Positions 1-64,000 of a stretch of 64,000 bases of DNA are shown piece after piece. The stretch spans positions 4,154,001-4,218,000 of the forward strand of contig NZ_CP060497.1 of NCBI RefSeq assembly GCF_014334135.1, read 5' to 3'. The notes under the pieces are model-generated. The model was not told where the DNA came from and did not search any database. It saw only the letters and a list, made by a program, of their open reading frames with translations. Numbering within the stretch: the stretch's first letter is position 1; the number at the start of each line of letters is the position of its first letter. The translations under genes were made by a program, and so were the position numbers. The DNA is from Olivibacter sp. SDN3. Its GTDB lineage: Bacteria > Bacteroidota > Bacteroidia > Sphingobacteriales > Sphingobacteriaceae.

Positions 1-435
1 AATAACCTTTAGTTCTCCTGCCGCGTGGATGACATCCGGTCTAGGCGCTTTAAATTTTTTCGGCGATAAACATATCCAGTCCCAAAAGCCGCTTAAAGGG
101 TAAGCTCCAGATGTTTCTATAAAGGTTTTAACTCCTACAGACTGAAGGCCTTTTGTCAAGTAATCCAGATTGTATATTAGAGGTTCCCCACCCGTAATCA
201 CTACTGTTTTGGCTGGATACTTCATAGCATTTAAAATGATGGCATCAGCTGCTGTAAGTGGATGTAATTCTGCGTCCCAGCTTTCCTTTACGTCACACCA
301 ATGGCAGCCAACATCACAACCACCTAAACGAATAAAATATGCAGCCTTACCTGTGTGATAGCCTTCGCCCTGAATTGTGTAAAATTCTTCCATTAAAGGG
401 AGCAGCGTACCGTCTTCTGGAACCTGATTTGACAT
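1..435 (-). CDS. queE: 7-carboxy-7-deazaguanine synthase QueE (partial, C-terminus outside window)
   Basis: Radical SAM enzyme that converts 6-carboxytetrahydropterin to 7-carboxy-7-deazaguanine in the queuosine/preQ0 pathway. The first 145 residues are visible, starting at the ATG whose complement is at 433-435. They show the substrate-loop motif FYTIQGEGYHTGK, the cluster-binding Cys triad C40-x3-C44-x2-C47 in GGCDVGCHWCD, and the SAM-contacting ITGGEP motif. These are diagnostic of QueE rather than other radical SAM proteins. The gene runs off the left edge, so its C-terminus and upstream partners cannot be judged. The track of open frames misses it only because its stop lies outside the window. 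Confidence 0.93.
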   Translation of the reverse strand, partial: MSNQVPEDGTLLPLMEEFYTIQGEGYHTGKAAYFIRLGGCDVGCHWCDVKESWDAELHPLTAADAIILNAMKYPAKTVVITGGEPLIYNLDYLTKGLQSVGVKTFIETSGAYPLSGFWDWICLSPKKFKAPRPDVIHAAGELKVI

Positions 436-504
436 AATGGTGTAAAGGTAGTTAATTTTTAGCTTTACGACGTCATGAAGCAGTAATCTCTCATACTTAC
501 GTTG

Positions 505-545
505 AAAAAAAAGCCGTGAAGAATATTAATCCTCCACGGCCCAAC
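505..545 (-). terminator. Rho-independent terminator of the GH109-like gene
   Basis: On the minus strand, stem GCCGTG(G) at 533-540 pairs with (C)CACGGC-type bases at 512-520, followed by eight T residues (complement of 505-512). It lies directly downstream of the GH109 stop at 566-568. The stretch between stop and stem contains ATAATTGGTT, which recurs before another hairpin at about 57.9 kb. Confidence 0.75.
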
Positions 546-565
546 CAATTATCCAAACACTATGG

Positions 566-1915
566 CTAAAAGCCACTATCGTCTAATGCGAACACTACTT
601 GGCGTTCTTTCCATTTTCCATTTGTAAAGTCAGGAATCTCAACCGACTTGTTGCCTTCTGCTAAAGATATTTTTGATAAAGGGGTAATTACGCTCATTGT
701 TACAGAATCATAAACATCAATTGGCGTTTGACTGTTCTGTTTTACAGCTTGTATAAAGGCATTGAAAACAAACCAATCCATTCCCCCATGACCCGCACCA
801 GCGGCGTCGTTTGCATACTTCGCCCATAGCGGATGATCATACTTTTTCAACCAATCATCGGCAGTATCCCAAGCGTGACCTTTGGCAGATTTGCCTTCTA
901 TATATAAACCGTTATTCACGTCCATCCAGATGCCGTCGGTTCCCTGTACTCTAAAACCTATTGAATAAGGTCTTGGCAAATGTACATCATGTGACAACAA
1001 CAGTGTTTCACCATTTGCACAGTTGATCAAAGTGGTGGTCACGTCGCCATTTTTGTAATTGATTTTTGCATTTGCATGTCCCGGCGAAGTTTTCTCGACA
1101 TAATTGGCCAGGCCTTTCGCCTTGCTTGAGAAAGTAACCATATTGGTCATGCGATTACCATGGTTAATATTTGTATAATGCATTAAAGGGCCTAGTCCAT
1201 GAGTAGGGTAGAGATCTCCATCCTGATCGATGTTATACTGGGTGCGCCATTGCGCCTCACTCATCGATTTTTCACCATACTCAACGCCCCCGCCGTAGGG
1301 TTGTTTACCATCATTAAAGAGCACTTCTCTTAAATCATGTTGATAACCACCTTCAAGATGAATCAATTCTCCAAACAGATTTTGTCTTACCATGTTTAAT
1401 ACGGCCATTACGTCTCGTCGGTAACAAACGTTTTCCAAAGTCATATAAGGTTTACCCGCTTGTTCAGAGGCTTTCACTACATCCCAGTGGTCGTCAACCG
1501 TCAATCCGGCAATAACCTCACAGCCAACATATAAGCCCGCTTTCATAGCGTCAATAGCTTGATTTTTATGGAATTGCCATGGCGTAGCTATAACAACGGC
1601 ATCTAGCTTTTCCTTCTCTAACAATTTTTTGTAGGCATCCGCTCCTCCAGTATATTCTTTAGGCAGCTTTTTATTGGCTTTTTGAAATTGTTTTCTGCAA
1701 CTTGCTAGAGGTTCTTCTTGCGTGTCACAAATAGCTGTTACTTCTATATCATCTCTTCTCAATGCCAAAGCCACATGGTTTCTGCCTCGAAGGCCTACTC
1801 CAATAAAAGCAAGTTTTATTTTCTTTTTTTCTTGTGCAAAGACGTTCGTATTAGGCAAAATACCGGTAGCAGCTGCAGCGAATGAACCAGATTTAATGAA
1901 GTTTCTTCTATTCAT
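566..1915 (-). CDS. Gfo/Idh/MocA-type oxidoreductase, glycoside hydrolase family 109-like
   Basis: 449 residues. The N-terminus has a twin-arginine type signal (RRNFIK, then a short hydrophobic stretch ending near residue 27), so export to the periplasm is likely. Residues 34-150 form a Rossmann domain with GVGLRG at 39-44 for NAD(H). The segment THGLGPLMHYTNINHGNR near residue 240 is typical of GH109 enzymes, which cleave terminal alpha-N-acetylgalactosamine with a retained NAD cofactor. Divergent to a NahK-like kinase and a CBM9-like protein, which fits amino-sugar use. Two LacI-type operators and a -7 box TATGTTTG (minus strand, 1992-1999) lie upstream. The family is well supported; alpha-GalNAcase activity is inferred, since GH109 relatives with other activities exist. 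Confidence 0.82.
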   Translation of the reverse strand: MNRRNFIKSGSFAAAATGILPNTNVFAQEKKKIKLAFIGVGLRGRNHVALALRRDDIEVTAICDTQEEPLASCRKQFQKANKKLPKEYTGGADAYKKLLEKEKLDAVVIATPWQFHKNQAIDAMKAGLYVGCEVIAGLTVDDHWDVVKASEQAGKPYMTLENVCYRRDVMAVLNMVRQNLFGELIHLEGGYQHDLREVLFNDGKQPYGGGVEYGEKSMSEAQWRTQYNIDQDGDLYPTHGLGPLMHYTNINHGNRMTNMVTFSSKAKGLANYVEKTSPGHANAKINYKNGDVTTTLINCANGETLLLSHDVHLPRPYSIGFRVQGTDGIWMDVNNGLYIEGKSAKGHAWDTADDWLKKYDHPLWAKYANDAAGAGHGGMDWFVFNAFIQAVKQNSQTPIDVYDSVTMSVITPLSKISLAEGNKSVEIPDFTNGKWKERQVVFALDDSGF

Positions 1916-1991
1916 TATGTTTTATGATATTAGGTAATAACAAAGAGTTCATAATCTTCATCTAAAGCGATGTTATCGTACTCCCCGGAAA

Positions 1992-1999
1992 CAAACATA
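1992..1999 (-). promoter_or_regulatory. Putative -7 box for the GH109-like gene
   Basis: Minus strand reads TATGTTTG, a full match to the Bacteroidota -7 consensus TAnnTTTG, about 77 bases before the start codon. No convincing -33 TTTG is at the right distance, so the promoter may depend on an activator. Confidence 0.45.
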
Positions 2000-2024
2000 A
2001 AAAAACAATTCAACAAAAAATTAT

Positions 2025-2069
2025 GCAACCGATTGCTCTATTTTTAAAAAAAATTGCGCAATCGGTTGT
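2025..2069. promoter_or_regulatory. Two LacI-family-type operators in tandem
   Basis: GCAACCGATTGC at 2025-2036 and GCAATCGGTTGT at 2058-2069 are near-palindromes around a central CG, the pattern typical of LacI/GalR operators (AAnCGnTT core). The second is the reverse complement of the first over 11 bases, and their centres are 33 bp apart, about three helical turns. They lie between the divergent GH109-like and NahK-like genes. No LacI-type regulator gene is in the window, so the cognate protein is unknown. Confidence 0.65.
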
Positions 2070-2307
2070 GTTTTTGATCGAGTATGAAATTATTCTTCAT
2101 TTTTGCATATTGCGACAAAATATAGAAACTTACTATATTACTTTTTGCTAAATCCTTTACAATTGGTAAAAGCGGTAGATAGGTTGGTTGTATGTGTATT
2201 TTTCGTAAATTGTATATTGAACCAACTGTCTAACTTTAATAAATGTTTTTTGTACTTTTTTAGATAATTAATTATCAACTTAAGTTTTTTTAGAAGTAAT
2301 ATATTTA

Positions 2308-3438
2308 ATGATTGATACAGATAATAACCAAGTAACAACATATTTACAACTTGTTGGATGTTTTGCTATTGAGGGTTCTCCGGTGAGTATTACACCGTTT
2401 GGTTCGGGGCATATTAATGATACCTATAAAATATTAACAGACAGTCCTGACGGACCAAACTATATGTTGCAACGAATTAACAACAATGTTTTCAAAAATG
2501 TTGACCACCTAATGGAAAACATTGATAAGGTTTGCAACCATATTAAAAACAAATTGAAATCAGAGGGAGTCAGCGCGTTGGAAGATCATGTGTTGACGCC
2601 AATCCCAACCAAAAACGGAGCGCTGTATCATAAAGACGAACAAGATAATTACTGGAGAATATTTGTATTGATTGAAGGTACAAAGACTTACGATATTGTA
2701 GAGACTACGCAGCAAGCCAAAGAGGGAGGTCGGGCTTTTGGCAAATTCCAAGCGATGTTGGCGGACTTAAACCCGCTCGATATCCATGAAGTTATTCCAA
2801 GTTTTTTGCATATAGGAAGTCGTTTGCGTCATTTTAAGCAGGCAATTGAGCAGGATGCTGCCGGTCGCGTAAACGAATTGAAAGAAGAGACAACCTTTAT
2901 TCTCGAACGCGAAAATAAAATGAATACCGTGCTCGGCATGGCGGCTAAATCTCAGATACCTTTGCGTATTACACATAATGACACAAAATTCAATAATGTG
3001 TTATTGAATAGGGATGATCGGGCACAATGTGTAATTGATCTTGATACGGTTATGCCGGGATATGTGGCTTATGATTTTGGTGATGCAATACGAACCATTA
3101 TCAATACTGCAGCTGAAGATGAAGCTGATACGCGTAAGGTGCTTTTAAATATTCCGCTTTTCGAAGCATACACAAAAGGATACCTAGAATCGGCTCATCA
3201 TTTTCTTTATCCTATGGAAGTTACTTCCCTTGTTGACGGTGTCTTATTGTTACCCTATATGCAAATGGTTAGGTTTTTAACGGACTATCTAAGTGGCGAT
3301 ACCTATTATAAGATAAATCACCCAAAACATAATTTGCAGCGAACTAAAGCACAGATGAAATTAGTACAGGAAATTGAAAAGCATGAATCTTTATTGCGCA
3401 ACATTGTAAGAAAAGAAGCTGATACTTATCAGACATAG
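2308..3438 (+). CDS. N-acetylhexosamine kinase-like protein (APH/choline kinase fold)
   Basis: 376 residues, cytosolic. Resembles N-acetylhexosamine 1-kinase (NahK), which phosphorylates GlcNAc/GalNAc at C1 using ATP, in length (about 360) and motifs. A glycine-rich nucleotide loop FGSGHINDTY lies at 31-40, the catalytic loop HNDTKFNN starts at 223 with D225 as the presumed base, and the metal-binding region VIDLDTVMPG at 242-251 is followed by YDFGDAIR. The divergent GH109-like neighbour would release N-acetylgalactosamine, giving a coherent salvage route. The family is secure; exact sugar specificity is inferred from similarity and context. Confidence 0.78.
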   Translation: MIDTDNNQVTTYLQLVGCFAIEGSPVSITPFGSGHINDTYKILTDSPDGPNYMLQRINNNVFKNVDHLMENIDKVCNHIKNKLKSEGVSALEDHVLTPIPTKNGALYHKDEQDNYWRIFVLIEGTKTYDIVETTQQAKEGGRAFGKFQAMLADLNPLDIHEVIPSFLHIGSRLRHFKQAIEQDAAGRVNELKEETTFILERENKMNTVLGMAAKSQIPLRITHNDTKFNNVLLNRDDRAQCVIDLDTVMPGYVAYDFGDAIRTIINTAAEDEADTRKVLLNIPLFEAYTKGYLESAHHFLYPMEVTSLVDGVLLLPYMQMVRFLTDYLSGDTYYKINHPKHNLQRTKAQMKLVQEIEKHESLLRNIVRKEADTYQT

Positions 3439-3577
3439 CTTAAATATTATAGACTTTTATCTTTTTAAGTAGCTTTTTATAATTCTTTATGTGTTGTTTG
3501 GATTGCCTGATATTAATTGTCTGTGTTTAATGTGGAGGAAACTGAATGGTAAATACCAATTATAAATTATCAGATGT

Positions 3578-4225
3578 ATGAAAAAGAAATTACAAGTTGA
3601 GCACCTACAAACATTGGATTACGCTTCAGATATGCGTGATGTGCTCGATAGGATGAATAGTTTGATCTCCCATCGGATTGAAATCGCCAACTGGGAAGAT
3701 TATAACTACGTGCCTAAAGTCGAGTTTAAGATTGCTTATACAAATGATAGTTTATTAATTCAATACCTTGTTGCTGAAAAAGACTTGAGGGCTATATATA
3801 ATGATGTAAATGATCCCGTATATAAAGATAGTTGTGTAGAGTTTTTTGTTTCTTTTAATAGCTTGAACTATTATAATTTTGAGTTCAATTGCATAGGAAC
3901 GCCTTTAGTCGGCTATGGCACTTCCAATAAAGCAAATAGAACATACTTAGCGAAAGACGTTATTCTTTCTATAAAAAAATACTGTGTCATCAATTCTGCA
4001 AACGGGATTTCATCTGATTTTACTTGGCAACTAACGGTTAACATCCCTTTTTCTGTGTTTACAGAAGATCAGATCGGGAGTTTGGCTGGTAAACGGTACT
4101 CGGCAAATTTCTATAAATGTGGAGATGACCTTCCAGAACCTCATTTTGTTTCATGGAGCGAAATAAAACACCCTACACCAAATTTTCATCTCCCGCAGTT
4201 TTTCGGTGATTTAATTTTTAAATAA
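3578..4225 (+). CDS. CBM9-like carbohydrate-binding protein
   Basis: 215 residues with no obvious signal peptide. The layout fits the family 9-like sugar-binding beta-sandwich found alone in many Bacteroidota: an early aromatic strand, PVYKDSCVEFFVSF near residue 90, and FVSWSEIKHPTPNFHLPQFFGDL at the C-terminus. It lies 139 bp downstream of the kinase on the same strand, probably in the same transcript. Role inferred as recognition of a sugar or glycoconjugate related to the GH109/kinase pair; there is no enzymatic motif. Confidence 0.7.
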   Translation: MKKKLQVEHLQTLDYASDMRDVLDRMNSLISHRIEIANWEDYNYVPKVEFKIAYTNDSLLIQYLVAEKDLRAIYNDVNDPVYKDSCVEFFVSFNSLNYYNFEFNCIGTPLVGYGTSNKANRTYLAKDVILSIKKYCVINSANGISSDFTWQLTVNIPFSVFTEDQIGSLAGKRYSANFYKCGDDLPEPHFVSWSEIKHPTPNFHLPQFFGDLIFK

Positions 4226-4263
4226 TAATACAAATAGTCAAATAACCATAAGGTTTTGTGAAG

Positions 4264-4719
4264 TTAATTTTCCATTTCGAAGGTATGATCGATTTGGTGA
4301 TTGGTATTGTCTTTCCCGGCTTGAACTGCCAGATAATCACAACGCTCATTTTCTGGGTGACCAGCATGCCCCTTTACCCAAACAAACTTAACTTGATGCA
4401 GTTTATACACTTGTAAAAACCGCAACCAAAGGTCTTTATTTTTTTTTCCGGAGAATCCTTTTTTTAACCAGCCGAATACCCAATTTTTTGTGATAGCGTC
4501 GATCACATATTTGGAATCAGAATATATCGTAACTTCATTGCCTGGCTTTTTTAACGCTTCTAAACCAACAATAACTGCCAATAGTTCCATACGGTTATTA
4601 GTGGTCCTTCGAAAACCTTGCGATAGTTCTTTATAATATTTCCCTGCTCTGAGTATTACTCCGTAACCGCCAGGGCCAGGGTTGCCACTTGATGCTCCAT
4701 CGGTAAATATCTCAATCAT
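4264..4719 (-). CDS. rnhA: Ribonuclease HI
   Basis: 151 residues. Cleaves the RNA strand of RNA-DNA hybrids. All four acidic catalytic residues are recognisable: D7 in IFTDGASSGNPGPGG, E45 in NNRMELLA, D68 in YSDSKYV and D128 in ENERCDYLA; the family histidine is in KGHAGH. Length matches E. coli RNase HI (155). It sits 43 bp beyond the permease stop on the same strand, so it may be read from the export operon but is not functionally linked. Confidence 0.96.
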   Translation of the reverse strand: MIEIFTDGASSGNPGPGGYGVILRAGKYYKELSQGFRRTTNNRMELLAVIVGLEALKKPGNEVTIYSDSKYVIDAITKNWVFGWLKKGFSGKKNKDLWLRFLQVYKLHQVKFVWVKGHAGHPENERCDYLAVQAGKDNTNHQIDHTFEMEN

Positions 4720-4762
4720 TGCTGCAAAGATAGAAGCAATTTATAATTCTCCTAGTCTTTTA

Positions 4763-5941
4763 TCAATTAGTATCCGCCGAGCCGATCGATACAGCTTTTT
4801 TCATTTTGTAATAAAGGGCTATTAAACAGAGCAAACCATAAATTAAGCAAGAGATAACGAGCCCAAAAAGTTGAGGACGGATATGATGCAAATCTCCGTT
4901 TTGCATGAGCAAAATGCGATATCCTTCCAAAAAATGGGTGAGCGGTATCATTTTAGCAAGGTATGCTACCCATAAAGGCATCTGGCTCAAGGGCCAAGTA
5001 AAACCACTGATCACGAAACTTGGTGTCGCTACTACCATTAATATTTCGGTTGCCTTCAATTGACTGGGAATTAGTATACTCACTAATATTCCCATAAATG
5101 ATACCGCTACGATAAATAAAGCCGCTAAAACAAGATTGGCAATTACATTATGGGCTGCCAGCGGAACCCTGAAAAAGTACTGTAAACCGATAAAAAAAAG
5201 CCATATGCCGCAAGTCATAAGCCAAAAAGGAACACACTTTACGAGTATTGCGTCAATGGGCGATTTGACCCTTGGTAGGAACGTACTGTTAAAAGTACCT
5301 TTCTCGAATTCTGACGCGAAGCTTAATGCCAATGCTAATAAAATTACCTGCTGCACAATGGTTGCCAGCATACCCGGCCATAAAAAGCTCATGTAATTAG
5401 AAGAGCGGTTGTATAACCTAATGTAGTTAGCATTGAAGGCCTGAAATTTATCAAATACCGCAACGCTGGGTGTACCTTTCTTATTAAGTGCTTCCATTTC
5501 CATGCCGGCGTTCAACGAAGCCAGGACAACCTGAATGGTTCTTGATGCAAAATTTGCGGTTAATACATTGGCAATATTGATATATACATTAACTTCAGGA
5601 GATTTGCTTTGATAAATATCAGCGGCAAATTTACGGGGTATATAAACAACGGCTTGTCCGTCATAACGTATAAGGTCATCTTTTAAGTTAAAATTATCGG
5701 CTTTGATTTCTATAACGTGTAATGTTTCTGTATCATTAAGCATATCGATGAGTCGATGGCTCATGGTTGTATTATCTTCGTCAACTACAATAATATTTAA
5801 ATCGGTCACCTTACCCTTTTGGTAAACAAAACCAAACAACACACCGTATGCTACTGGCGCTCCAATGAAAATCATTCGTAAAACGGAGTTCGCCCAAAAA
5901 AGACCAAATTCTCTTTTTATTAACTGGAGAAAATTCTTCAT
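4763..5941 (-). CDS. ABC-2 type transporter permease (YhhJ/YbhR-like)
   Basis: 392 residues. One N-terminal membrane helix (about 20-42), a large extracytoplasmic domain (about 45-175), then about five C-terminal helices from residue 185. This is the layout of the ABC2_membrane_3 family used in tripartite drug/lipid export. Last gene of marR-tolC-hlyD-permease, 14 bp after the hlyD stop. No ATP-binding subunit and no second permease are present in the operon, unlike many relatives, so energy coupling must come from elsewhere. Substrate unknown. Confidence 0.85.
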   Translation of the reverse strand: MKNFLQLIKREFGLFWANSVLRMIFIGAPVAYGVLFGFVYQKGKVTDLNIIVVDEDNTTMSHRLIDMLNDTETLHVIEIKADNFNLKDDLIRYDGQAVVYIPRKFAADIYQSKSPEVNVYINIANVLTANFASRTIQVVLASLNAGMEMEALNKKGTPSVAVFDKFQAFNANYIRLYNRSSNYMSFLWPGMLATIVQQVILLALALSFASEFEKGTFNSTFLPRVKSPIDAILVKCVPFWLMTCGIWLFFIGLQYFFRVPLAAHNVIANLVLAALFIVAVSFMGILVSILIPSQLKATEILMVVATPSFVISGFTWPLSQMPLWVAYLAKMIPLTHFLEGYRILLMQNGDLHHIRPQLFGLVISCLIYGLLCLIALYYKMKKAVSIGSADTN

Positions 5942-5955
5942 ATGTATTAGTTTTT

Positions 5956-6915
5956 CTATTCTTTAATCAGTATAGATGCATTTGTCAGCAATCTGTCGGC
6001 CTCCTTTTTATCGTCTGGAACTATTTTAAGTTCATATAATGACTGTTCCAATTCGTAATCGGGGTATGCGGTAGTAATATTGGCATATTTTGCCAGCTGC
6101 TTTATAACCGCTACTTTGCCTGTAAATTCTTTGTCGAGGTAGGGGACATATATATTGATTTGCTGCCCTTTTTTGATTTGCCCGATATGCGCTTCGGGTA
6201 TTGTCACCCTAAACCAAGTGCTTTCAGGTAGATAGCCACTGAATAACGTATAACCGGGGGTTGCTAATTCTCCTATATGAAGTGTTACGGTTTCGATAGT
6301 CATATTCGTTGGGGCGATAATGTAGCGTTCTTTTGAAGCAACTTCGGCTTCTTGCAAAGCGCCACTGGCCCTGTCTTTTTGTCCTAAAGCCATCAAACGC
6401 TGTTCAAGCCGAACGCCATTTTTCACTTCCTCCAATTCGGCTGCAACAGCGTCATATTGTGATTTTGCACCTTGATATTTTGCGACAGCTTCATCATATT
6501 TTTGTGGGGAAATCAATGAATCGCTAAACATAGCATCTACTCTGTCAAATGATTTTTGAGCAAATTCATATTGCTCTTTCAAAGCGTGGTGTTTAGCCTC
6601 AAGTTGCTTTAGCTGATTTTTGGTTGCTCCATTTTCTGACATTTTGTATTGTGCATCTGCAGATTTAACTGCGCCTAGCGCTTGTGCTATTTTGGCATCT
6701 ACCTCAGGAATACCTAAAATCGCTAACGTGTCTCCTTTTAATACCGTATCTCCTTCTTGTATATTCAGTTTCTCGACACGTCCTGGGATTTTGGTCGTAA
6801 TGGTAACCGACTCGCGATTTATTTTTCCTTCTATTTTTTCGTTATTTAGCGTTTGCTTGCAACCAGCAAGTAAAATAGCTACTAAAAGACTGAAGGTATA
6901 TATTTTTCTCTTCAT
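5956..6915 (-). CDS. HlyD-family periplasmic adaptor (membrane fusion protein), lipoprotein
   Basis: 319 residues. Lipobox LLAGC puts the mature N-terminal Cys at residue 19. A first lipoyl half-motif lies near residues 38-75 (TTKIPGRVEKLNIQEGD), a coiled-coil hairpin at about 80-180, then a beta-barrel domain. It should bridge the inner-membrane permease (next gene) and the TolC-type channel (previous gene). Spacings of 14-19 bp to both indicate one transcript. Confidence 0.88.
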   Translation of the reverse strand: MKRKIYTFSLLVAILLAGCKQTLNNEKIEGKINRESVTITTKIPGRVEKLNIQEGDTVLKGDTLAILGIPEVDAKIAQALGAVKSADAQYKMSENGATKNQLKQLEAKHHALKEQYEFAQKSFDRVDAMFSDSLISPQKYDEAVAKYQGAKSQYDAVAAELEEVKNGVRLEQRLMALGQKDRASGALQEAEVASKERYIIAPTNMTIETVTLHIGELATPGYTLFSGYLPESTWFRVTIPEAHIGQIKKGQQINIYVPYLDKEFTGKVAVIKQLAKYANITTAYPDYELEQSLYELKIVPDDKKEADRLLTNASILIKE

Positions 6916-6934
6916 GGTAATATTTTTTAATCTG

Positions 6935-8323
6935 TTACAATTTATCTATAGAGAGGGTTCCGGTTGCTTTTAGGTATTCTAATGCGGCTCTTCTTTGGTT
7001 GAAAACCGCTTGATAATAGTCCAAAGCAGCTTGTTGATAGTCGGTTTCTGCCGATAGACGATCGGCTGGTCTAATTAATCCAACCTGATATTCCTTGACA
7101 GCAATTTGTAGTGCTTTTTTTGCGGACTGCTCTCTTTTACTGTTTGTTATTAACTGTTTATTGGCAATCTGATATGTTGTTTTAGCCTTTTGAAGATTTA
7201 GATTTAATAACTCAGCAGCTTGTTGTCTTTGATTTTCAGCTTTTTTTACTTCGATCTTCGCCTTATTGATGGTTCGTTTAGACTGGAAACCATCAAATAA
7301 GTCCCACTTAAAACCAATACCTACAATAAAGGCTGGAAAAGCCTCAATTCTATTTGCCCGGAAGTTAACTGAGCTATTTGAAATGGGAAGGTGATATGGA
7401 GTGTTGAGTCTGGCGCTGGTTAAGCCCAAGTATTGAGCGGATGCCAGCGCTTGTACTTTGGGTATAAAATGCGTTACTTCGGCTTTCACTTTGTATTGAT
7501 TAGCCTCAATGGCTGCATCTAGTGCTGCAATTTCAGGTCTATTATCGATATTATCTACAGTATTCAGCTCACTATATGCACTTAATTCATTGTTGATCAA
7601 GGCCAGTCGATCTAAAGAAATTCCCGTCAGTTGATGAAGCTGGTGAAGGAGCAGGGATTTTTTCCCTTCATATTCTTCCTGCTTGGCTTCCAATGTGGCT
7701 GTAGCAATATCAATTTTATTCAACTCATAAGAAGTAATCAAACCATATTTGAAAGCTTTGTTTGCTGTTTTTTTCTCCTCTGTTAAACGTAACTCGCTTT
7801 CTTTTAATACCAGCTTTACTTGCTCTAATAAGGCCAGTTGATCATAGGCGGTGCTTACCTGTGAAATAATTTCTTGCCGGTCTTTTTCTAGCATGATTCT
7901 CTGACCTTTGATTTTTTGTTCAACAGCTTTTTGTAATTTGGGAGCTTTTGTGCCACTAAACAATACCATACTAGCCGTTAAGTTCGCCGTCCACAAATTG
8001 CCCGAGGTGCCAAAGGTTGTAGCACCATTAAATAAGGTTTGATTAATAAGCGGCAACGCCATTGCCGGAAGATCAACTGTTAGGTCACTGTTAAGATAAG
8101 CATATCGTCCACCAGCCTCCAGGTGTGGAAGGTATATTTCTTTGAGACCTTTACTGGTTTCTTGATCTGCCTGTATGTCTAATTCCTTATTAGCAATATC
8201 GTAACTTTTGGCAATCGCTTGTTCCGCCAATTCTGTCAAGCTAGGTGTTTGTGCATACAGAGCGAGTGGAACAACAGACAAACAAAGAATCACTAATAAT
8301 TTTTTTGCTTTAAAATAGATCAT
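6935..8323 (-). CDS. TolC-family outer membrane efflux channel
   Basis: 462 residues. A cleavable signal peptide ends around residue 25 (LALYAQ). The rest is two long repeats rich in heptad-like Ala/Gln/Leu, as expected for the OEP domain pair (KQEEYEGKKSLLLHQL, then NRQRQAAELL-type helices). Starts at the ATG ending at 8323. The 43-bp gap to marR holds a perfect 14-bp palindrome (8350-8363) resembling one in the marR promoter, so this gene may have its own MarR-controlled start. Confidence 0.88.
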   Translation of the reverse strand: MIYFKAKKLLVILCLSVVPLALYAQTPSLTELAEQAIAKSYDIANKELDIQADQETSKGLKEIYLPHLEAGGRYAYLNSDLTVDLPAMALPLINQTLFNGATTFGTSGNLWTANLTASMVLFSGTKAPKLQKAVEQKIKGQRIMLEKDRQEIISQVSTAYDQLALLEQVKLVLKESELRLTEEKKTANKAFKYGLITSYELNKIDIATATLEAKQEEYEGKKSLLLHQLHQLTGISLDRLALINNELSAYSELNTVDNIDNRPEIAALDAAIEANQYKVKAEVTHFIPKVQALASAQYLGLTSARLNTPYHLPISNSSVNFRANRIEAFPAFIVGIGFKWDLFDGFQSKRTINKAKIEVKKAENQRQQAAELLNLNLQKAKTTYQIANKQLITNSKREQSAKKALQIAVKEYQVGLIRPADRLSAETDYQQAALDYYQAVFNQRRAALEYLKATGTLSIDKL

Positions 8324-8349
8324 AATAAAAAATAATTATACAGCTTACT

Positions 8350-8363
8350 GTTGCATATGCAAC
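8350..8363. promoter_or_regulatory. Candidate MarR operator between marR and tolC
   Basis: Perfect palindrome GTTGCATATGCAAC in the 43-bp marR-tolC gap. It differs at only two central positions from GTTGTTTATGCAAC at 8824-8837 in front of marR. The repeated arms GTTG/CAAC with equal spacing at the two places expected for autoregulation and target control support an operator. Confidence 0.6.
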
Positions 8364-8366
8364 TTT

Positions 8367-8807
8367 CTACTTTAAGTTATCAAATATCTTCGCCAACACC
8401 TCTCTACAAGTATCTAGTTGTATCTCGGTTACTCCTATTAAAGCTTCTTCCATCGTTTTTTTTGCTTCTTGAAGGGTTGGTTCTTTTAGTTTTTTTGCCT
8501 TATGCGTTAAAAAAACAAGATTAGTTCTTCGGTCGGCCTTGTCGGGAATTCTTACCACTAAATTTTGCTTTTCAAGATTATCAATTAAACGAGTAATACT
8601 TGGCTTATCTCTGAAAGTGCTGTTGGACAATTCTTGTTGGCTTTGTCCGTCTTTATCCCATAAGACATTCAAAACTGTCCATTGCTCAATGGTTATCTCT
8701 AAATTGGCTGTTTTGAAGTTTCTAATCAATCGCCGGTTAATCGCCGTGTTAGTTTTGCCCGTTAAAAAGTCTACCAGCTCGCGTTCTCTGAAAATAAATT
8801 TGCCCAT
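8367..8807 (-). CDS. MarR-family transcriptional regulator of the export operon
   Basis: 146 residues. A winged-helix core spans about residues 35-115, with the recognition segment STFRDKPSITRLIDNLEKQNLV and the wing DKADRRTN, both classic for MarR. First gene of the marR-tolC-hlyD-permease operon. A -7 box (8841-8848) is directly followed by a GTTG-N6-CAAC element covering the expected transcription start, consistent with autorepression released by an exported compound. The ligand is unknown. Confidence 0.9.
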   Translation of the reverse strand: MGKFIFRERELVDFLTGKTNTAINRRLIRNFKTANLEITIEQWTVLNVLWDKDGQSQQELSNSTFRDKPSITRLIDNLEKQNLVVRIPDKADRRTNLVFLTHKAKKLKEPTLQEAKKTMEEALIGVTEIQLDTCREVLAKIFDNLK

Positions 8808-8823
8808 AATATCCGAGTATTAA

Positions 8824-8848
8824 GTTGTTTATGCAACTAACAAAAATA
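8824..8848 (-). promoter_or_regulatory. marR promoter with overlapping operator
   Basis: Minus strand TATTTTTG at 8841-8848 matches the Bacteroidota -7 box; the operator-like GTTGTTTATGCAAC (8824-8837) covers the expected start point. A further perfect palindrome TCGGTAATTACCGA at 8895-8908 lies upstream, with no assigned role. Confidence 0.55.
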
Positions 8849-8948
8849 ATGCCAATGCATACCGATAGGGAGGCATTCTTAAAATAAGCTTTTTTCGGTA
8901 ATTACCGATAGGTTACTCGGGAGTGTCTGTTTTTTCTACAGTTTATTG

Positions 8949-9554
8949 TTAATGATTACTGTCGGTAAACTGATCTTTTAGGGTTTCCAGTTTATTGATC
9001 AAGCTTTCCAGTTTTTCACTCTCTGTTTTTATGTAAGTTTTCATCAAGATGAAATAACAGATTAGGAACCAGGCAATCGTCGCGGCGATGAAAAGCGCTA
9101 AGAGAAGTGGTGTGACATAAAATGACATTTCCACTAGATATAAAGCAAAAGCTATAGACAAGCAAATGGTATATATAGTGTAATTGCGGGTATTAAACTT
9201 GTAGCGGTGCTGTTTATAGGCGGTAAGATAAGCGATAAATTCTTCAGGTTTGTAGAGTAATTTTTCACTTTTATGTATTGTTCTATAATCCTTGATCTGT
9301 GTAAACATATAATAGGTTAGGCACAGCATTACAATTAGCATAGAGAGCTGCGTTGTCCAGGTATAGAAAGGGATCGTTATAAAAATATAGAGGGTAATAG
9401 CGGCAATGATAGCGATGCTTATCACATGGATTAAAAGCTTACCGGTATACTTGTTTTTAGTTTGTTTGACCGTATTTAAGATAGCATCATAGCTAACTTC
9501 TTCATTTTCTTTCTGCACGTGCCAAATCTGTTTTAACTCATTAAAATCTTTCAT
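8949..9554 (-). CDS. Four-helix membrane protein, probable anti-sigma partner
   Basis: 201 residues. A cytosolic N-terminal segment (about 1-38; FNELKQIWHVQKENE) is followed by four hydrophobic helices at about 40-60, 66-86, 120-142 and 145-170, and a charged C-terminal tail. It overlaps the end of the upstream ECF sigma gene by 14 bp, so the two are translationally coupled. By position and topology it probably holds the sigma factor at the membrane; there is no zinc-binding HxxxCxxC motif and no FecR domain. Function is inferred from context only. Confidence 0.6.
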   Translation of the reverse strand: MKDFNELKQIWHVQKENEEVSYDAILNTVKQTKNKYTGKLLIHVISIAIIAAITLYIFITIPFYTWTTQLSMLIVMLCLTYYMFTQIKDYRTIHKSEKLLYKPEEFIAYLTAYKQHRYKFNTRNYTIYTICLSIAFALYLVEMSFYVTPLLLALFIAATIAWFLICYFILMKTYIKTESEKLESLINKLETLKDQFTDSNH

Positions 9555-10038
9555 GGCGATTATATATTTCTGTTAGCTTGTGTTTAATACGATGTATTTT
9601 TACTCTCAGGTTTCCTTCAGAAATACCTGATACTTCAGCAATCTCCTGATAAGGTATTTCGTCTAATACCATGGTAATAATAATCCTTTCATTTTCTTCC
9701 AATTGTGCAATGCACTTATACAGTTGATTAACCTGCTCCTGTTTGTCGGTTGCTTCTTCTGCTTTGGTTTCAATAATCTTCTCGTTGATTTCGTCGGTCG
9801 CTTTCCGTTTTTCAACTCTTAGATAGGAGAGACAGGTGTTAACAGCGATACGGTATATCCATGTTGATATCTGCGACTGATTTCTGAATTTGCCTAAGTT
9901 TTGCCAAACTTTAATAAAGGTTTCCTGCATAAGATCGTTGGCTGCATCGCTATCGCCCGTATAACCATAACAGAGGTGGTAGACCTTTCTGTTATTTTTA
10001 TCAAAAATTTCCTTAAATAGCGATTCGTTATGCGTCAT
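9541..10038 (-). CDS. ECF-type RNA polymerase sigma factor
   Basis: 165 residues from the ATG ending at 10038; a TTG 18 bases further out is possible but less likely. Region 2 includes YTGDSDAANDLMQETFIKVWQNL and the promoter-melting segment FRNQSQISTWIYRIAVNTCLSYLR. Region 4 holds the HTH IPYQEIAEVSGISEGNLRVKIHR. Size and layout fit the extracytoplasmic-function class. The downstream 4-TM protein gene overlaps by 14 bp. No TonB receptor or FecR gene is nearby, so this is not an iron-uptake sigma of the FecI type. Confidence 0.92.
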   Translation of the reverse strand: MTHNESLFKEIFDKNNRKVYHLCYGYTGDSDAANDLMQETFIKVWQNLGKFRNQSQISTWIYRIAVNTCLSYLRVEKRKATDEINEKIIETKAEEATDKQEQVNQLYKCIAQLEENERIIITMVLDEIPYQEIAEVSGISEGNLRVKIHRIKHKLTEIYNRHERF

Positions 10039-10156
10039 TTTGTATAAAACCTGCAAATTAGACTTTTACAGCCAGGTAATGTTACAAATTATAGGCTGTT
10101 TTTCTTTTATAGGCGACTGTTTTTAGTATATGTATAAGGTAAAATTACATCTATTT

Positions 10157-10187
10157 GTTGTAAGGTTTGGCTAAATGGTTATTTTTG
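10157..10187 (+). promoter_or_regulatory. Promoter of the dicarboxylate symporter
   Basis: GTTG at 10157-10160 and TATTTTTG at 10180-10187, 19 bases apart, match the Bacteroidota -33/-7 pair. Transcription would start near 10193, downstream of the first in-frame ATG at 10175, which decides the start of the following gene. Confidence 0.6.
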
Positions 10188-10216
10188 TGAAAATTCATAC
10201 CGCACGTACCATACAT

Positions 10217-11635
10217 ATGAAGTCAAAATTTTCTGTAATTTTCACCTTATCAACTTTCAGTTTAGCCGCTATTCTTTACGCTGTCGATTTTATCTTTCAA
10301 AATGTACCTTCGGATATTTTATTTGGTGTGAGATGGTTGGCGGTACTGGGGCTTATTTTATATGGCTTTAAAAAAAGAACGCTTACTGCTTGGATATTAA
10401 TATCGTTGGTTATAGGTGCCTGTATTGGTCACGATTGGCCACAAGCAGGGGTCTCTTTGCAAGTGGCGAGTAAGGCTTTCCTAAAATTAATAAAGACCAT
10501 TGTATCTCCATTGATTTTTGCAACATTAGTTTATGGTATAGCAGGCCATTCGGATATTAAGCAGGTGGGAAGAATGGGATGGAAATCGTTATTATACTTT
10601 GAGGTTGTTACCACCATTGCGCTATTCATTGGTCTGGCAGCGATCAATATTACCAAAGCTGGTGAAGGAATTATTCCCCCGGCAAACCAGCATGAGGAAT
10701 TACCTGATGTAAAGCCGCAAACAGTCAGCGATATTATTCTTCATATTTTTCCAGAAAATATAGCTAAATCCGTTGCAGAGGGAGAGGTGTTACAGGTCGT
10801 TATATTTAGTGTTATCTTTGGTTTGGCATTGATCATGGTTCCAGAAAAGAAACGTCGGCCAATGGTGAACTTTACGGAAAGTTTATCGGAAGTCATGTTT
10901 AAGTTTACAAACATCGTGATGTATTTTGCACCGATAGGGGTAGGTGCAGCCATGGCTTATACGGTAGGGCACATGGGATTAGGCGTTTTGGTTAACCTTT
11001 TTCAACTATTGGCAACCTTATATGTATCATTAATCCTATTTATTCTATTGGTTCTGTTACCTATAGGGCTTATCGTAGGTTTACCTATTAGGCGTTTCAT
11101 TGCTGCAGTTGGCGAGCCGGTTTCTATTGCCTTCGCCACTACCAGCTCGGAAGCAGCTCTTCCAAGAGCCATGGAAGCAATGGAGAGTATTGGGGTGCCT
11201 CGTAAAATAGTAGCCTTTGTAATGCCTACCGGTTATAGTTTTAACCTCGATGGGACAACGTTATACCTATCGCTGGCAAGTGTTTTTGTTGCTCAGGCCG
11301 CTGGTATTGATTTATCATTTGGCGAGCAACTCTTAATGGTATTTACGTTAATGATCACTAGTAAAGGTGTTGCAGGTATTCCGAGGGCATCCTTAGTGAT
11401 ATTGATGGGTACCGCGGCATCCTTTGGTTTACCAGTTTGGCCAATTTTTATTATTCTAGGCATTGACGAGCTGATGGATATGGCTAGAACGTCTGTTAAT
11501 GTGCTTGGTAACTGTTTGGCCGCGGTGGTTGTGGCTAGATGGGAAAATGAGTATAATCCAAATGCTGTAAATACTGAAATTTTAAAAGTCGAGACACCCG
11601 AGTTTACACCTGAAGAGTCTGACCGGGTATCGTAA
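10217..11635 (+). CDS. Dicarboxylate/amino acid:cation symporter (DAACS family)
   Basis: 472 residues, with multiple membrane helices throughout. Family signatures are present: the serine-rich re-entrant loop (FATTSSEAALPRAMEA), the substrate/Na+ site GYSFNLDGTTLYLSLAS, and SKGVAGIPRASLVIL followed by IDELMDMARTSVNVLGN. Imports glutamate/aspartate or C4-dicarboxylates with H+ or Na+; the exact substrate is not clear. I chose the ATG at 10217 because the visible promoter lies between it and the upstream ATG at 10175. Single-gene unit; it faces no pathway neighbour, though histidine breakdown nearby ends in glutamate. Confidence 0.9.
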   Translation: MKSKFSVIFTLSTFSLAAILYAVDFIFQNVPSDILFGVRWLAVLGLILYGFKKRTLTAWILISLVIGACIGHDWPQAGVSLQVASKAFLKLIKTIVSPLIFATLVYGIAGHSDIKQVGRMGWKSLLYFEVVTTIALFIGLAAINITKAGEGIIPPANQHEELPDVKPQTVSDIILHIFPENIAKSVAEGEVLQVVIFSVIFGLALIMVPEKKRRPMVNFTESLSEVMFKFTNIVMYFAPIGVGAAMAYTVGHMGLGVLVNLFQLLATLYVSLILFILLVLLPIGLIVGLPIRRFIAAVGEPVSIAFATTSSEAALPRAMEAMESIGVPRKIVAFVMPTGYSFNLDGTTLYLSLASVFVAQAAGIDLSFGEQLLMVFTLMITSKGVAGIPRASLVILMGTAASFGLPVWPIFIILGIDELMDMARTSVNVLGNCLAAVVVARWENEYNPNAVNTEILKVETPEFTPEESDRVS

Positions 11636-11730
11636 TAACTCGTTTCCGGGCGTTAAGTGTCGGTTTTCAGTATATTTGTTCACTTTGTACTCAACATTTT
11701 TTAAATTTTACTTTTTATTTTCTAATCCAA

Positions 11731-12228
11731 ATGAGCGAGCGTTCTAAAAAAATATTCTTGTATATATGTATAATTGTTCCATTTCTTGGATACTGTATTT
11801 TCTATTATAGTAATATGATAAAAAATGCACCTTTTAGATTCTCTGATTTTGAATCGATTGAGTTTAATTATGGCTCTCCCGAAAATATGGTCAATAAATT
11901 TAACTCAGCGTCGGAACATTATCAATATATTAATAAAAAGGATTCAGTGATTACTGCTAGCCTGAAGCTTCGTAAGGATGATTTATTGTATCTTCATAGA
12001 AAAGCTACAGAATACGGTTTCTGGAACTTTCCGGAAGATATGACTATGCCAGAAAATAGTGCAGACCCTAATAAAATGCGTTTTTCTCTAAAATTTAATT
12101 ACAAAGAAAAAAGCAAGGAGGTCGTGTTCGACTCAGACTTCAAAGGGGATCCCAAGCTTTTTGATGCGGCGAAAACGATGATTGGCGAGGTAGAGCGTAT
12201 ACTAAATGATGCTGAAGATAGAAATTAA
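11731..12228 (+). CDS. Hypothetical membrane-anchored protein
   Basis: 165 residues with an N-terminal membrane anchor (about 8-27, LYICIIVPFLGYCIFYY) and a soluble, charged domain outside. No family recognised. The segment LRKDDLLYLHRKATEYGFWNFPE resembles small exported domains of unknown function seen in Bacteroidota. It ends tail-to-tail with hutG: the two TAA stops share the palindrome TTAA at 12225-12228. Confidence 0.6.
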   Translation: MSERSKKIFLYICIIVPFLGYCIFYYSNMIKNAPFRFSDFESIEFNYGSPENMVNKFNSASEHYQYINKKDSVITASLKLRKDDLLYLHRKATEYGFWNFPEDMTMPENSADPNKMRFSLKFNYKEKSKEVVFDSDFKGDPKLFDAAKTMIGEVERILNDAEDRN

Positions 12229-13229
12229 TCAGCGATCATTGTTATTATTTCAAATAGGATAGCTGCAGCTAATTTGGAAGTGCGGTTATCCAAATCGTAT
12301 GTAGGATTAACTTCGGCAAGATCAATAGACAATGTTTGCTTGCTATTGATAATAGTACGTAAACAAGAAAAGAAAGTGTCGTCTGGGTATATTCCATTAT
12401 ATGCTGAAGCACTAACTCCGGGTGCAAAAGCTGCAGCGAATACATCCATATCAATCGTTAGATAGATGTGATCAGTTGTCTTAAGAAAGGAGATAATTCG
12501 TTCTTGTAAACGTGTTTTATTTGCCGCCAAAAACTCATCTGAAAATTCATATTGTACGTTTAATGTATTAGCTGTTTGGAATAGATGTGTTGTGTTACTA
12601 ATTCTTTGTATACCTAAAGCTAAATAATTGAAAGTCTGTTTTTTATTTTTACAATGTTGCGCTATTTGCCAAAAAGCTGTACCGGAGCTATTGCCATTTT
12701 CATCCGCTTTCCGTATATCGAAATGCGCATCAAAATTAATGATACCTAAGTTTGTATCTTCCTTATTTAAATATTTCGCTATACCAAGATAATGGCCATA
12801 GCTTATCTCATGACCTCCACCTATTAGAATAGGAAAGTTTCCAGAAGAGAGGATTTCCTTAACTACCACAGCTAAGCGAAACTGGGCAGTTTCCATATCT
12901 CCATTAGGACATAACACATCACCCACATCGTAAATATCTATTTTGTTAACCGGAATTGGAACGTTGCTAAGCGCTGAGCGAAGTGCTAGTGGAGCGTTGC
13001 TAGCTCCGAGTCTTCCTTTATTACGTATTACACCTTCGTCGCATGCAAAACCCAATAAAATGATAGATCTTTTATTAACTGTATGGAGGTCATCCAAATG
13101 TAACAGCTTAACCCATTGATGCCAACGCAAGTGTTCGTCAGCTGTACCATCATTACGGCCATCCCAGTTGCTTTTTGTAGGTGGGTTATAAAAGGTGTCG
13201 CTCACTATATCTGTTGTCCTTTTTTCCAT
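12225..13229 (-). CDS. hutG: Formimidoylglutamase
   Basis: 334 residues. Last step of this hut pathway: hydrolyses N-formimino-L-glutamate to glutamate and formamide. Ureohydrolase (arginase) family metal ligands are visible in GGGHEISYG, NFDAHFDIR and TIDMDVFAAAFAPG, which together bind two Mn2+. I used the ATG ending at 13229; the frame extends to a TTG at 13238. The start lies inside the 3' end of hutI (25-bp overlap), so translation is coupled. Confidence 0.93.
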   Translation of the reverse strand: MEKRTTDIVSDTFYNPPTKSNWDGRNDGTADEHLRWHQWVKLLHLDDLHTVNKRSIILLGFACDEGVIRNKGRLGASNAPLALRSALSNVPIPVNKIDIYDVGDVLCPNGDMETAQFRLAVVVKEILSSGNFPILIGGGHEISYGHYLGIAKYLNKEDTNLGIINFDAHFDIRKADENGNSSGTAFWQIAQHCKNKKQTFNYLALGIQRISNTTHLFQTANTLNVQYEFSDEFLAANKTRLQERIISFLKTTDHIYLTIDMDVFAAAFAPGVSASAYNGIYPDDTFFSCLRTIINSKQTLSIDLAEVNPTYDLDNRTSKLAAAILFEIITMIAD

Positions 13230-14428
13230 ATTTTGCAAGGTTTCATGCTCCCCTGATGATATAATATATCTCTATAATCGTCTGTAGGATAAGCTTGTAG
13301 ATCCGCTATTTTACCTGGCGCTATAGCGCCTCGATCAGTTAAATTTAATGCCCTGGCAGCTCTGAAGGTTATGGCGGAAAGGGTTTCACTTAAGGAGAGT
13401 TTCTCGTAAGCGCCAAGAATGGCGGCTTGAGTGAGTAGCTGTCCCATCGGGGCTGACCCAGGATTCCAATCGCTGGCAATAGCCAGGCATGCTCCCGCGT
13501 CCAGCAGCTTTCGGGCAGGAGTAAAAGGCATACCTAAGCCTAAAGATGCTCCGGGTAAGGCAACAGCAACTGTCGCTGACTTTGCTAAAAGGGCTATTTC
13601 ATGTTCACCACTGGCTTCCAAATGGTCGGCGGACACTGCTCCGCAGGTCACAGCTACTTTTGATCCGCCGGTAGTGAACTGATCTGCGTGAACAGTTAAA
13701 TCAAAACCTGCGGTTTTAACCTGCTGTAGAAAGGGTATAGCGGTTTTGATATGGAAAGCCGACTGTTCAACAAAAATATCAAAACGACCACTGAGCTTCT
13801 CTTTTTTGATAACAGGCATGAGCTCAGCAATTATAAAGTCTAAATAATCAGATTCATCGCCAGAAAAATCTTTGGGAAGCACGTGAGCCGCCAGACACGT
13901 GCTAATCAAATCAGCTGATGCCAGTTGATTTGCAGAAGCTATAGCCTTTAATATCCTGAGTTCAGCATTTCTTTCAAGGCCATAGCCACTTTTCACTTCA
14001 ATGGTGGTAGCTCCTTCACTAAACAGCTTTTCCGCTCGTTTCAAAATACTATGTATTAATTCGCTTTCAGAAACCAGTCTTGTTTGTCTCACCGTATTCC
14101 AAATGCCACCACCGGCCTGAGCAATTTCTAAGTAACTTTTACCAGACACACGCGATGCATAGTCTTTTGCGCGACTGCCCGCATAGCAAATATGTGTGTG
14201 GCAATCGATAAATCCTGGGATCAGGGCTAGTTTATCGTGAATGTGTTCAATTGGAGTGGCAGTATACTCCCTACGTAATTTTTCAAAAGTGTCAACCGCT
14301 ACGATGTTATGCTCTTTTACGAGTACTCCGGCATCATAAATGACTGTCAAGGCATCGTCGTTTAAGCGACCTTTAAATGGTAAGTCTGCTAACGGAACGA
14401 TCTGGGTAAATGGACCTATAATTTTCAT
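13205..14428 (-). CDS. hutI: Imidazolonepropionase
   Basis: 407 residues. Hydrolyses 4-imidazolone-5-propionate to N-formimino-L-glutamate. Amidohydrolase-fold metal motif DCHTHICYAGSR (HxH), substrate loop near GGIWNTVRQTR, then HADQF, SADHLE and ASDWNPGS with the metal-binding Asp. Length matches the family (about 410). 22 bp after hutU and overlapping hutG, within one operon. Confidence 0.95.
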   Translation of the reverse strand: MKIIGPFTQIVPLADLPFKGRLNDDALTVIYDAGVLVKEHNIVAVDTFEKLRREYTATPIEHIHDKLALIPGFIDCHTHICYAGSRAKDYASRVSGKSYLEIAQAGGGIWNTVRQTRLVSESELIHSILKRAEKLFSEGATTIEVKSGYGLERNAELRILKAIASANQLASADLISTCLAAHVLPKDFSGDESDYLDFIIAELMPVIKKEKLSGRFDIFVEQSAFHIKTAIPFLQQVKTAGFDLTVHADQFTTGGSKVAVTCGAVSADHLEASGEHEIALLAKSATVAVALPGASLGLGMPFTPARKLLDAGACLAIASDWNPGSAPMGQLLTQAAILGAYEKLSLSETLSAITFRAARALNLTDRGAIAPGKIADLQAYPTDDYRDILYHQGSMKPCKIWKKGQQI

Positions 14429-14450
14429 AGAAATATATTTTATTGATATA

Positions 14451-16124
14451 TTACCAAGTCTTTAAATTAAACTTCTTGGCCCATGCGACTGCTTTTTCAT
14501 ACCTCGCGTCTGTATGTCGGTAGATACCCATTGCAGGATCATTAAAGAGTACTCTACGTAGACATCTGTCGGCAAGTGTTGTGCCATCAGCAACAATAAC
14601 CATTCCTGCATGTTGAGAATAACCCATTCCTACGCCACCGCCATGGTGGAATGATACCCACGTGGCGCCACCAGCCGTATTGCTCATGAGGTTAAGTAGC
14701 GGCCAATCGGATACGGCATCAGAGCCATCCAGCATGGCTTCCGTCTCCCTATTTGGCGAAGCTACCGATCCACAATCCAAGTGATCCCTTCCAATGACAA
14801 TGGGTGCTTTTACCTTTCTGGTACGCACCAGTTCGTTAAATAGCAGTCCGGCTTTTTCTCGCTCTCCCATACCCAACCAACAGATCCTTGCCGGTAATCC
14901 TTGAAAGCTGACTCGTTTCTGGGCTTTCTCAAGCCAGTTTTTTAACGGCATATTTTGAGGAAAAAGCTCCATAAGTGCCTTGTCTGTTGTATAAATATCT
15001 TCGGAGTCTCCTGATAATGCTACCCATCGAAAAGGCCCTTTTCCTTCGCAGAATAGCGGTCGTATATAGGCAGGCGTGAAACCGGGAAAATCGAAAGCGT
15101 TCTTTATTCCCCCCTGTTTGGCAAATTCCCGTAAATTGTTTCCATAGTCAAAAGTGATAGCCCCCTTTTGTTGGAGCAACAACATGTATTGTACATGTCT
15201 TGCCATGCTCTTGATAGCTAACTCTTTATATTGATTGGGGTCTCTTTTTCTTAAGTCGGCCGCAGCTTCCAAGCTCAATCCATTTGGTATGTAACCGTTG
15301 ATTGGATCGTGCGCAGATGTCTGATCTGTTAAGATATCCGGAATGATATGCCTGTTTAATAGTTTTTCAAGCATGTCGCCGGCATCGCTAACAAGTCCAA
15401 TAGAGAGCGCCGTTTTATCCGATTTAGCCTCATTGATCCACTGGACGGCTTCCTCAAAAGAATAGGTCATTCTGTCAATATACTGGCTTTGGAGCCTTTT
15501 TTTTATCCTATCTGGATTCGCATCAGCTCCGAGGAATATTGCTCCGGCCATGGTTGCTGCTAATGGTTGCGCCCCTCCCATACCACCTAGGCCTGCTGTT
15601 ACCAATAACCTTCCGGAAAGATCGCCAGAAAAATGCTGATTACCACATTCTATAAACGTTTCGTAAGTGCCTTGTAAAATGCCCTGGCTGCCTATGTAAA
15701 CCCAACTTCCAGCAGTCATCTGTCCGTACATCATCAGTCCTTTTCCCCGAAGTTCATTAAAATGATCCCAAGTTGCCCACACAGGTACTAAATTGCTGTT
15801 GGCAATTAGAACTCTGGGAGCTTCTGGTGTGGATCTTACAATTCCAACGGCTTTTCCCGATTGTATCAATAAAGAATGGTCTAGATCTAACTCCAATAAT
15901 ACGGAAATAATGTTGCGGAGGGCGTCTACATTGCGAGCAGCCTGGCCGGTGCCCCCATAAATAACCAGTTGATCTGGGTCTTCGGCTACAGTAGCATCAA
16001 GATTGTTCAGTAACATACGTATAGCTGCTTCGGTTTGCCAGTTTCTTGCATGCAGTTGCTTGCCTACTGGGGCTTGGTAGCGAGGATGGTTAGCATATTT
16101 CTCAAGAAAGTCGGAACTGTTCAT
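14451..16124 (-). CDS. hutU: Urocanate hydratase
   Basis: 557 residues, the usual family length. Converts urocanate to 4-imidazolone-5-propionate using tightly bound NAD+. The NAD-binding glycine cluster [12 protein letters not shown] is near residue 178, and the conserved C-terminal block [18 protein letters not shown] with the active-site Cys is near 400-420, followed by [16 protein letters not shown]. The start overlaps the end of hutH by 23 bp. Confidence 0.96.
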
Positions 16125-17664
16125 ATTCGTCTTTATTTAGAGTTATCTGGTTATCTTTAGCTGCTTGATTTGCAGTATTTACTAATACACCATTCGCTAT
16201 TACTTGTTTTAAAGCATTGATATCGTACGCAAAAATGCGGTCTTCACTCGCATAACTTACAACTTTACGTACTTCACGATGGCAGGCCTGTAAAATAGGT
16301 GTTGATTGTAATGGATGTCTGAAGTCAAGTGCCTGTGTGGCATATAGTAATTCCACAGCTAATATATATTGTAGATTGTCAATGATACGATTCAACTTCC
16401 TACCGCTTATTGAACCCATGGATACATGGTCTTCTTGTCCTAGAGATGTTGGTATGCTATCTGCACTTGCCGGAAAACATAGACCTTTGTTTTCAGACAC
16501 TAATGCTGCCGTGGTGTATTGTGGGATCATGAAGCCTGAATTAAGTCCCGCATCTTGAATAAGTAATTTGGGTAATCCGTACCTACCCTCTATTATTAGG
16601 TAGCTTCGTCTGTCTGATATGTTCCCGAGTTCAGCGGCAGCAATAGCGACATAATCAAGAGGGATGGCTAAAGGTTGACCGTGAAAATTACCACCACTTA
16701 TTGTATCCCTTGAGCCTAGAATAATGGGATTATCGGTAACTGCGTTAAGCTCAATTTCTAGAAGCTGTTTCAGGTGTAGCCACGCTGTTCGAGAGGCGCC
16801 ATGTACCTGAGGCATACATCTTAAGGAGTAGGGGTCCTGGACGCGCTTGCAATCCACGTGCGACTGCAGGATAGCAGAATCTTTGAGTAACGTCCATAGA
16901 CGGTTGGCTACATATTGATTACCCTGAAATGGACGTAAGTGATGCAATCTAGGATCGAATGGTTTGATCGAACCCATTAACCCCTCGAGTGACATTGCAC
17001 CGATAATATCGGCTGCGTCCAGCAAGTTGTGCAATTTTGCTATAGCTTGGACTGCATGAGCAGCTATAAATTGTGTACCGTTTATAAGGGCTAAACCCTC
17101 TTTAGGGCCTAGCGTTAATGGTTCAAGATTTTTTTTCTTTAGAACAGCTTCGGTACGTGTGATTTGTCCTTTATAATATACCTCACCTAGGCCGATAAGT
17201 GGTAAAAATAAATGTGATAGGGGAGCCAAATCTCCCGAAGCCCCTACAGAACCCTGTTCGGGTACGCAAGGTAAAATATTGTGGTCTATCATCCATAATA
17301 TACGCGCTATTGTTCTAGGACGTATCCCTGAATATCCCATACATAAGGCATGCAGCTTAATAATGAGCATGGTTTTTGAAATTTCTGGCGAAACCAGATT
17401 CCCAACACCTACGGCGTGGCTCTTTAATAAATTGTGTTGCAGCTGGGTAGTATCTGCTGCAGATATTTTAGTGTCGCATAAGGGTCCGAATCCAGTATTA
17501 ACACCATATACTACCTGCTCGTTGTTAACGATCTCATCAATATGCGAACAGCTCTTTTTCACTTTGCTCATGGCAAAAGTATCTATCACACCACTTAATG
17601 AGCCACTTGCAATGGCCAATGCACTGGCGGATGTTAGCTTATCAATTCCGTATTTGAATACCAT
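16102..17664 (-). CDS. hutH: Histidine ammonia-lyase
   Basis: 520 residues. Deaminates histidine to urocanate using the self-formed MIO prosthetic group. The MIO triad A142-S143-G144 lies in [15 protein letters not shown], at the same position as in the Pseudomonas enzyme; catalytic Tyr53 is in [10 protein letters not shown]. It starts 16 bp after the upstream marR-type gene and overlaps hutU, so it is the first enzyme of the operon. Confidence 0.96.
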
Positions 17665-17680
17665 ATGTGTTGCAATCTAT

Positions 17681-18184
17681 TTAGTTAAAAACCTCCTCTT
17701 TCAACTTAATCTGATCGAGAATGAGATCAGCCAGTGGATGTTTTTTCAGTTGGTTCTCCAGCGTCGTTAAAGTAAATAGCAGCTCCTGTAAAGAATCATC
17801 TCGCTGTTCTAGTAATTGTAGGCTATTTTCAATCGCCTGCCAAACGGGCTTGATTTTTTTTAACAATTTTTTACCTTCTATAGAAAGCGTAACTAGTTTT
17901 ATACGAGCATCTTTCGGGTCTTTTATAGTTTTTACTAATGCCTTTTTGCGAAGGTTGTTGATCATCTGGCTAACGGATGAATGAGATATTTGGAGTTGTT
18001 GAGATAGATCAATCAAGGAGACTTCCTTTTGGTTTGATAGGACATAAAAGAAAGGAAACCAACTAGTGTCAAAGGAAATATCCAAGGATTGGTACACTTT
18101 GTTTATTTCCCCAATATAAGATTCACTTAAACGCCTAAGCCTACTGCCTAGGATTAAATAGCCTAATCTCTGATAAAAATCCAT
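17681..18184 (-). CDS. MarR-family regulator, probable hut operon repressor
   Basis: 167 residues. Winged-helix core with LIDLSQQLQISHSSVSQMINNLRKKALV (recognition helix) and the wing DPKDARIKLV. First gene of the hut operon (16 bp before hutH), so it likely senses histidine or urocanate. This differs from the better-known HutC (GntR) and HutP systems. A near-palindrome at 18222-18233 overlaps a -7-like box upstream, suggesting autoregulation. Confidence 0.85.
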   Translation of the reverse strand: MDFYQRLGYLILGSRLRRLSESYIGEINKVYQSLDISFDTSWFPFFYVLSNQKEVSLIDLSQQLQISHSSVSQMINNLRKKALVKTIKDPKDARIKLVTLSIEGKKLLKKIKPVWQAIENSLQLLEQRDDSLQELLFTLTTLENQLKKHPLADLILDQIKLKEEVFN

Positions 18185-18221
18185 TGGGAGGTAGATTTAT
18201 AAATGCAGTAAATATATAAGC

Positions 18222-18236
18222 ACTTATACAAGTATA
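18222..18236 (-). promoter_or_regulatory. Candidate operator/promoter of the hut operon
   Basis: ACTTATACAAGT at 18222-18233 is a 12-bp inverted repeat with a single mismatch pair. On the minus strand it overlaps TATACTTG (18229-18236), seven of eight matches to TAnnTTTG depending on how the spacer is read, about 45 bases before the marR-type start. Binding here would block polymerase. Confidence 0.45.
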
Positions 18237-18447
18237 ATGATTTAATTTTTTATATCCAAAACTGCGTGAATACTATCGTCAGACAATATATCAACAACAA
18301 AAAATAGCACATGGTTAGCGAGGAGCCTCTACACACGTTATGTTTTTGAACAGAAGCTATTGGGAAGCATTTGCATAGGATAATTACTAATTTTGGAGTA
18401 GATGTGTTTATTAAGTGTAAAATCTTGCAGTTTTAAATTATTAAGCA
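18237..18447. other. Intergenic stretch between hut operon and rplU
   Basis: Part of the 318-bp divergent gap. Apart from the hut operator candidate and the rplU promoter, I see no open frame, repeat or RNA fold in it. Confidence 0.5.
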
Positions 18448-18455
18448 TATCTTTG
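18424..18455 (+). promoter_or_regulatory. rplU-rpmA promoter
   Basis: CTTG at 18424-18427, then after 20 bases TATCTTTG at 18448-18455, a good Bacteroidota -33/-7 pair. The start codon of rplU is 48 bases downstream, leaving a leader of about 42 nt. Confidence 0.65.
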
Positions 18456-18502
18456 CGCTTCGAATTTTTAACAGAACTATTAAATATTTTAAATTATTAA
18501 CA

Positions 18503-18814
18503 ATGTACGCAATAGTAAATATAGCCGGACAGCAATTTAAGGTTGCAAAAGACCAACATCTTTTCGTGCACCGTTTACAGGGGGATGAGGGCGCTAGTAT
18601 TGAATTTGACAATGTATTGTTAGCAGAAGATGGCGGTAAGTTTACAGTTGGAACTCCAAGTGTAGCTGGCGCTAAGGTCTCGGCTAAAATTTTGTCGCAT
18701 TTAAAAGGAGATAAAGTGATTGTTTTCAAGAAGAAACGCCGTAAAGGTTATAAAAAGAAAAATGGTCACCGTCAGCAATTCACTAAGATCCAGATCACTG
18801 GAATTACTTTATAA
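18503..18814 (+). CDS. rplU: 50S ribosomal protein bL21
   Basis: 103 residues, the normal bL21 length. N-terminus [18 protein letters not shown] and the C-terminal [26 protein letters not shown] block are diagnostic. A component of the large subunit that contacts 23S rRNA. Adjacent rpmA follows after 49 bp, the usual rplU-rpmA pair. Confidence 0.98.
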
Positions 18815-18863
18815 AATTGATTTTTAAATGAGATAGGGATGCCTATCATAAAGGAAATAAAAC

Positions 18864-19136
18864 ATGGCTCATAAAAAAGGTGCGGGTAGTTCAAAGAACG
18901 GTCGCGAATCACATAGCAAACGATTAGGTGTTAAAATTTTTGGTGGTCAACATGCTGTTGCAGGTAATATAATCGTACGTCAAAGGGGTACAAAACATCA
19001 TCCAGACAAAAATGTAGGGTTAGGTAAAGATCATACCTTGTTTGCATTAGTTGATGGAAAAGTTGTATTCCGTAAGAAAGCTGACAATAAATCATATGTG
19101 TCGGTAGTTCCTGTAGAAAACAACGCAACCGCTTAG
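18864..19136 (+). CDS. rpmA: 50S ribosomal protein bL27
   Basis: 90 residues. Sequence [16 protein letters not shown], with [23 protein letters not shown] in the middle, identifies bL27, whose N-terminal tail reaches the peptidyl-transferase centre. There is no Firmicutes-type cleaved N-terminal extension: it begins directly with MAHKKG. Confidence 0.98.
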
Positions 19137-19166
19137 TATTCTTTAAGCTATAAAAAAAGAATTATA

Positions 19167-19205
19167 ACCGTAAACGGCTATCTTTATAGTTGTTTACGGT
19201 TTTTT
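19167..19205 (+). terminator. rplU-rpmA terminator
   Basis: ACCGTAAAC (19167-19175) pairs with GTTTACGGT (19192-19200) over a 16-nt loop and is followed by a T-run. It lies 30 bp after the rpmA stop. Confidence 0.85.
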
Positions 19206-19233
19206 ATTTAATAGTGGTAAATTGTTCAATCTA

Positions 19234-20310
19234 ATGAAGCAGCATTTTTATATAAATTTTTTAAAGCGAGCAATATGGTTTATCTTAATTTTCGGTTTAA
19301 AGTTAGGGAGCGCAGATGCGCAGGAAGGTGAAATGATAATTGCCCAACCACAATATATAAAGGATGAGTTCGTTTTTACCGAAGCTCCATTTGAAAGTTG
19401 CCATGCTGCCACTATAGTAGATGCCGGGGATGGACATTTAATAGCGGCTTGGTTTGCGGGTAAACACGAAGGGAATGCGGATGTTGGTATATGGGTATCA
19501 CATCATATGGGTGATTTTTGGAGCGCACCAATTGAGGTAGCTGCAGGAGCTGATAGTCTTGGTCAACCGACAGCCTGTTGGAACCCCGTTCTCTTTAAAT
19601 CGAGAGCTGGTAAGTTGTTTTTACATTATAAAGTAGGCAAATCACCAAGAGAATGGTGGGCGGAAGTGATTGTTTCAGATGATAAAGGCTCTACATGGAG
19701 CAAACCAAAGAAACTTCCGGAAAATATGTTGGGGCCGATTAAGAACAAACCACTACAGTTAGCCAACGGTGATATTCTTTACCCATCAAGTACCGAGAGC
19801 ATAGACGATAAAAAGTGGCGTATTCATTTGGAGAAAAGTGACAGTTTAGGAAATAATTGGAAGAGAATAGCAATTGATAACAATAATTTTAATGCTATAC
19901 AGCCAAGTATATTGTCTTATAAAGACAACCGCTTGCAATTATTAGCTAGAAGTCGTAATAATAAAATTGTGAGTAGCTGGTCGTATGATAATGGAAAAAA
20001 TTGGACAGCGCTTGATCCTACCCATTTACCTAACCCCAATTCAGGATCAGATGCGGTAACATTATCAAACGGTTTACAGCTTTTAGTTTATAATCCTTTA
20101 CTGGCCGGTAAAAACTGGTGGGAGGGACGTTCTGTTTTGAAGCTTGCTTCATCTACCGATGGCATAAACTGGGAAGAAGTTCATACATTGGAAGAAAAAG
20201 AAAAGGGAGAATATAGCTATCCGGCCATTATTCAAAGTGCAGATGGTTTTATCCATATGGTATATACTTATGATAGAAAGTGTATAAAATACATTAAGTT
20301 TAAGCCTTGA
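19234..20310 (+). CDS. Exported BNR/Asp-box repeat protein (sialidase-fold)
   Basis: 358 residues from the ATG at 19234 (a TTG at 19222 is in frame). N-terminal signal peptide ending near GSADAQ. The body is a six-bladed propeller type with Asp boxes SDDKGSTW, SYDNGKNW and SSTDGINW, and the BNR_2 opening PFESCHAATIVDAGDGHLIA. Canonical sialidases have an N-terminal FRIP motif holding a catalytic Arg; none is seen, so sialidase activity should not be assumed. It may act on another acidic or plant/animal glycan. Single gene between the rpmA terminator and asnB. Confidence 0.7.
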   Translation: MKQHFYINFLKRAIWFILIFGLKLGSADAQEGEMIIAQPQYIKDEFVFTEAPFESCHAATIVDAGDGHLIAAWFAGKHEGNADVGIWVSHHMGDFWSAPIEVAAGADSLGQPTACWNPVLFKSRAGKLFLHYKVGKSPREWWAEVIVSDDKGSTWSKPKKLPENMLGPIKNKPLQLANGDILYPSSTESIDDKKWRIHLEKSDSLGNNWKRIAIDNNNFNAIQPSILSYKDNRLQLLARSRNNKIVSSWSYDNGKNWTALDPTHLPNPNSGSDAVTLSNGLQLLVYNPLLAGKNWWEGRSVLKLASSTDGINWEEVHTLEEKEKGEYSYPAIIQSADGFIHMVYTYDRKCIKYIKFKP

Positions 20311-20509
20311 TAAACAATAGCTTGTGCAGGTTTTTATCGAAGTAATGTATTCAATATTAATGCTATTGTTTTGTATGATTTTTCAAAGAAATGTAACAAT
20401 TGTTGTTAAAATTATTAAAATAATATTAATATATTGCAAATATCGAATAATTTTTCGTTAATTTGTGTACATTTATAATTGTATAAAAAGCTGATAAAAA
20501 AATTGATTT

Positions 20510-22210
20510 ATGTGTGGAATTATTGGTGCATTTGATTTAAAGGTTAAATCACAGGATCTCCGTCCTCAAGTATTGGAGATGTCCAAAAAAATTCGTCACC
20601 GTGGTCCTGACTGGTCGGGCATCTACAGCTCAGATAAAGCCATATTAGCGCACGAGCGTTTGGCAATTGTAGACCCGCAATCAGGTAAACAACCATTGTA
20701 CAGTGAAGATAAAAGTGTTGTGCTGGCAGTTAACGGAGAGATTTACAATCATCGTGAACTCCGTGAAAGGCTCCCAAATTATAATTTTTCCACTAATTCT
20801 GATTGTGAAGTAATCTTAGCGCTTTATAAGGAAAAGGGAATAGATTTTCTAGAAGATTTAAATGGTATTTTTGCTTTTGCACTTTATGATATAGCAAATG
20901 ATGTTTATTTAATTGCACGAGACCATATAGGCATTATCCCTTTTTATATGGGATGGGATAAAAAGGGGAATTTTTATGTTTCTTCTGAACTGAAAGCCTT
21001 AGAGGGCATTTGTAATAAAATTGAAGAATTTAAGCCGGGTCATTATATTTACAGCAAGCAAGGGCAGGATTTTCAGCCTTGGTATAAAAGAGCATGGCGT
21101 GACTATGCAGATGTTGAAACGAACGTATCTGATATAGCTGTTCTACGTAAAGGATTAGAGGATGCTGTGCACCGGCAAATGATGTCTGATGTGCCCTACG
21201 GGGTATTACTATCTGGTGGTTTAGACTCTTCCATTATTGCAGCTATTACAAAGAAATTTGCATCGAAACGTATCGAAACAGATGATCGCGAGAATGCTTG
21301 GTACCCCGCTCTTCATTCTTTTGCAGTAGGTTTAAAAGGCTCTCCAGATTTGGCAGCTGCGCAGAAGGCAGCTGATCATATCGGCACTATACACCATGAA
21401 ATACATTTTACTATCCAAGAGGGATTGGATGCCATTCGAGACGTGATCTATCACTTGGAAACGTATGATGTTACAACTATCCGTGCATCTACTCCTATGT
21501 ACCTTTTAGGTAGAGTTATTAAATCTATGGGTATAAAAATGGTGTTAAGTGGTGAAGGTTCAGATGAATTGTTTGGAGGATATTTATATTTTCACAAGGC
21601 TCCAAACCCACAAGCATTTCATGAGGAAACGGTACGTAAGCTAGGAAAACTCCATTTGTATGATTGCCTACGTGCCAACAAATCTTTGGCAGCATGGGGA
21701 ATTGAAGGGAGAGTTCCATTTTTAGACAAGGAATTTATGGATATTGCAATGCGATTGAACCCTGCAGATAAAATGGCTGGTAATGGAAAAATGGAAAAAT
21801 GGATTCTCCGCAAAGCTTTTGAAGATTATTTACCAGAGAGCATCGCTTGGCGTCAAAAAGAGCAATTTTCTGACGGCGTAGGTTATAACTGGATCGACAC
21901 GTTAAAGGCTGAAGCTATTAAAGCCGTTACCGACGAAGAATTGGCAAATGCGAGGTACCGTTTTCCTGTTAATCCACCAATGTCTAAGGAAGAATACTAT
22001 TACAGAAGTATCTTTAGTGAGCATTTTCCTTCGGATTCTGCCGCTTCTTGCGTGCCATCTGTAAAATCGGTTGCTTGTAGTACACCAGAGGCTTTGGCTT
22101 GGGATGCTTCTTTCCAAAACCTTAATGATCCTTCAGGCCGGGCTGTATCCAACGTACACAACGACGGTTATGAGAAGGAGAAGGATAATAAAGCTAAATT
22201 GGCTGTTTAA
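20510..22210 (+). CDS. asnB: Asparagine synthase (glutamine-hydrolysing), AsnB type
   Basis: 566 residues. The N-terminal class II glutaminase domain begins MCGIIGAF with Cys2 as nucleophile after Met removal. The C-terminal synthetase domain has the ATP pyrophosphatase loop LLSGGLDSSIIAA and GEGSDELFGGYLYF. Uses ATP, glutamine and aspartate to make asparagine. Length (E. coli 554) and order are complete. A strong terminator follows at 22243. Confidence 0.96.
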   Translation: MCGIIGAFDLKVKSQDLRPQVLEMSKKIRHRGPDWSGIYSSDKAILAHERLAIVDPQSGKQPLYSEDKSVVLAVNGEIYNHRELRERLPNYNFSTNSDCEVILALYKEKGIDFLEDLNGIFAFALYDIANDVYLIARDHIGIIPFYMGWDKKGNFYVSSELKALEGICNKIEEFKPGHYIYSKQGQDFQPWYKRAWRDYADVETNVSDIAVLRKGLEDAVHRQMMSDVPYGVLLSGGLDSSIIAAITKKFASKRIETDDRENAWYPALHSFAVGLKGSPDLAAAQKAADHIGTIHHEIHFTIQEGLDAIRDVIYHLETYDVTTIRASTPMYLLGRVIKSMGIKMVLSGEGSDELFGGYLYFHKAPNPQAFHEETVRKLGKLHLYDCLRANKSLAAWGIEGRVPFLDKEFMDIAMRLNPADKMAGNGKMEKWILRKAFEDYLPESIAWRQKEQFSDGVGYNWIDTLKAEAIKAVTDEELANARYRFPVNPPMSKEEYYYRSIFSEHFPSDSAASCVPSVKSVACSTPEALAWDASFQNLNDPSGRAVSNVHNDGYEKEKDNKAKLAV

Positions 22211-22242
22211 AAAGCCCTGTTAAAATAAGAATAGCATATTTA

Positions 22243-22276
22243 GGGATTAGTAGATATTACTAATCCCGTTTTTTTT
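22243..22276 (+). terminator. asnB terminator
   Basis: GGGATTAGTA (22243-22252) and TACTAATCCC (22258-22267) form a perfect 10-bp stem with a 5-nt loop, followed by G and a run of T. It also lies downstream of the convergent acyl-CoA ligase gene. Confidence 0.92.
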
Positions 22277-22303
22277 GACCTTTTTTTTTGGTTTTATATC
22301 TGA

Positions 22304-24205
22304 TCAATGGTTTTCGTAGAGTTCATTGATACTTTGCGCATAGACTTGTTCGATTATTTTTCTTTTTGCTTTTAAGGTAGGGGTGAGCTCGCCCGACTCA
22401 ATACTAAAAGGTGTGCGTTTCACTTTGAACGACCGAATCCTTTCAAACTTTGCTAACTCGTTGGATAAGCGCTTGACATCCTGTTCTATCCAATCTAAAA
22501 TAGCAACATCTTCGATAAAAGGATTTTCTTTGGTGAAATATCTCTCTCTTAGATTAAAAGTTTCTTTAAGTAGCTCTTGATTAGGCACAATAAGTGCAGT
22601 TAAGTATTCACGTTTATCACCAATTAGAAAAATTTGCTCGATGCGCTTGCTCTTCAAATAAGTGTTTTCTACAGGTGTAGGGTATACATTTTTCCCGTAA
22701 GCATTTACCAGCATATTTTTTAATCGATCAGTTATTTTTAGATTGCCCTTATAAAATTTACCAATATCTCCGGTATGAAACCAACCATCCGAATCTATTA
22801 CACTTTGCGTTTCTTCAGGTTTGTTCCAATAGCCTTTCATAATGCAATGGCCCCGAATAATAATCTCCCCTTCCTCGCTATTAAGACTAGGATCAAAACT
22901 TTGATGATTTTGTTTTGTGAATATTTCTAGGGTGTCAACATGCTGTATAGCTACTTCTATACCTGGTAGAATACGTCCTACGGTACCGTAAACTTGCCTG
23001 TAAAACTCTGTTACCGCTACGACCGGAGAAGTTTCTGTCAAGCCATAGCCCTCTAATACTTTAATGCCGATATTACCAAAAAATTCACCCACATTTTGTG
23101 GTAGTGCGCCACCGCCTGAGATCATAAACTTTAATTTTCCTCCTGTCTTTTCTTTAATTTTGCCGAAAACCAATTTATCTGCCAGTTTATGTTGTGCAGA
23201 TAAAATCGGGTTGATTTTTTTTAACCTTTCTTTTTTTTCTCTAACCGTCTTTCCTGTCTTGACAGCCCAGTTGAATATTCTGGCCTTAATAAGCCCCTGT
23301 TCTGTGCCGTTTTTTAACGCCTTATCGTGAATTTTCTCCAATAGCCTAGGTACTGCACACATAACGGTAGGCTTTACTTCGTACATGTTTTTAGCCAGCA
23401 AATCAATGCTTTGAGCAAAGGCTATTCTAGCACCCAACGCTAGACATACGTGATAAGTTGCCGTCCGCTCAAAAACATGAGATAATGGCAGGAAAGATAG
23501 GAAAATATCGTCTTGATCAACAACAGGGATCTGATCTAAACATCCCTTTACATTATTTGTCAAATTAGCGTGAGTTAGCATTACACCTTTGGGAGTACCA
23601 GTGGTTCCACTGGTATAAATAAGTGTAGAGATGTCAGAAATTAATAAGCCTTCACGCGCACTCGCTATATCTTTTGCGAAATTATATACCAATGATTTAC
23701 CTTCTTCAATAACTTTATGAAAAGGAATTACTCCAGCTGTTAGTTTGAGAGAATAGGTATACTTTTCATAACCATCAAAAGTCGGTATAATCCGCATAAG
23801 TGAAGGGCAATTATTAGCAATTTTTAGAATTTTACGTAACAGAAAAGGAGTATTAACAATAATAGTGCGTGCTCCTGAATCGTTTAGAATATATTCAGTA
23901 TCACTTTCAGGTAAGGTAGGGTAAATAGAAACATTTACAACACCTATTTGTTGTATCCCTTGATCAAAATATACATAAAAAGGAGAGTTTTCAAGTAACA
24001 AAGCCGCACGGTCTCCTTTTCTTATTCCGATAGACAGCAAATAGGCAGAAACGGCGTCAATATGGGCTATGGCAGTATGATAAGAGATTTCTTTCCAGGA
24101 TTGATCTTGATAATGAATAAGAAAGGGATGAGTAATGGGATGAATGTTTTTGACGACATTCCTTAACATCGCCGGAACGGTCATATCGGTATCGATGGGG
24201 TTCAT
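22304..24205 (-). CDS. AMP-forming long-chain fatty acid-CoA ligase family protein
   Basis: 633 residues, ANL superfamily. P-loop LIYTSGTTGTPKGVMLTH, the acyl-adenylate motif GYGLTETSPVV, and GWFHTGDIGKF before the mobile C-terminal domain with the LKNMLVNAYGKNVYP hinge. Activates fatty acids to acyl-CoA at the membrane. Resembles the FadD15/long-chain AMP-ligase branch common in Bacteroidota. No beta-oxidation genes are adjacent. Convergent with asnB. Confidence 0.92.
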   Translation of the reverse strand: MNPIDTDMTVPAMLRNVVKNIHPITHPFLIHYQDQSWKEISYHTAIAHIDAVSAYLLSIGIRKGDRAALLLENSPFYVYFDQGIQQIGVVNVSIYPTLPESDTEYILNDSGARTIIVNTPFLLRKILKIANNCPSLMRIIPTFDGYEKYTYSLKLTAGVIPFHKVIEEGKSLVYNFAKDIASAREGLLISDISTLIYTSGTTGTPKGVMLTHANLTNNVKGCLDQIPVVDQDDIFLSFLPLSHVFERTATYHVCLALGARIAFAQSIDLLAKNMYEVKPTVMCAVPRLLEKIHDKALKNGTEQGLIKARIFNWAVKTGKTVREKKERLKKINPILSAQHKLADKLVFGKIKEKTGGKLKFMISGGGALPQNVGEFFGNIGIKVLEGYGLTETSPVVAVTEFYRQVYGTVGRILPGIEVAIQHVDTLEIFTKQNHQSFDPSLNSEEGEIIIRGHCIMKGYWNKPEETQSVIDSDGWFHTGDIGKFYKGNLKITDRLKNMLVNAYGKNVYPTPVENTYLKSKRIEQIFLIGDKREYLTALIVPNQELLKETFNLRERYFTKENPFIEDVAILDWIEQDVKRLSNELAKFERIRSFKVKRTPFSIESGELTPTLKAKRKIIEQVYAQSINELYENH

Positions 24206-24399
24206 TGCTTTTACTTTATTCTATACTACTTTTCATGATATATAAATGCCCGGGTGTAATTGTCTGAACTACACTTCAACGGGTACAAATAAGTTTGTCA
24301 AACATGTTCACATAGGCATATAACCAGAAAGCAAAAGTAGGTATTTTAGAATTAAAAGAGAATAGCTATAAATTCGTGTTCATGAAGAAGAGTTAACGA

Positions 24400-24915
24400 T
24401 TATAAATCTTCACAACTAACCTTTTTGTAAATAATACTGAAATCTGATTGGTTGTCCGTTACCTGTCTGCCTACCTGTTGATCTACACTGTAAGGTTTCT
24501 GTTTTAATATATCGCCCTTTAGTAAAAATACAGTACGTAAAGTATCTTGCATTCCTTCCTGCATGAAACTCCATACTACATCCAGCGTATCACCCCTTTT
24601 TAAGCCGTTAATAGTACCGGCTCTTCCATCTTTTTCGAATGGCGACCAATGATGATTACCACTGACCTTTTCTCCGTTAATTGTTAAACTTACGTAGGAA
24701 GAGTCTTGGGTTTTTCTGTTACCACTCAGGTTCAGAAAACAATATTGCTGATCAATATATCCATCCTCTGACGGATTAGTCGTGGAATCTTTATCAATAA
24801 AGCTACTGTCTGCCCAATTTGCATGACTCGGTCTTTGTGCTTGTTGTTGGCAGGCAGCAAATAAGGTAGTAAAACATACTGCTATTGCGAAGTTAAAGTG
24901 GTGTGTCGTTTTCAT
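24400..24915 (-). CDS. Hypothetical lipoprotein
   Basis: 171 residues. Signal peptide with lipobox FAAC giving Cys22 as lipidated residue (MKTTHHFNFAIAVCFTTLF then AACQQQ). The rest is a soluble domain with repeated beta-like segments (SYVSLTINGEKVSGNHHWSPF, GTINGLKRGDTLDVVWSFMQ). No family recognised. Transcribed towards the acyl-CoA ligase gene direction but 194 bp away; role unknown. Confidence 0.7.
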   Translation of the reverse strand: MKTTHHFNFAIAVCFTTLFAACQQQAQRPSHANWADSSFIDKDSTTNPSEDGYIDQQYCFLNLSGNRKTQDSSYVSLTINGEKVSGNHHWSPFEKDGRAGTINGLKRGDTLDVVWSFMQEGMQDTLRTVFLLKGDILKQKPYSVDQQVGRQVTDNQSDFSIIYKKVSCEDL

Positions 24916-25026
24916 TCCCTTTGCAGATAAGTGTGGATAAACTTAACCATATTTATACACTTTTTCTACTTTTTTTGTTCGAGCTATTTTTTTCGTCCAA
25001 AAAAAGAAAATAAATCTATAAATGGC

Positions 25027-26520
25027 TCAACCCATAGCTGCATCTTCCACCGATTTTTTTAGAATTTCAACGGCTCTCGTGAGCTCATCAGTATCAAGGT
25101 TTCCGAACCCTAAGCGCATAGCGGTTACGCCATCGTTTTGATAGAGTAGGGTGTGAGGCAAATGTAACCTATTGTTCAGGCAGTTTTTACTAATACGCAT
25201 TAAATTTAACTCTTTGCTCCATTCAGACCATATTGCTAAACCTCCAGGTGGTGATTTAAAACGGACGTATTTACCCAATTCACGCGTTAACAAACCCGAT
25301 AAATGAGCACAACGCTCTTCATATATTTTTAATGCTTTTTTTAGATGACGGTGAATTTCGCCCTCAACTAAAAGCTCTCCAAGAGCCTGTTCCATTAGCA
25401 TATCACTTTGCCGGTCAATAATACGTCTAAAACTGCCTATTTCCTTAATTAAATTTTCGGGAGCGACCAAATATCCAGAACGTAAACCAGGAGCAAGCGA
25501 TTTGCAAAAAGAACCAATATAAACCACCATTCCCTCACTATCGGCGCTTGCAAGTGGTAATACGGGATTGCTAGTATAATGAAAGTCATAATCATAATCG
25601 TCTTCCAGAATAACAAAACCATACTTGGACGAAAGGTCGAGCAATTCCATGCGTCTTTCGGCACTTAGTGTGACAGTTGTAGGATAATGGTGGTGAGGGG
25701 TAATATAAACCATTCGTACCTTTTTCGACTGGCATAAAGCTTTAATGGCTTCTACAGATATACCCTGATTATCAACAGGAACAGCGTGTATGGTCGCACC
25801 GGCTTGCTGAAATATCATATTGGCAATATAATAACTTAAGTTTCCAACAATAATTAGGTCGCCTGGAGAAATTAATACACAGGCGGCAAGATATATTGCC
25901 ATATGTACACCCCTTGTGGTAAGTACATTCCCTTTATTTATGGGTAAACCTCTTGTATTATTTAGGTAAAATGCCAAGGTCTCCCGATAGAACTCATTCC
26001 CTTCAATATGCGAATAACCTAGGTGCTTTATACTTGTTTTACGCCTTAAAATACCTCCGTACATTTTTCCCAGTTTTTTCAAAGGCGCAATTCTTGTATC
26101 CGGAAGTCCATCACTAAATGCTAACTGACAGTTTGATAAAGAGGGAGGGTTATCTAATAATATATTTTGCTTAAAACTAAATCCTGTATGAGTGGGGTAA
26201 CTTGATAGATAAGTGCTGTTGTATAATAGGGGGTCGGGTTTTTCAAAGTCGGACTTACTACAAATAAAAGTTCCTTTATTTGGTTTTATAATTGTCCATC
26301 CCTGGGTATATAACTCTTCATATGCTGCAATAACTGTTTTTCTATGTACACCTAATTCTATACTCAGCGCTCGTGTACCAGGAAGCTGTATATCAGTAAC
26401 TAATACACGCCGTTGTATAGCGTTAATCAATTGTCTTGCAATCTGTAAATATACAGGTGTACTATTTCCTTTGTCTATTACAATAAGACTTTTGAATGGA
26501 ATTTTAACCGGACTACTCAT
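25027..26520 (-). CDS. MocR-type regulator (GntR winged helix fused to PLP aminotransferase fold)
   Basis: 497 residues. Residues about 15-90 form a GntR winged helix (PVYLQIARQLINAIQR, then LPGTRALSIELGVHRKTVIAAYEEL). The remainder is a class I aminotransferase fold with the PLP lysine K340 in YIGSFCKSLAPGLRSGY and the HHHYPTTVTL active-site region. MocR proteins use PLP to sense amino compounds. It diverges from the ferritin-like/bioFDBA operon with only 81 bp between start codons, so it probably controls biotin genes; PdxR-type control of vitamin B6 is an alternative. Confidence 0.88.
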   Translation of the reverse strand: MSSPVKIPFKSLIVIDKGNSTPVYLQIARQLINAIQRRVLVTDIQLPGTRALSIELGVHRKTVIAAYEELYTQGWTIIKPNKGTFICSKSDFEKPDPLLYNSTYLSSYPTHTGFSFKQNILLDNPPSLSNCQLAFSDGLPDTRIAPLKKLGKMYGGILRRKTSIKHLGYSHIEGNEFYRETLAFYLNNTRGLPINKGNVLTTRGVHMAIYLAACVLISPGDLIIVGNLSYYIANMIFQQAGATIHAVPVDNQGISVEAIKALCQSKKVRMVYITPHHHYPTTVTLSAERRMELLDLSSKYGFVILEDDYDYDFHYTSNPVLPLASADSEGMVVYIGSFCKSLAPGLRSGYLVAPENLIKEIGSFRRIIDRQSDMLMEQALGELLVEGEIHRHLKKALKIYEERCAHLSGLLTRELGKYVRFKSPPGGLAIWSEWSKELNLMRISKNCLNNRLHLPHTLLYQNDGVTAMRLGFGNLDTDELTRAVEILKKSVEDAAMG

Positions 26521-26532
26521 TATATGCTATCT

Positions 26533-26575
26533 GGACTATCTATATCGTCCGGCAAGATACTATTTTTGAACCGGA
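26533..26575 (+). promoter_or_regulatory. Bio operon promoter and candidate regulator sites
   Basis: TATTTTTG at 26561-26568 is a full -7 match on the plus strand, 34 bases before the first ATG of the operon. Two inverted repeats flank or cover it: GGAC (26533-26536) with GTCC (26547-26550), and TCCGG (26548-26552) with CCGGA (26571-26575). These are plausible MocR-binding elements. Confidence 0.45.
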
Positions 26576-26601
26576 AAAGATATTATACTAATCTCAATAA
26601 T

Positions 26602-27255
26602 ATGGAAACATCATACTGTAGCACTTTTAACGATACTTTGGCTATTAAAAACTTATTTGAGAAAATAATTCCCAATAATTATTTACATGCGAAATTTCTA
26701 AATACTTTATCTCTTATGGAGAATACTGGTGCTCGGAAGATATCGGCATCAGAGGATACATCAACAACAACTTTAATGGTGCTGAAGCATGCCGCAGAGG
26801 AGCACCGACATGCATTTTACTTAAAAAAACAAATGCTGAAATTACAGCAGGGCCTATATAATAACACCTATACAGAACAGGAACTGCTAGCTCCAGTAGC
26901 GAGTAGACAGTATCTACATAAACTGGACGTATCCACCTCTAGATACTTGAAAAATAATATGAAAATTTCCGGTAAAGCGTTGCGGTTCGGCGCGTATTTG
27001 TTCGTTACCTATGCTATTGAAGTGCGTGCTGATAAATTATACCCATGTTACCAGACCATGCTCACACGCTTATCTAGCAAAGTAAATGTGAAGTCTATTA
27101 TTTTGGAAGAACAAGGACATTTAGAAGAAATGGTTACGCAATTACGGTCTTTTTCTTCGAGATGGGAAGATCACGCGCAATATATACTGGCGATTGAAAG
27201 TAGTCTGTTTAAGGAGTGGTTGAAATCTTTGGAACATGAGGTATATGTGTCCTAA
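26602..27255 (+). CDS. Ferritin-like di-iron protein, first gene of the biotin operon
   Basis: 217 residues from the ATG at 26602; an in-frame ATG at 26524 precedes the visible -7 box and is rejected. Predicted to be all-helical, with the complete ferritin-type di-iron ligand pattern: E40 (helix 1), E67-H-R-H70 (helix 2), E140 (helix 3) and E170-Q-G-H173 (helix 4). That arrangement is used by di-iron oxygenases, desaturases and MiaE-like hydroxylases. It overlaps the probable bioF start by 20 bp and precedes bioF-bioD-bioB-bioA. No named family recognised. A redox role in biotin precursor (pimeloyl-thioester) formation is inferred from position; the chemistry is unproven. Confidence 0.72.
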   Translation: METSYCSTFNDTLAIKNLFEKIIPNNYLHAKFLNTLSLMENTGARKISASEDTSTTTLMVLKHAAEEHRHAFYLKKQMLKLQQGLYNNTYTEQELLAPVASRQYLHKLDVSTSRYLKNNMKISGKALRFGAYLFVTYAIEVRADKLYPCYQTMLTRLSSKVNVKSIILEEQGHLEEMVTQLRSFSSRWEDHAQYILAIESSLFKEWLKSLEHEVYVS

Positions 27256-28357
27256 GGAATCATTTATGATATCAGCTTTATCAAAAAGGGAAAAAGCAGG
27301 GGAGTTGAGGGAATTGTCAACTACCAAAGGTTTAGTAGACTTTTGTTCTAACGATTATTTTGGATGGGCATCTTCAGAAGCTTTCGGTGTATATGTAAAT
27401 GCGCTTTTGAAAGAGAGCAATTTATCAATGGGAGCAACAGGTTCTCGCCTTTTATCAGGTAATAGTCACTTTATTGAAGCGCTTGAGCATGAAATTGCAT
27501 CTTTCCACATGGCAGAAAGTGCTTTGTTCCTATGCTCTGGTTATATGGCAAATGTAGGTTTGATGACCGCTTTAGGTCAACGAAATTGCTATATCTTACG
27601 AGATGAGTATGTACATGCGTCAGTAGTAGATGGTTGCAGACTTAGTCTCGCCCGTTCTTACCATTTTAAACATAATGACTTGGATGACCTGGCATCTAAA
27701 CTTATAAAAGTAGATGCTCCTCGATATGTAGTGGTTGAAAGTTTGTACTCCATGGACGGAGATTTCGCTCCCATAAGAGATTTAATTGTTCTATGCAAGC
27801 AATACGATGCTTTTTTAATAGTAGATGAAGCGCATGCGTTAGGAGTTTTTGGTGGTGGTTTGGTGCAGACACTAGGGCTACAGCATGACGTTTTTGCCCG
27901 GGTGGTTACTTTTGGAAAGGCACTTGGAAGTCAGGGAGCCGCTATAGTAGGCTCTCATGTGTTGAAACAATACCTGATTAACTTCTGTCGCCCGTTCATT
28001 TATAGCACAGCTCCGGCCCTTTTTCAATTGATCACTGTAAAAGTTGGGTATCACTTTCTAAGAAATGAACAGCAAAAACAGGATGAACTACAGGATAAAT
28101 GTCGATTTTTTATGCTAGAAATGAGCAACAGACTTCCTAAACCTATGCAGCGGTTAAGTCCTATTCAAACCTATATTGTTCCAGAGAATGACGCAGTAAA
28201 AGCTGCTAGTTTAGCGTTGCAGTATGCTGGTTTTGATGTTCGCGCGATTAGGAGCCCAACAGTTAAAAAGGGGCAGGAACGCTTGCGTATCTGTTTGCAC
28301 ACTTTTAACAAAGCCACGGAAATCAGGGCACTTTGTAAAGTATTAAAAGATCTTTAA
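27236..28357 (+). CDS. bioF: 8-amino-7-oxononanoate synthase
   Basis: 373 residues. Condenses pimeloyl-ACP/CoA with alanine to give KAPA (8-amino-7-oxononanoate), using PLP. Signatures: DFCSNDYFGWAS near 35, TGSRLLSGNSHFIEALE, VDEAHALGVFGGGL, and the PLP lysine K228 in VVTFGKALGSQG. ATGs at 27236, 27245 and 27266 are possible; the last has TAAGGA before it, but the helix ending in KREKAGELREL fits one of the earlier two. The start overlaps or abuts the ferritin-like gene's stop. Confidence 0.93.
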   Translation: MRYMCPKESFMISALSKREKAGELRELSTTKGLVDFCSNDYFGWASSEAFGVYVNALLKESNLSMGATGSRLLSGNSHFIEALEHEIASFHMAESALFLCSGYMANVGLMTALGQRNCYILRDEYVHASVVDGCRLSLARSYHFKHNDLDDLASKLIKVDAPRYVVVESLYSMDGDFAPIRDLIVLCKQYDAFLIVDEAHALGVFGGGLVQTLGLQHDVFARVVTFGKALGSQGAAIVGSHVLKQYLINFCRPFIYSTAPALFQLITVKVGYHFLRNEQQKQDELQDKCRFFMLEMSNRLPKPMQRLSPIQTYIVPENDAVKAASLALQYAGFDVRAIRSPTVKKGQERLRICLHTFNKATEIRALCKVLKDL

Positions 28358-28413
28358 TAGGAGTAATCCGAAAATAGTTCATTGTTTCGGAAATAAATAA
28401 TAATCAGGTCACG

Positions 28414-29025
28414 ATGAAACCATTGTTTATAACAGGTATAGGTACTAATGTCGGAAAAAGTGTCGTTGCAGCTGTACTTACAGAACGGCTAATGGCCGAT
28501 TATTGGAAACCAATTCAATCGGGAGATTTGGATGATAGCGATAGCGATCTTATTCGCCGGTTATTAACTAATGCTCAATCAACTGTCCATCTTGAACGGT
28601 TCAGGTTAGCATTGTCCGCATCACCTCACAAGTCTGCGGCGCTAGAAGGAATACAAATTACGTTGGATGATTTTAGTTTGCCAGAAAGCGATCGCCCATT
28701 GGTTGTAGAAGGGGCGGGAGGAATTATGGTTCCGCTATCTGACACGTTGCTAATGGTCCACCTCATTGAAAAATTTAGTGCCGAAGTAATATTGGTTGTA
28801 CGAAACTATTTGGGCTGTATCAATCACAGTTTACTTTCTTATGCATACTTACGTATGAAAGAGATCGAGGTAAAGGCCATTGTTTTCAATGGAACAATGG
28901 ACCCTGATTCAGAAAAGATCATTTCCACTTACATAGGAAGAGAAACTGATATCTGGCGTTTACCGGAAATGGAAACGCTTACGAAAAACACCATTAAGCA
29001 AGCAACTTCCTGCTTAAAATTTTAA
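28414..29025 (+). CDS. bioD: Dethiobiotin synthetase
   Basis: 203 residues. Closes the ureido ring of DAPA with CO2 and ATP. P-loop [13 protein letters not shown] with K15, matching the E. coli position, the KPIQSGD substrate segment, and [12 protein letters not shown]. Located between bioF and bioB with a 56-bp gap upstream and 11 bp downstream. Slightly short for the family (about 220), but no motif is missing. Confidence 0.94.
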
Positions 29026-29036
29026 TCTCAATAATC

Positions 29037-30017
29037 ATGAATACCGTTGAATTGAACAAAAAAGAAATCCGAAATGACTGGTCTTTAGCTGAGATCAAAG
29101 CTATTTACAACCAACCTCTTTTAGAGCTGGTATATCAAGCAGCAAGTGTACATAGGCAATGGCATTCAGCTTCCCTTATACAAGTATGTACATTACTTTC
29201 TATCAAAACAGGTGGTTGTACAGAGGATTGTGCCTATTGTGGCCAGGCTGCACGTTATCACACGAATATTAAGGTGAAAGCGCTTATGGATAAAGACGAG
29301 GTATTAGCGTGTGCTGCTCGGGCTAAAGAGGCCGGATCTACCCGTTTCTGTATGGCCGCAGCATGGAGGGAAGTGCGTGATAATAGGGATTTTGATCGTG
29401 TGTTGGATATGGTTAAAGGCGTTAATGCCTTGGGTATGGAGGTATGCTGCACTTTAGGAATGCTATCTGAGCAACAAGCAAAGCGCTTGCAGGAGGCCGG
29501 ATTGTATGCATATAATCATAATTTAGACTCCTCTGAAAATTATTATGAGGAAATCATTAGTACACGTACCTATCATGACCGTTTAAATACATTGAAGAGC
29601 GTTAGGGAAGCCGGTATATCAGTATGTTGCGGAGGTATTATAGGACTTGGTGAAACTCACGAGGATCGGATAGGTATGTTGTACATCTTATCTAATTTAC
29701 CTGAACATCCAGAATCAGTCCCTATTAATGCATTGGCAAGGGTGGTGGGGACACCTTTGGCTGATCTACCTAAAATTGATATATGGGAGATGGTACGTAT
29801 GATTGCAACTGCGCGTATTATTATGCCTAAAGCAATGGTTAGGCTAAGTGCCGGAAGATCGGAAATGGGTACGCTGGAACAATCGTGGTGTTTTATGGCT
29901 GGAGCAAACTCAATTTTTACAAGCGAAAGTGAAGAGCTACTGGTGACACCAAATCCCAAACTAGATGAAGATAGAGATATGTTTAAACTCTTAGGCTTAT
30001 CTCCGTTGATTAAATAG
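29037..30017 (+). CDS. bioB: Biotin synthase
   Basis: 326 residues. Radical SAM enzyme inserting sulfur into dethiobiotin. The Cys triad C61-x3-C65-x2-C68 in [14 protein letters not shown] binds the SAM-linked 4Fe-4S cluster. [30 protein letters not shown] and [10 protein letters not shown] (cluster-ligating Arg) are all present. 11 bp after bioD. Confidence 0.97.
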
Positions 30018-30099
30018 CTGTTGATCGGCTATTAAAAAATTGACGTTTGTCTATTAAGAGGCAGGTATATGAAGGCTTCTTTCTATATATAATAACTAA

Positions 30100-31398
30100 A
30101 TGATTACTCAAAATAACGATATACTGATAAAAAATTTAAGCCGCAGAGACTCGGCCCATATTTGGCACCCCTATACGCAGATGCACCAAGCGGACCCAGC
30201 AATTCCCATTGTAAGGGGAGAGGGAGCTTACCTATACGCCGCAGATGGCAAACGATATATCGACGCAATATCCTCCTGGTGGGTAAATATACATGGACAC
30301 GCTCATCCATATATTGCCGAAAAATTATACGCACAATTTAGACAGTTGGAACATGTAATCTTTGCAGGTTTTACACATCCACCTGCGATAGCCCTTGCCG
30401 AGCGTTTGTTGCATTTGCTTCCTTCTTTACAAACCAAGGCTTTTTTTTCGGATAATGGTTCAACTGCGGTTGAAGTGGCTCTTAAAATGTGCGTACAGTA
30501 TTGGTTCAATAGAGGAATACCTAAACGAAAGGTGTTGGCTTTAAAAGATGCCTATCACGGCGATACATTCGGCGCCATGTCGGTAAGCGGTAGGAGTAAA
30601 TGGACTGTACCTTTTGAAAATTTTATGTTTGATGTATGTTTCATCGACAGGCCAAATAGCCAAAATATTCATGCTATTATGGAGTTTATTTCACAAGAGC
30701 AACACACTCTTGCCTGTTTTATATACGAGCCCTTAGTACAGGGGGCTGCTGGGATGCTTATGTACGAAACTTCGCCTTTGAATATGTTGATGCACCATTG
30801 TAGGGCACTGGATGTGCTGCTAGTGCAAGACGAGGTATTTACCGGTTTTGGGAGAACAGGAAAGCTCTTTGCAGCTAACCATTTAAAAGAACAGGCAGAT
30901 ATTATGTGTTTCTCTAAAGGATTAACAGGGGGAGCGCTACCTTTAGGCTTAACTACTTGTACCGATAATATCTATCAGGCATTTCTTTCAAATGATAATC
31001 ATAAAACCTTATTTCATGGACACTCGTTTACTGCCAATCCACTAGCGTGTACAGCTGCTTTAGCTAGTTTGGATCTATTATTATCTGAACATACTCAACG
31101 TAGAATACAATATATAAGTCGAAAACATAGTTCATTTGCTGCGAATATCAGTAACCATCCTAAGGTTAAAGCGGTGCGTTACAATGGAACAATTTTTGCA
31201 TTGGAATGGGAGACAGGAGAGGAAACTTCTTATTTTAATACTTATAGAAATCAACTGTATCATTATTTCCTGAATCAAGGTCTTTTATTACGTCCTTTAG
31301 GAAATGTGATTTATATATTACCACCATATTGTATTAGTGACGAAGATTTAGCGTTTATATATCAAACTATTAAGCACGCCTTAGATGATTTAGAATAG
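30100..31398 (+). CDS. bioA: Adenosylmethionine-8-amino-7-oxononanoate aminotransferase
   Basis: 432 residues. Converts KAPA to DAPA with SAM as amino donor. WWVNIHGHAHPYI region, YHGDTFGAMSVSG, QDEVFTGFGRTGKLFA, and the PLP lysine K273 in CFSKGLTGGALPLG place it in the BioA clade. End of the biotin operon, 82 bp after bioB. No bioC, bioH, bioW, bioI or birA is found in the window. Confidence 0.95.
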   Translation: MITQNNDILIKNLSRRDSAHIWHPYTQMHQADPAIPIVRGEGAYLYAADGKRYIDAISSWWVNIHGHAHPYIAEKLYAQFRQLEHVIFAGFTHPPAIALAERLLHLLPSLQTKAFFSDNGSTAVEVALKMCVQYWFNRGIPKRKVLALKDAYHGDTFGAMSVSGRSKWTVPFENFMFDVCFIDRPNSQNIHAIMEFISQEQHTLACFIYEPLVQGAAGMLMYETSPLNMLMHHCRALDVLLVQDEVFTGFGRTGKLFAANHLKEQADIMCFSKGLTGGALPLGLTTCTDNIYQAFLSNDNHKTLFHGHSFTANPLACTAALASLDLLLSEHTQRRIQYISRKHSSFAANISNHPKVKAVRYNGTIFALEWETGEETSYFNTYRNQLYHYFLNQGLLLRPLGNVIYILPPYCISDEDLAFIYQTIKHALDDLE

Positions 31399-31506
31399 CG
31401 GTATTTTGTAAGATAATCTGTAAATTGTATAAAATTCGAAATTAATTTTTTTCGACTTTTGTAAGTTTACGAAAACCTACAATAGGAGGTACAATAATCA
31501 TTAAAA

Positions 31507-32070
31507 ATGAAACTATTCGTTAAAAACATGGTGTGTAATCGCTGCGTTATGGTGGTAAACCAAGTCTTAAAGCAATTGGAAATAAACCCGTTGTCCATTA
31601 AACTAGGTGAGGTGGATATTGATAAAGACTTATCTGACGACGAGTTGAATGTTTTACGAGATAAGTTAGAAGAGGTTGGCTTTGAATTATTGGATGATCG
31701 TAAGCAGCAGTTAGTAGAAAAAGTAAAAAATTTGCTTATAGGCCAGATACATGGTTCAGAGGATATTGTAATGAAAATCAATTTTTCGGCATTCCTTCAA
31801 GAAGCTTTACGTATCGATTATAGTTACTTAAGTGCTTTGTTTTCTCAAACCGAGGGTATTACAATTGAGCAATTTGTTATTCTTCAACGGATAGAGCGTG
31901 CTAAAGAACTTTTGATATACAATGAATTTACGTTAAGCGAAATAGCTTATAAACTGGGTTATAGCAGCGTGCAGCATCTGTCTACCCAATTTAAAAAGGT
32001 CACTGGCTTAACACCTTCACATTTTAAGTCTATCAAAGCCTATAGAAGAAGTCCGCTTGATGGTTTGTAA
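31507..32070 (+). CDS. HMA-like domain fused to AraC-type helix-turn-helix
   Basis: 187 residues. N-terminus resembles a heavy-metal-associated fold with CxxC (MKLFVKNMVCNRCVMVV; C10, C13). The C-terminal ~90 residues form an AraC double HTH (TLSEIAYKLGYSSVQHLSTQFKKVTGLTPSHFK). It is much shorter than usual AraC proteins, so the metal- or redox-binding part probably is the sensor. AGGAGGT at 31485-31491 is a strong ribosome site but sits 15 bp from the ATG. Lies downstream of bioA as a separate unit. The ligand is not known. Confidence 0.75.
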   Translation: MKLFVKNMVCNRCVMVVNQVLKQLEINPLSIKLGEVDIDKDLSDDELNVLRDKLEEVGFELLDDRKQQLVEKVKNLLIGQIHGSEDIVMKINFSAFLQEALRIDYSYLSALFSQTEGITIEQFVILQRIERAKELLIYNEFTLSEIAYKLGYSSVQHLSTQFKKVTGLTPSHFKSIKAYRRSPLDGL

Positions 32071-32164
32071 ATACGGAATATTAGGCACGACATGTGCTCA
32101 ATTTACAGTGAGCGTCGAATTTTTTGAAGCTGGAGCGCTACATATTCTTTCCTGCAGACCTAAG

Positions 32165-32428
32165 TTACAATGCTGAGGACAGGTCTTCATCTGGTAAAAC
32201 AACTATGCCTTCAAGGGTTAGGTTTTCCTCGTGTAATAATAACTCATCAATCGCTAAAATATCATCCTCATGAAAAGGAGCATTTGGATCTTTATCCTGT
32301 AATTCATTTACTGGGTAATTGCTTATGGCAAAAACCTGTAAATCGTTTCTCTTAGCCTTAGGAATCAACGCAGTATATCCATTCAGCTTCAGTCTTCTAA
32401 GTAAATCTATACTAAGTGATTGTTCCAT
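32165..32428 (-). CDS. Hypothetical small protein
   Basis: 87 residues, acidic, no signal or membrane segment. Contains LRRLKLNGYTALIPKAKRNDLQVFAISNYPVNEL and a Glu/Leu-rich middle (DELLLHEENLTLEG). No family recognised. Codon use and length are compatible with a real gene, and nothing overlaps it in another frame, but support is only modest. Confidence 0.5.
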   Translation of the reverse strand: MEQSLSIDLLRRLKLNGYTALIPKAKRNDLQVFAISNYPVNELQDKDPNAPFHEDDILAIDELLLHEENLTLEGIVVLPDEDLSSAL

Positions 32429-32542
32429 AATATAGTGTTTGTTATTAATAGAATAACCAATTAGAGGGTCAAATGTTTTTTACGTATATTTATATTATCC
32501 ATAGAATAGGTTATATTCATTTGTATACTGATGAATTTCTGA

Positions 32543-33283
32543 ATGACAACATATGAAAAAAAGGTAATGGAGGAGATGGTCTTATGGCAGGAAAAGATGC
32601 GTAAAAAGCCATCGCGTAGTGAGCAGTTCACAAAGAAACTACAGGTAAAAATAAACAATCTTCTTCCCGATAAGGTACATCAGGTTATCACATTAAGTAT
32701 TGAAAAAATGATGAAGGCTGTTCTTTTCGGTTCTAAATATATTAGTGGACATCCCAAAAAGGAAGGCTCTTTACAGTTACGTGAGGCTTACGTTAAAAGG
32801 TCGATAAGGCATTATAAAAAAGCTGCAACCATTGAAGGAGCAATTACTGGAGCAGGGGGGATCTTAATGGGCTTTGCGGACTTTCCTGCGTTCTTGACTA
32901 TCAAGATTAAGATGCTCTTTAACATAGCAGTATTGTATGGCTTTCAAGTTAAAGATTATAAAGAAAGACTGTTTATTTTATATCTGTTTCAGATTACGTT
33001 TAGTAGTCAACAAAGAAGAAATGAGCTTTTAGACCGTATTGTACATTGGTCGGCATATGCAGATACATTGCCAAACAATGTAGACAATTTTGATTGGCTG
33101 ATTTTTCAGCAGGAATATAGAGACTATATAGATTTAGCAAAAATGGCGCAACTTTTACCGGTAATAGGTTCTGTTGTTGGTGCGGTAGCGAACAATAAAT
33201 TGGTAGAACAGTTGGGGTCAACAGCCATTAATTGCTACAGACAACGCTACTTTCATGCTATAAAGGAAATAGGAACATCGTGA
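32543..33283 (+). CDS. EcsC family protein
   Basis: 246 residues. The EcsC-like pattern includes HYKKAATIEGAITGAGGILMGFADFPAF and a C-terminal LLPVIGSVVGAVANNKLVEQLGSTAINCYRQRYF, with glycine-rich amphipathic helices likely to associate with membrane. Family function is poorly defined (linked to secretion in Bacillus). It ends 2 bp before the stop of the convergent small membrane gene. Confidence 0.75.
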   Translation: MTTYEKKVMEEMVLWQEKMRKKPSRSEQFTKKLQVKINNLLPDKVHQVITLSIEKMMKAVLFGSKYISGHPKKEGSLQLREAYVKRSIRHYKKAATIEGAITGAGGILMGFADFPAFLTIKIKMLFNIAVLYGFQVKDYKERLFILYLFQITFSSQQRRNELLDRIVHWSAYADTLPNNVDNFDWLIFQQEYRDYIDLAKMAQLLPVIGSVVGAVANNKLVEQLGSTAINCYRQRYFHAIKEIGTS

Positions 33284-33285
33284 AT

Positions 33286-33492
33286 TTATTTCCTCCTATT
33301 TATGATATAAGTAAAAAAACCTATGATTATGATACCTAAAGCAGATTCGTTAGAGTGGAAAAACATAAGGTATAATAAAAAGGTCATTAAAAAAAGAAAA
33401 CACAAAAAAAGAATACCCCTTTTTACCCCCATGCCACAAGCCACTATAACGCCGAGTATATAAATAGGTACGGCAATCCAATATACTATCAT
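33286..33492 (-). CDS. Small membrane protein of unknown function
   Basis: 68 residues with two strong hydrophobic helices (about 4-22 and 27-48) and a third weaker one, ending in basic residues NRRK. No family recognised. Convergent with the EcsC gene. Confidence 0.5.
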   Translation of the reverse strand: MIVYWIAVPIYILGVIVACGMGVKRGILFLCFLFLMTFLLYLMFFHSNESALGIIIIGFFTYIINRRK

Positions 33493-33567
33493 AAAGCAAT
33501 TATAACTACCTATTATTAACTTATTGTTATCTTATTATTACTAAATATACCACCAGCTCCGATAATG

Positions 33568-33843
33568 TTAAAGAATCTCGCACATAAAATTTCTTTCCTT
33601 TAAAATCGTCACAACGTCTGAGATGATATCTTGGTGATATGCAATCCTAAAAACACGATCATGATCCTCTAAATCAAAATTAAACATTCCGTCGGGATAC
33701 TTCTTATAAAGAAACCGCAGAATAGATTGCGCATCGACAAGGCTGCAAACATTTGTCTTAAAAACGGAAATCATCACATCCGGATGTAATGTTGATGGTG
33801 CATTAATTACTGACAGGTGCTCTTCTTGATTAAAAACTTTCAT
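33568..33843 (-). CDS. Small HMA-like fold protein of unknown function
   Basis: 91 residues. Beta-alpha-beta pattern with strands MISVFKTNV and FRIAYH and helices CSLVDAQSILRFLYKKYP and DIISDVVTILKERNF, reminiscent of HMA-type domains but without CxxC. Divergent from the AraC-type gene at 34138 across 294 bp. A functional pair is possible, but this rests on fold resemblance only. Confidence 0.55.
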   Translation of the reverse strand: MKVFNQEEHLSVINAPSTLHPDVMISVFKTNVCSLVDAQSILRFLYKKYPDGMFNFDLEDHDRVFRIAYHQDIISDVVTILKERNFMCEIL

Positions 33844-33965
33844 CTCAACTGCTTTTATTGATTTTCGACCTTAATGTATTAGATAAACTTTCAGGACATT
33901 TTGTTACAGTACTCTATACGTTTATTGGTGATACAGGATTTCGCAAGCTGATATCATTAACGTTT

Positions 33966-34039
33966 CCAAAAGTCGGATAAAATGTTAGATTCATCCCTTC
34001 CAAAACGGATTTTTATCCCTACAAAGAGGATTTTATCGA
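33966..34039 (+). repeat. Three similar elements upstream of the AraC-type gene
   Basis: CCAAAAGTCGGATAAAAT (about 33966), CCAAAACGGATTTTTATC (34000) and ACAAAGAGGATTTTATC (34021) share AAAnnGGAT plus a T/A tail. The last two are 21 bp apart, two helical turns, and the first is 34 bp upstream of the second. They look like direct-repeat regulator sites for the adjacent AraC-type protein. The rest of the 294-bp gap (33844-34137) shows no open frame. Confidence 0.4.
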
Positions 34040-34137
34040 AAACAGAAAGTATTTGGGAAATTAATCTTAAATTTGAGATTCAGTGTCTTAACTATTCGCG
34101 CTTGTTATAGCATGTTACTAACAATAACTTTCTTAAA

Positions 34138-35058
34138 ATGAATGAAATAGATGTACTTCAGCAGATTTGTTTAAATCTGAATGAAGGCGATAAACTGAAA
34201 GAAAAACTTCCGGCGGAAACACTCTATGAAGAAGATGGTACCGAAGTTTTTACTATGAAAACTCATAGACATCAAGAGATAATCTTGAGGGATTATCAGG
34301 AAGAACCTTATTTAAACATGTTCTTCTCTTTTCAAGGATTATCTAGCTCTAAACATTTATACTCGGGGATAGAATATTCACTGACAGACAACCAACACAT
34401 GGTAGGATATACACCTTTTTTTGAAGGTGATTATTCACTTAAAGGGAATATGCTGGAGATTTTTGGTGTTTGTATGAAGGAATCTTACTTTCAAAAACTA
34501 ATCGTTACCGATTTAGCGTGCTTGCAACAATTTTGGGATAACGTACAGAAAGGTGTAGAAACCGGAATGACTTCCCATCCGATGCCAATTATCTGGCAAC
34601 AACGTTCAGTAATCAATGAAATGCTCAACTGTATTTATCAAGGACAGATGCGTAAACTGTATTTTGAATCAAAAATTACTGAACTGTTCTTTTTACAAGC
34701 AGAACAAGCCAATAATTTACCAAAAGAAGGTTTTTTGCTACTAAAATCGAGTGATCGGGAAAAGCTAAATGCAGCTAGACAATTTATACAGCACCATATT
34801 TTTGAACCCTTAACGATTAGAAAGATATCCCGGGAGATAGGTCTGAACGAGTTCAAATTGAAAAAGGGCTTTAGACAACTTTTTGGTACTACGGTATTCG
34901 ATTGTCTAACACAATTTAGGATGGATTACGCGCGACAGGTGCTCTTAGATACTTCAAAAACCATAAGTGAAGTAGCTTACACGCTGGGTTATAGTGATCC
35001 GTATAATTTCAGTAAGGCTTTTAAAAAGCATTTTGGTTTTCTGCCAAGTAAACTTTAA
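34138..35058 (+). CDS. AraC-family transcriptional regulator
   Basis: 306 residues. An N-terminal ~190-residue domain with no recognised sensor motif; C-terminal AraC domain with first HTH IRKISREIGLNEFKLKKGFRQLFG and second HTH TISEVAYTLGYSDPYNFSKAFKKHFGFLPSK. Layout as in the PchR/siderophore-type branch, though an iron role is not supported by neighbours. Divergent to a 91-residue protein, with repeat elements in between. Confidence 0.85.
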   Translation: MNEIDVLQQICLNLNEGDKLKEKLPAETLYEEDGTEVFTMKTHRHQEIILRDYQEEPYLNMFFSFQGLSSSKHLYSGIEYSLTDNQHMVGYTPFFEGDYSLKGNMLEIFGVCMKESYFQKLIVTDLACLQQFWDNVQKGVETGMTSHPMPIIWQQRSVINEMLNCIYQGQMRKLYFESKITELFFLQAEQANNLPKEGFLLLKSSDREKLNAARQFIQHHIFEPLTIRKISREIGLNEFKLKKGFRQLFGTTVFDCLTQFRMDYARQVLLDTSKTISEVAYTLGYSDPYNFSKAFKKHFGFLPSKL

Positions 35059-35241
35059 TTTTTTTGTTTGTATTACCTATATGAACTAAACATCCTTTTA
35101 ATAAAAATACCCAAGGATCAAAAGATTATTTAATTATACGCTTAATAAAGGTGCGTCTGCGGCAAAACTTGCCTGGTAAAGAAACATGGCGTTGTTTGAC
35201 AAGGAGCTACATCGAAATAGCTAGGCTAAAAATAAAGGCAT

Positions 35242-36087
35242 CTATTCATTCCCTCCATGGACTATTTTTATTTTGTGATCCTCTACGACTACCTTTCTTT
35301 CTTTATATAATGCGCCAATAGTTTTTTTAAAAACTTTTTTACTTATTTTAAAGTGTTTATATATGTCTTCCGGCGTGCTTTTGTCGCCCAATGGGATTTG
35401 CCCGCCATTTTTTCTGATGGCTTCCAAGATGACACTTTTTGTCTCCAGAACATGCTTATATCCTTGAGGTTGTAGGCTAAGGTCTATTTTGTTTTCGGGT
35501 AGGATCTTTTTTACCCAGGCGGTGCGTTTATTACCAGGCTGTAAATCCTCGAAAATCTCGTTGTAGTATAATAGTCCTATGTATTTATTATTAATGATAG
35601 CATTGAAACCCAAGTCAGTCTCCTCACTAATTAAGATGTTTACTTCGTCTCCCTCTTGTATATCAATGGTATCTTTTTCGACAAATTTAAATACTTTGGC
35701 CGAACCAATCATGCGATCTGTCACATGGTCTACGTAAACATGGACAATATACCTACGACCTTTAACCATTGGCCACCGTTGTTCCTTTTTTGGTACAAAA
35801 AGATCTTTCTCTATTCCTAGGTCTAAGAATGCGCCGTTGGGAGTTTCTGCAATAACTTTAAGGAAAGCAAACTCGCCTACAATACCATAAGGCTTTTTCA
35901 GCGTAGCAGTACTTTCCCCCCCTTTATTTTTGTAAACAAAGACTTCAAGCTCCTGCTCTTTTTCAAGTTCGGTGGCATTTGTGTTTGCAAAAGGAAGGTC
36001 GATATCTGTATAACCATCTGAGAGAATATACCCAGATCCCGTTGTGTTAACCACTTTAAGCTTGTTGAAATTTCCGATTACTATCAT
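35242..36087 (-). CDS. S1-domain RNA-binding protein, CvfB/YitL family
   Basis: 281 residues from the ATG ending at 36087 (an ATG at 36114 adds nine unconserved-looking residues before MIVIGNFNKL). Several S1-like OB folds are evident: GNFNKLKVVNTTGSGYILSD, FLKVIAETPNGAFLDLGIEKDLFVPK and GFNAIINNKYIGLLYYNE, with a winged-helix C-terminus (IRKNGGQIPLGDKSTPEDI). CvfB binds RNA and affects virulence-gene expression in Firmicutes; in Bacteroidota the role is unclear. Confidence 0.85.
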   Translation of the reverse strand: MIVIGNFNKLKVVNTTGSGYILSDGYTDIDLPFANTNATELEKEQELEVFVYKNKGGESTATLKKPYGIVGEFAFLKVIAETPNGAFLDLGIEKDLFVPKKEQRWPMVKGRRYIVHVYVDHVTDRMIGSAKVFKFVEKDTIDIQEGDEVNILISEETDLGFNAIINNKYIGLLYYNEIFEDLQPGNKRTAWVKKILPENKIDLSLQPQGYKHVLETKSVILEAIRKNGGQIPLGDKSTPEDIYKHFKISKKVFKKTIGALYKERKVVVEDHKIKIVHGGNE

Positions 36088-36193
36088 ATGTATAAAATTT
36101 TTGGCAGGAAACAATTTCTATCCGTCCCGCAAAGTTAGCAATCTTTAACAGACCTAAAGGATTATAAGTAGCTATATTATCAGCTTGAAACGT

Positions 36194-37021
36194 TTATTCT
36201 AGTTTATAGGCGATTACTTTATTTTTAAAAAATGTTGGAACAAATAGGGTACGGGTTCTAGAAGAAAAAGCAAAATCCGCAGTATTCATTTTCTCGATCC
36301 TGCTATCCTTTAGTTCCTCAACCTTCCCGTCGGGTGTTACATAATAAATCAAGCCTGCCCAACAGCTAATTAGAAAATTTTCTTCATCTTTCTGCAATCC
36401 GTCGGTAGACTTTTCCATTCCATCGGCTAATTTATTAATTTTTTTATCCGTTGTAACTTCATATAAAGCACCGCTATCTACAAAATAAAAGGAAATCCCC
36501 TCAGCAAGCACGCCATTGGGATTAGTTAAACCGTCCAAGAAAACAGTTAACTTATCATCCTTCAATACATAAATTTTACCCCCTTTTGAGTCAGAAACAT
36601 ATATTGTTCCGTTTGAAGAGGCTGTAACATCGTTGAACATTCCTACTTCAGGCATGGCAATTTTATTGACAATTGTCTCGCTTTCAATATCTATGACAAC
36701 CAGTTCCTGCAAATCAGCTACATATAAATACGTATTATGGAGAGCCATGCCTTTAGGAGAGTTTAAGCCGCTTATCCAGTCTTGAGCTTGAATATTTCCG
36801 TCCATATCCAGTTTGGCAATACTGCCGTTATTGTCAGCAGCGCTTGCATCCCCTTTGCCAATTAAGCTTACATAAAGCGCTTGTTCGTCTTCCTTGAGAA
36901 GTACAGATTCAGGCACAGGTAATAGGGTGTCTGTTTCCCATACTTTGGTAAGCTTTGTTTGTGCATTGCTTAGGTAGCTAGCAACAAGAAAAAAGAAAGC
37001 AATGATAAATACCTTGAACAT
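36194..37021 (-). CDS. Exported SMP-30/gluconolactonase-like beta-propeller protein
   Basis: 275 residues. Signal peptide (FKVFIIAFFFLVASYLSNAQ). Repeating propeller strands with SPKGMALHNTYLYVADLQELVVIDI, FNDVTASSNGTIYVSDSKGGKIYVL and NPNGVLAEGISFYFVDSGALYEV. The Asn-Asp/Ser-Asp positions common for metal-binding in the SMP-30 family are present, but catalysis cannot be confirmed. Single gene between the S1 protein and a SelW-like gene. Confidence 0.7.
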   Translation of the reverse strand: MFKVFIIAFFFLVASYLSNAQTKLTKVWETDTLLPVPESVLLKEDEQALYVSLIGKGDASAADNNGSIAKLDMDGNIQAQDWISGLNSPKGMALHNTYLYVADLQELVVIDIESETIVNKIAMPEVGMFNDVTASSNGTIYVSDSKGGKIYVLKDDKLTVFLDGLTNPNGVLAEGISFYFVDSGALYEVTTDKKINKLADGMEKSTDGLQKDEENFLISCWAGLIYYVTPDGKVEELKDSRIEKMNTADFAFSSRTRTLFVPTFFKNKVIAYKLE

Positions 37022-37075
37022 AATAGATGGTGATTAGTGAATTAATAGTAACAAAATTATCGAGATGAATGTTTG

Positions 37076-37357
37076 TTATGGTTTAATATCTGAATGTCCC
37101 AATTTTTTTGAAGGGTTAACTTCATCGCGAATGAGCTGTTTAAGCATTTTTATTTCTGGGAAGGCCCCCTGTCTTTTGCGATCAAATATTTCGCGACTAT
37201 CAATACTTATCGTGTAGCGTCCACTTATTGAACTGGGCTTCAGTAAAACGCCGTTAAGATCTGCTTCGAACGTATTCAAAATTTCTTGGGCCATATATGC
37301 TGCACGTAAAAGCCACCCGCATTTCGGACAATACTCTATGGTAAGTGTAGGTTTCAT
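37076..37357 (-). CDS. SelT/SelW/SelH-type Rdx protein (Cys form)
   Basis: 93 residues. Thioredoxin-like fold with N-terminal redox motif YCPKCGWLLRAAYMAQEIL (C-x-x-C where selenoproteins have CxxU) and the family core IKMLKQLIRDEVNPSKKLGHS. Likely thiol-redox or reducing role in the cytosol. No operon partner. Confidence 0.85.
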   Translation of the reverse strand: MKPTLTIEYCPKCGWLLRAAYMAQEILNTFEADLNGVLLKPSSISGRYTISIDSREIFDRKRQGAFPEIKMLKQLIRDEVNPSKKLGHSDIKP

Positions 37358-37708
37358 ATGATGATGTGTCTAGTAATTTTTGTAAAATTAACAATATCAG
37401 AAAAGAAGATCGATTGAAAAATAAATATACCGGATAAGATAATAAAAAGCACCAATTTGAGTTTATTATTTATAAATTAATGATACCTGAATTGTAAAGA
37501 TAATAGTGGATGTTCTATTTTAATTTATTGTTAATCAGCTTGTTGTGCTATTATGTTTCCATAAGAAAAATTAAAAACTTATTTTCGCAGCAATTCTGGA
37601 AAAATAATAACTCCAGAAAGATATGTTCTTAACTCGGGTAAATGCTGAACTAAACTAATAGTTGCATTGTAATTGTAAAGAACGATTGTGTATTCTTAAA
37701 GTAGTAAT
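37358..37708. other. Intergenic gap of 351 bp
   Basis: AT-rich spacer between two divergent genes. I see no open frame, repeat or tRNA in it. TATTTTCG near 37,580 is a weak -7-like element for the glucosaminidase gene. Confidence 0.4.
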
Positions 37709-38200
37709 ATGATAGGAAAAAACATTCGAACAATACGTTCAGTCGGAATGAAAGTTTTACTTCTGGCATTTTTATTTATAGGATTTGCAAGTGAAAGTTA
37801 TGCCCAATCTGCATATATTGAGAAACATAAATCTCTTGCAGATTCTCTTTCTAAGGCCTACGGAATTCCTTCTTCAGTGATTTTAGGAGTAGCCATTTTA
37901 GAATCAGGGAACGGACAAAGTAGAAACTCTAAATTGTTACATAATCATTTTGGTATTGTTGGAACCAACAAACTTAAAGAAACACACGGAATTAAAAGTA
38001 GGTATAGGCAATATAAAAGTCCAACTGGATCTTTTGTTCATTTCTGTAAAGTGATATCGAATAAATATTTTTACACGAAATTGAAGGGAACAGACGACGC
38101 GACAAAATGGGTGGAGGCTATTAGTAAATCCGGTTATTCTACCCATCCAGAAACTTGGAAGGCCCGTATCTTGAGAACGATATCAAAATGCAATTTATGA
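37709..38200 (+). CDS. Exported glucosaminidase (GH73-type)
   Basis: 163 residues. Signal peptide cleaved around AYAQ (residue 33), then a mannosyl-glycoprotein endo-beta-N-acetylglucosaminidase-like domain with catalytic Glu65 in VAILESGNGQSRNSKLLHNHFGIVG and YRQYKSPTGSFVHFCKVISN. It should cut peptidoglycan glycan strands. It starts an apparent transcript with the SGNH and MBOAT genes 15 bp downstream, linking wall hydrolysis to acylation. Confidence 0.85.
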   Translation: MIGKNIRTIRSVGMKVLLLAFLFIGFASESYAQSAYIEKHKSLADSLSKAYGIPSSVILGVAILESGNGQSRNSKLLHNHFGIVGTNKLKETHGIKSRYRQYKSPTGSFVHFCKVISNKYFYTKLKGTDDATKWVEAISKSGYSTHPETWKARILRTISKCNL

Positions 38201-38215
38201 TATGTTAGACTATAT

Positions 38216-39676
38216 ATGAATGCGAATAAACGTGTATTCTTGTTTATTTTTTTTAGCCTAATTTTATACTTGTTTTTTTCCTATATAAACTTAGCCTATC
38301 ATAAAACGTGGAAGCTATTTGATAGAATTAACTTAATTGCAGATATTGTTGTTCATCCAAATGCAATAGATGATATTACTGTACGTGATACGTTATCTGA
38401 TGAATTACTTTCTAAAGAAATTGATTATAAACCATCTTCATCTACGGTTACCGAAGTAAAAGATAGTTTACAGAAACAAATCCAAGAGGTTACTGAACAA
38501 TCTACAGCAAAGCGCTCTCGGCCTATATCCCTTGCAAATAAGATAACGAGAAAAGAAATAATTGGCTTTTCTGACGACACGGTACAGTCTGCCTTAACTC
38601 AATTTGCCGAGAAAATTTATCGACTGAAGAAAGGCGAAAATGTGCGCGTTCGGATAGCCTATCTTGGTGATAGTATGATCGAAGGTGATCTACTGTCGAA
38701 AACATTGAGAAATTGGTTGCAAAAAACGTATGGTGGTATTGGGGTTGGCTTTGTTCCCATTACATCCCAGGTGGCACAATTTAGGCAAACCGCACAAGCA
38801 ACCTATTCCGATGGTTGGAAAGATTTAAACTTTAAAAATTCGAAAAATAAACACCTTTTTTTATCTGGGCATGTGTTTTTCTCGTCAGGAGCTGATTGGA
38901 TTAAGGTAAAAGATAATACCACACGAGATACTACAATAATTCTGGATAAGTATCTTTTTTACGGTCCTTCTACAGATACTTCACAAATAACAGTAAATGG
39001 CAAAGCAATTAAACTGTCAGGAAAAGCCCCGTTCAATAAACAAAATTTATTGAGCGATAAGTCGAAAACTATGCATATCGCGTTTAGTGATCGACAACTT
39101 CCGGTTTATGGTTTAAGTTTTGAGTCAGAACAAGGTATCATAGTTGACAACTTCTCTTTTAGAGGCATTTCTGGTTTGGAGTTTGGTAGAATTGATACCG
39201 GTTTTCTTCAAGCTATTCAGCAGTCTAACTCCTATGATCTTATTATTTTCCAGTACGGTGTAAATGTTATATACGATCCTGAGGAAACCAATTTTAACTG
39301 GTATAAGAGAGCTGCCATTCCTGTTATTAATAAAATGAAGACTTGTTTTCCAGAAGCAGATATTTTAATTATTGGTACCGGTGATAGGGCCTTTAGATAT
39401 CCTGAGGGTTATCAGTCGGCTATTGGCATCGAGGAACTTGTCAGCGTACAGGCGTCTTTGGCTTCACAAACGAAGTGTTCATTCTTTAGTTTATATGCTG
39501 CTATGGGGGGTAAAAATTCTATGGTAAATTGGGCAAATCAGACGCCAAGTTTAGCTAATAAAGATTATGTACATCCCAATGCGTTGGGAGCTAATATATT
39601 AGGTAAGAATTTGTTTGACGCTATAAAAAAGGACGTTGACAGATTTGATGTCAATAGATATTCAGAAGAGCATTGA
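38216..39676 (+). CDS. Membrane-anchored SGNH/GDSL hydrolase (O-acyl transfer partner)
   Basis: 486 residues. Membrane anchor at about 8-28, a Ser/Thr-rich linker to residue 100, then an SGNH hydrolase: catalytic Ser in GDSMIEGD (S153), Asn in block III (FQYGVN) and DxxH (D450, H453) in DYVHPNALG. Such proteins paired with MBOAT enzymes move acetyl groups onto glycans, as AlgX/PatB do. 15 bp after the glucosaminidase, 2 bp before the MBOAT start. Paralogue of the convergent gene at 41318-42622. Confidence 0.8.
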   Translation: MNANKRVFLFIFFSLILYLFFSYINLAYHKTWKLFDRINLIADIVVHPNAIDDITVRDTLSDELLSKEIDYKPSSSTVTEVKDSLQKQIQEVTEQSTAKRSRPISLANKITRKEIIGFSDDTVQSALTQFAEKIYRLKKGENVRVRIAYLGDSMIEGDLLSKTLRNWLQKTYGGIGVGFVPITSQVAQFRQTAQATYSDGWKDLNFKNSKNKHLFLSGHVFFSSGADWIKVKDNTTRDTTIILDKYLFYGPSTDTSQITVNGKAIKLSGKAPFNKQNLLSDKSKTMHIAFSDRQLPVYGLSFESEQGIIVDNFSFRGISGLEFGRIDTGFLQAIQQSNSYDLIIFQYGVNVIYDPEETNFNWYKRAAIPVINKMKTCFPEADILIIGTGDRAFRYPEGYQSAIGIEELVSVQASLASQTKCSFFSLYAAMGGKNSMVNWANQTPSLANKDYVHPNALGANILGKNLFDAIKKDVDRFDVNRYSEEH

Positions 39677-39678
39677 TA

Positions 39679-41337
39679 ATGGATTGGAATTTACCATCTA
39701 TCGAATTAGATTACACTGCACTTACCAGTGAATTTTTTTATGATTCCAAAAATCCATTACTTTTTAATAATGGTTTTTTTGTTTTCTTTTTTGCCTTTTT
39801 CATTATTCTATATTACCTTTTTAGGAATCAATATAGCGTAAGAAGGTACATCTTTTGTAGCTTTTCGTTGTACTTTTTCTATAAAGCAAGTGGCTATTTT
39901 GTAAGCTTAGTTATTATATCGGCAGTTGTTAATTATTGGTTGTCGCACGCCATTTACAAGAAAAGAAGCGGGGGTAGAGGAAAAATCCTGCTCCTTTGTT
40001 GTGTGATATTTAATTTAGGTGTTCTCTTTTATTTTAAGTATACAAATTTTTTTATTTCAGTTACCAATCAGCTATTTTATACGGACTTAAATTTGCTGAA
40101 CATCCTTTTACCCATAGGTATTTCTTTCTACACATTTGAGAATCTAAGCTATAACATTGACGTATATAGGAGAGATTTCAAGCCTGCGAAAAAATTTAGC
40201 GAATATTTATTATTTTTATCTTTCTTTCCTAAACTGATGATGGGCCCAATAGTGCGTGCGCACGATTTTGTTCCACAAATAAACAAACCTTATTTTCTTA
40301 CAGATACCGGTTTTGCCAAAGGTTTTTATTTGATCATTTCGGGCTTGATAAAGAAATTGATCATCTCTGATTATATAACCTTAAATTTTGTTGATTATGT
40401 TTTTGACGACCCGGCAAGATATACTGGTCTTGAAAACCTGTTTGCGGTATATGGTTATGCGATTGTAATTTACTGTGATTTCAGCGGTTATAGTGATATT
40501 GCTATAGGCATCGCCAAATGGTTAGGTTTTACTATTCCTCCAAATTTTTTATCCCCTTACCAAAGTAAAGATATCACAGAATTTTGGCGGAGATGGCATA
40601 TATCACTCTCTTCGTGGCTACGCGATTACTTATACATACCATTAGGAGGAAACAGAAGTAGCACAATGGCGTCATTTCTGTTTTGTATATGTTTTTTTAT
40701 TGGCGTTTTCTATGGCAGTAAGCATCTGTTGAATTTTAATGATGAGTATGCAGGCATTTTATGCGGCATTATATTACTTGTTTTGATTATTCCTGCTGTT
40801 ATTAACCAACAGATAAAGGGTATCTCTGCTAATATGAACCTGCTTACTACTATGTTATTAGGCGGATTTTGGCATGGTGCAAGTTTCAACTTTTTAATCT
40901 GGGGAGCCTTGCATGGACTTGCCTTGGCCCTGCATAAAATTTGGATGCTGATTACTAATGGGTGGATGGATGGTATAAAAAGTAGAACGGTGTACACCGT
41001 GTTAGCTACTATTTGTACATTCCATTTCTTGTGTTTTTGTTGGATATTCTTTAAAGCACCTGATTACGATGACGCCATTGTGATGATAGAAAAGATTAGT
41101 CACGATATTGACTTTAACGTATGGAAAGCTTTTATTGATAACTACATCAGTGTAGTAGCTATGATGGCATTTGCGCTTATTATTCATTTTATTCCGGATG
41201 ATTTGGCCGATAATGTAATAGAAAGGTTGGGAAGATTGCCACTTATTGCTTATTTAGTTGTGTTTTTTTGCTTTCTACTTTTATACGGTGTGTTTAAATC
41301 AGCCAAGCCGGTAATGCCTATCTATCTGCAGTTTTAG
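39679..41337 (+). CDS. MBOAT family O-acyltransferase (PatA/AlgI-like)
   Basis: 552 residues from the ATG at 39679 (a TTG at 39673 is in frame). About 11 membrane helices. MBOAT signatures: YSDIAIGIAKWLGF, FWRRWHISLSSWLRDYLYIPLGG and the active-site histidine in GFWHGASFNFLIWGALHG. Transfers acyl groups, probably acetyl from the cytoplasm, to an envelope glycan through the SGNH partner. Its 3' end overlaps the convergent second SGNH gene by 20 bp. Confidence 0.92.
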   Translation: MDWNLPSIELDYTALTSEFFYDSKNPLLFNNGFFVFFFAFFIILYYLFRNQYSVRRYIFCSFSLYFFYKASGYFVSLVIISAVVNYWLSHAIYKKRSGGRGKILLLCCVIFNLGVLFYFKYTNFFISVTNQLFYTDLNLLNILLPIGISFYTFENLSYNIDVYRRDFKPAKKFSEYLLFLSFFPKLMMGPIVRAHDFVPQINKPYFLTDTGFAKGFYLIISGLIKKLIISDYITLNFVDYVFDDPARYTGLENLFAVYGYAIVIYCDFSGYSDIAIGIAKWLGFTIPPNFLSPYQSKDITEFWRRWHISLSSWLRDYLYIPLGGNRSSTMASFLFCICFFIGVFYGSKHLLNFNDEYAGILCGIILLVLIIPAVINQQIKGISANMNLLTTMLLGGFWHGASFNFLIWGALHGLALALHKIWMLITNGWMDGIKSRTVYTVLATICTFHFLCFCWIFFKAPDYDDAIVMIEKISHDIDFNVWKAFIDNYISVVAMMAFALIIHFIPDDLADNVIERLGRLPLIAYLVVFFCFLLLYGVFKSAKPVMPIYLQF

Positions 41338-42622
41338 CTAGATGAGCGTCAACGATATGCTGATTATCTAGATATCGGTTGTAACCGTTTGCCAGTGCGT
41401 CAAACAGTAATGCTCCTTGTATACTGTAGGCCTTCTGTTGGTAATGGATTTTATCCGTTTGAAGAAGGTTATTTTTTAACCATTCGTTGGATGACCCCAC
41501 TCCTCCGGTAATTTCATATAAATCCCATAAAGGAATTCCAAGGCGGCCACTATAGTATCGAAGTGCTAAATTAAGACGTTCTATCATAGGATTTCTGGTT
41601 CCTTTTTTAAACGATTCGGCTGTTGTAGTTAACAGTACGGCTGCATTTGGATTGATCGTTTTTATCTTGGCTATCGTTTCGGCAACATGATTAATATACA
41701 CCTCCTCTGTCATATCATTATAAAAAGCTTCATTGGTGCCCATTGATAGTATGTATAAATCAGCTTGCAGTTTCGGTAACTGTTTCCAGAACAGTGGTTC
41801 CTTATTATATTGCTCATAACGAGCCCCGTTTACACCGATCGTATGTAGTAGAACACCAGGCACATTTTTTTTCTCCAAAGAAGCTCCAAAAAAATAAGCT
41901 TTTGTTTTTTCAGCACTAATGGTGACTTCATTGACGGAGGAGCCCAAGTTAAATTCCCTTGTCTCAAAATCGCCGTCGGCCACTGTGGTAGTCTGACCAA
42001 TCGCGGATTTGCCGTTTATTGTCGATAGCTGCCAAGGACCTTTACTTACAAATAGTTTAACGTGATCAAAGGATTGTTGTTGGGCACTAACATCTGGTTT
42101 AAGTGTTAAGTGCAATTCGTTCCTTCCATAGAGGCCACTGAGTGAGAAACCTGTTAGACCGGCACTAAAGGGCGATCGTGCTTGGCTAATTTTAGTATTT
42201 TGCCAGCGCGTGCTAGCGACGCTTTTTATATCTAGTGGCCCGTTGGTGCGAGCAACTTGATAGGGAAAAACAAGCCCTCTGCCCGCATTGCCAAAAAAAT
42301 CCTGTAAACCTGTACGCACCTCTCTAGAAATGAGATCAGGCTGTATATGCGAATCGCCTATCTGTACGACAGATACTCTTTGGATATCGCCATTTCTTAG
42401 CTCAAACAATTTTTGATAAAATGATGCCAGTCCTTCCACATTATTGATAGTGTCAATTAACGGATCAATAAAAGCATAGGTGCTATTATAACGAAGTGAA
42501 GCTATTCTGAATTTTTTTTTTTCGCTACTATATTTGGTATTGGGTGCTTTGGTTAATGTTTTTCCGACATATAATGCACCGGAAGAAATGGATAGAAGGT
42601 ATAAGAGTAATACGTAATTCAT
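41318..42622 (-). CDS. Exported SGNH/GDSL hydrolase, paralogue of the 38.2-kb protein
   Basis: 434 residues. Signal peptide (VLLLYLLSISSGALYVG), then the SGNH core with S91 in IGDSHIQPD, block III SMGTNEAF and DxxH (D390, H393) in DKIHYQQKAY. Full catalytic set, so it is probably active. Convergent with the MBOAT gene, with a 20-bp overlap of 3' ends. It could remove (esterase) or add acetyl groups in the same system. Confidence 0.8.
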   Translation of the reverse strand: MNYVLLLYLLSISSGALYVGKTLTKAPNTKYSSEKKKFRIASLRYNSTYAFIDPLIDTINNVEGLASFYQKLFELRNGDIQRVSVVQIGDSHIQPDLISREVRTGLQDFFGNAGRGLVFPYQVARTNGPLDIKSVASTRWQNTKISQARSPFSAGLTGFSLSGLYGRNELHLTLKPDVSAQQQSFDHVKLFVSKGPWQLSTINGKSAIGQTTTVADGDFETREFNLGSSVNEVTISAEKTKAYFFGASLEKKNVPGVLLHTIGVNGARYEQYNKEPLFWKQLPKLQADLYILSMGTNEAFYNDMTEEVYINHVAETIAKIKTINPNAAVLLTTTAESFKKGTRNPMIERLNLALRYYSGRLGIPLWDLYEITGGVGSSNEWLKNNLLQTDKIHYQQKAYSIQGALLFDALANGYNRYLDNQHIVDAHLAKTADR

Positions 42623-42896
42623 TGATATTTCTTCACATTTTCTTTATACCATAACGATCTATTGAAATATTTGGTATGTCCTATTTAAGGCTTGCTGCCA
42701 TTTTTAATAATTCGGTCACAAATATATATAAAATATCACAATTTGTTGATATACAAAATATTGAAAGGAGTAGTGTGGTAGTCGGGTCAAAGTTTTTGAG
42801 GAGCTAATACATATTTTCCTAGAAATTATGTGGAAATATAGATGATTGATAATCTAATAAGTAAAAACGAATATTAACCTCTAATACCCCATTATT

Positions 42897-43730
42897 ATGT
42901 TAAACGCAAAATTAAGTATTTACACAAACGTTTGGTTAGATCTTGTTTTTAATAACCGAAATAAAGCATACGGGGCATTTATAATACGTAAAAAGGCTAA
43001 TGAGGACTTGACAAGAGCGTTATTTTTTGGAACACTAGTATTTATATCTGGTATAGTACTACCGATGATAATAACTCGTCAAATTGAAAGAGATCTACCT
43101 ACAGTACCTGCTGATGAGAATACTGTTGTGCTGGAAGATGTTCAACTGCTAACGAAAAAAGAAAACATTCAATTATTACCGATAAGTGCTGACGCTGGCG
43201 CCAGAGTGAAAGAGGATAAAGTCAGGTTTTTACAGCCTAAGGTCGTTTCTCAACAATTAATAGTTGATGAAATGCCAAACCTAGAAAAGTTAAAAAATGC
43301 GTCACCAGCTCCTCAGAGTGTTGTTGGGGATCCGACAGCTCATATATATGTTGACGACACGAAAGCAGGAGCAACCGACCATTTAGGTGCAGTAACTGAA
43401 AGTACCGATGAAACGGATTTGTTTATATCGGTTGAAGTAGACCCTTTGTTTCCCGGAGGGATGAAGGCTTTTGCTAATTATGTAGCTAAAAACTATCGCT
43501 TCCCAAGCCAAGCAAAAGAGCGAGCTCTAAAAGGTCGTGTTATATTGAGCTTCGTTGTAGAAAGAGACGGATCCTTAACTCATATAAAAATATTGCGTGA
43601 TCTAGGATGGGGGACAGGTGAAGAGGCGGTTAGACTACTGCAATCGTCACCAAAATGGAAGCCAGGTATACAAAATGGACGAGCTGTTCGGGTAAGCTAT
43701 AGTTTGCCAATAGATTTACAATTACAATAA
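42897..43730 (+). CDS. TonB-family energy transducer
   Basis: 277 residues. N-terminal cytosolic stretch NNRNKAYGAF and single membrane helix (about 40-60), a long variable linker, and a C-terminal TonB domain: FPGGMKAFANYVAKNYRFPSQAKERALKGRVILSFVVERDGSL and the final RAVRVSYSLPIDLQ. Transmits proton-motive energy to outer-membrane receptors. No ExbB/ExbD nearby. The NNRNKAYGAF start is typical of Bacteroidota TonB proteins. Confidence 0.92.
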   Translation: MLNAKLSIYTNVWLDLVFNNRNKAYGAFIIRKKANEDLTRALFFGTLVFISGIVLPMIITRQIERDLPTVPADENTVVLEDVQLLTKKENIQLLPISADAGARVKEDKVRFLQPKVVSQQLIVDEMPNLEKLKNASPAPQSVVGDPTAHIYVDDTKAGATDHLGAVTESTDETDLFISVEVDPLFPGGMKAFANYVAKNYRFPSQAKERALKGRVILSFVVERDGSLTHIKILRDLGWGTGEEAVRLLQSSPKWKPGIQNGRAVRVSYSLPIDLQLQ

Positions 43731-43880
43731 TAGAAAAATGGATGATAAAACGCCTATATATGGAAATATAATAATTTTTTTAAAGCGTAAGTTAAATATT
43801 TATTTAGTTATACAGCGCATTCCTCGATATTGTTTAATTTTGGCGTGCGTTGTTTTCTTCGCCATAATGATACTGAAAGC

Positions 43881-44513
43881 ATGAGGACATTATTAATTTT
43901 ACTTTTGAATGGTTGCTTTTTAGTGCTTGCAACCGTTGATAGTCGCGCGCAAGGTTTTGCTGAAGAGATTATATGTTACCGGGAGAGCTATAAACAAGCT
44001 TTTGTTGAGGAAGCGAATAGTCCGTTAGAGGAATCAGACTTAGATGACCTTCGGTTTTACGAACCGGATAGCACATATAAAATAAAGGCCTATGTCACGT
44101 TTATTCATGATCCCGAGCCTTTTATAATTCCTACATATAGTGGTGTAGACAAAAAGTATTTGAGATTTGCTGCTTTAAATTTCAAGCTACATGATGAGGA
44201 GATAGAACTCACACTCTTTAAGAGTCTGGGTTTGTCAGACCCTATATACGCTGATTACTTGTTTTTGCCGTTCACTGACGCCACGAATGATGTTACGACC
44301 TATGGTGGCGGTCGTTATCTAGATCTGAAAAGAAGTGATATCAAGGGGAATGAAATTATCATAGATTTTAATAAATCATATAATCCTTATTGTGCCTATA
44401 GTGCTGGATATAATTGTCCGATTCCACCACCGGAAAATGCGCTGAATATTTCAGTAGAAGCAGGAGAAAAAAAATTTGAAGGGAAATATAAAGGTGAGCG
44501 GAGAGTTAAGTAA
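43881..44513 (+). CDS. Hypothetical exported protein
   Basis: 210 residues from the ATG at 43881; a longer non-ATG reading from 43830 is rejected because a clean signal peptide starts here (MRTLLILLLNGCFLVLATVDS, cleaved near RAQG). The mature part has motifs AYVTFIHDPEPFIIPTYSGVDKKYLRFAALNF and CPIPPPENALNISV. The spacing suggests a beta-rich exported domain of the DUF1684 type, but this is tentative. It follows tonB by 150 bp. Confidence 0.6.
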   Translation: MRTLLILLLNGCFLVLATVDSRAQGFAEEIICYRESYKQAFVEEANSPLEESDLDDLRFYEPDSTYKIKAYVTFIHDPEPFIIPTYSGVDKKYLRFAALNFKLHDEEIELTLFKSLGLSDPIYADYLFLPFTDATNDVTTYGGGRYLDLKRSDIKGNEIIIDFNKSYNPYCAYSAGYNCPIPPPENALNISVEAGEKKFEGKYKGERRVK

Positions 44514-44553
44514 TAAGGGTGTCCAAATAGATATGCATCACCAGTTATATCTG

Positions 44554-45174
44554 CTAGAGAAATTGGTTTAGATCACCCTTACCTTGCCTGAGTATTTCGA
44601 AATCTCCCGAGGTACAATCAACAACCGTGGAAGCCTCATTATCTCCGTAACCACCGTCAATAACGATATTCACTTGCTGTTCAAATTTTTCATGAATAAG
44701 CTCGGGGTCTGTTGAGTATTCTAAAATTTCATCTTCATCATGTATGGAAGCAGAGACAATTGGGTTACCTAGCTGTTTAACAATTTCTCTTGCTATACTA
44801 TTGTTAGGCACCCGGATACCAACGGTTTTTTTATTGGAACTCATAAGTTTAGGGACTTGGTTGCTTGCATTGAAAATATAAGTAAAAGGTCCAGGGAGCG
44901 ACTTTTTAAGCAATCTAAAGGTGGCGGTATCTATAGGTTTTGTATATTGAGCAATATCGGTAAGGTCGTAGCAGATAAAGGAAAGGTTTGCTTTTTCTGG
45001 TTTTAGCCCACGTATTTTACATAAATTTTCAATGGCTTTATGATTGGTAATATCGCAACCGATACCATATACCGTGTCTGTTGGGTAAATAATAATGCCA
45101 CCCTTTCTTAGCACGTTGACCACTTGCTCGATGGCACGTTCGTTAGGGTTTTCTGGATATATCTTTAACAGCAT
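44554..45174 (-). CDS. L-threonylcarbamoyladenylate synthase-like (Sua5/YciO/YrdC family)
   Basis: 206 residues. Makes threonylcarbamoyl-AMP for the t6A37 modification of tRNA, or a YciO relative. Motifs: IIYPTDTVYGIGCDITNHKA, KKTVGIRVPNN and IVSASIHDEDEILEY. YciO-like sequences lack a conserved KxR change; by eye I cannot settle YrdC versus YciO. Not linked in operon to asnS, which lies 140 bp upstream on the same strand. Confidence 0.85.
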   Translation of the reverse strand: MLLKIYPENPNERAIEQVVNVLRKGGIIIYPTDTVYGIGCDITNHKAIENLCKIRGLKPEKANLSFICYDLTDIAQYTKPIDTATFRLLKKSLPGPFTYIFNASNQVPKLMSSNKKTVGIRVPNNSIAREIVKQLGNPIVSASIHDEDEILEYSTDPELIHEKFEQQVNIVIDGGYGDNEASTVVDCTSGDFEILRQGKGDLNQFL

Positions 45175-45314
45175 AATGTTAATTATAATGATGACGGATG
45201 CTTATGACATTACGTATAACCTTCAATGACAGAAAAGGTTTTATAACAGTAAGTAATCTATCAAGAAGTAAATGGGGATAGCCACCTTTAATAAGTTACT
45301 CACTGTTTGATGGA

Positions 45315-46760
45315 TTAGAATGCGGCACTTTTTGGTGTTCTAGGGAAGGGGATAACATCTCTAATGTTAGTCATTCCCGTAACAAATAAAACTAATCTTT
45401 CAAAACCTAGACCAAATCCAGCATGTGGGGCTGAACCAAATCTCCGTGTATCTAAAAACCAACTCATTTCATCTACAGGGATATGCATTTCTTCCATTCT
45501 CGCGATCAGCCGATCATACCGCTCTTCACGTTGCGATCCTCCCACTATTTCGCCAATGCCTGGGAAAAGTATATCCATAGCCCTTACCGTCTTTCTACCA
45601 TATTCGTCTGGTTCATTCATACGCATATAAAAAGCTTTGATGTTGGCCGGATAATCTGTTAAGATTACCGGTTTCTTAAAGTGCTTTTCAACTAGGTATC
45701 TTTCATGTTCCGATTGCAAATCAGTGCCCCATTCATCAATTACATATTTAAATTGCTTTTTCTGATTTGGTTTCGAACGCTTCAATATTTCAATGGCCTC
45801 TGAATAGGTTATCCTTTCAAAGTCATGTTCTAGGCAGAAGTTTAATTTGTCAATCAAATCCAATGCAGAACGCTCGTTTTGCGGTTTTGATTTCTCTTCT
45901 TCTGTCAATCGATTTTTAAGAAATTCAATCTCTTCACTACAGTTATCAAGTGCGTAACGGATGACATATTTTAATAGCTCTTCAGCTAAATCCATATTGT
46001 CGTGAAGATCGTAAAAAGCCATTTCAGGTTCTACCATCCAAAATTCGGCCAAGTGCCTGGTAGTATTAGAGTTTTCTGCGCGAAACGTAGGACCAAATGT
46101 GTAAATATTACCTAATGCCATCGCAGCTAGTTCACCTTCTAGTTGTCCGGATACCGTGAGGTTAGTCTGTTTTCCAAAAAAATCTTCTTTATAATCGATA
46201 AGACCATCTTCGTTCCGTGGAAGATTTTCAAAATCAAGTGTCGTGACCTTGAACATTTCTCCGGCGCCTTCTGCATCGGATCCGGTAATAATAGGTGTGT
46301 GTAAATAAACAAACCCCTTTTCATTGAAGAATTTGTGAATAGCAAAAGCTAAGGCATTCCGTACCTTAAAAACAGCATTAAACGTATTTGTACGAAAACG
46401 TAAATGTGCAATTTCGCGCAAAAATTCCAAGCTATGCTTTTTAGGTTGTAACGGAAAACGCTCGGGGTCACTATCTCCCAAAACAGCAATTTCTTTTGCC
46501 TTTACTTCAATTCGCTGGCCTTTACCTAGTGATTCTACCAAGGTGCCGTTAATGGAGACGGCCGCCCCGGTTGTTAAACGTTTCAATAAACGTTCATCGG
46601 TATTTTCAAAGTCAACAACTACCTGTATATTACTTAAACAAGAACCATCGTTAATGGCGAGAAACTGGTTGTTTCTAAATGTTTTAATCCAGCCTTTTAG
46701 CGTAATGTCAATGCCGTAATCTGTACTGTTTAAGAGTTCTTTTATTCTTGTGTGTGTCAT
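45315..46760 (-). CDS. asnS: Asparaginyl-tRNA synthetase
   Basis: 481 residues. Charges tRNA-Asn with asparagine. N-terminal OB-fold anticodon domain (about 1-110; [19 protein letters not shown]). Class IIb catalytic core: motif 2 [21 protein letters not shown] and motif 3 [15 protein letters not shown]. Length and motifs match AsnRS, not AspRS (AspRS motif 2 is FRDEDLRADRQPEFTQ). Presence of AsnRS implies direct asparaginylation. Confidence 0.95.
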
Positions 46761-46843
46761 GTTATACTTTTGAATGCAACCTTGGCTTTCGCCATGGAGT
46801 GGTAAGCATTATACATATTAAAATCGTCTGTAATAGTTAACAA

Positions 46844-46873
46844 TAAACCTCCGAAATTACTTCCGGAGGTTTA
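46844..46873. terminator. Stem-loop between sucC and asnS
   Basis: TAAACCTCCG (46844-46853) and CGGAGGTTTA (46864-46873) form a perfect 10-bp stem downstream of the sucC stop. A good T-run is missing on either side, so it may be a weak terminator or processing site. Confidence 0.5.
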
Positions 46874-46922
46874 CTTAAATAAATTTCGCTATGCGTTGTT
46901 TTGGCAGACCGATAGCCAGAAT

Positions 46923-48113
46923 TTAAGAAAGTACTTTACTCACTAAATCTGCAGCTTCTTTTAATTGTATAGCAGAAAATACCTCCAAACCTGATTCATC
47001 AATCAGTTTTTTCGCTTCTTCAGCGTTGGTACCTTGTAAGCGTACAATAATTGGCACGGGAATATTTCCTATTTCATTATAAGCATCGATCACACCTTGT
47101 GCCACACGGTCGCAACGCACAATGCCACCAAATATGTTAATTAAGATAGCTTTTACATTAGGATCTTTTAAGATAATATTAAAGCCAGCTTTTACAGTTT
47201 CGGCGTTAGCAGTACCACCTACATCTAAAAAATTGGCAGGTTCGCCACCTGCGATCTTAATGATATCCATAGTCGCCATTGCTAGGCCGGCACCGTTTAC
47301 CATACAACCTACATTACCATCTAACTTAACATAGTTAAGATTAGAACGTCCTGCTTCTACTTCAGTAGGATCTTCTTCTGATAAATCGCGTAATTCTGCG
47401 TAATCTGGATGGCGGTACAATGCATTTTCATCTAGATTAACTTTAGCGTCAACAGCTAATATTTTATCGTCCGATGTTTTTAATACTGGATTGATTTCAA
47501 ATTGAGAAGAATCAGTTGATTCGTAAGCTTTATAAAGTGCGGCAACGAATTTTGTCATATCCTTGAATGCCGCTCCACTTAACCCAAGGTTAAAGGCAAT
47601 TTTTCTAGCTTGAAAGCCCTGTAAACCAACGGCAGGATCTACTTCTTCCTTTTGGATCAGGTGGGGTGTTTTTTCGGCAACTTCTTCAATATCCATACCG
47701 CCTTCGGTAGAATACATGATGATATTGCGTCCGCGCGATCTGTCCAATAGAACACTCATATAAAATTCTTTGGTTTCGCTGGCTCCAGGGTAGTACACAT
47801 CCTGTGCAATGAGCACTTTATTTACTTTTTTTCCAGCAGGACCAGTTTGCGGTGTAATAAGCTGCATGCCTATGATTTCTTTCGACTTTTCTCTAACTTC
47901 ATCGATGTTTTTAGCCAATTTCACACCGCCGCCCTTTCCCCGGCCTCCAGCATGGATTTGTGCCTTTACAACAACCCAATCCGAATTAAAATCTTGTTTT
48001 AACTTTTTTGCAGCCTCTACTGCTTGCTCAGGGTTGTCAGCAACAATGCCTTCCTGAATGCGCACGCCGAAGCTCTTTAATATAGCTTTACCTTGATATT
48101 CGTGAATGTTCAT
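46923..48113 (-). CDS. sucC: Succinyl-CoA synthetase beta subunit (ADP-forming)
   Basis: 396 residues, standard length. Catalyses succinyl-CoA + ADP + Pi to succinate + CoA + ATP in the TCA cycle with SucD (not in window). N-terminal ATP-grasp ([57 protein letters not shown]) and C-terminal CoA-ligase domain ([31 protein letters not shown]). Sits directly downstream of nuoD, 86 bp away on the same strand. Confidence 0.97.
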
Positions 48114-48199
48114 TATTTAAGAATTTTGCGGTAAAAATAGTATTTTATATTGTATATACCAATGGAATTGATCCTTAAAAAGTAGATTTGTTGTACTTA

Positions 48200-49402
48200 T
48201 CATCGATCTACCTCACCTAATACAATATCAATCGAACCCAATATGGCAATTAGGTCTGCTATCAGAATATTTCTTGAAAGCTCAGGCAAAACAGAAAGAT
48301 TGGTAAAGCTTGGTCCTCTGGCTTTCACTCGTCTGGGAATATCCAAACGACCATCAGTGATAAAGTAGAATCCCAATTCACCTTTTGGATTCTCTGCACG
48401 TACATAATAATCCTGCGCTTTTGGGGAGACCTTTTTGGGAACAAGGGCTCGGGGATCAAAATCTGGCGTACGTTTAAGTTCCTTTTTTAAGCGTTCCAAA
48501 CACTGCTCAATAATTTTAACAGATTCTACGATTTCGTCAACTCTTACCTTATAGCGGTCCCAGCAGTCGCCTTTGGCACCCATTATACCCTGACCAATAG
48601 GAATATCGAAGTCTATCTCAGGATATACGGAATATTCATCAATCCTACGCAGGTCCCATTTTAATCCAGAAGCGCGTAACATAGGCCCGGAGCAACCATA
48701 ATTAATAGCAACATCCAATGGTAAAGCACCTATATTAGCGGTTCGGGAAATAAAAATTTGATTGTTTGTTAAGAGATCGTCCAATTCTACTAATTTTGGT
48801 TTAAAATAGTTAACAAACTCAGTGCATCTTTCTTCGAAACCAATAGGTAAGTCATAAAATAAACCTCCTACCCAGATATAATTATAGAGCATACGAGACC
48901 CAGAAGCCCATTCTAGCATATTCATGATATGTTCGCGGTCTCTAAAGCACCACATAAAAGGTGTAAAGGCGCCGATATCTATTCCATACGTACCTATAGC
49001 AATTAAATGAGAAGCAATACGATTCAATTCGCACACCAATACTCTAATATATTCGATCCGCTTTGGTATCTGTTTGTCAATGCCCAACATACGTTCTACC
49101 CCCATAACGAAGGCATGGCTGTTATTCATAGAAGCCAAATAGTCCATCCGATCAGTAAAGGGAATAGTTTTTCCGTAATTCATCGATTCTGCATGTTTTT
49201 CAAAACAACGATGTAGGTATCCCATATGAGGAACTACTTCCTTTACAATCTCGCCATCAGAAACTACTTCCAAACGCAAAACGCCATGTGTAGAGGGGTG
49301 TTGGGGGCCAATATTGATAATCATTTCCTCAGGACCTAAATTAGTCATCCGCTCCTGATACGCGTTTAATGCTGCGTTAGTATCCGTTGTCTCAGTAACC
49401 AT
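48200..49402 (-). CDS. nuoD: NADH-quinone oxidoreductase subunit D
   Basis: 400 residues. 49-kDa subunit of complex I with the quinone-site motif [19 protein letters not shown], hydrogenase-like fold and [17 protein letters not shown] near the C-terminus; helices include [19 protein letters not shown]. Follows nuoC on the same strand after 59 bp. The rest of complex I (A, B, E-N) is not adjacent; sucC follows instead of nuoE. Confidence 0.95.
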
Positions 49403-49461
49403 ATCTTTTACTTGTATATGATAGAATGCTATCCAAAGGAATAATAAATTAATCTTGCTAA

Positions 49462-49959
49462 TTAGTTAATCGGTATGCCATGATACGCATCGGCATCTTT
49501 ATAATCTTTACGTAACGGATACCCCCGCCAATCATCCGGTAAAAGAATACGTCTTAGATCTGGGTGACCTTTGAAAAATATACCAACCAAATCATAAGCC
49601 TCTCTTTCATGCCAGTTAGCACTTTGCCATACCGTACTTACACTGTCTACAGATGGTAACACAGAAGTGTCCCTTAAATTTTCAAGCTTTACTTTTAACG
49701 TAAGCTGTGTTTTATAGGGGATGGAAGCTAAGTGATAAACTACTCCGAAACCTTCATTCACACCGTAATCTACCCCCGATATACAGGATAGAAAGTCAAA
49801 CCAGGTTTCGTTATTCTCTCGAAGTTCTCTACAGACATCTAGTATATAGTCTCTATGTACTATCAATGTAGGCTGTAAACCTTCTAAATTCTCATCAACT
49901 ATACAGTCGTTTCCGAGTTTACGCTGTAGAATATTTTTTATTTCGCTAAGTTCTATCAT
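49462..49959 (-). CDS. nuoC: NADH-quinone oxidoreductase subunit C
   Basis: 165 residues. 30-kDa subunit of complex I. Signature [38 protein letters not shown] near 112-150. Four bp separate its ATG from the end of pdxH, so the two are in one transcript, followed by nuoD. No nuoB precedes it. Confidence 0.94.
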
Positions 49960-49963
49960 GAGT

Positions 49964-50611
49964 TTAAGGGGCTAGACGTTCAATCAGCCAGTAATTTGAT
50001 TTTTTAGTATACAGAATTCTGTCATGCAGACGATTAGGGCGGCCTTGCCAAAATTCAACTGTTATAGGTTGTACAATATATCCTCCCCAATGTGGCGGCC
50101 GTGGTACCGATGTGCTTTTGTACTTCTGAGTTATCCGTTCTAAGTTGCTTTCAAGAACGGCCCTGTCAGCAATGATCGTACTTTGCGGCGAGGCCCAGGC
50201 TCCTAACTGACTACCAATGGGTCGCGAATGAAAATAAGAGTCTGAAACCTCGCTACTTGTCTTATCTACAAAACCCTTAATGCGAACTTGCCGCTCGAGA
50301 TCAGGCCAAAAGAAAACTAGAGAGGCTTTGTTGTTAACGATCAAATCCTGTCCTTTTTGACTATTATAGTTCGTAAAGAAAACAAAACCGTTATCTTCTA
50401 CACCTTTCAACAACACAATACGGGCTGAAGGCGAACCTTCGCGATCAACCGTTGCTAAAGTCATCGCATTCACTTCTATAACACACGCTTTAATCGCTTG
50501 CTCGAACCAAAATTTAAATTGTTCAATCGGGTTTTTTTTAACTTCATTTTCAGTAAGCTTAGATCTTTTGTAATCAGTTCTGATAGCGTTAATAGTTGTT
50601 TCTTTATGCAT
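49964..50611 (-). CDS. pdxH: Pyridoxamine 5'-phosphate oxidase
   Basis: 215 residues from the ATG ending at 50611 (a TTG nine bases out is in frame). Oxidises PNP/PMP to PLP with FMN. Motifs: ASVFFxN-type loop as FVFFTNYNSQKGQDLIVNNKASLVFFW, RQVRIKGFVDKTSSE and VQPITVEFWQGRPNRLHDRI with the FMN/PLP-binding residues. Directly upstream of nuoC, an unexpected partner. It could supply PLP, which matters for BioF, BioA and the MocR regulator elsewhere in the window. Confidence 0.94.
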   Translation of the reverse strand: MHKETTINAIRTDYKRSKLTENEVKKNPIEQFKFWFEQAIKACVIEVNAMTLATVDREGSPSARIVLLKGVEDNGFVFFTNYNSQKGQDLIVNNKASLVFFWPDLERQVRIKGFVDKTSSEVSDSYFHSRPIGSQLGAWASPQSTIIADRAVLESNLERITQKYKSTSVPRPPHWGGYIVQPITVEFWQGRPNRLHDRILYTKKSNYWLIERLAP

Positions 50612-50811
50612 GAGTGGCAATCCTTCTTTTTTTGCACATCTTGTTTAACTACAAACATAAAAAAACATGTGAATTAATACACTCAAAATGCATAAATTGA
50701 CGGAAATCTGAATGCAAAATTTGTACTTAGCTTGATATCTGAGTGTGGTTCAACAATTAGGTCTAATATTTGTTGTATATTTATATTAGCGGATCGTCAA
50801 TTTTTTTATTT

Positions 50812-51372
50812 ATGCTTAGCAACAATACTCCCCAAAAAGGCAGCTTACTGCTCTCTGAACCTTTCATGATGGACCCAAATTTTAGACGCTCTGTTGTTCT
50901 ACTATGCGAGCATGAGGAAGAAAGTATAGGTTTAGTATTAAATCAACCAAGCGCACTTTTATTAAAAGATGTCATGAACGGTATGCCAGACGCCGAATAT
51001 CAATTATTCATTGGAGGGCCAGTGGGGCAGGATAGTGTACAATTTGTGCATAAATGTTATGATCGATTAAACAGTGGTGTAGAAATAGGAGAAGGCTTAT
51101 ACTGGGGTGGTAATTTCGAAGCACTGCAGTTACTTATTAAAGAAAAGGCTATTGGGTTAGATGAGATTAAATTTTTTATTGGATATTCCGGTTGGGGAGA
51201 GGGACAATTAGAAAAAGAGCTTAGAGAAAATACTTGGATGATAGGTAACAGTTATCATCCCGATATAATATTTGTAAATGACGAGGAAAACTTATGGAAA
51301 CAAGCTGTCATCAGCTTGGGGCCACGTTATGCACATGTCGCAGGCTTCCCACAAAATCCTATGTGGAATTAG
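50812..51372 (+). CDS. AlgH/YqgE family protein
   Basis: 186 residues from the ATG at 50812; an in-frame start at 50770 (TTG) has no support. Motifs: KGSLLLSEPFMMDPNFRRSVVLLCEH, SIGLVLNQP, FIGGPVGQDSV, GYSGWGEGQLEKELRENTW. A conserved single-domain family of unclear function (transcription-linked in Pseudomonas alginate work). Its stop codon lies within the left arm of a strong palindromic terminator. Confidence 0.9.
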   Translation: MLSNNTPQKGSLLLSEPFMMDPNFRRSVVLLCEHEEESIGLVLNQPSALLLKDVMNGMPDAEYQLFIGGPVGQDSVQFVHKCYDRLNSGVEIGEGLYWGGNFEALQLLIKEKAIGLDEIKFFIGYSGWGEGQLEKELRENTWMIGNSYHPDIIFVNDEENLWKQAVISLGPRYAHVAGFPQNPMWN

Positions 51373-51414
51373 TGAGTTACGATAAAAAAGCACTCTTTTT
51401 TATCGTAACTCACT
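51371..51414. terminator. Bidirectional terminator
   Basis: A perfect 19-bp inverted repeat (51371-51389 and 51396-51414) with a 6-nt loop, with A-rich and T-rich arms, lies between the convergent algH-like and NtrC-type genes. The stop codon of the first gene lies at its left edge, and the NtrC stop is 12 bp beyond its right edge. Confidence 0.85.
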
Positions 51415-51425
51415 AAGTAATTATA

Positions 51426-52841
51426 TTAATTTTCCCTTTTCAATCCGTATTTCTCTATTTTACTATAGAGATGGCTGCGCTGGATTTCAATATCATCAGC
51501 TGTTTTTGATACATTCCACGCATTATTCTCTAATTTATACTTGATATATTCACGTTCGGCATGATCTTTATATTCTTGAAAAGAAGAGAACTGGTCAAAA
51601 TGATTCAATGCAACAGCTTTTTTGTCTTCGCTGCCATTGATAGAACCATTCGTACCTAAGGAGTGGTCTGCCGTTGTAGCGCCACCTGGGTTTGCATAGG
51701 CATAAACATCTTTGTCGGTAATCGATTTGTCACTTAAGATAATCAGCCGTTCTACCATATTTCGTAATTCACGGATATTTCCGGTCCACTGTAAGGATTT
51801 TAAAGCCTCAATGCCACTATTCGATATTTTCTTTATAGGCATACCGTAGTCGGAACATATTTCTTCGCAAAATTGTTCTGCAATAATTGGTATATCACTT
51901 CTACGTTCGGATAAAGGCGGAACATGTATTAGAATAACGCTTAAACGATGGTAAAGGTCCATACGGAAATTCCCGGCTTCGATCTCTTTTTGTAAATCTT
52001 TATTAGTCGCTGCGATCACCCGTACATTTACTTCTATTTCTTTATCGCCTCCAACACGTGTGATCTTATTTTCTTGTAATGCCCGTAAAACTTTTGCCTG
52101 AGCAGAGAGACTCATGTCACCTATTTCATCCAAAAATAAGGTGCCCTTATCCGCTTGTTCGAACTTACCTATACGTTGCTTAACCGCCGAGGTAAAAGAG
52201 CCTTTTTCATGTCCAAACAGTTCACTTTCAATTAATTCAGAGGGTATGGCAGCACAGTTTACTTCAATGAGAGGAGAATTGGCTCTGCTCGATTTTTCGT
52301 GTAGCCACCTGGCAACAAGCTCTTTACCGCTTCCATTGGCGCCTGTAATCAATACACGAGCTTCCGTAGGAGCAACTCGTTCAATAGTTTCCTTAATTTT
52401 AGATATAGCTTCTGACTCACCTAGAATTTCCCGGGTTTTACTAACCCGTCTTTTCAGAACCTTAGTTTCGGTCACCAACGTACCTCGCTCTAGGGCATTA
52501 CGAACGGTAATCAACAAGCGATTCAAATCAGGTGGTTTGGAAATGAAATCATAAGCACCCCTTTTACTTGCCTCCACTGCAGTTTCAACTGTACCGTGGC
52601 CGGAGATCATGATAAATGGTAAATCTGGTTTGATATTTAAGGCTTCTGTTAGCACTTCCATGCCGTCCATACGGCCCATCTTAATATCACATAGCACGAG
52701 GTTAATGGTGTCTTTCTTGATGACTTCAAGTCCATCAAGACCATTATCTACGTCTACTACCTGATAATCTTCGTATTCTAAAATCTCCCTCAAGGTGCTT
52801 CTAATCGCACGCTCATCATCAATGATTAATATTTTAGCCAT
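51426..52841 (-). CDS. NtrC/AtoC-type sigma-54-dependent response regulator
   Basis: 471 residues. Receiver domain with phospho-acceptor D52 (LVLCDIKMGRMDG), AAA+ domain with Walker A GANGSGKELVARW at 167-179, Walker B GTLFLDEIGDM at 233-243, and a Fis-type HTH at the end (VSKTADDIEIQRSHLYSKIEKYG). The sigma-54 contact loop, normally GAFTGA, reads GSFTSA (214-219), keeping the key F and T. No histidine kinase is adjacent. Last before RNase P RNA. Confidence 0.92.
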   Translation of the reverse strand: MAKILIIDDERAIRSTLREILEYEDYQVVDVDNGLDGLEVIKKDTINLVLCDIKMGRMDGMEVLTEALNIKPDLPFIMISGHGTVETAVEASKRGAYDFISKPPDLNRLLITVRNALERGTLVTETKVLKRRVSKTREILGESEAISKIKETIERVAPTEARVLITGANGSGKELVARWLHEKSSRANSPLIEVNCAAIPSELIESELFGHEKGSFTSAVKQRIGKFEQADKGTLFLDEIGDMSLSAQAKVLRALQENKITRVGGDKEIEVNVRVIAATNKDLQKEIEAGNFRMDLYHRLSVILIHVPPLSERRSDIPIIAEQFCEEICSDYGMPIKKISNSGIEALKSLQWTGNIRELRNMVERLIILSDKSITDKDVYAYANPGGATTADHSLGTNGSINGSEDKKAVALNHFDQFSSFQEYKDHAEREYIKYKLENNAWNVSKTADDIEIQRSHLYSKIEKYGLKREN

Positions 52842-52901
52842 AATTGTTTATTGCGAATAACCACGCAATTTTAATATGCTGAATCGTTATATTCGATATA
52901 A

Positions 52902-53278
52902 AAAAGCAAGTTTATAAGCCGGATTCTGTATCTGACAATCGCAGATTTCTATCATTTATCTAGCCTTATGATTACTCATAAGGTCTAACGACCTACCCAT
53001 CCTAAGTTCGCCAGCTGGCGAAGAGAGCGAGCAACCCTCATCTCAGGACCTATTTGGTCTTTCAATTCCCGGGGTTTACCGCAATGTATGTCGCCATACA
53101 AGGCTGTGAGCTCTTACCTCACATTTTCACCCTTACTCCGATAAATCGGGGCGGTTTGTTTTCTGTGGCACTTTCCGTTCCTGATTTATCAGGACCTTCC
53201 TGTTAGGAAGCGAGATGCTCTGTATTGTCCGGACTTTCCTCCTCACCAAAAGGTGCGGCGATAGAACAACTTGCTTTT
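52902..53278 (-). ncRNA. rnpB: RNase P RNA (class A)
   Basis: Catalytic RNA that trims tRNA 5' ends. Minus-strand landmarks: the 5' block GAGGAAAGTCCGGAC (complement of 53228-53242) and the 3' block ACAGAATCCGGCTTA (complement of 52914-52928). The two ends form P1: AAGCAAGTT (complement 53268-53276) pairs with AACTTGCTT (52904-52912), and a U-run follows. Length about 375 nt. Any short open frame inside, such as 53133-53333, is incidental. Confidence 0.95.
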
Positions 53279-53401
53279 GGTGCAAACCTACTACAAAAAT
53301 ATTAAAATTGGAAATAGCAATTATAGCTATCAAGGAAGAGCTGTTAAATATCGCAAACTTCAGTATATACCGACTATTAGCACTTAGTTACTTATTTTAT
53401 T

Positions 53402-53839
53402 TTACTCGTTTTGCATAGTACAGTTTTTCAGATATCCATTTACTTCCTCCGTAGTGATTAAGCCGAGTTCGTTGCCAAATGAATTACCAACATAAGTGAG
53501 GATATAAGCTATTTCTTGATCGGTCAAACTAATGTTGGCTGGCATTTCTGTGTCAAAACCCCTTCCATTTATTGTTATGGTCTTAGACATGCCGTATTTT
53601 ACTATACAGGGAAGGTTTGGTCGGTGTTGTTTAATAAAATTTGTGTCCGTTAGTGGAGGATATAGATTTCCTAACCCTTCGCCATCATTATTGTGACAAT
53701 TCTCACATTTTGAAGTGTACAATGATTTGCCATTTGTAAAAAACTGTGCTTTTTTTATCTGTTCTTCGCCTTGGCAGGAACCTATTATTAAAACTATCGT
53801 TAAAATAGCTAGCAAGCTACAGGTTGATTTGGACAACAT
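53402..53839 (-). CDS. Class I cytochrome c lipoprotein
   Basis: 145 residues. Lipobox GSCQ (Cys22) predicts membrane anchoring. Heme site C45-E-N-C48-H49, and axial Met in DTEMPANISLTDQEIAYILTYV. Small electron carrier, probably periplasmic. Two bp downstream of the SCO gene, so one transcript; the pair suggests assembly of, or donation to, a copper-containing oxidase. Confidence 0.9.
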   Translation of the reverse strand: MLSKSTCSLLAILTIVLIIGSCQGEEQIKKAQFFTNGKSLYTSKCENCHNNDGEGLGNLYPPLTDTNFIKQHRPNLPCIVKYGMSKTITINGRGFDTEMPANISLTDQEIAYILTYVGNSFGNELGLITTEEVNGYLKNCTMQNE

Positions 53840-53841
53840 GG

Positions 53842-54486
53842 CTATCGATATTCTTCTAATAAGATGTCCATATCTTTTAAAAGTTGCGCAACCTGCTCGT
53901 CGTCGGTACCATCATATGCTCCACGTATTTTTTTCTCTTTATCTATTAAAATAAACCAACCCTGATGCTCGAATCCACCCGGAGCACTTTCATCTTCCTT
54001 GGCATATACCATGTAACGATTTGCCATACCATAGATAGCTTCTTCAGTTCCATGTACAAATTGCCATTGATTTCCTTCAACGCCCAGTTTGTTAGCGTAT
54101 TTTTTGAGCACCCATGGCGTGTCGTATTTCGTGTCAATGCTATGTGAAAGTATTTTAACTTCTTCGTTGCCCTTATACTTTTTCAGTACCTTTAGGAGAT
54201 TTTTACTCATGATAGGGCAAATACTCGGACAAGAAGTAAAGAAAAAATCAGCAACATAAATGCTATTGTTGAATGTTTTATTGTTAATAACAATACTATC
54301 TTGGTTTACAAAAGAAAAATCAGGAATTGTTTGGTAAACAGTATCTATCACTGTTTTTCCGTCAATTTCTTTGGTGATGGTTTCTCTTTCTCCAAGAACC
54401 GGTAGTTTATCTTCTGTGTTATTACAGCCTATAAATAAGTGTATAACTAATAAGGCAGCAATATAGTTTTTAAGAAATGATAACAT
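53842..54486 (-). CDS. SCO1/SenC family copper chaperone lipoprotein
   Basis: 214 residues. Lipoprotein signal with Cys21 (FIGCNN). Thioredoxin fold with copper site FFFTSCPSICPIM (C86, C90) and a conserved His in FEHQGWFILIDKEK. Supplies Cu to the CuA site of cytochrome c oxidase. It lies 9 bp from the upstream lipoprotein gene and 2 bp before the cytochrome c gene. Confidence 0.92.
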   Translation of the reverse strand: MLSFLKNYIAALLVIHLFIGCNNTEDKLPVLGERETITKEIDGKTVIDTVYQTIPDFSFVNQDSIVINNKTFNNSIYVADFFFTSCPSICPIMSKNLLKVLKKYKGNEEVKILSHSIDTKYDTPWVLKKYANKLGVEGNQWQFVHGTEEAIYGMANRYMVYAKEDESAPGGFEHQGWFILIDKEKKIRGAYDGTDDEQVAQLLKDMDILLEEYR

Positions 54487-54495
54487 TTTATATGG

Positions 54496-54933
54496 CTATT
54501 TGTACTTTTCTAATACTTGTTGACTTTCTGCGCTTGCTTTAGCAAATTTAACCTTGACCTCTTGTATTTTCCCTAGCTCTCCCTGTAGGTAATTGCGGAC
54601 TTCTTCGGGAGTTTTATCTTCTTGATCGGCGTCAAACTCGTGCATCCAATCCGTCATCGATTCATTAGCCTCTTTTAATTTTTCTTGTAAGTTTGCTAAA
54701 TTCTCCTTTTCAAGTGTTGTATCTAGAGCTGGATTAATCTTTTTAAGACTATCCATTTTAGTTAGTAAAATACTTACCTTCAGGTTGTCTCGTACAATTG
54801 TCCCCATTTTAGGCATAATAGAGTCGTGAACAGCAATTACTTCGTCCTGCAATTGTTGGTTCTCATTAGCAATGTTGTTGCAGGCCGATAATGAGGTTAG
54901 TGCAATTGCTAAATATAAAAGAGAATGTTTCAT
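54496..54933 (-). CDS. Hypothetical lipoprotein of the SCO operon
   Basis: 145 residues. Lipobox LSAC (Cys18). The rest is mostly helix with charged heptad-like stretches (VRDNLKVSILLTKMDSL, ENLANLQEKLKEANESM), suggesting a periplasmic coiled coil. No family recognised; first gene of the lipoprotein-SCO-cytochrome c unit. Confidence 0.65.
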   Translation of the reverse strand: MKHSLLYLAIALTSLSACNNIANENQQLQDEVIAVHDSIMPKMGTIVRDNLKVSILLTKMDSLKKINPALDTTLEKENLANLQEKLKEANESMTDWMHEFDADQEDKTPEEVRNYLQGELGKIQEVKVKFAKASAESQQVLEKYK

Positions 54934-55012
54934 ATGCGTATTTATTTTAGTGCAAATTCAAATCATTTGCAAACCTATAAAAAAAGGATGTATTAATGTA
55001 AGGTAGCAGTCG

Positions 55013-55642
55013 TTAAATAGCAACAGGCATATAAAATTCAGCTTCTTTTGTCGTATCTACTTTTACGATACCCGCTAAAATCATATTTACCAGCAAACGT
55101 TGGGTCTTTCTTCTTGAGAGCTTAAGGTGTTTGCAAATATCTATCAATAGTACTTTATCATGTTCATTCAGATAGTTAAGAAGCTGTTTTTCTTTATCAG
55201 TATAGGTGATTAAAACGCCATCAGAAGTTGTGTGCCTTTTCAGTACGTCTACCACAACCTTTCCAGCAAGTAAACTTTTGTCTTTTACACGGATATATAC
55301 CCACCATTTGCCATCTTCGTTAAGAGCATAATGTGGTTTTACATCGCTTTCTGGAATTTCTGCAATTAAGACCAGTTTGTCGTCAATAGCTGCTTCTTCA
55401 AACTTAATTTCTATGGCAGGTCTGCAGTATCGATGGGCAGCTTTTTCAAGAATGTATCTTTCTTCATCCTCATTCTTTACGCCTATTATTTGACCATCAT
55501 CTGCTACACCAATCAATAGTCGCCCGCCTTTATTGTTTGCAAAGGCAACCAAGGTTTTGGCAATTTTACTTTCATTGCTGATTTTGTTTTTAAAATCCAG
55601 CTGTTCTCCTTCTCCCTGTAAAATAGCAGCTTTTATTTTCAT
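55013..55642 (-). CDS. AlbA_2 (Schlafen-like) DNA-binding protein with winged helix
   Basis: 209 residues. AlbA_2 domain: QGEGEQLDFKNKISNESKIAKTLVAFANNKGGRLLIGVADDGQIIGV, continuing to YVRVKDKSLLAG. The C-terminal ~60 residues (IDICKHLKLSRRKTQRLLVNMILAGIV) form a winged helix. Likely a nucleic-acid-binding regulator; target unknown. Neighbours are not co-transcribed in an obvious way. Confidence 0.75.
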   Translation of the reverse strand: MKIKAAILQGEGEQLDFKNKISNESKIAKTLVAFANNKGGRLLIGVADDGQIIGVKNEDEERYILEKAAHRYCRPAIEIKFEEAAIDDKLVLIAEIPESDVKPHYALNEDGKWWVYIRVKDKSLLAGKVVVDVLKRHTTSDGVLITYTDKEKQLLNYLNEHDKVLLIDICKHLKLSRRKTQRLLVNMILAGIVKVDTTKEAEFYMPVAI

Positions 55643-55848
55643 CTATATAAATTATTGATATTTTGTTTTTTATAACACTAATGAGCTCGCGTACGCTCGG
55701 TTATTGATCGACTCTTGTCTATGTTGACAATAAGACCGCAAAGCTAAGTTGTCCTTAAATAGTAAGTGAGCTGCATAAGCTATTTATTGTTTATTATTCT
55801 GATCAATAGTTGAGGTGAGTGTCGTCAGACTTAACCTTTACCGGTGGA

Positions 55849-56337
55849 TTAATAAGAAACTGTTGGATGCTCCTTGTTATACTTTAAATTCCTGACGTAT
55901 ACCTCATTTGTTACTGTCGCACATAAATTTCCGTGTTTATCTTTAATTTCCAATGGAAACTCCTGAATGAATTTGCCCAGTGTATCTAAATCTTTTTTTG
56001 CCCTTTCTATATCTTTGTTGGTAATCTTAATACGAAAGTACAGAGAAGTCCTTCCAGGTTTCAAGTAATTGATTGAGGCACTTTTGAGCCATACTCTCGT
56101 CTGGTATCCCTTTCTTCTGAAGATTTGGTCAAATAACAAAGCAAAAAAAGGGTCGGCGGCAGCATAAATGGTGCCGCCAAAAATAGAAGAGTTATAGTTC
56201 CTATTAAACATACTGTGAGCGATTTTGACGTCTACTCCCAAGAATCCTTTATGAAACTTTTGTACCCAGATGCGTTGAAAAAATAATGGAGGATATAAAC
56301 GCATTACCCACTTTAATGTTCGTTCGGAAGCTTTCAT
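55849..56337 (-). CDS. DUF4442-type hotdog protein
   Basis: 162 residues. Single hotdog-fold domain with SSIFGGTIYAAADPFFALLFDQIF and VWLKSASINYLKPGRTSLYFRIKIT, a pattern of DUF4442 (thioesterase-like). No acyl-CoA context nearby. Function unknown beyond the family; the substrate would be an acyl thioester if active. Confidence 0.75.
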   Translation of the reverse strand: MKASERTLKWVMRLYPPLFFQRIWVQKFHKGFLGVDVKIAHSMFNRNYNSSIFGGTIYAAADPFFALLFDQIFRRKGYQTRVWLKSASINYLKPGRTSLYFRIKITNKDIERAKKDLDTLGKFIQEFPLEIKDKHGNLCATVTNEVYVRNLKYNKEHPTVSY

Positions 56338-56555
56338 GAATATCGATTAAAAATACACACAAGGGGTTAATATCCGCTCCGCTTGTCACAGGCTAAAGTA
56401 AGAAGTTTTTTTTATTCGTGCACATTTTAATCTGTAAAGAGTGTGTCTTATTTAGCAACACCCTAGGTTAAGCTTAACTAAATACTTCACGCCATTGATC
56501 TCTCGCGGCTATTGAGAAATTTTCTATTTTCGTAATTGATTATCAAACTAATTAT

Positions 56556-57791
56556 ATGGAACAAACTATTGCCAAGAAGCGAAAGTCAAGAGTATGGTTG
56601 CTTATTTTGGTTGCCTCTCTAGGGTATTTCGTTGATATTTATGATCTGGTTATATTTTCTATCGTGAGGATGCAAAGCTTTAAAGATATTGGAGTACCAG
56701 AAGCCTTGATGCGTACAGATGGAGAATATGTGTTGAATATGCAAATGGGCGGTCTACTCCTTGGTGGAATTCTCTGGGGTATTATGGGGGATAAATATGG
56801 AAGAGTTAAAGTTCTATTCGGATCTATTCTCATGTATTCGTTGGCTAATATTGCCAACGGTTTTGTGCAGGATATCCATGCTTACGCTTGGATTAGGTTC
56901 ATTGCAGGTATCGGTTTAGCAGGAGAATTAGGAGTTGGGGTTACGTTAGTGAGTGAGAGTATGGACAGAAATAAAAGAGGCTATGGTACCATGTTGATTG
57001 CCGGTATAGGTGTCCTTGGAGCGGTGGCGGCGTTCTATGTGTCGGAACATTTCAATTGGAGAAATGCTTATCTTGTTGGTGGGGGCATGGGTGTTTTGTT
57101 ATTGTTGATGCGTGTTGGAACCTTCGAGTCAGGACTATTTATTAAGCAGCCAAATAGTAAAGATGTTGTCAGGGGCCGCTTTTTTATGTTGTTTGAAAAA
57201 CGGGACCGCTTTTTACGATATATATATTGCTTGTTTATAGGCTTACCCATTTGGTTTGTTGTAGGCATATTAATAACACAGTCTCCAGAGTTTGGCAAAG
57301 CGCTGGGGGCAGAGGAAACGTTAAGCGCTGGAAAGGGCATTATGTACGCATATATAGGTATTTCCTTGGGAGACATATTTGCAGGGCTTTATGCCCAACT
57401 TACCAAGTCTAGGAAGAAGGCAGTATTTCTCTTTCAGGTATTAATCTTAATTAGTTCTATCGGGTATCTTTTTAGTATGGGGATAACACCAACGAAGTTT
57501 ATCTGGTTAGCTTTTTTTATGGGTTTTTCCGTTGGTTACTGGGCTACTTTCGTAACTATTGCTTCGGAGCAATTTGGTACGAACCTACGTGCTACGGTGG
57601 CCACAACAGCACCAAATTTTGTACGTGGAGCGCTTATTCCAAGTACTTTTCTGTTCGAGTTTTTTGTACACCAATTTGACATCCTTAAAGCTGCCTTGAT
57701 CATGATCTGTTTACTGTCGGGGATTGCTATTTTTGCTTTAAGTCAGCTAAAAGAGAGTTTCGATAAGGATTTAGATTATATAGAAGAATAA
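56556..57791 (+). CDS. Major facilitator superfamily transporter
   Basis: 411 residues with about 12 membrane helices in two halves. MFS A-motif MGDKYGRVKVLFGS after the second helix, and the sugar-porter-like LAGELGVGVTLVSE after helix 4. Substrate cannot be told from sequence. No partner genes: DUF4442 is divergent, hemF is 610 bp downstream. Confidence 0.85.
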   Translation: MEQTIAKKRKSRVWLLILVASLGYFVDIYDLVIFSIVRMQSFKDIGVPEALMRTDGEYVLNMQMGGLLLGGILWGIMGDKYGRVKVLFGSILMYSLANIANGFVQDIHAYAWIRFIAGIGLAGELGVGVTLVSESMDRNKRGYGTMLIAGIGVLGAVAAFYVSEHFNWRNAYLVGGGMGVLLLLMRVGTFESGLFIKQPNSKDVVRGRFFMLFEKRDRFLRYIYCLFIGLPIWFVVGILITQSPEFGKALGAEETLSAGKGIMYAYIGISLGDIFAGLYAQLTKSRKKAVFLFQVLILISSIGYLFSMGITPTKFIWLAFFMGFSVGYWATFVTIASEQFGTNLRATVATTAPNFVRGALIPSTFLFEFFVHQFDILKAALIMICLLSGIAIFALSQLKESFDKDLDYIEE

Positions 57792-57870
57792 TATGTTGCT
57801 TATTATCACGGAAATAATATAACAAATGTAAAGTTTTAGAATAGATTGATATGCTGCTGAGTTTTCCTAA

Positions 57871-57949
57871 AATAAAAAAGCCTTCAACCGGGGAGATTGA
57901 AGGGCTTTACTAACCAATTATAAACCTAAATTATGATAACGCAAAGATA
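57871..57949 (-). ncRNA. Candidate small RNA with terminator
   Basis: Minus strand: TATCTTTG (-7 box, 57942-57949), then after about seven bases a leader of ~30 nt including ATAATTGGTT (57912-57921). Next comes a hairpin (TTGAAGGGCTTT 57898-57909 with AAAGCCTTCAA-type bases 57877-57887) and a six-base T-run. The predicted transcript is about 65 nt and codes for no protein. A similar leader plus hairpin ends the GH109-like gene near 505-565. The alternative is a plain terminator for read-through. Confidence 0.4.
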
Positions 57950-58387
57950 AGCCTATTCCACTTTATTAAAAAATGGTATTCATTAGTGATTTACTTTGTT
58001 TGATGTATTTCATTGATAGTAAGTGTATTAATATAATATTGATATAAATATTTGTCTTGATATAATAAAGGGGGTAGGGATTCGTATGGACTCACGGGAT
58101 TTTTAGTTTAATTTTAATAGAAATATTGTAATATAATTGGAAAAAATACTTATCATTTTACAATAAAATCTGTATAATAAACCTATTAGTTTAGAGGGGT
58201 CACTTGAGCCTCACGTAAATCTTGTTATATCGGTTGGTGGTGGTATACGAATTTTCAATGGTACAACTCTTCTGGAAAGAAAAAGCTGCGGTATTAGCCT
58301 TTTTAGAAGATATGACAGTCGTATAAATATGATATGCATGATGTTTCTCTGATAGTGTTTATTGTCGGTAATAGACTCTTAATTTGC

Positions 58388-58395
58388 TATCTTTG
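58388..58395 (+). promoter_or_regulatory. hemF -7 box immediately before the start codon
   Basis: TATCTTTG ends six bases before the ATG at 58402. Transcription from this box would begin about at the start codon, so the mRNA may be leaderless. A -33-like TTG lies at 58362-58364, 23 bases upstream, slightly long. Confidence 0.4.
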
Positions 58396-58401
58396 TCTGA
58401 T

Positions 58402-59307
58402 ATGATTGACAAAAAAGAAATTGCTGCGACCTATCAGCAGATTCAGGATGAAATCTGCAGTGGGTTGGAGAAGGCAGATGGAGCCGAACATTTTGAAGAA
58501 GAATTGTGGTCAAGGGAAGGAGGGGGAGGAGGGCGTACCCGTATCCTACAAGAAGGAAACGTAATTGAAAGAGGGGGTGTTAATTTTTCCGCTGTATATG
58601 GTAAGTTGCCCGAAAATATTAAAAAGGCGTTTAAAGTGGACGAAAACGATTTTTTTGCTACAGGCGTGTCGATTGTTATTCATCCAGGAAATCCGTGGGT
58701 TCCAATTATTCATATGAATATACGCTATTTTGAGTTAAACGAAGAGACTAGATGGTTTGGAGGTGGAATTGATCTGACGCCCCATTATGTTGTTCCTGAG
58801 GACGCTGTTTTTTTTCATCAATACCTAAAAAAAATCTGTGATGAGTTCAGCCCGGCATTCTACCAACGATTTAAAGACTGGGCAGATGATTATTTTTTTA
58901 TTAAGCACAGGAATGAAACAAGAGGCATAGGAGGTATTTTCTATGATCGTTTACAGCCTGAGGGCACAGGTCTAGATTATGAACACATTTTTGATTTCTC
59001 TAAGGCTTTAGGACGTAGTTTTTTACCAATTTATACCGAGCTTATCGCCAAGAGTAAAGATAAGGTGTTTACTGCACAACATAAAGAATGGCAATACCTT
59101 AGGAGGAGTCGCTACGTGGAATTTAATTTGGTGTACGATTCAGGTACCAAGTTCGGACTTGAAACCAATGGTAGAATTGAATCTATATTAATGAGTTTAC
59201 CACCACAGGCTCGTTGGAAGTATAACTATCAGACGCCACGTGATTCGGAAGAGGAAAGGACTTTATCTTGGCTCAAGAAGGGAGTAGATTGGGTGGGTAT
59301 TAGTTAA
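58402..59307 (+). CDS. hemF: Oxygen-dependent coproporphyrinogen III oxidase
   Basis: 301 residues from the ATG at 58402 (the open frame extends to a TTG at 58384, but the -7 box overlaps that stretch). Converts coproporphyrinogen III to protoporphyrinogen IX using O2. Motifs: ERGGVNFSAVYG, VIHPGNPWVPIIHMNIRYFE, TRWFGGGIDLTPHYV, RGIGGIFYDRL and RYVEFNLVYDSGTKFGLETNGR. Length matches E. coli HemF (299). Single gene ahead of gyrA. Confidence 0.96.
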   Translation: MIDKKEIAATYQQIQDEICSGLEKADGAEHFEEELWSREGGGGGRTRILQEGNVIERGGVNFSAVYGKLPENIKKAFKVDENDFFATGVSIVIHPGNPWVPIIHMNIRYFELNEETRWFGGGIDLTPHYVVPEDAVFFHQYLKKICDEFSPAFYQRFKDWADDYFFIKHRNETRGIGGIFYDRLQPEGTGLDYEHIFDFSKALGRSFLPIYTELIAKSKDKVFTAQHKEWQYLRRSRYVEFNLVYDSGTKFGLETNGRIESILMSLPPQARWKYNYQTPRDSEEERTLSWLKKGVDWVGIS

Positions 59308-59448
59308 TGTATAAATGGTTGAGCGCATGTGAGCTTCAATATAAAGCATGGACCCCCCGTAAATTACTCAATGCCCGATAATCAAAGATTTTTATTAATT
59401 TCGCATGCGTAAAAAAGCGAAATAGTTTTTAACGAACTAAAAATTAGT

Positions 59449-62031
59449 ATGGCTGACGAAACAGAAAATGACGATAATTTGGTGCCGGCTAATGACCGGA
59501 TCATCCCTATTAGTATAGAAGAGGAAATGAAATCCGCCTACATTGATTATTCAATGTCGGTAATCGTTTCAAGAGCCTTGCCAGATGTGCGAGACGGATT
59601 AAAACCTGTACATCGGAGGGTATTGTATGGCATGTTGGATTTGGGTGTAACCAGTGGTAAACCTTATAAGAAATCAGCGCGTATTGTGGGTGATGTATTA
59701 GGGAAATACCACCCCCATGGTGATTCATCTGTTTACGATACTATGGTGCGTATGGCACAAGATTGGAGTTTACGATATCCATTAGTAGACGGACAGGGAA
59801 ACTTTGGGTCGATCGATGGCGATAGTCCGGCGGCCATGCGTTATACGGAGGCTAGACTGAAGAAGATTGCCGAAGAAATGTTGGCTGATATTAATAAAGA
59901 CACCATTGATTATCAACTGAATTTTGATGACTCACTTCAGGAACCGACCGTATTACCTACCAAGATACCAAACCTATTGGTAAACGGTGCGTCAGGGATA
60001 GCCGTGGGTATGGCCACTAATATGGCTCCGCATAATTTGAGTGAGGTAATTGATGGCACAGTAGCTTATATTGATAATAGAGATATTGAAGTAAGTGAAT
60101 TGATGCAATATGTCAAGGCTCCTGATTTTCCTACCGGAGGTGTGATTTATGGGTACTCGGGGGTTCAAGATGCTTTTGAAACCGGAAGGGGGCGTGTGGT
60201 TATGCGTGCCAGGGCTGAAATCGAAGTCTCTAAAAATGATAAAGAAACCATTGTTGTTACCGAGATTCCATATCAGGTTAATAAGGCAGATATGATTAAA
60301 CGTACTGCCGATCTGGTGAATGAAAAAAAGATTGAAGGTATCTCTGCCATACGGGATGAATCTGATCGTGAAGGTATGCGTATCGTTTATGACATAAAAC
60401 GGGATGCAAACGCTTCTATCGTGTTAAATAACCTTTTTAAATATACAGCTTTACAAACATCATTTAGTGTAAATAATATAGCGCTTGTTCATGGCCGACC
60501 AATGTTGTTGAATCTGAAAGACATGATTCACTATTTTGTCGAGCATCGCCATGAGGTGATTATTCGCCGTACTAAATTTGAGCTTGCTGAAGCCGAAAAG
60601 CGAGCGCATATTCTAGAAGGTTTGTTAATAGCACTTGATCATCTGGATGAAGTTATCCAATTGATACGTTCATCTGATACTCCAGAGGATGCCCGTGTTG
60701 GTTTGATGGAGAAGTTTGGTTTGTCTGATGTACAAGCAAGAGCTATTTTGGACATGACGCTTCGGAGGTTGACAGGACTTGAACGCGACAAGATAAAGGA
60801 GGAATATGCCGAATTGATGAAAACCATTGATTATTTAAAATCTGTGTTGGCTGACGAGGCGTTGAGAATGAAGATCATCAAAGATGAACTGCTTGAGGTT
60901 AGAGAGAAATATGGAGATGACCGCCGTTCGGAGATTGTGCATTCTGCAGAAGATATGCGCATGGAGGATTTTATTGATGATGAAGAGATTGTAATCACTA
61001 TTTCACATGAGGGTTACGTAAAACGTACCCCCTTAACGGAGTATCGTATACAGGCTAGAGGAGGGAAGGGGTCGTTAGGGTCGAACACTAAAGAAGAGGA
61101 TTTTACAGAACATATCATTACGGCGTCCTCACATAATTATATGCTTTTCTTCACCGAGGCAGGACGTTGTTTCTGGCTAAGGGCTTTTGAGATACCGGAA
61201 GGAACTCGAACATCCAGAGGCCGAGCTATACAAAACATCATTAATATCCCTAAGGAGGAAAAAATCAAAGCATATATCAGGGTGAAAAATTTAAAAGATC
61301 AAGAGTATTTGGAGAATAATTTCATCATTATGTGTACAAAAAGGGGCACTATCAAGAAGACTTCATTAGAAGCCTATTCCCGTCCACGCGCTAATGGTAT
61401 TAATGCAATCAATATTAATGATGGTGACCAGCTGTTGGAAGCTTGCCTGACGAATGGCGATAGTGAGATCGTAATGGCCCTCCGATCAGGTAGAGCAATT
61501 CGATTCAATGAATCTACAGTTCGACCGATGGGAAGAACGGCAACAGGAGTACGTGGTGTAACCTTAGCATCTGCAGAAGATGAGGTTGTTGGCATGATTA
61601 GTGTTAACAATAAAGAAGTAACAGTGTTGGTTGTTTCTGAAAAGGGGTATGGAAAACGTACAGATATTGACGATTATCGGGTAACTAACAGGGGTGGTAA
61701 AGGGGTGAAAACTTTAAATGTTACCGAAAAGACAGGCCAACTTGTTGCTATTAAAGATGTTTCAGATAATGAGGACTTAATGATCATCAATAAGTCCGGT
61801 ATCGTTATTCGCATTGCTGTTAGCCAATTGAGGGTAATGGGAAGAGCTACCCAAGGAGTTCGCTTAATAAATCTAAAAGGTAACGATCAAATTGCATCTG
61901 TCACTAAAGTTGATCACGATGAAGAGGAGATTGAAGAAAATACCGATATTGTAGTCAACGTGTCTCCCGTGACCGATGAGGATGGTAATGCAGAAAACGG
62001 AGAAGCTGAAAACAATGAACAAGAAGATTAA
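59449..62031 (+). CDS. gyrA: DNA gyrase subunit A
   Basis: 860 residues. Catalytic Tyr132 in [12 protein letters not shown]; the quinolone region [17 protein letters not shown] has S93 and D97, which are the susceptible-type residues at E. coli positions 83 and 87. The C-terminal domain has the GyrA box-like [10 protein letters not shown] and several TxxxRGxxxxT blades, so it is GyrA rather than ParC. Introduces negative supercoils with GyrB (not in window). Two TPR genes follow after 51 bp, probably in the same transcript. Confidence 0.97.
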
Positions 62032-62082
62032 ATTTTGGTAAAATAGTTAGTTGTTCATAGCAACTACAAAAAAAATATTGAA

Positions 62083-63207
62083 ATGAAAGCTATTCATTGT
62101 ACAAAATATATCATAGCCTGTGCGACCTTTCTATTAGGTTTTGGCTTGTTTGACGGTTATGCTCAATCCAATTATAAAGAGGGAAGCAATAACTTTGCCC
62201 GGTATACGAAATCAGGCGATATAAAATATCTATTGGAAGCTAGAAAATTTATAGATCAGGGATATATAGAGAAAAGAGATTCAGCTTCGTATGATAATAC
62301 CTTATTACGCGGGCTCGTATATAGTAGTTTAGCTGTGGCAGACTCAAACAGGACTCAGAAGTATGAAAAGGATCCCATTGATGAAGCGGAATTTATGCTT
62401 ACACGATTAGACGATGATCAACTCAATCATGAGAATGGTGCTCAGATTGATTATCTTAAAAAACGGTTGGCAGCGGCTTATTTAATCAGAGCTAATAGGG
62501 CTTTAACCAATAATAATTACGATGAGGCCTTCAATCTATTTACGAAGGTTGACCAGTATGGCGATGATATCAATGCGAAACATAACCTAGCTTTATTAAG
62601 TGATCGTTTAGATAGGAAAGATGACGCTATTGGTTTTTACGATAATTTTATACAGGATAAATCACAAGCTAAACCGAGCTATATTTTGACACTCTCAAAG
62701 TTACATCTTGATAAAGGAGACGATAATGCTGCAAAAAATGTGCTTTTAAAAGGACGGGAATTTTTTCCAACTAATAAAGATATTCTGTTTGAACTGATGA
62801 ATTTATATGCAGTGAATGGCGCTTACGAAGCTATTGTGGCACTAGAAGATCAGGCGATTGCCTTGGAACCTGAAAATGTTAACCTAAATTATTTAATGGG
62901 TTTTGCATACGAAGTGACGGGGAACCGTGAGAAAGCTGAAAGCTATTTCAAGAAAACGCTCGAGTTGGACCCTGATGATTACAATAGCAATTATGAGCTT
63001 GGTTTACTGTATTTGAAAGACTTTGTGAAAGATACATCAGATCTGGAGAAACAATACGTTGCACAAGAATATCTATTAAAAGCAAACGAAATTAACCCTA
63101 ATGCTGTTAATGCATTGAAGTCGCTTGCTGTTTTGTTCGACAAATCAGGTAATAGTGTTCAATTAGAGAGAGTAAACAATCAGTTAAATCAAGTTAACAT
63201 AAATTAA
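62083..63207 (+). CDS. Exported tetratricopeptide repeat protein
   Basis: 374 residues. Signal peptide (IIACATFLLGFGLFDGYAQS). At least five TPR-like helical pairs, clearest at NNNYDEAFNLFTKVDQYGDD, VNLNYLMGFAYEVTGNREKAESYFKKTLELDPDD and NYELGLLYLKDF. Typical scaffold for protein-protein contacts in the periplasm. Its function next to gyrA is unknown; linkage may be only shared transcription. Confidence 0.85.
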   Translation: MKAIHCTKYIIACATFLLGFGLFDGYAQSNYKEGSNNFARYTKSGDIKYLLEARKFIDQGYIEKRDSASYDNTLLRGLVYSSLAVADSNRTQKYEKDPIDEAEFMLTRLDDDQLNHENGAQIDYLKKRLAAAYLIRANRALTNNNYDEAFNLFTKVDQYGDDINAKHNLALLSDRLDRKDDAIGFYDNFIQDKSQAKPSYILTLSKLHLDKGDDNAAKNVLLKGREFFPTNKDILFELMNLYAVNGAYEAIVALEDQAIALEPENVNLNYLMGFAYEVTGNREKAESYFKKTLELDPDDYNSNYELGLLYLKDFVKDTSDLEKQYVAQEYLLKANEINPNAVNALKSLAVLFDKSGNSVQLERVNNQLNQVNIN

Positions 63208-63213
63208 AGTAAG

Positions 63214-64000
63214 ATGAAAATCAAATCAATTTTATTAGCTACACTGTTATTAAGCTCAACTGCTGCTTTTGCGCAAAAAGGCGAGCTGAATAAGGCAAAG
63301 AATAAATATAATTCTTATGCCACACTAACGGGTGGAGCGGTAGAAAATTTGCCGGAATTGGCCTTAAAGGAGCTAGGGGAAGCTAAAGAGGCGATTGATA
63401 AAGCTTCAGAACATGATAAAACAAAAGATCTTCCAGATACTTGGACATATTTAGCGTTAATCAATTCTGAATACGCAGTTATCAATCAGAAAGCCGAAAA
63501 ACAGCCTGAGGCAGAGGCTTCTTACAAAACTGCTGGAGAGGCCTTCACCAAAGCTAAAAGTTTGAGTGAAGGGGAAGACGATGAAGAATTACAAGGTAAT
63601 TTGGAACGTACAGGTAGTTTGCTGGCAAACTATGAAATAGGTAATGGTGTGAAAGCATTTGAAACTAATGATTTCGAGGCCGCATATACTGCCTTTAATA
63701 ATGGTTTGACGTATATGCCAGGTGATTCAATATTAACGCTTTATGCTGGAATTGCTGCTCAAAATAGTGAAAAATACGATGAGGCTATTGATAAGTTTAA
63801 AGAGCTAATTCCAGAAAGTTCCGATGCGTATTTGAATTTATCCGATGCCTATTTGAGAAAAGGTGATACAACTGCTGCATTACAGTATATTGATGAAGCG
63901 GCGGAGAATTTTCCGGATAGCGCCAAAATTGTTAATCAAAAAATTGTCTTGAATATCTCAACTGGTAAAAGTGAGAATGTAATTAGCGACATTGAAGCAC
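63214..64000 (+). CDS. Exported tetratricopeptide repeat protein (partial, runs off window)
   Basis: At least 262 residues. Starts at the ATG at 63214, 6 bp after the previous stop. Signal peptide MKIKSILLATLLLSSTAAFAQ. TPR units appear at YEIGNGVKAFETNDFEAAYTAFNNGLTYMP, YAGIAAQNSEKYDEAIDKFKELIP and AYLNLSDAYLRKGDTTAALQYIDEA. Paralogue of the preceding gene; C-terminus unseen. Confidence 0.85.
   Translation, partial: MKIKSILLATLLLSSTAAFAQKGELNKAKNKYNSYATLTGGAVENLPELALKELGEAKEAIDKASEHDKTKDLPDTWTYLALINSEYAVINQKAEKQPEAEASYKTAGEAFTKAKSLSEGEDDEELQGNLERTGSLLANYEIGNGVKAFETNDFEAAYTAFNNGLTYMPGDSILTLYAGIAAQNSEKYDEAIDKFKELIPESSDAYLNLSDAYLRKGDTTAALQYIDEAAENFPDSAKIVNQKIVLNISTGKSENVISDIEA

Follow-up and report, generated by a model that had tools for sequence, protein, structure and literature searches.

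An OAP cluster of Bacteroidota with a leading glucosaminidase gene, predicted to O-acetylate and de-O-acetylate the cell wall of Olivibacter sp. SDN3

Four neighbouring genes of Olivibacter sp. SDN3 raise the question whether the cutting and the acylation of the cell wall are joined in one genetic unit and, if so, which of the encoded proteins writes the acyl mark and which one removes it. The genes lie at positions 37709-42622 of a stretch of 64,000 nucleotides (contig NZ_CP060497.1, positions 4,154,001 to 4,218,000), here called the window, in a genome of 6.12 Mb assembled as one contig. An earlier sequence-only reading had compared the block to PatA/PatB peptidoglycan O-acetylation with a built-in hydrolase and had called the arrangement unusual. 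We find that the block is a Bacteroidota O-acetylpeptidoglycan (OAP) cluster, of a kind known since 2005 and not new in kind. Very probably, it is a cluster for wall O-acetylation and de-O-acetylation.

The four genes and their products

All four open reading frames were found as described, G1, G2 and G3 in a row and G4 convergent to them. The features are given below with their coordinates in the window.

37675..37697, forward strand: conserved leader element GTAAAGAACGATTGTGTATTCTT, directly upstream of G1
37709..38200, forward strand: G1, predicted exported GH73-type endo-beta-N-acetylglucosaminidase (163 aa, single domain, signal peptide, Glu65)
38216..39676, forward strand: G2, SGNH protein of the Ape1 fold with an N-terminal membrane anchor and a CBM35-like insert (Ape1b in the literature; 486 aa), proposed acetyltransferase partner of G3
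39673..41337, forward strand: G3, predicted PatA-type MBOAT acetyl exporter (His401, C-terminal shuttle peptide PIYLQF)
41318..41337, no strand assigned: tail-to-tail overlap of G3 and G4, 20 bp, coinciding with the six codons of the shuttle hexapeptide and the stop codon
41318..42622, reverse strand: G4, predicted exported Ape1-type O-acetylpeptidoglycan esterase (signal peptide, CBM35-like insert)

G1 and G2 are separated by 15 bp, and G2 and G3 overlap by 4 bp. A single transcript of G1, G2 and G3 is therefore likely, which agrees with the earlier placing of the wall hydrolase in one operon with the acylation genes. The true start of G3 may be the ATG at 39679 instead of the TTG at 39673. 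The complete block, including the convergent G4, is conserved in each of the five genomes sampled from the genus, in one of them between different flanks, and is therefore far from a chance grouping. The earlier reading had named a lack of joint conservation as a ground for refutation, and the genes are conserved together.

The leader element stays nearly identical in the same five genomes, even though the DNA upstream has otherwise diverged and the flanks differ in one of them. It occurs in a single copy in the genome, even allowing 3 mismatches, and is a probable regulatory or promoter/5'UTR element. A script scan found no Bacteroidetes promoter site (TTG-N17-24-TAnnTTTG) near the block, and matches of the sigma-70 type were about as frequent as in shuffled sequences (29 versus 23.0, sd 5.3); we therefore claim no promoter. 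A terminator-like site was not found at the G3/G4 junction, a result that is weakly informative for this phylum.

G3 is the sole MBOAT of the whole window genome and matches both the Pfam family MBOAT (PF03062, E=2.6e-20) and structures of DltB (E=2e-19). Its active-site His, read earlier as intact, is His401 within GGFWHGA and corresponds to the catalytic His of PatA. In Campylobacter jejuni PatA, His315 and the C-terminal Tyr of an FXYXXF motif constitute an acetyl-Tyr shuttle (PMC12148441). In the PIYLQF end of G3, Tyr551 and the last Phe match this motif and the first Phe is replaced by Pro, as in its relatives: ends of the form P[ITV]Y[FL][QKR]F prevail in G3's part of the MBOAT tree, and FIYFQF is found in most other Bacteroidota of the clade. 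Assignment of G3 as a DltB was rejected, the NCBIfam match being far below cut-off and DltB being without a shuttle peptide such as G3 has.

In each of the five genomes of the genus the tail-to-tail overlap is exactly 20 bp long; locus L109 has one of 12 bp and locus L004 none. Residues 427-434 of G4, which lie in the overlap, are modelled with low confidence, so that G4 probably absorbs the overlap constraint. Antisense regulation across the overlap is possible.

Kinship and gene order of the cluster

In the MBOAT tree G3 falls inside an OAP-type clade of 101 rows (SH-aLRT 98), and is thus orthologous to the OAP-type enzymes. Members of this clade are nearly all Bacteroidota, the exceptions being a few Ignavibacteriota and one contig listed under Chlorobiota. 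An OAP cluster is defined by an MBOAT gene adjoining at least one Ape-type SGNH gene, and the window block has this form. Weadge & Clarke described the order ape1b-ape1c-pat in Bacteroides and Porphyromonas in 2005 and classed both ape genes as esterases (PMC1199599); measured peptidoglycan O-acetylation amounted to 69.4% in B. fragilis and 27.0% in B. thetaiotaomicron (PMC1199599).

The window shares with this cluster of the Bacteroidetes a PatA-type MBOAT and a pair of SGNH proteins of the Ape1 family, of which the anchored member is encoded first, while the MBOAT gene comes last in the operon. It differs in that the gene of the anchored SGNH protein has a GH73 gene ahead of it, that the gene in the Ape1c position lies convergently behind the MBOAT gene and overlaps it by 20 bp, and that G4 has an inserted domain of about 100 aa whereas Ape1c was described without insert. 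We provisionally match G2 to Ape1b and G4 to Ape1c by position and motifs, not by the original sequences. Sampled Bacteroides copies of G4 are mostly short (about 280-370 aa), which fits Ape1c, while the window G4 retains the insert.

Gene orders were counted at the loci around the 101 clade members. The commonest is G2>G4>G3 (54 loci, 48 with ample flanks), which corresponds to the ape1b-ape1c-pat arrangement of 2005. The window order, G1>G2>G3<G4, occurs at 9 loci from several families that form a supported clade. Other orders are G2>G3 (7 loci), G1>G2>G4>G3 (2), G1>G2>G3 (1) and a few more; at 17 loci the MBOAT gene is without a nearby G2 or G4, 5 of these being near a contig end. The word unusual thus holds only partly, since an MBOAT gene accompanied by two SGNH genes is what a Bacteroidetes OAP cluster normally contains (PMC1199599). 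Just two features are uncommon here, the GH73 gene at the head and the inversion of G4, and this layout is phylogenetically coherent.

The leading glucosaminidase gene

G1 matches the Pfam family Glucosaminidase (PF01832, E=1.4e-22) and, less strongly, structures of FlgJ (E about 1e-4). It has the same catalytic domain and Glu as FlgJ and other GH73 glucosaminidases; in contrast to FlgJ, it is without a flagellar domain and is operon-linked to O-acetylation genes. The catalytic Glu, Glu65 in G1, is kept in all 12 operon-linked orthologues. These belong to 12 of the 101 sampled OAP loci, which group in a single region of the tree and include all five of its own genus, and the presence of G1 on the MBOAT tree requires 3 label changes as compared to 11.7 with shuffled labels.

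G1 might nevertheless be a hitchhiker, that is a general-purpose GH73 gene which came to lie upstream by chance and has no role in O-acetylation. We regard this as quite possible, if rather doubtful. Most OAP loci do without G1, and the window genome encodes two further GH73 proteins. Moreover, one genome of the host family (G059) has an orthologue with 55% identity that stands alone beside an acetyl-CoA synthetase gene, and this genome is without a match to the OAP-type MBOAT. Against chance placement speaks the constant position of G1 immediately before G2 in 12 loci, among them the congener with different flanks and two loci of alternative gene order (L011, L116). The survey of 101 genomes of the host family points the same way: matches are strong in five congeners (59-100% identity, at least 209 bits), whereas the genomes outside the genus have paralogues only (at most 97 bits), G059 excepted (170 bits).

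According to reviews, MurNAc O-acetylation blocks lytic transglycosylases and leaves glucosaminidases unaffected (PMC6174289); it is therefore reasonable to predict for G1 the role of a hydrolase that tolerates the O-acetyl mark. A glycan cutter is also paired with a de-O-acetylase in the LtgA-Ape1 system of Neisseria meningitidis (PMC7083599), with the difference that LtgA is a lytic transglycosylase needing a free C6-OH, whereas G1 is of the glucosaminidase type reported as unaffected.

Two Ape1-fold SGNH proteins and the proposed route of the acetyl group

G2 is a distant paralogue of G4 (23% identity, E=6e-14), and a full-length search of the window genome with G2 found G4 as the only other protein. 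G4 matches Lipase_GDSL_2 with E=1.1e-12 and G2 with E=7.5e-7 (30.3 bits, slightly below the curated cut-off of 32.9). In profile and phmmer searches both match Neisseria Ape1 (4k3u; E=1.2e-18 for each) and 8gkd/8gld, which the fold search names C. jejuni Ape1 (G4 versus 8gld, E=2.6e-15). Ape1 heads the Foldseek lists of both AF2 models (G2, pLDDT 87, N. meningitidis Ape1 with TMt 0.86; G4, pLDDT 90, TMt 0.84 for N. meningitidis and 0.81 for C. jejuni). The PatB structures 7tjb and 8tlb are absent from the profile matches of G2 and from its 50 best fold matches. Judged by their models, both proteins belong to the Ape1 fold, in G2 likewise with the insert, and neither is a PatB by family, since Ape1 tops both lists and PatB stays outside the best 50.

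Both proteins keep the catalytic residues that had been noted earlier (G2, Ser153/Gly317/Asn350/Asp450/His453; G4, Ser91/Gly266/Asn297/Asp390/His393), with different motifs around them. G4 has the complete Ape1 signature (GDSH/VNGA/GTNEA/DxxH) on the SGNH blocks together with a carbohydrate-binding insert. Its relatives agree: all 59 G4-type proteins have His after the catalytic Ser, and their blocks II and III mostly read GVNGA and GTNEA. The earlier suggestion that the second SGNH protein opposes the first as an esterase is thereby strengthened, and G4 is, by its motifs, the predicted esterase of the pair. Where loci with G2 and G3 have no nearby G4, it is encoded elsewhere in several of the genomes; four MAGs with G2 and G3, which may be incomplete (L017, L027, L028, L045), have only weaker G4 matches, taken as G2.

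In G2 the corresponding motifs are GDSM/RGISG/GVNVI and not the GDSH/NGA/GTNEA of Ape1. None of 75 G2-type proteins has His after the catalytic Ser; Met (42) and Phe (20) or other residues take its place. Block II of these proteins is S-F-R-G-x-S-G, block III YG(L/V)N(V) and block V mostly DYTH or DYVH. G2 also has an N-terminal transmembrane helix (residues 3-27), the single anchor expected of a PatB, and an uncleaved-looking helix is found throughout the G2-type family, whereas G4-type proteins have a signal peptide. PatB structures are without the Gly of block II (PMC12148441), which is replaced there (Ser161/Asn165). G2 keeps it as Gly317, as do 69 of the 75 G2-type proteins in the sequence alignment. 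G2 is therefore esterase-like by family, having this Gly and no similarity to PatB, and the retention of Gly317 counts against a simple PatB analogy. Hence the earlier comparison stands for a PatA-type MBOAT-SGNH system of peptidoglycan O-acetylation and fails for PatB, as G2 is of the Ape1 family by sequence and fold. The patA-patB-ape1 systems of Neisseria and Campylobacter likewise combine an Ape1 esterase and an anchored SGNH protein with an MBOAT that has both the His and the Tyr of the shuttle (PMC12148441, PMC5077204); in the window, however, there is no PatB relative, an Ape1-fold protein fills the PatB slot, and the shuttle peptide is PIYLQF versus FXYXXF.

G2 adjoins G3 in most loci. 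Ten genomes with an MBOAT locus lacking a nearby G2 were checked: in seven (that of L040 included) a strong G2 lies at another place or at a distance of a few kb, two are without G2 and one has a weak G4-like match only. In the subclade around L030-L059, which is without G2, the MBOAT gene is mostly preceded directly by a gene for an anchored SGNH protein with GDSM(L/I/T)EG or similar. A phmmer search of the PDB with an anchored SGNH protein from Bacteroidales gave no match. Because G2 is anchored, usually lies beside the MBOAT gene, is retained together with it and has changed active-site motifs, we infer that it is probably the obligate partner of G3 and a predicted acetyltransferase, even though the literature, under the class name Ape1b, places it among the esterases. 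A literature search on PatB and SGNH proteins in Bacteroides gave no paper, and among the papers listed by broader searches none names the Bacteroidota transferase.

As the name Ape1b implies, G2 could instead be a second, anchored esterase, with G4 or a protein encoded elsewhere as the partner of PatA. The Ape1 fold, the CBM35-like insert and the full Ser-Gly-Asn-Asp-His set including the block II Gly are as expected for this, the 2005 paper classed both Ape1b and Ape1c as esterases (PMC1199599), and the window genome has 12 GDSL matches, ten of them beyond G2 and G4. We nevertheless consider it fairly unlikely: the canonical esterase motifs and the cleavable-looking signal sit in G4, while G2 is anchored, diverges in blocks I-III and is kept beside the MBOAT, and in several genomes that have G2 and G3 a G4 was not seen. 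Acylation of another envelope polymer (exopolysaccharide, LPS or lipid) is very unlikely, although alginate, cellulose and teichoic acids are substrates of MBOAT-SGNH pairs (PMC12148441) and Pfam and NCBIfam label G3 only as MBOAT/DltB-like, since no glycosyltransferase or polysaccharide genes adjoin the block, MBOATs of the same family in polysaccharide clusters (e.g. L093) branch outside the 101-row clade, the two SGNH proteins both resemble Ape1, the operon includes a peptidoglycan hydrolase gene, and the peptidoglycan of Bacteroides with an OAP cluster is O-acetylated (PMC1199599).

We hold it to be rather probable that the block is an OAP cluster with an accessory glucosaminidase, in which G3 exports acetyl, G2 transfers it, G4 removes it and G1 cuts the glycan. 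What has been observed is the gene content, the catalytic residues, orthology, fold, topology and co-conservation. G3 would pass acetyl from cytoplasmic acetyl-CoA via His401 to Tyr551 of the shuttle peptide at the periplasmic face. From its anchored position next to G3, G2 would take the acetyl group onto Ser153 and deliver it to the C6-OH of MurNAc in nascent peptidoglycan, and would thus be an Ape1-fold protein turned PatB equivalent. The acetyl group would be stripped off by G4, an Ape1 that is soluble in the periplasm and has a carbohydrate-binding insert, so that lytic transglycosylases can act. G1 would cleave the GlcNAc-MurNAc bond, reportedly insensitive to MurNAc O-acetylation, and the operon that writes the mark would therefore also supply a hydrolase tolerating it. 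These activities are predictions throughout, and the same holds for the transferase role of G2, for peptidoglycan as the polymer that this organism acetylates and for the purpose assigned to G1. A bolder version, which we hold to be unlikely, is an "acetylation-proof" wall module: a writer operon with its own unblocked glucosaminidase, possible antisense antagonism of writer and eraser through transcripts that overlap at the acyl-shuttle codons, and an acetyltransferase class derived from the Ape1 esterase fold and long misnamed Ape1b.

Although the peptidoglycan of B. fragilis and B. thetaiotaomicron is O-acetylated, the OAP clusters described for these species encode just two "esterases" and no PatB. 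A transferase role of G2/Ape1b would fill this gap in a directly testable manner and would be a useful reassignment. The link to GH73 suggests a way in which a wall resistant to lysozyme and transglycosylases may be opened.

Acyl-shuttle motif and leader element of the window cluster

In the window and in relatives, the first Phe of the acyl-shuttle motif, the C-terminal PatA peptide (FXYXXF in C. jejuni), is replaced by Pro (PIYLQF, window 41317-41337), and this Pro-containing type of shuttle occurs in a single region of the PatA tree of Bacteroidota. Upstream of the GH73-type glucosaminidase gene G1 lies a 23-bp leader element (window 37675-37697), present in one copy in the genome and almost unchanged throughout the genus, which contains the short inverted repeat AAGAA/TTCTT and may act as a promoter or as a site for a regulator. 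The exported DUF1684 protein encoded 3' of a TonB gene (window 43830-44513) is unrelated to the O-acetylation cluster.

G1 relatives outside the cluster

A G1 orthologue (55% identity) stands alone next to an acetyl-CoA synthetase in a genome of the same family (G059; L150 7678-8145, minus strand), in which no match to the OAP-type MBOAT was found. In the window's own genome, distant G1 paralogues form a tandem GH73 pair away from the window cluster (L096, genome contig 909201-910465).

MBOAT loci with other SGNH proteins

The locus L092 (7812-11382) is a mixed arrangement: behind its MBOAT come two SGNH proteins, one G4-type and the other anchored and of a different type (GDSEAEG). In a Bacteroidales MBOAT subclade, a short membrane-anchored SGNH, encoded directly upstream of the MBOAT in L037, L047, L049, L056, L059 and L071, takes the place of the Ape1-fold proteins G2/G4; its block I reads GDSM(L/I/T)EG or similar, and some members show weak DUF459 similarity. 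Together with its MBOAT it probably constitutes a separate MBOAT-SGNH acylation system.
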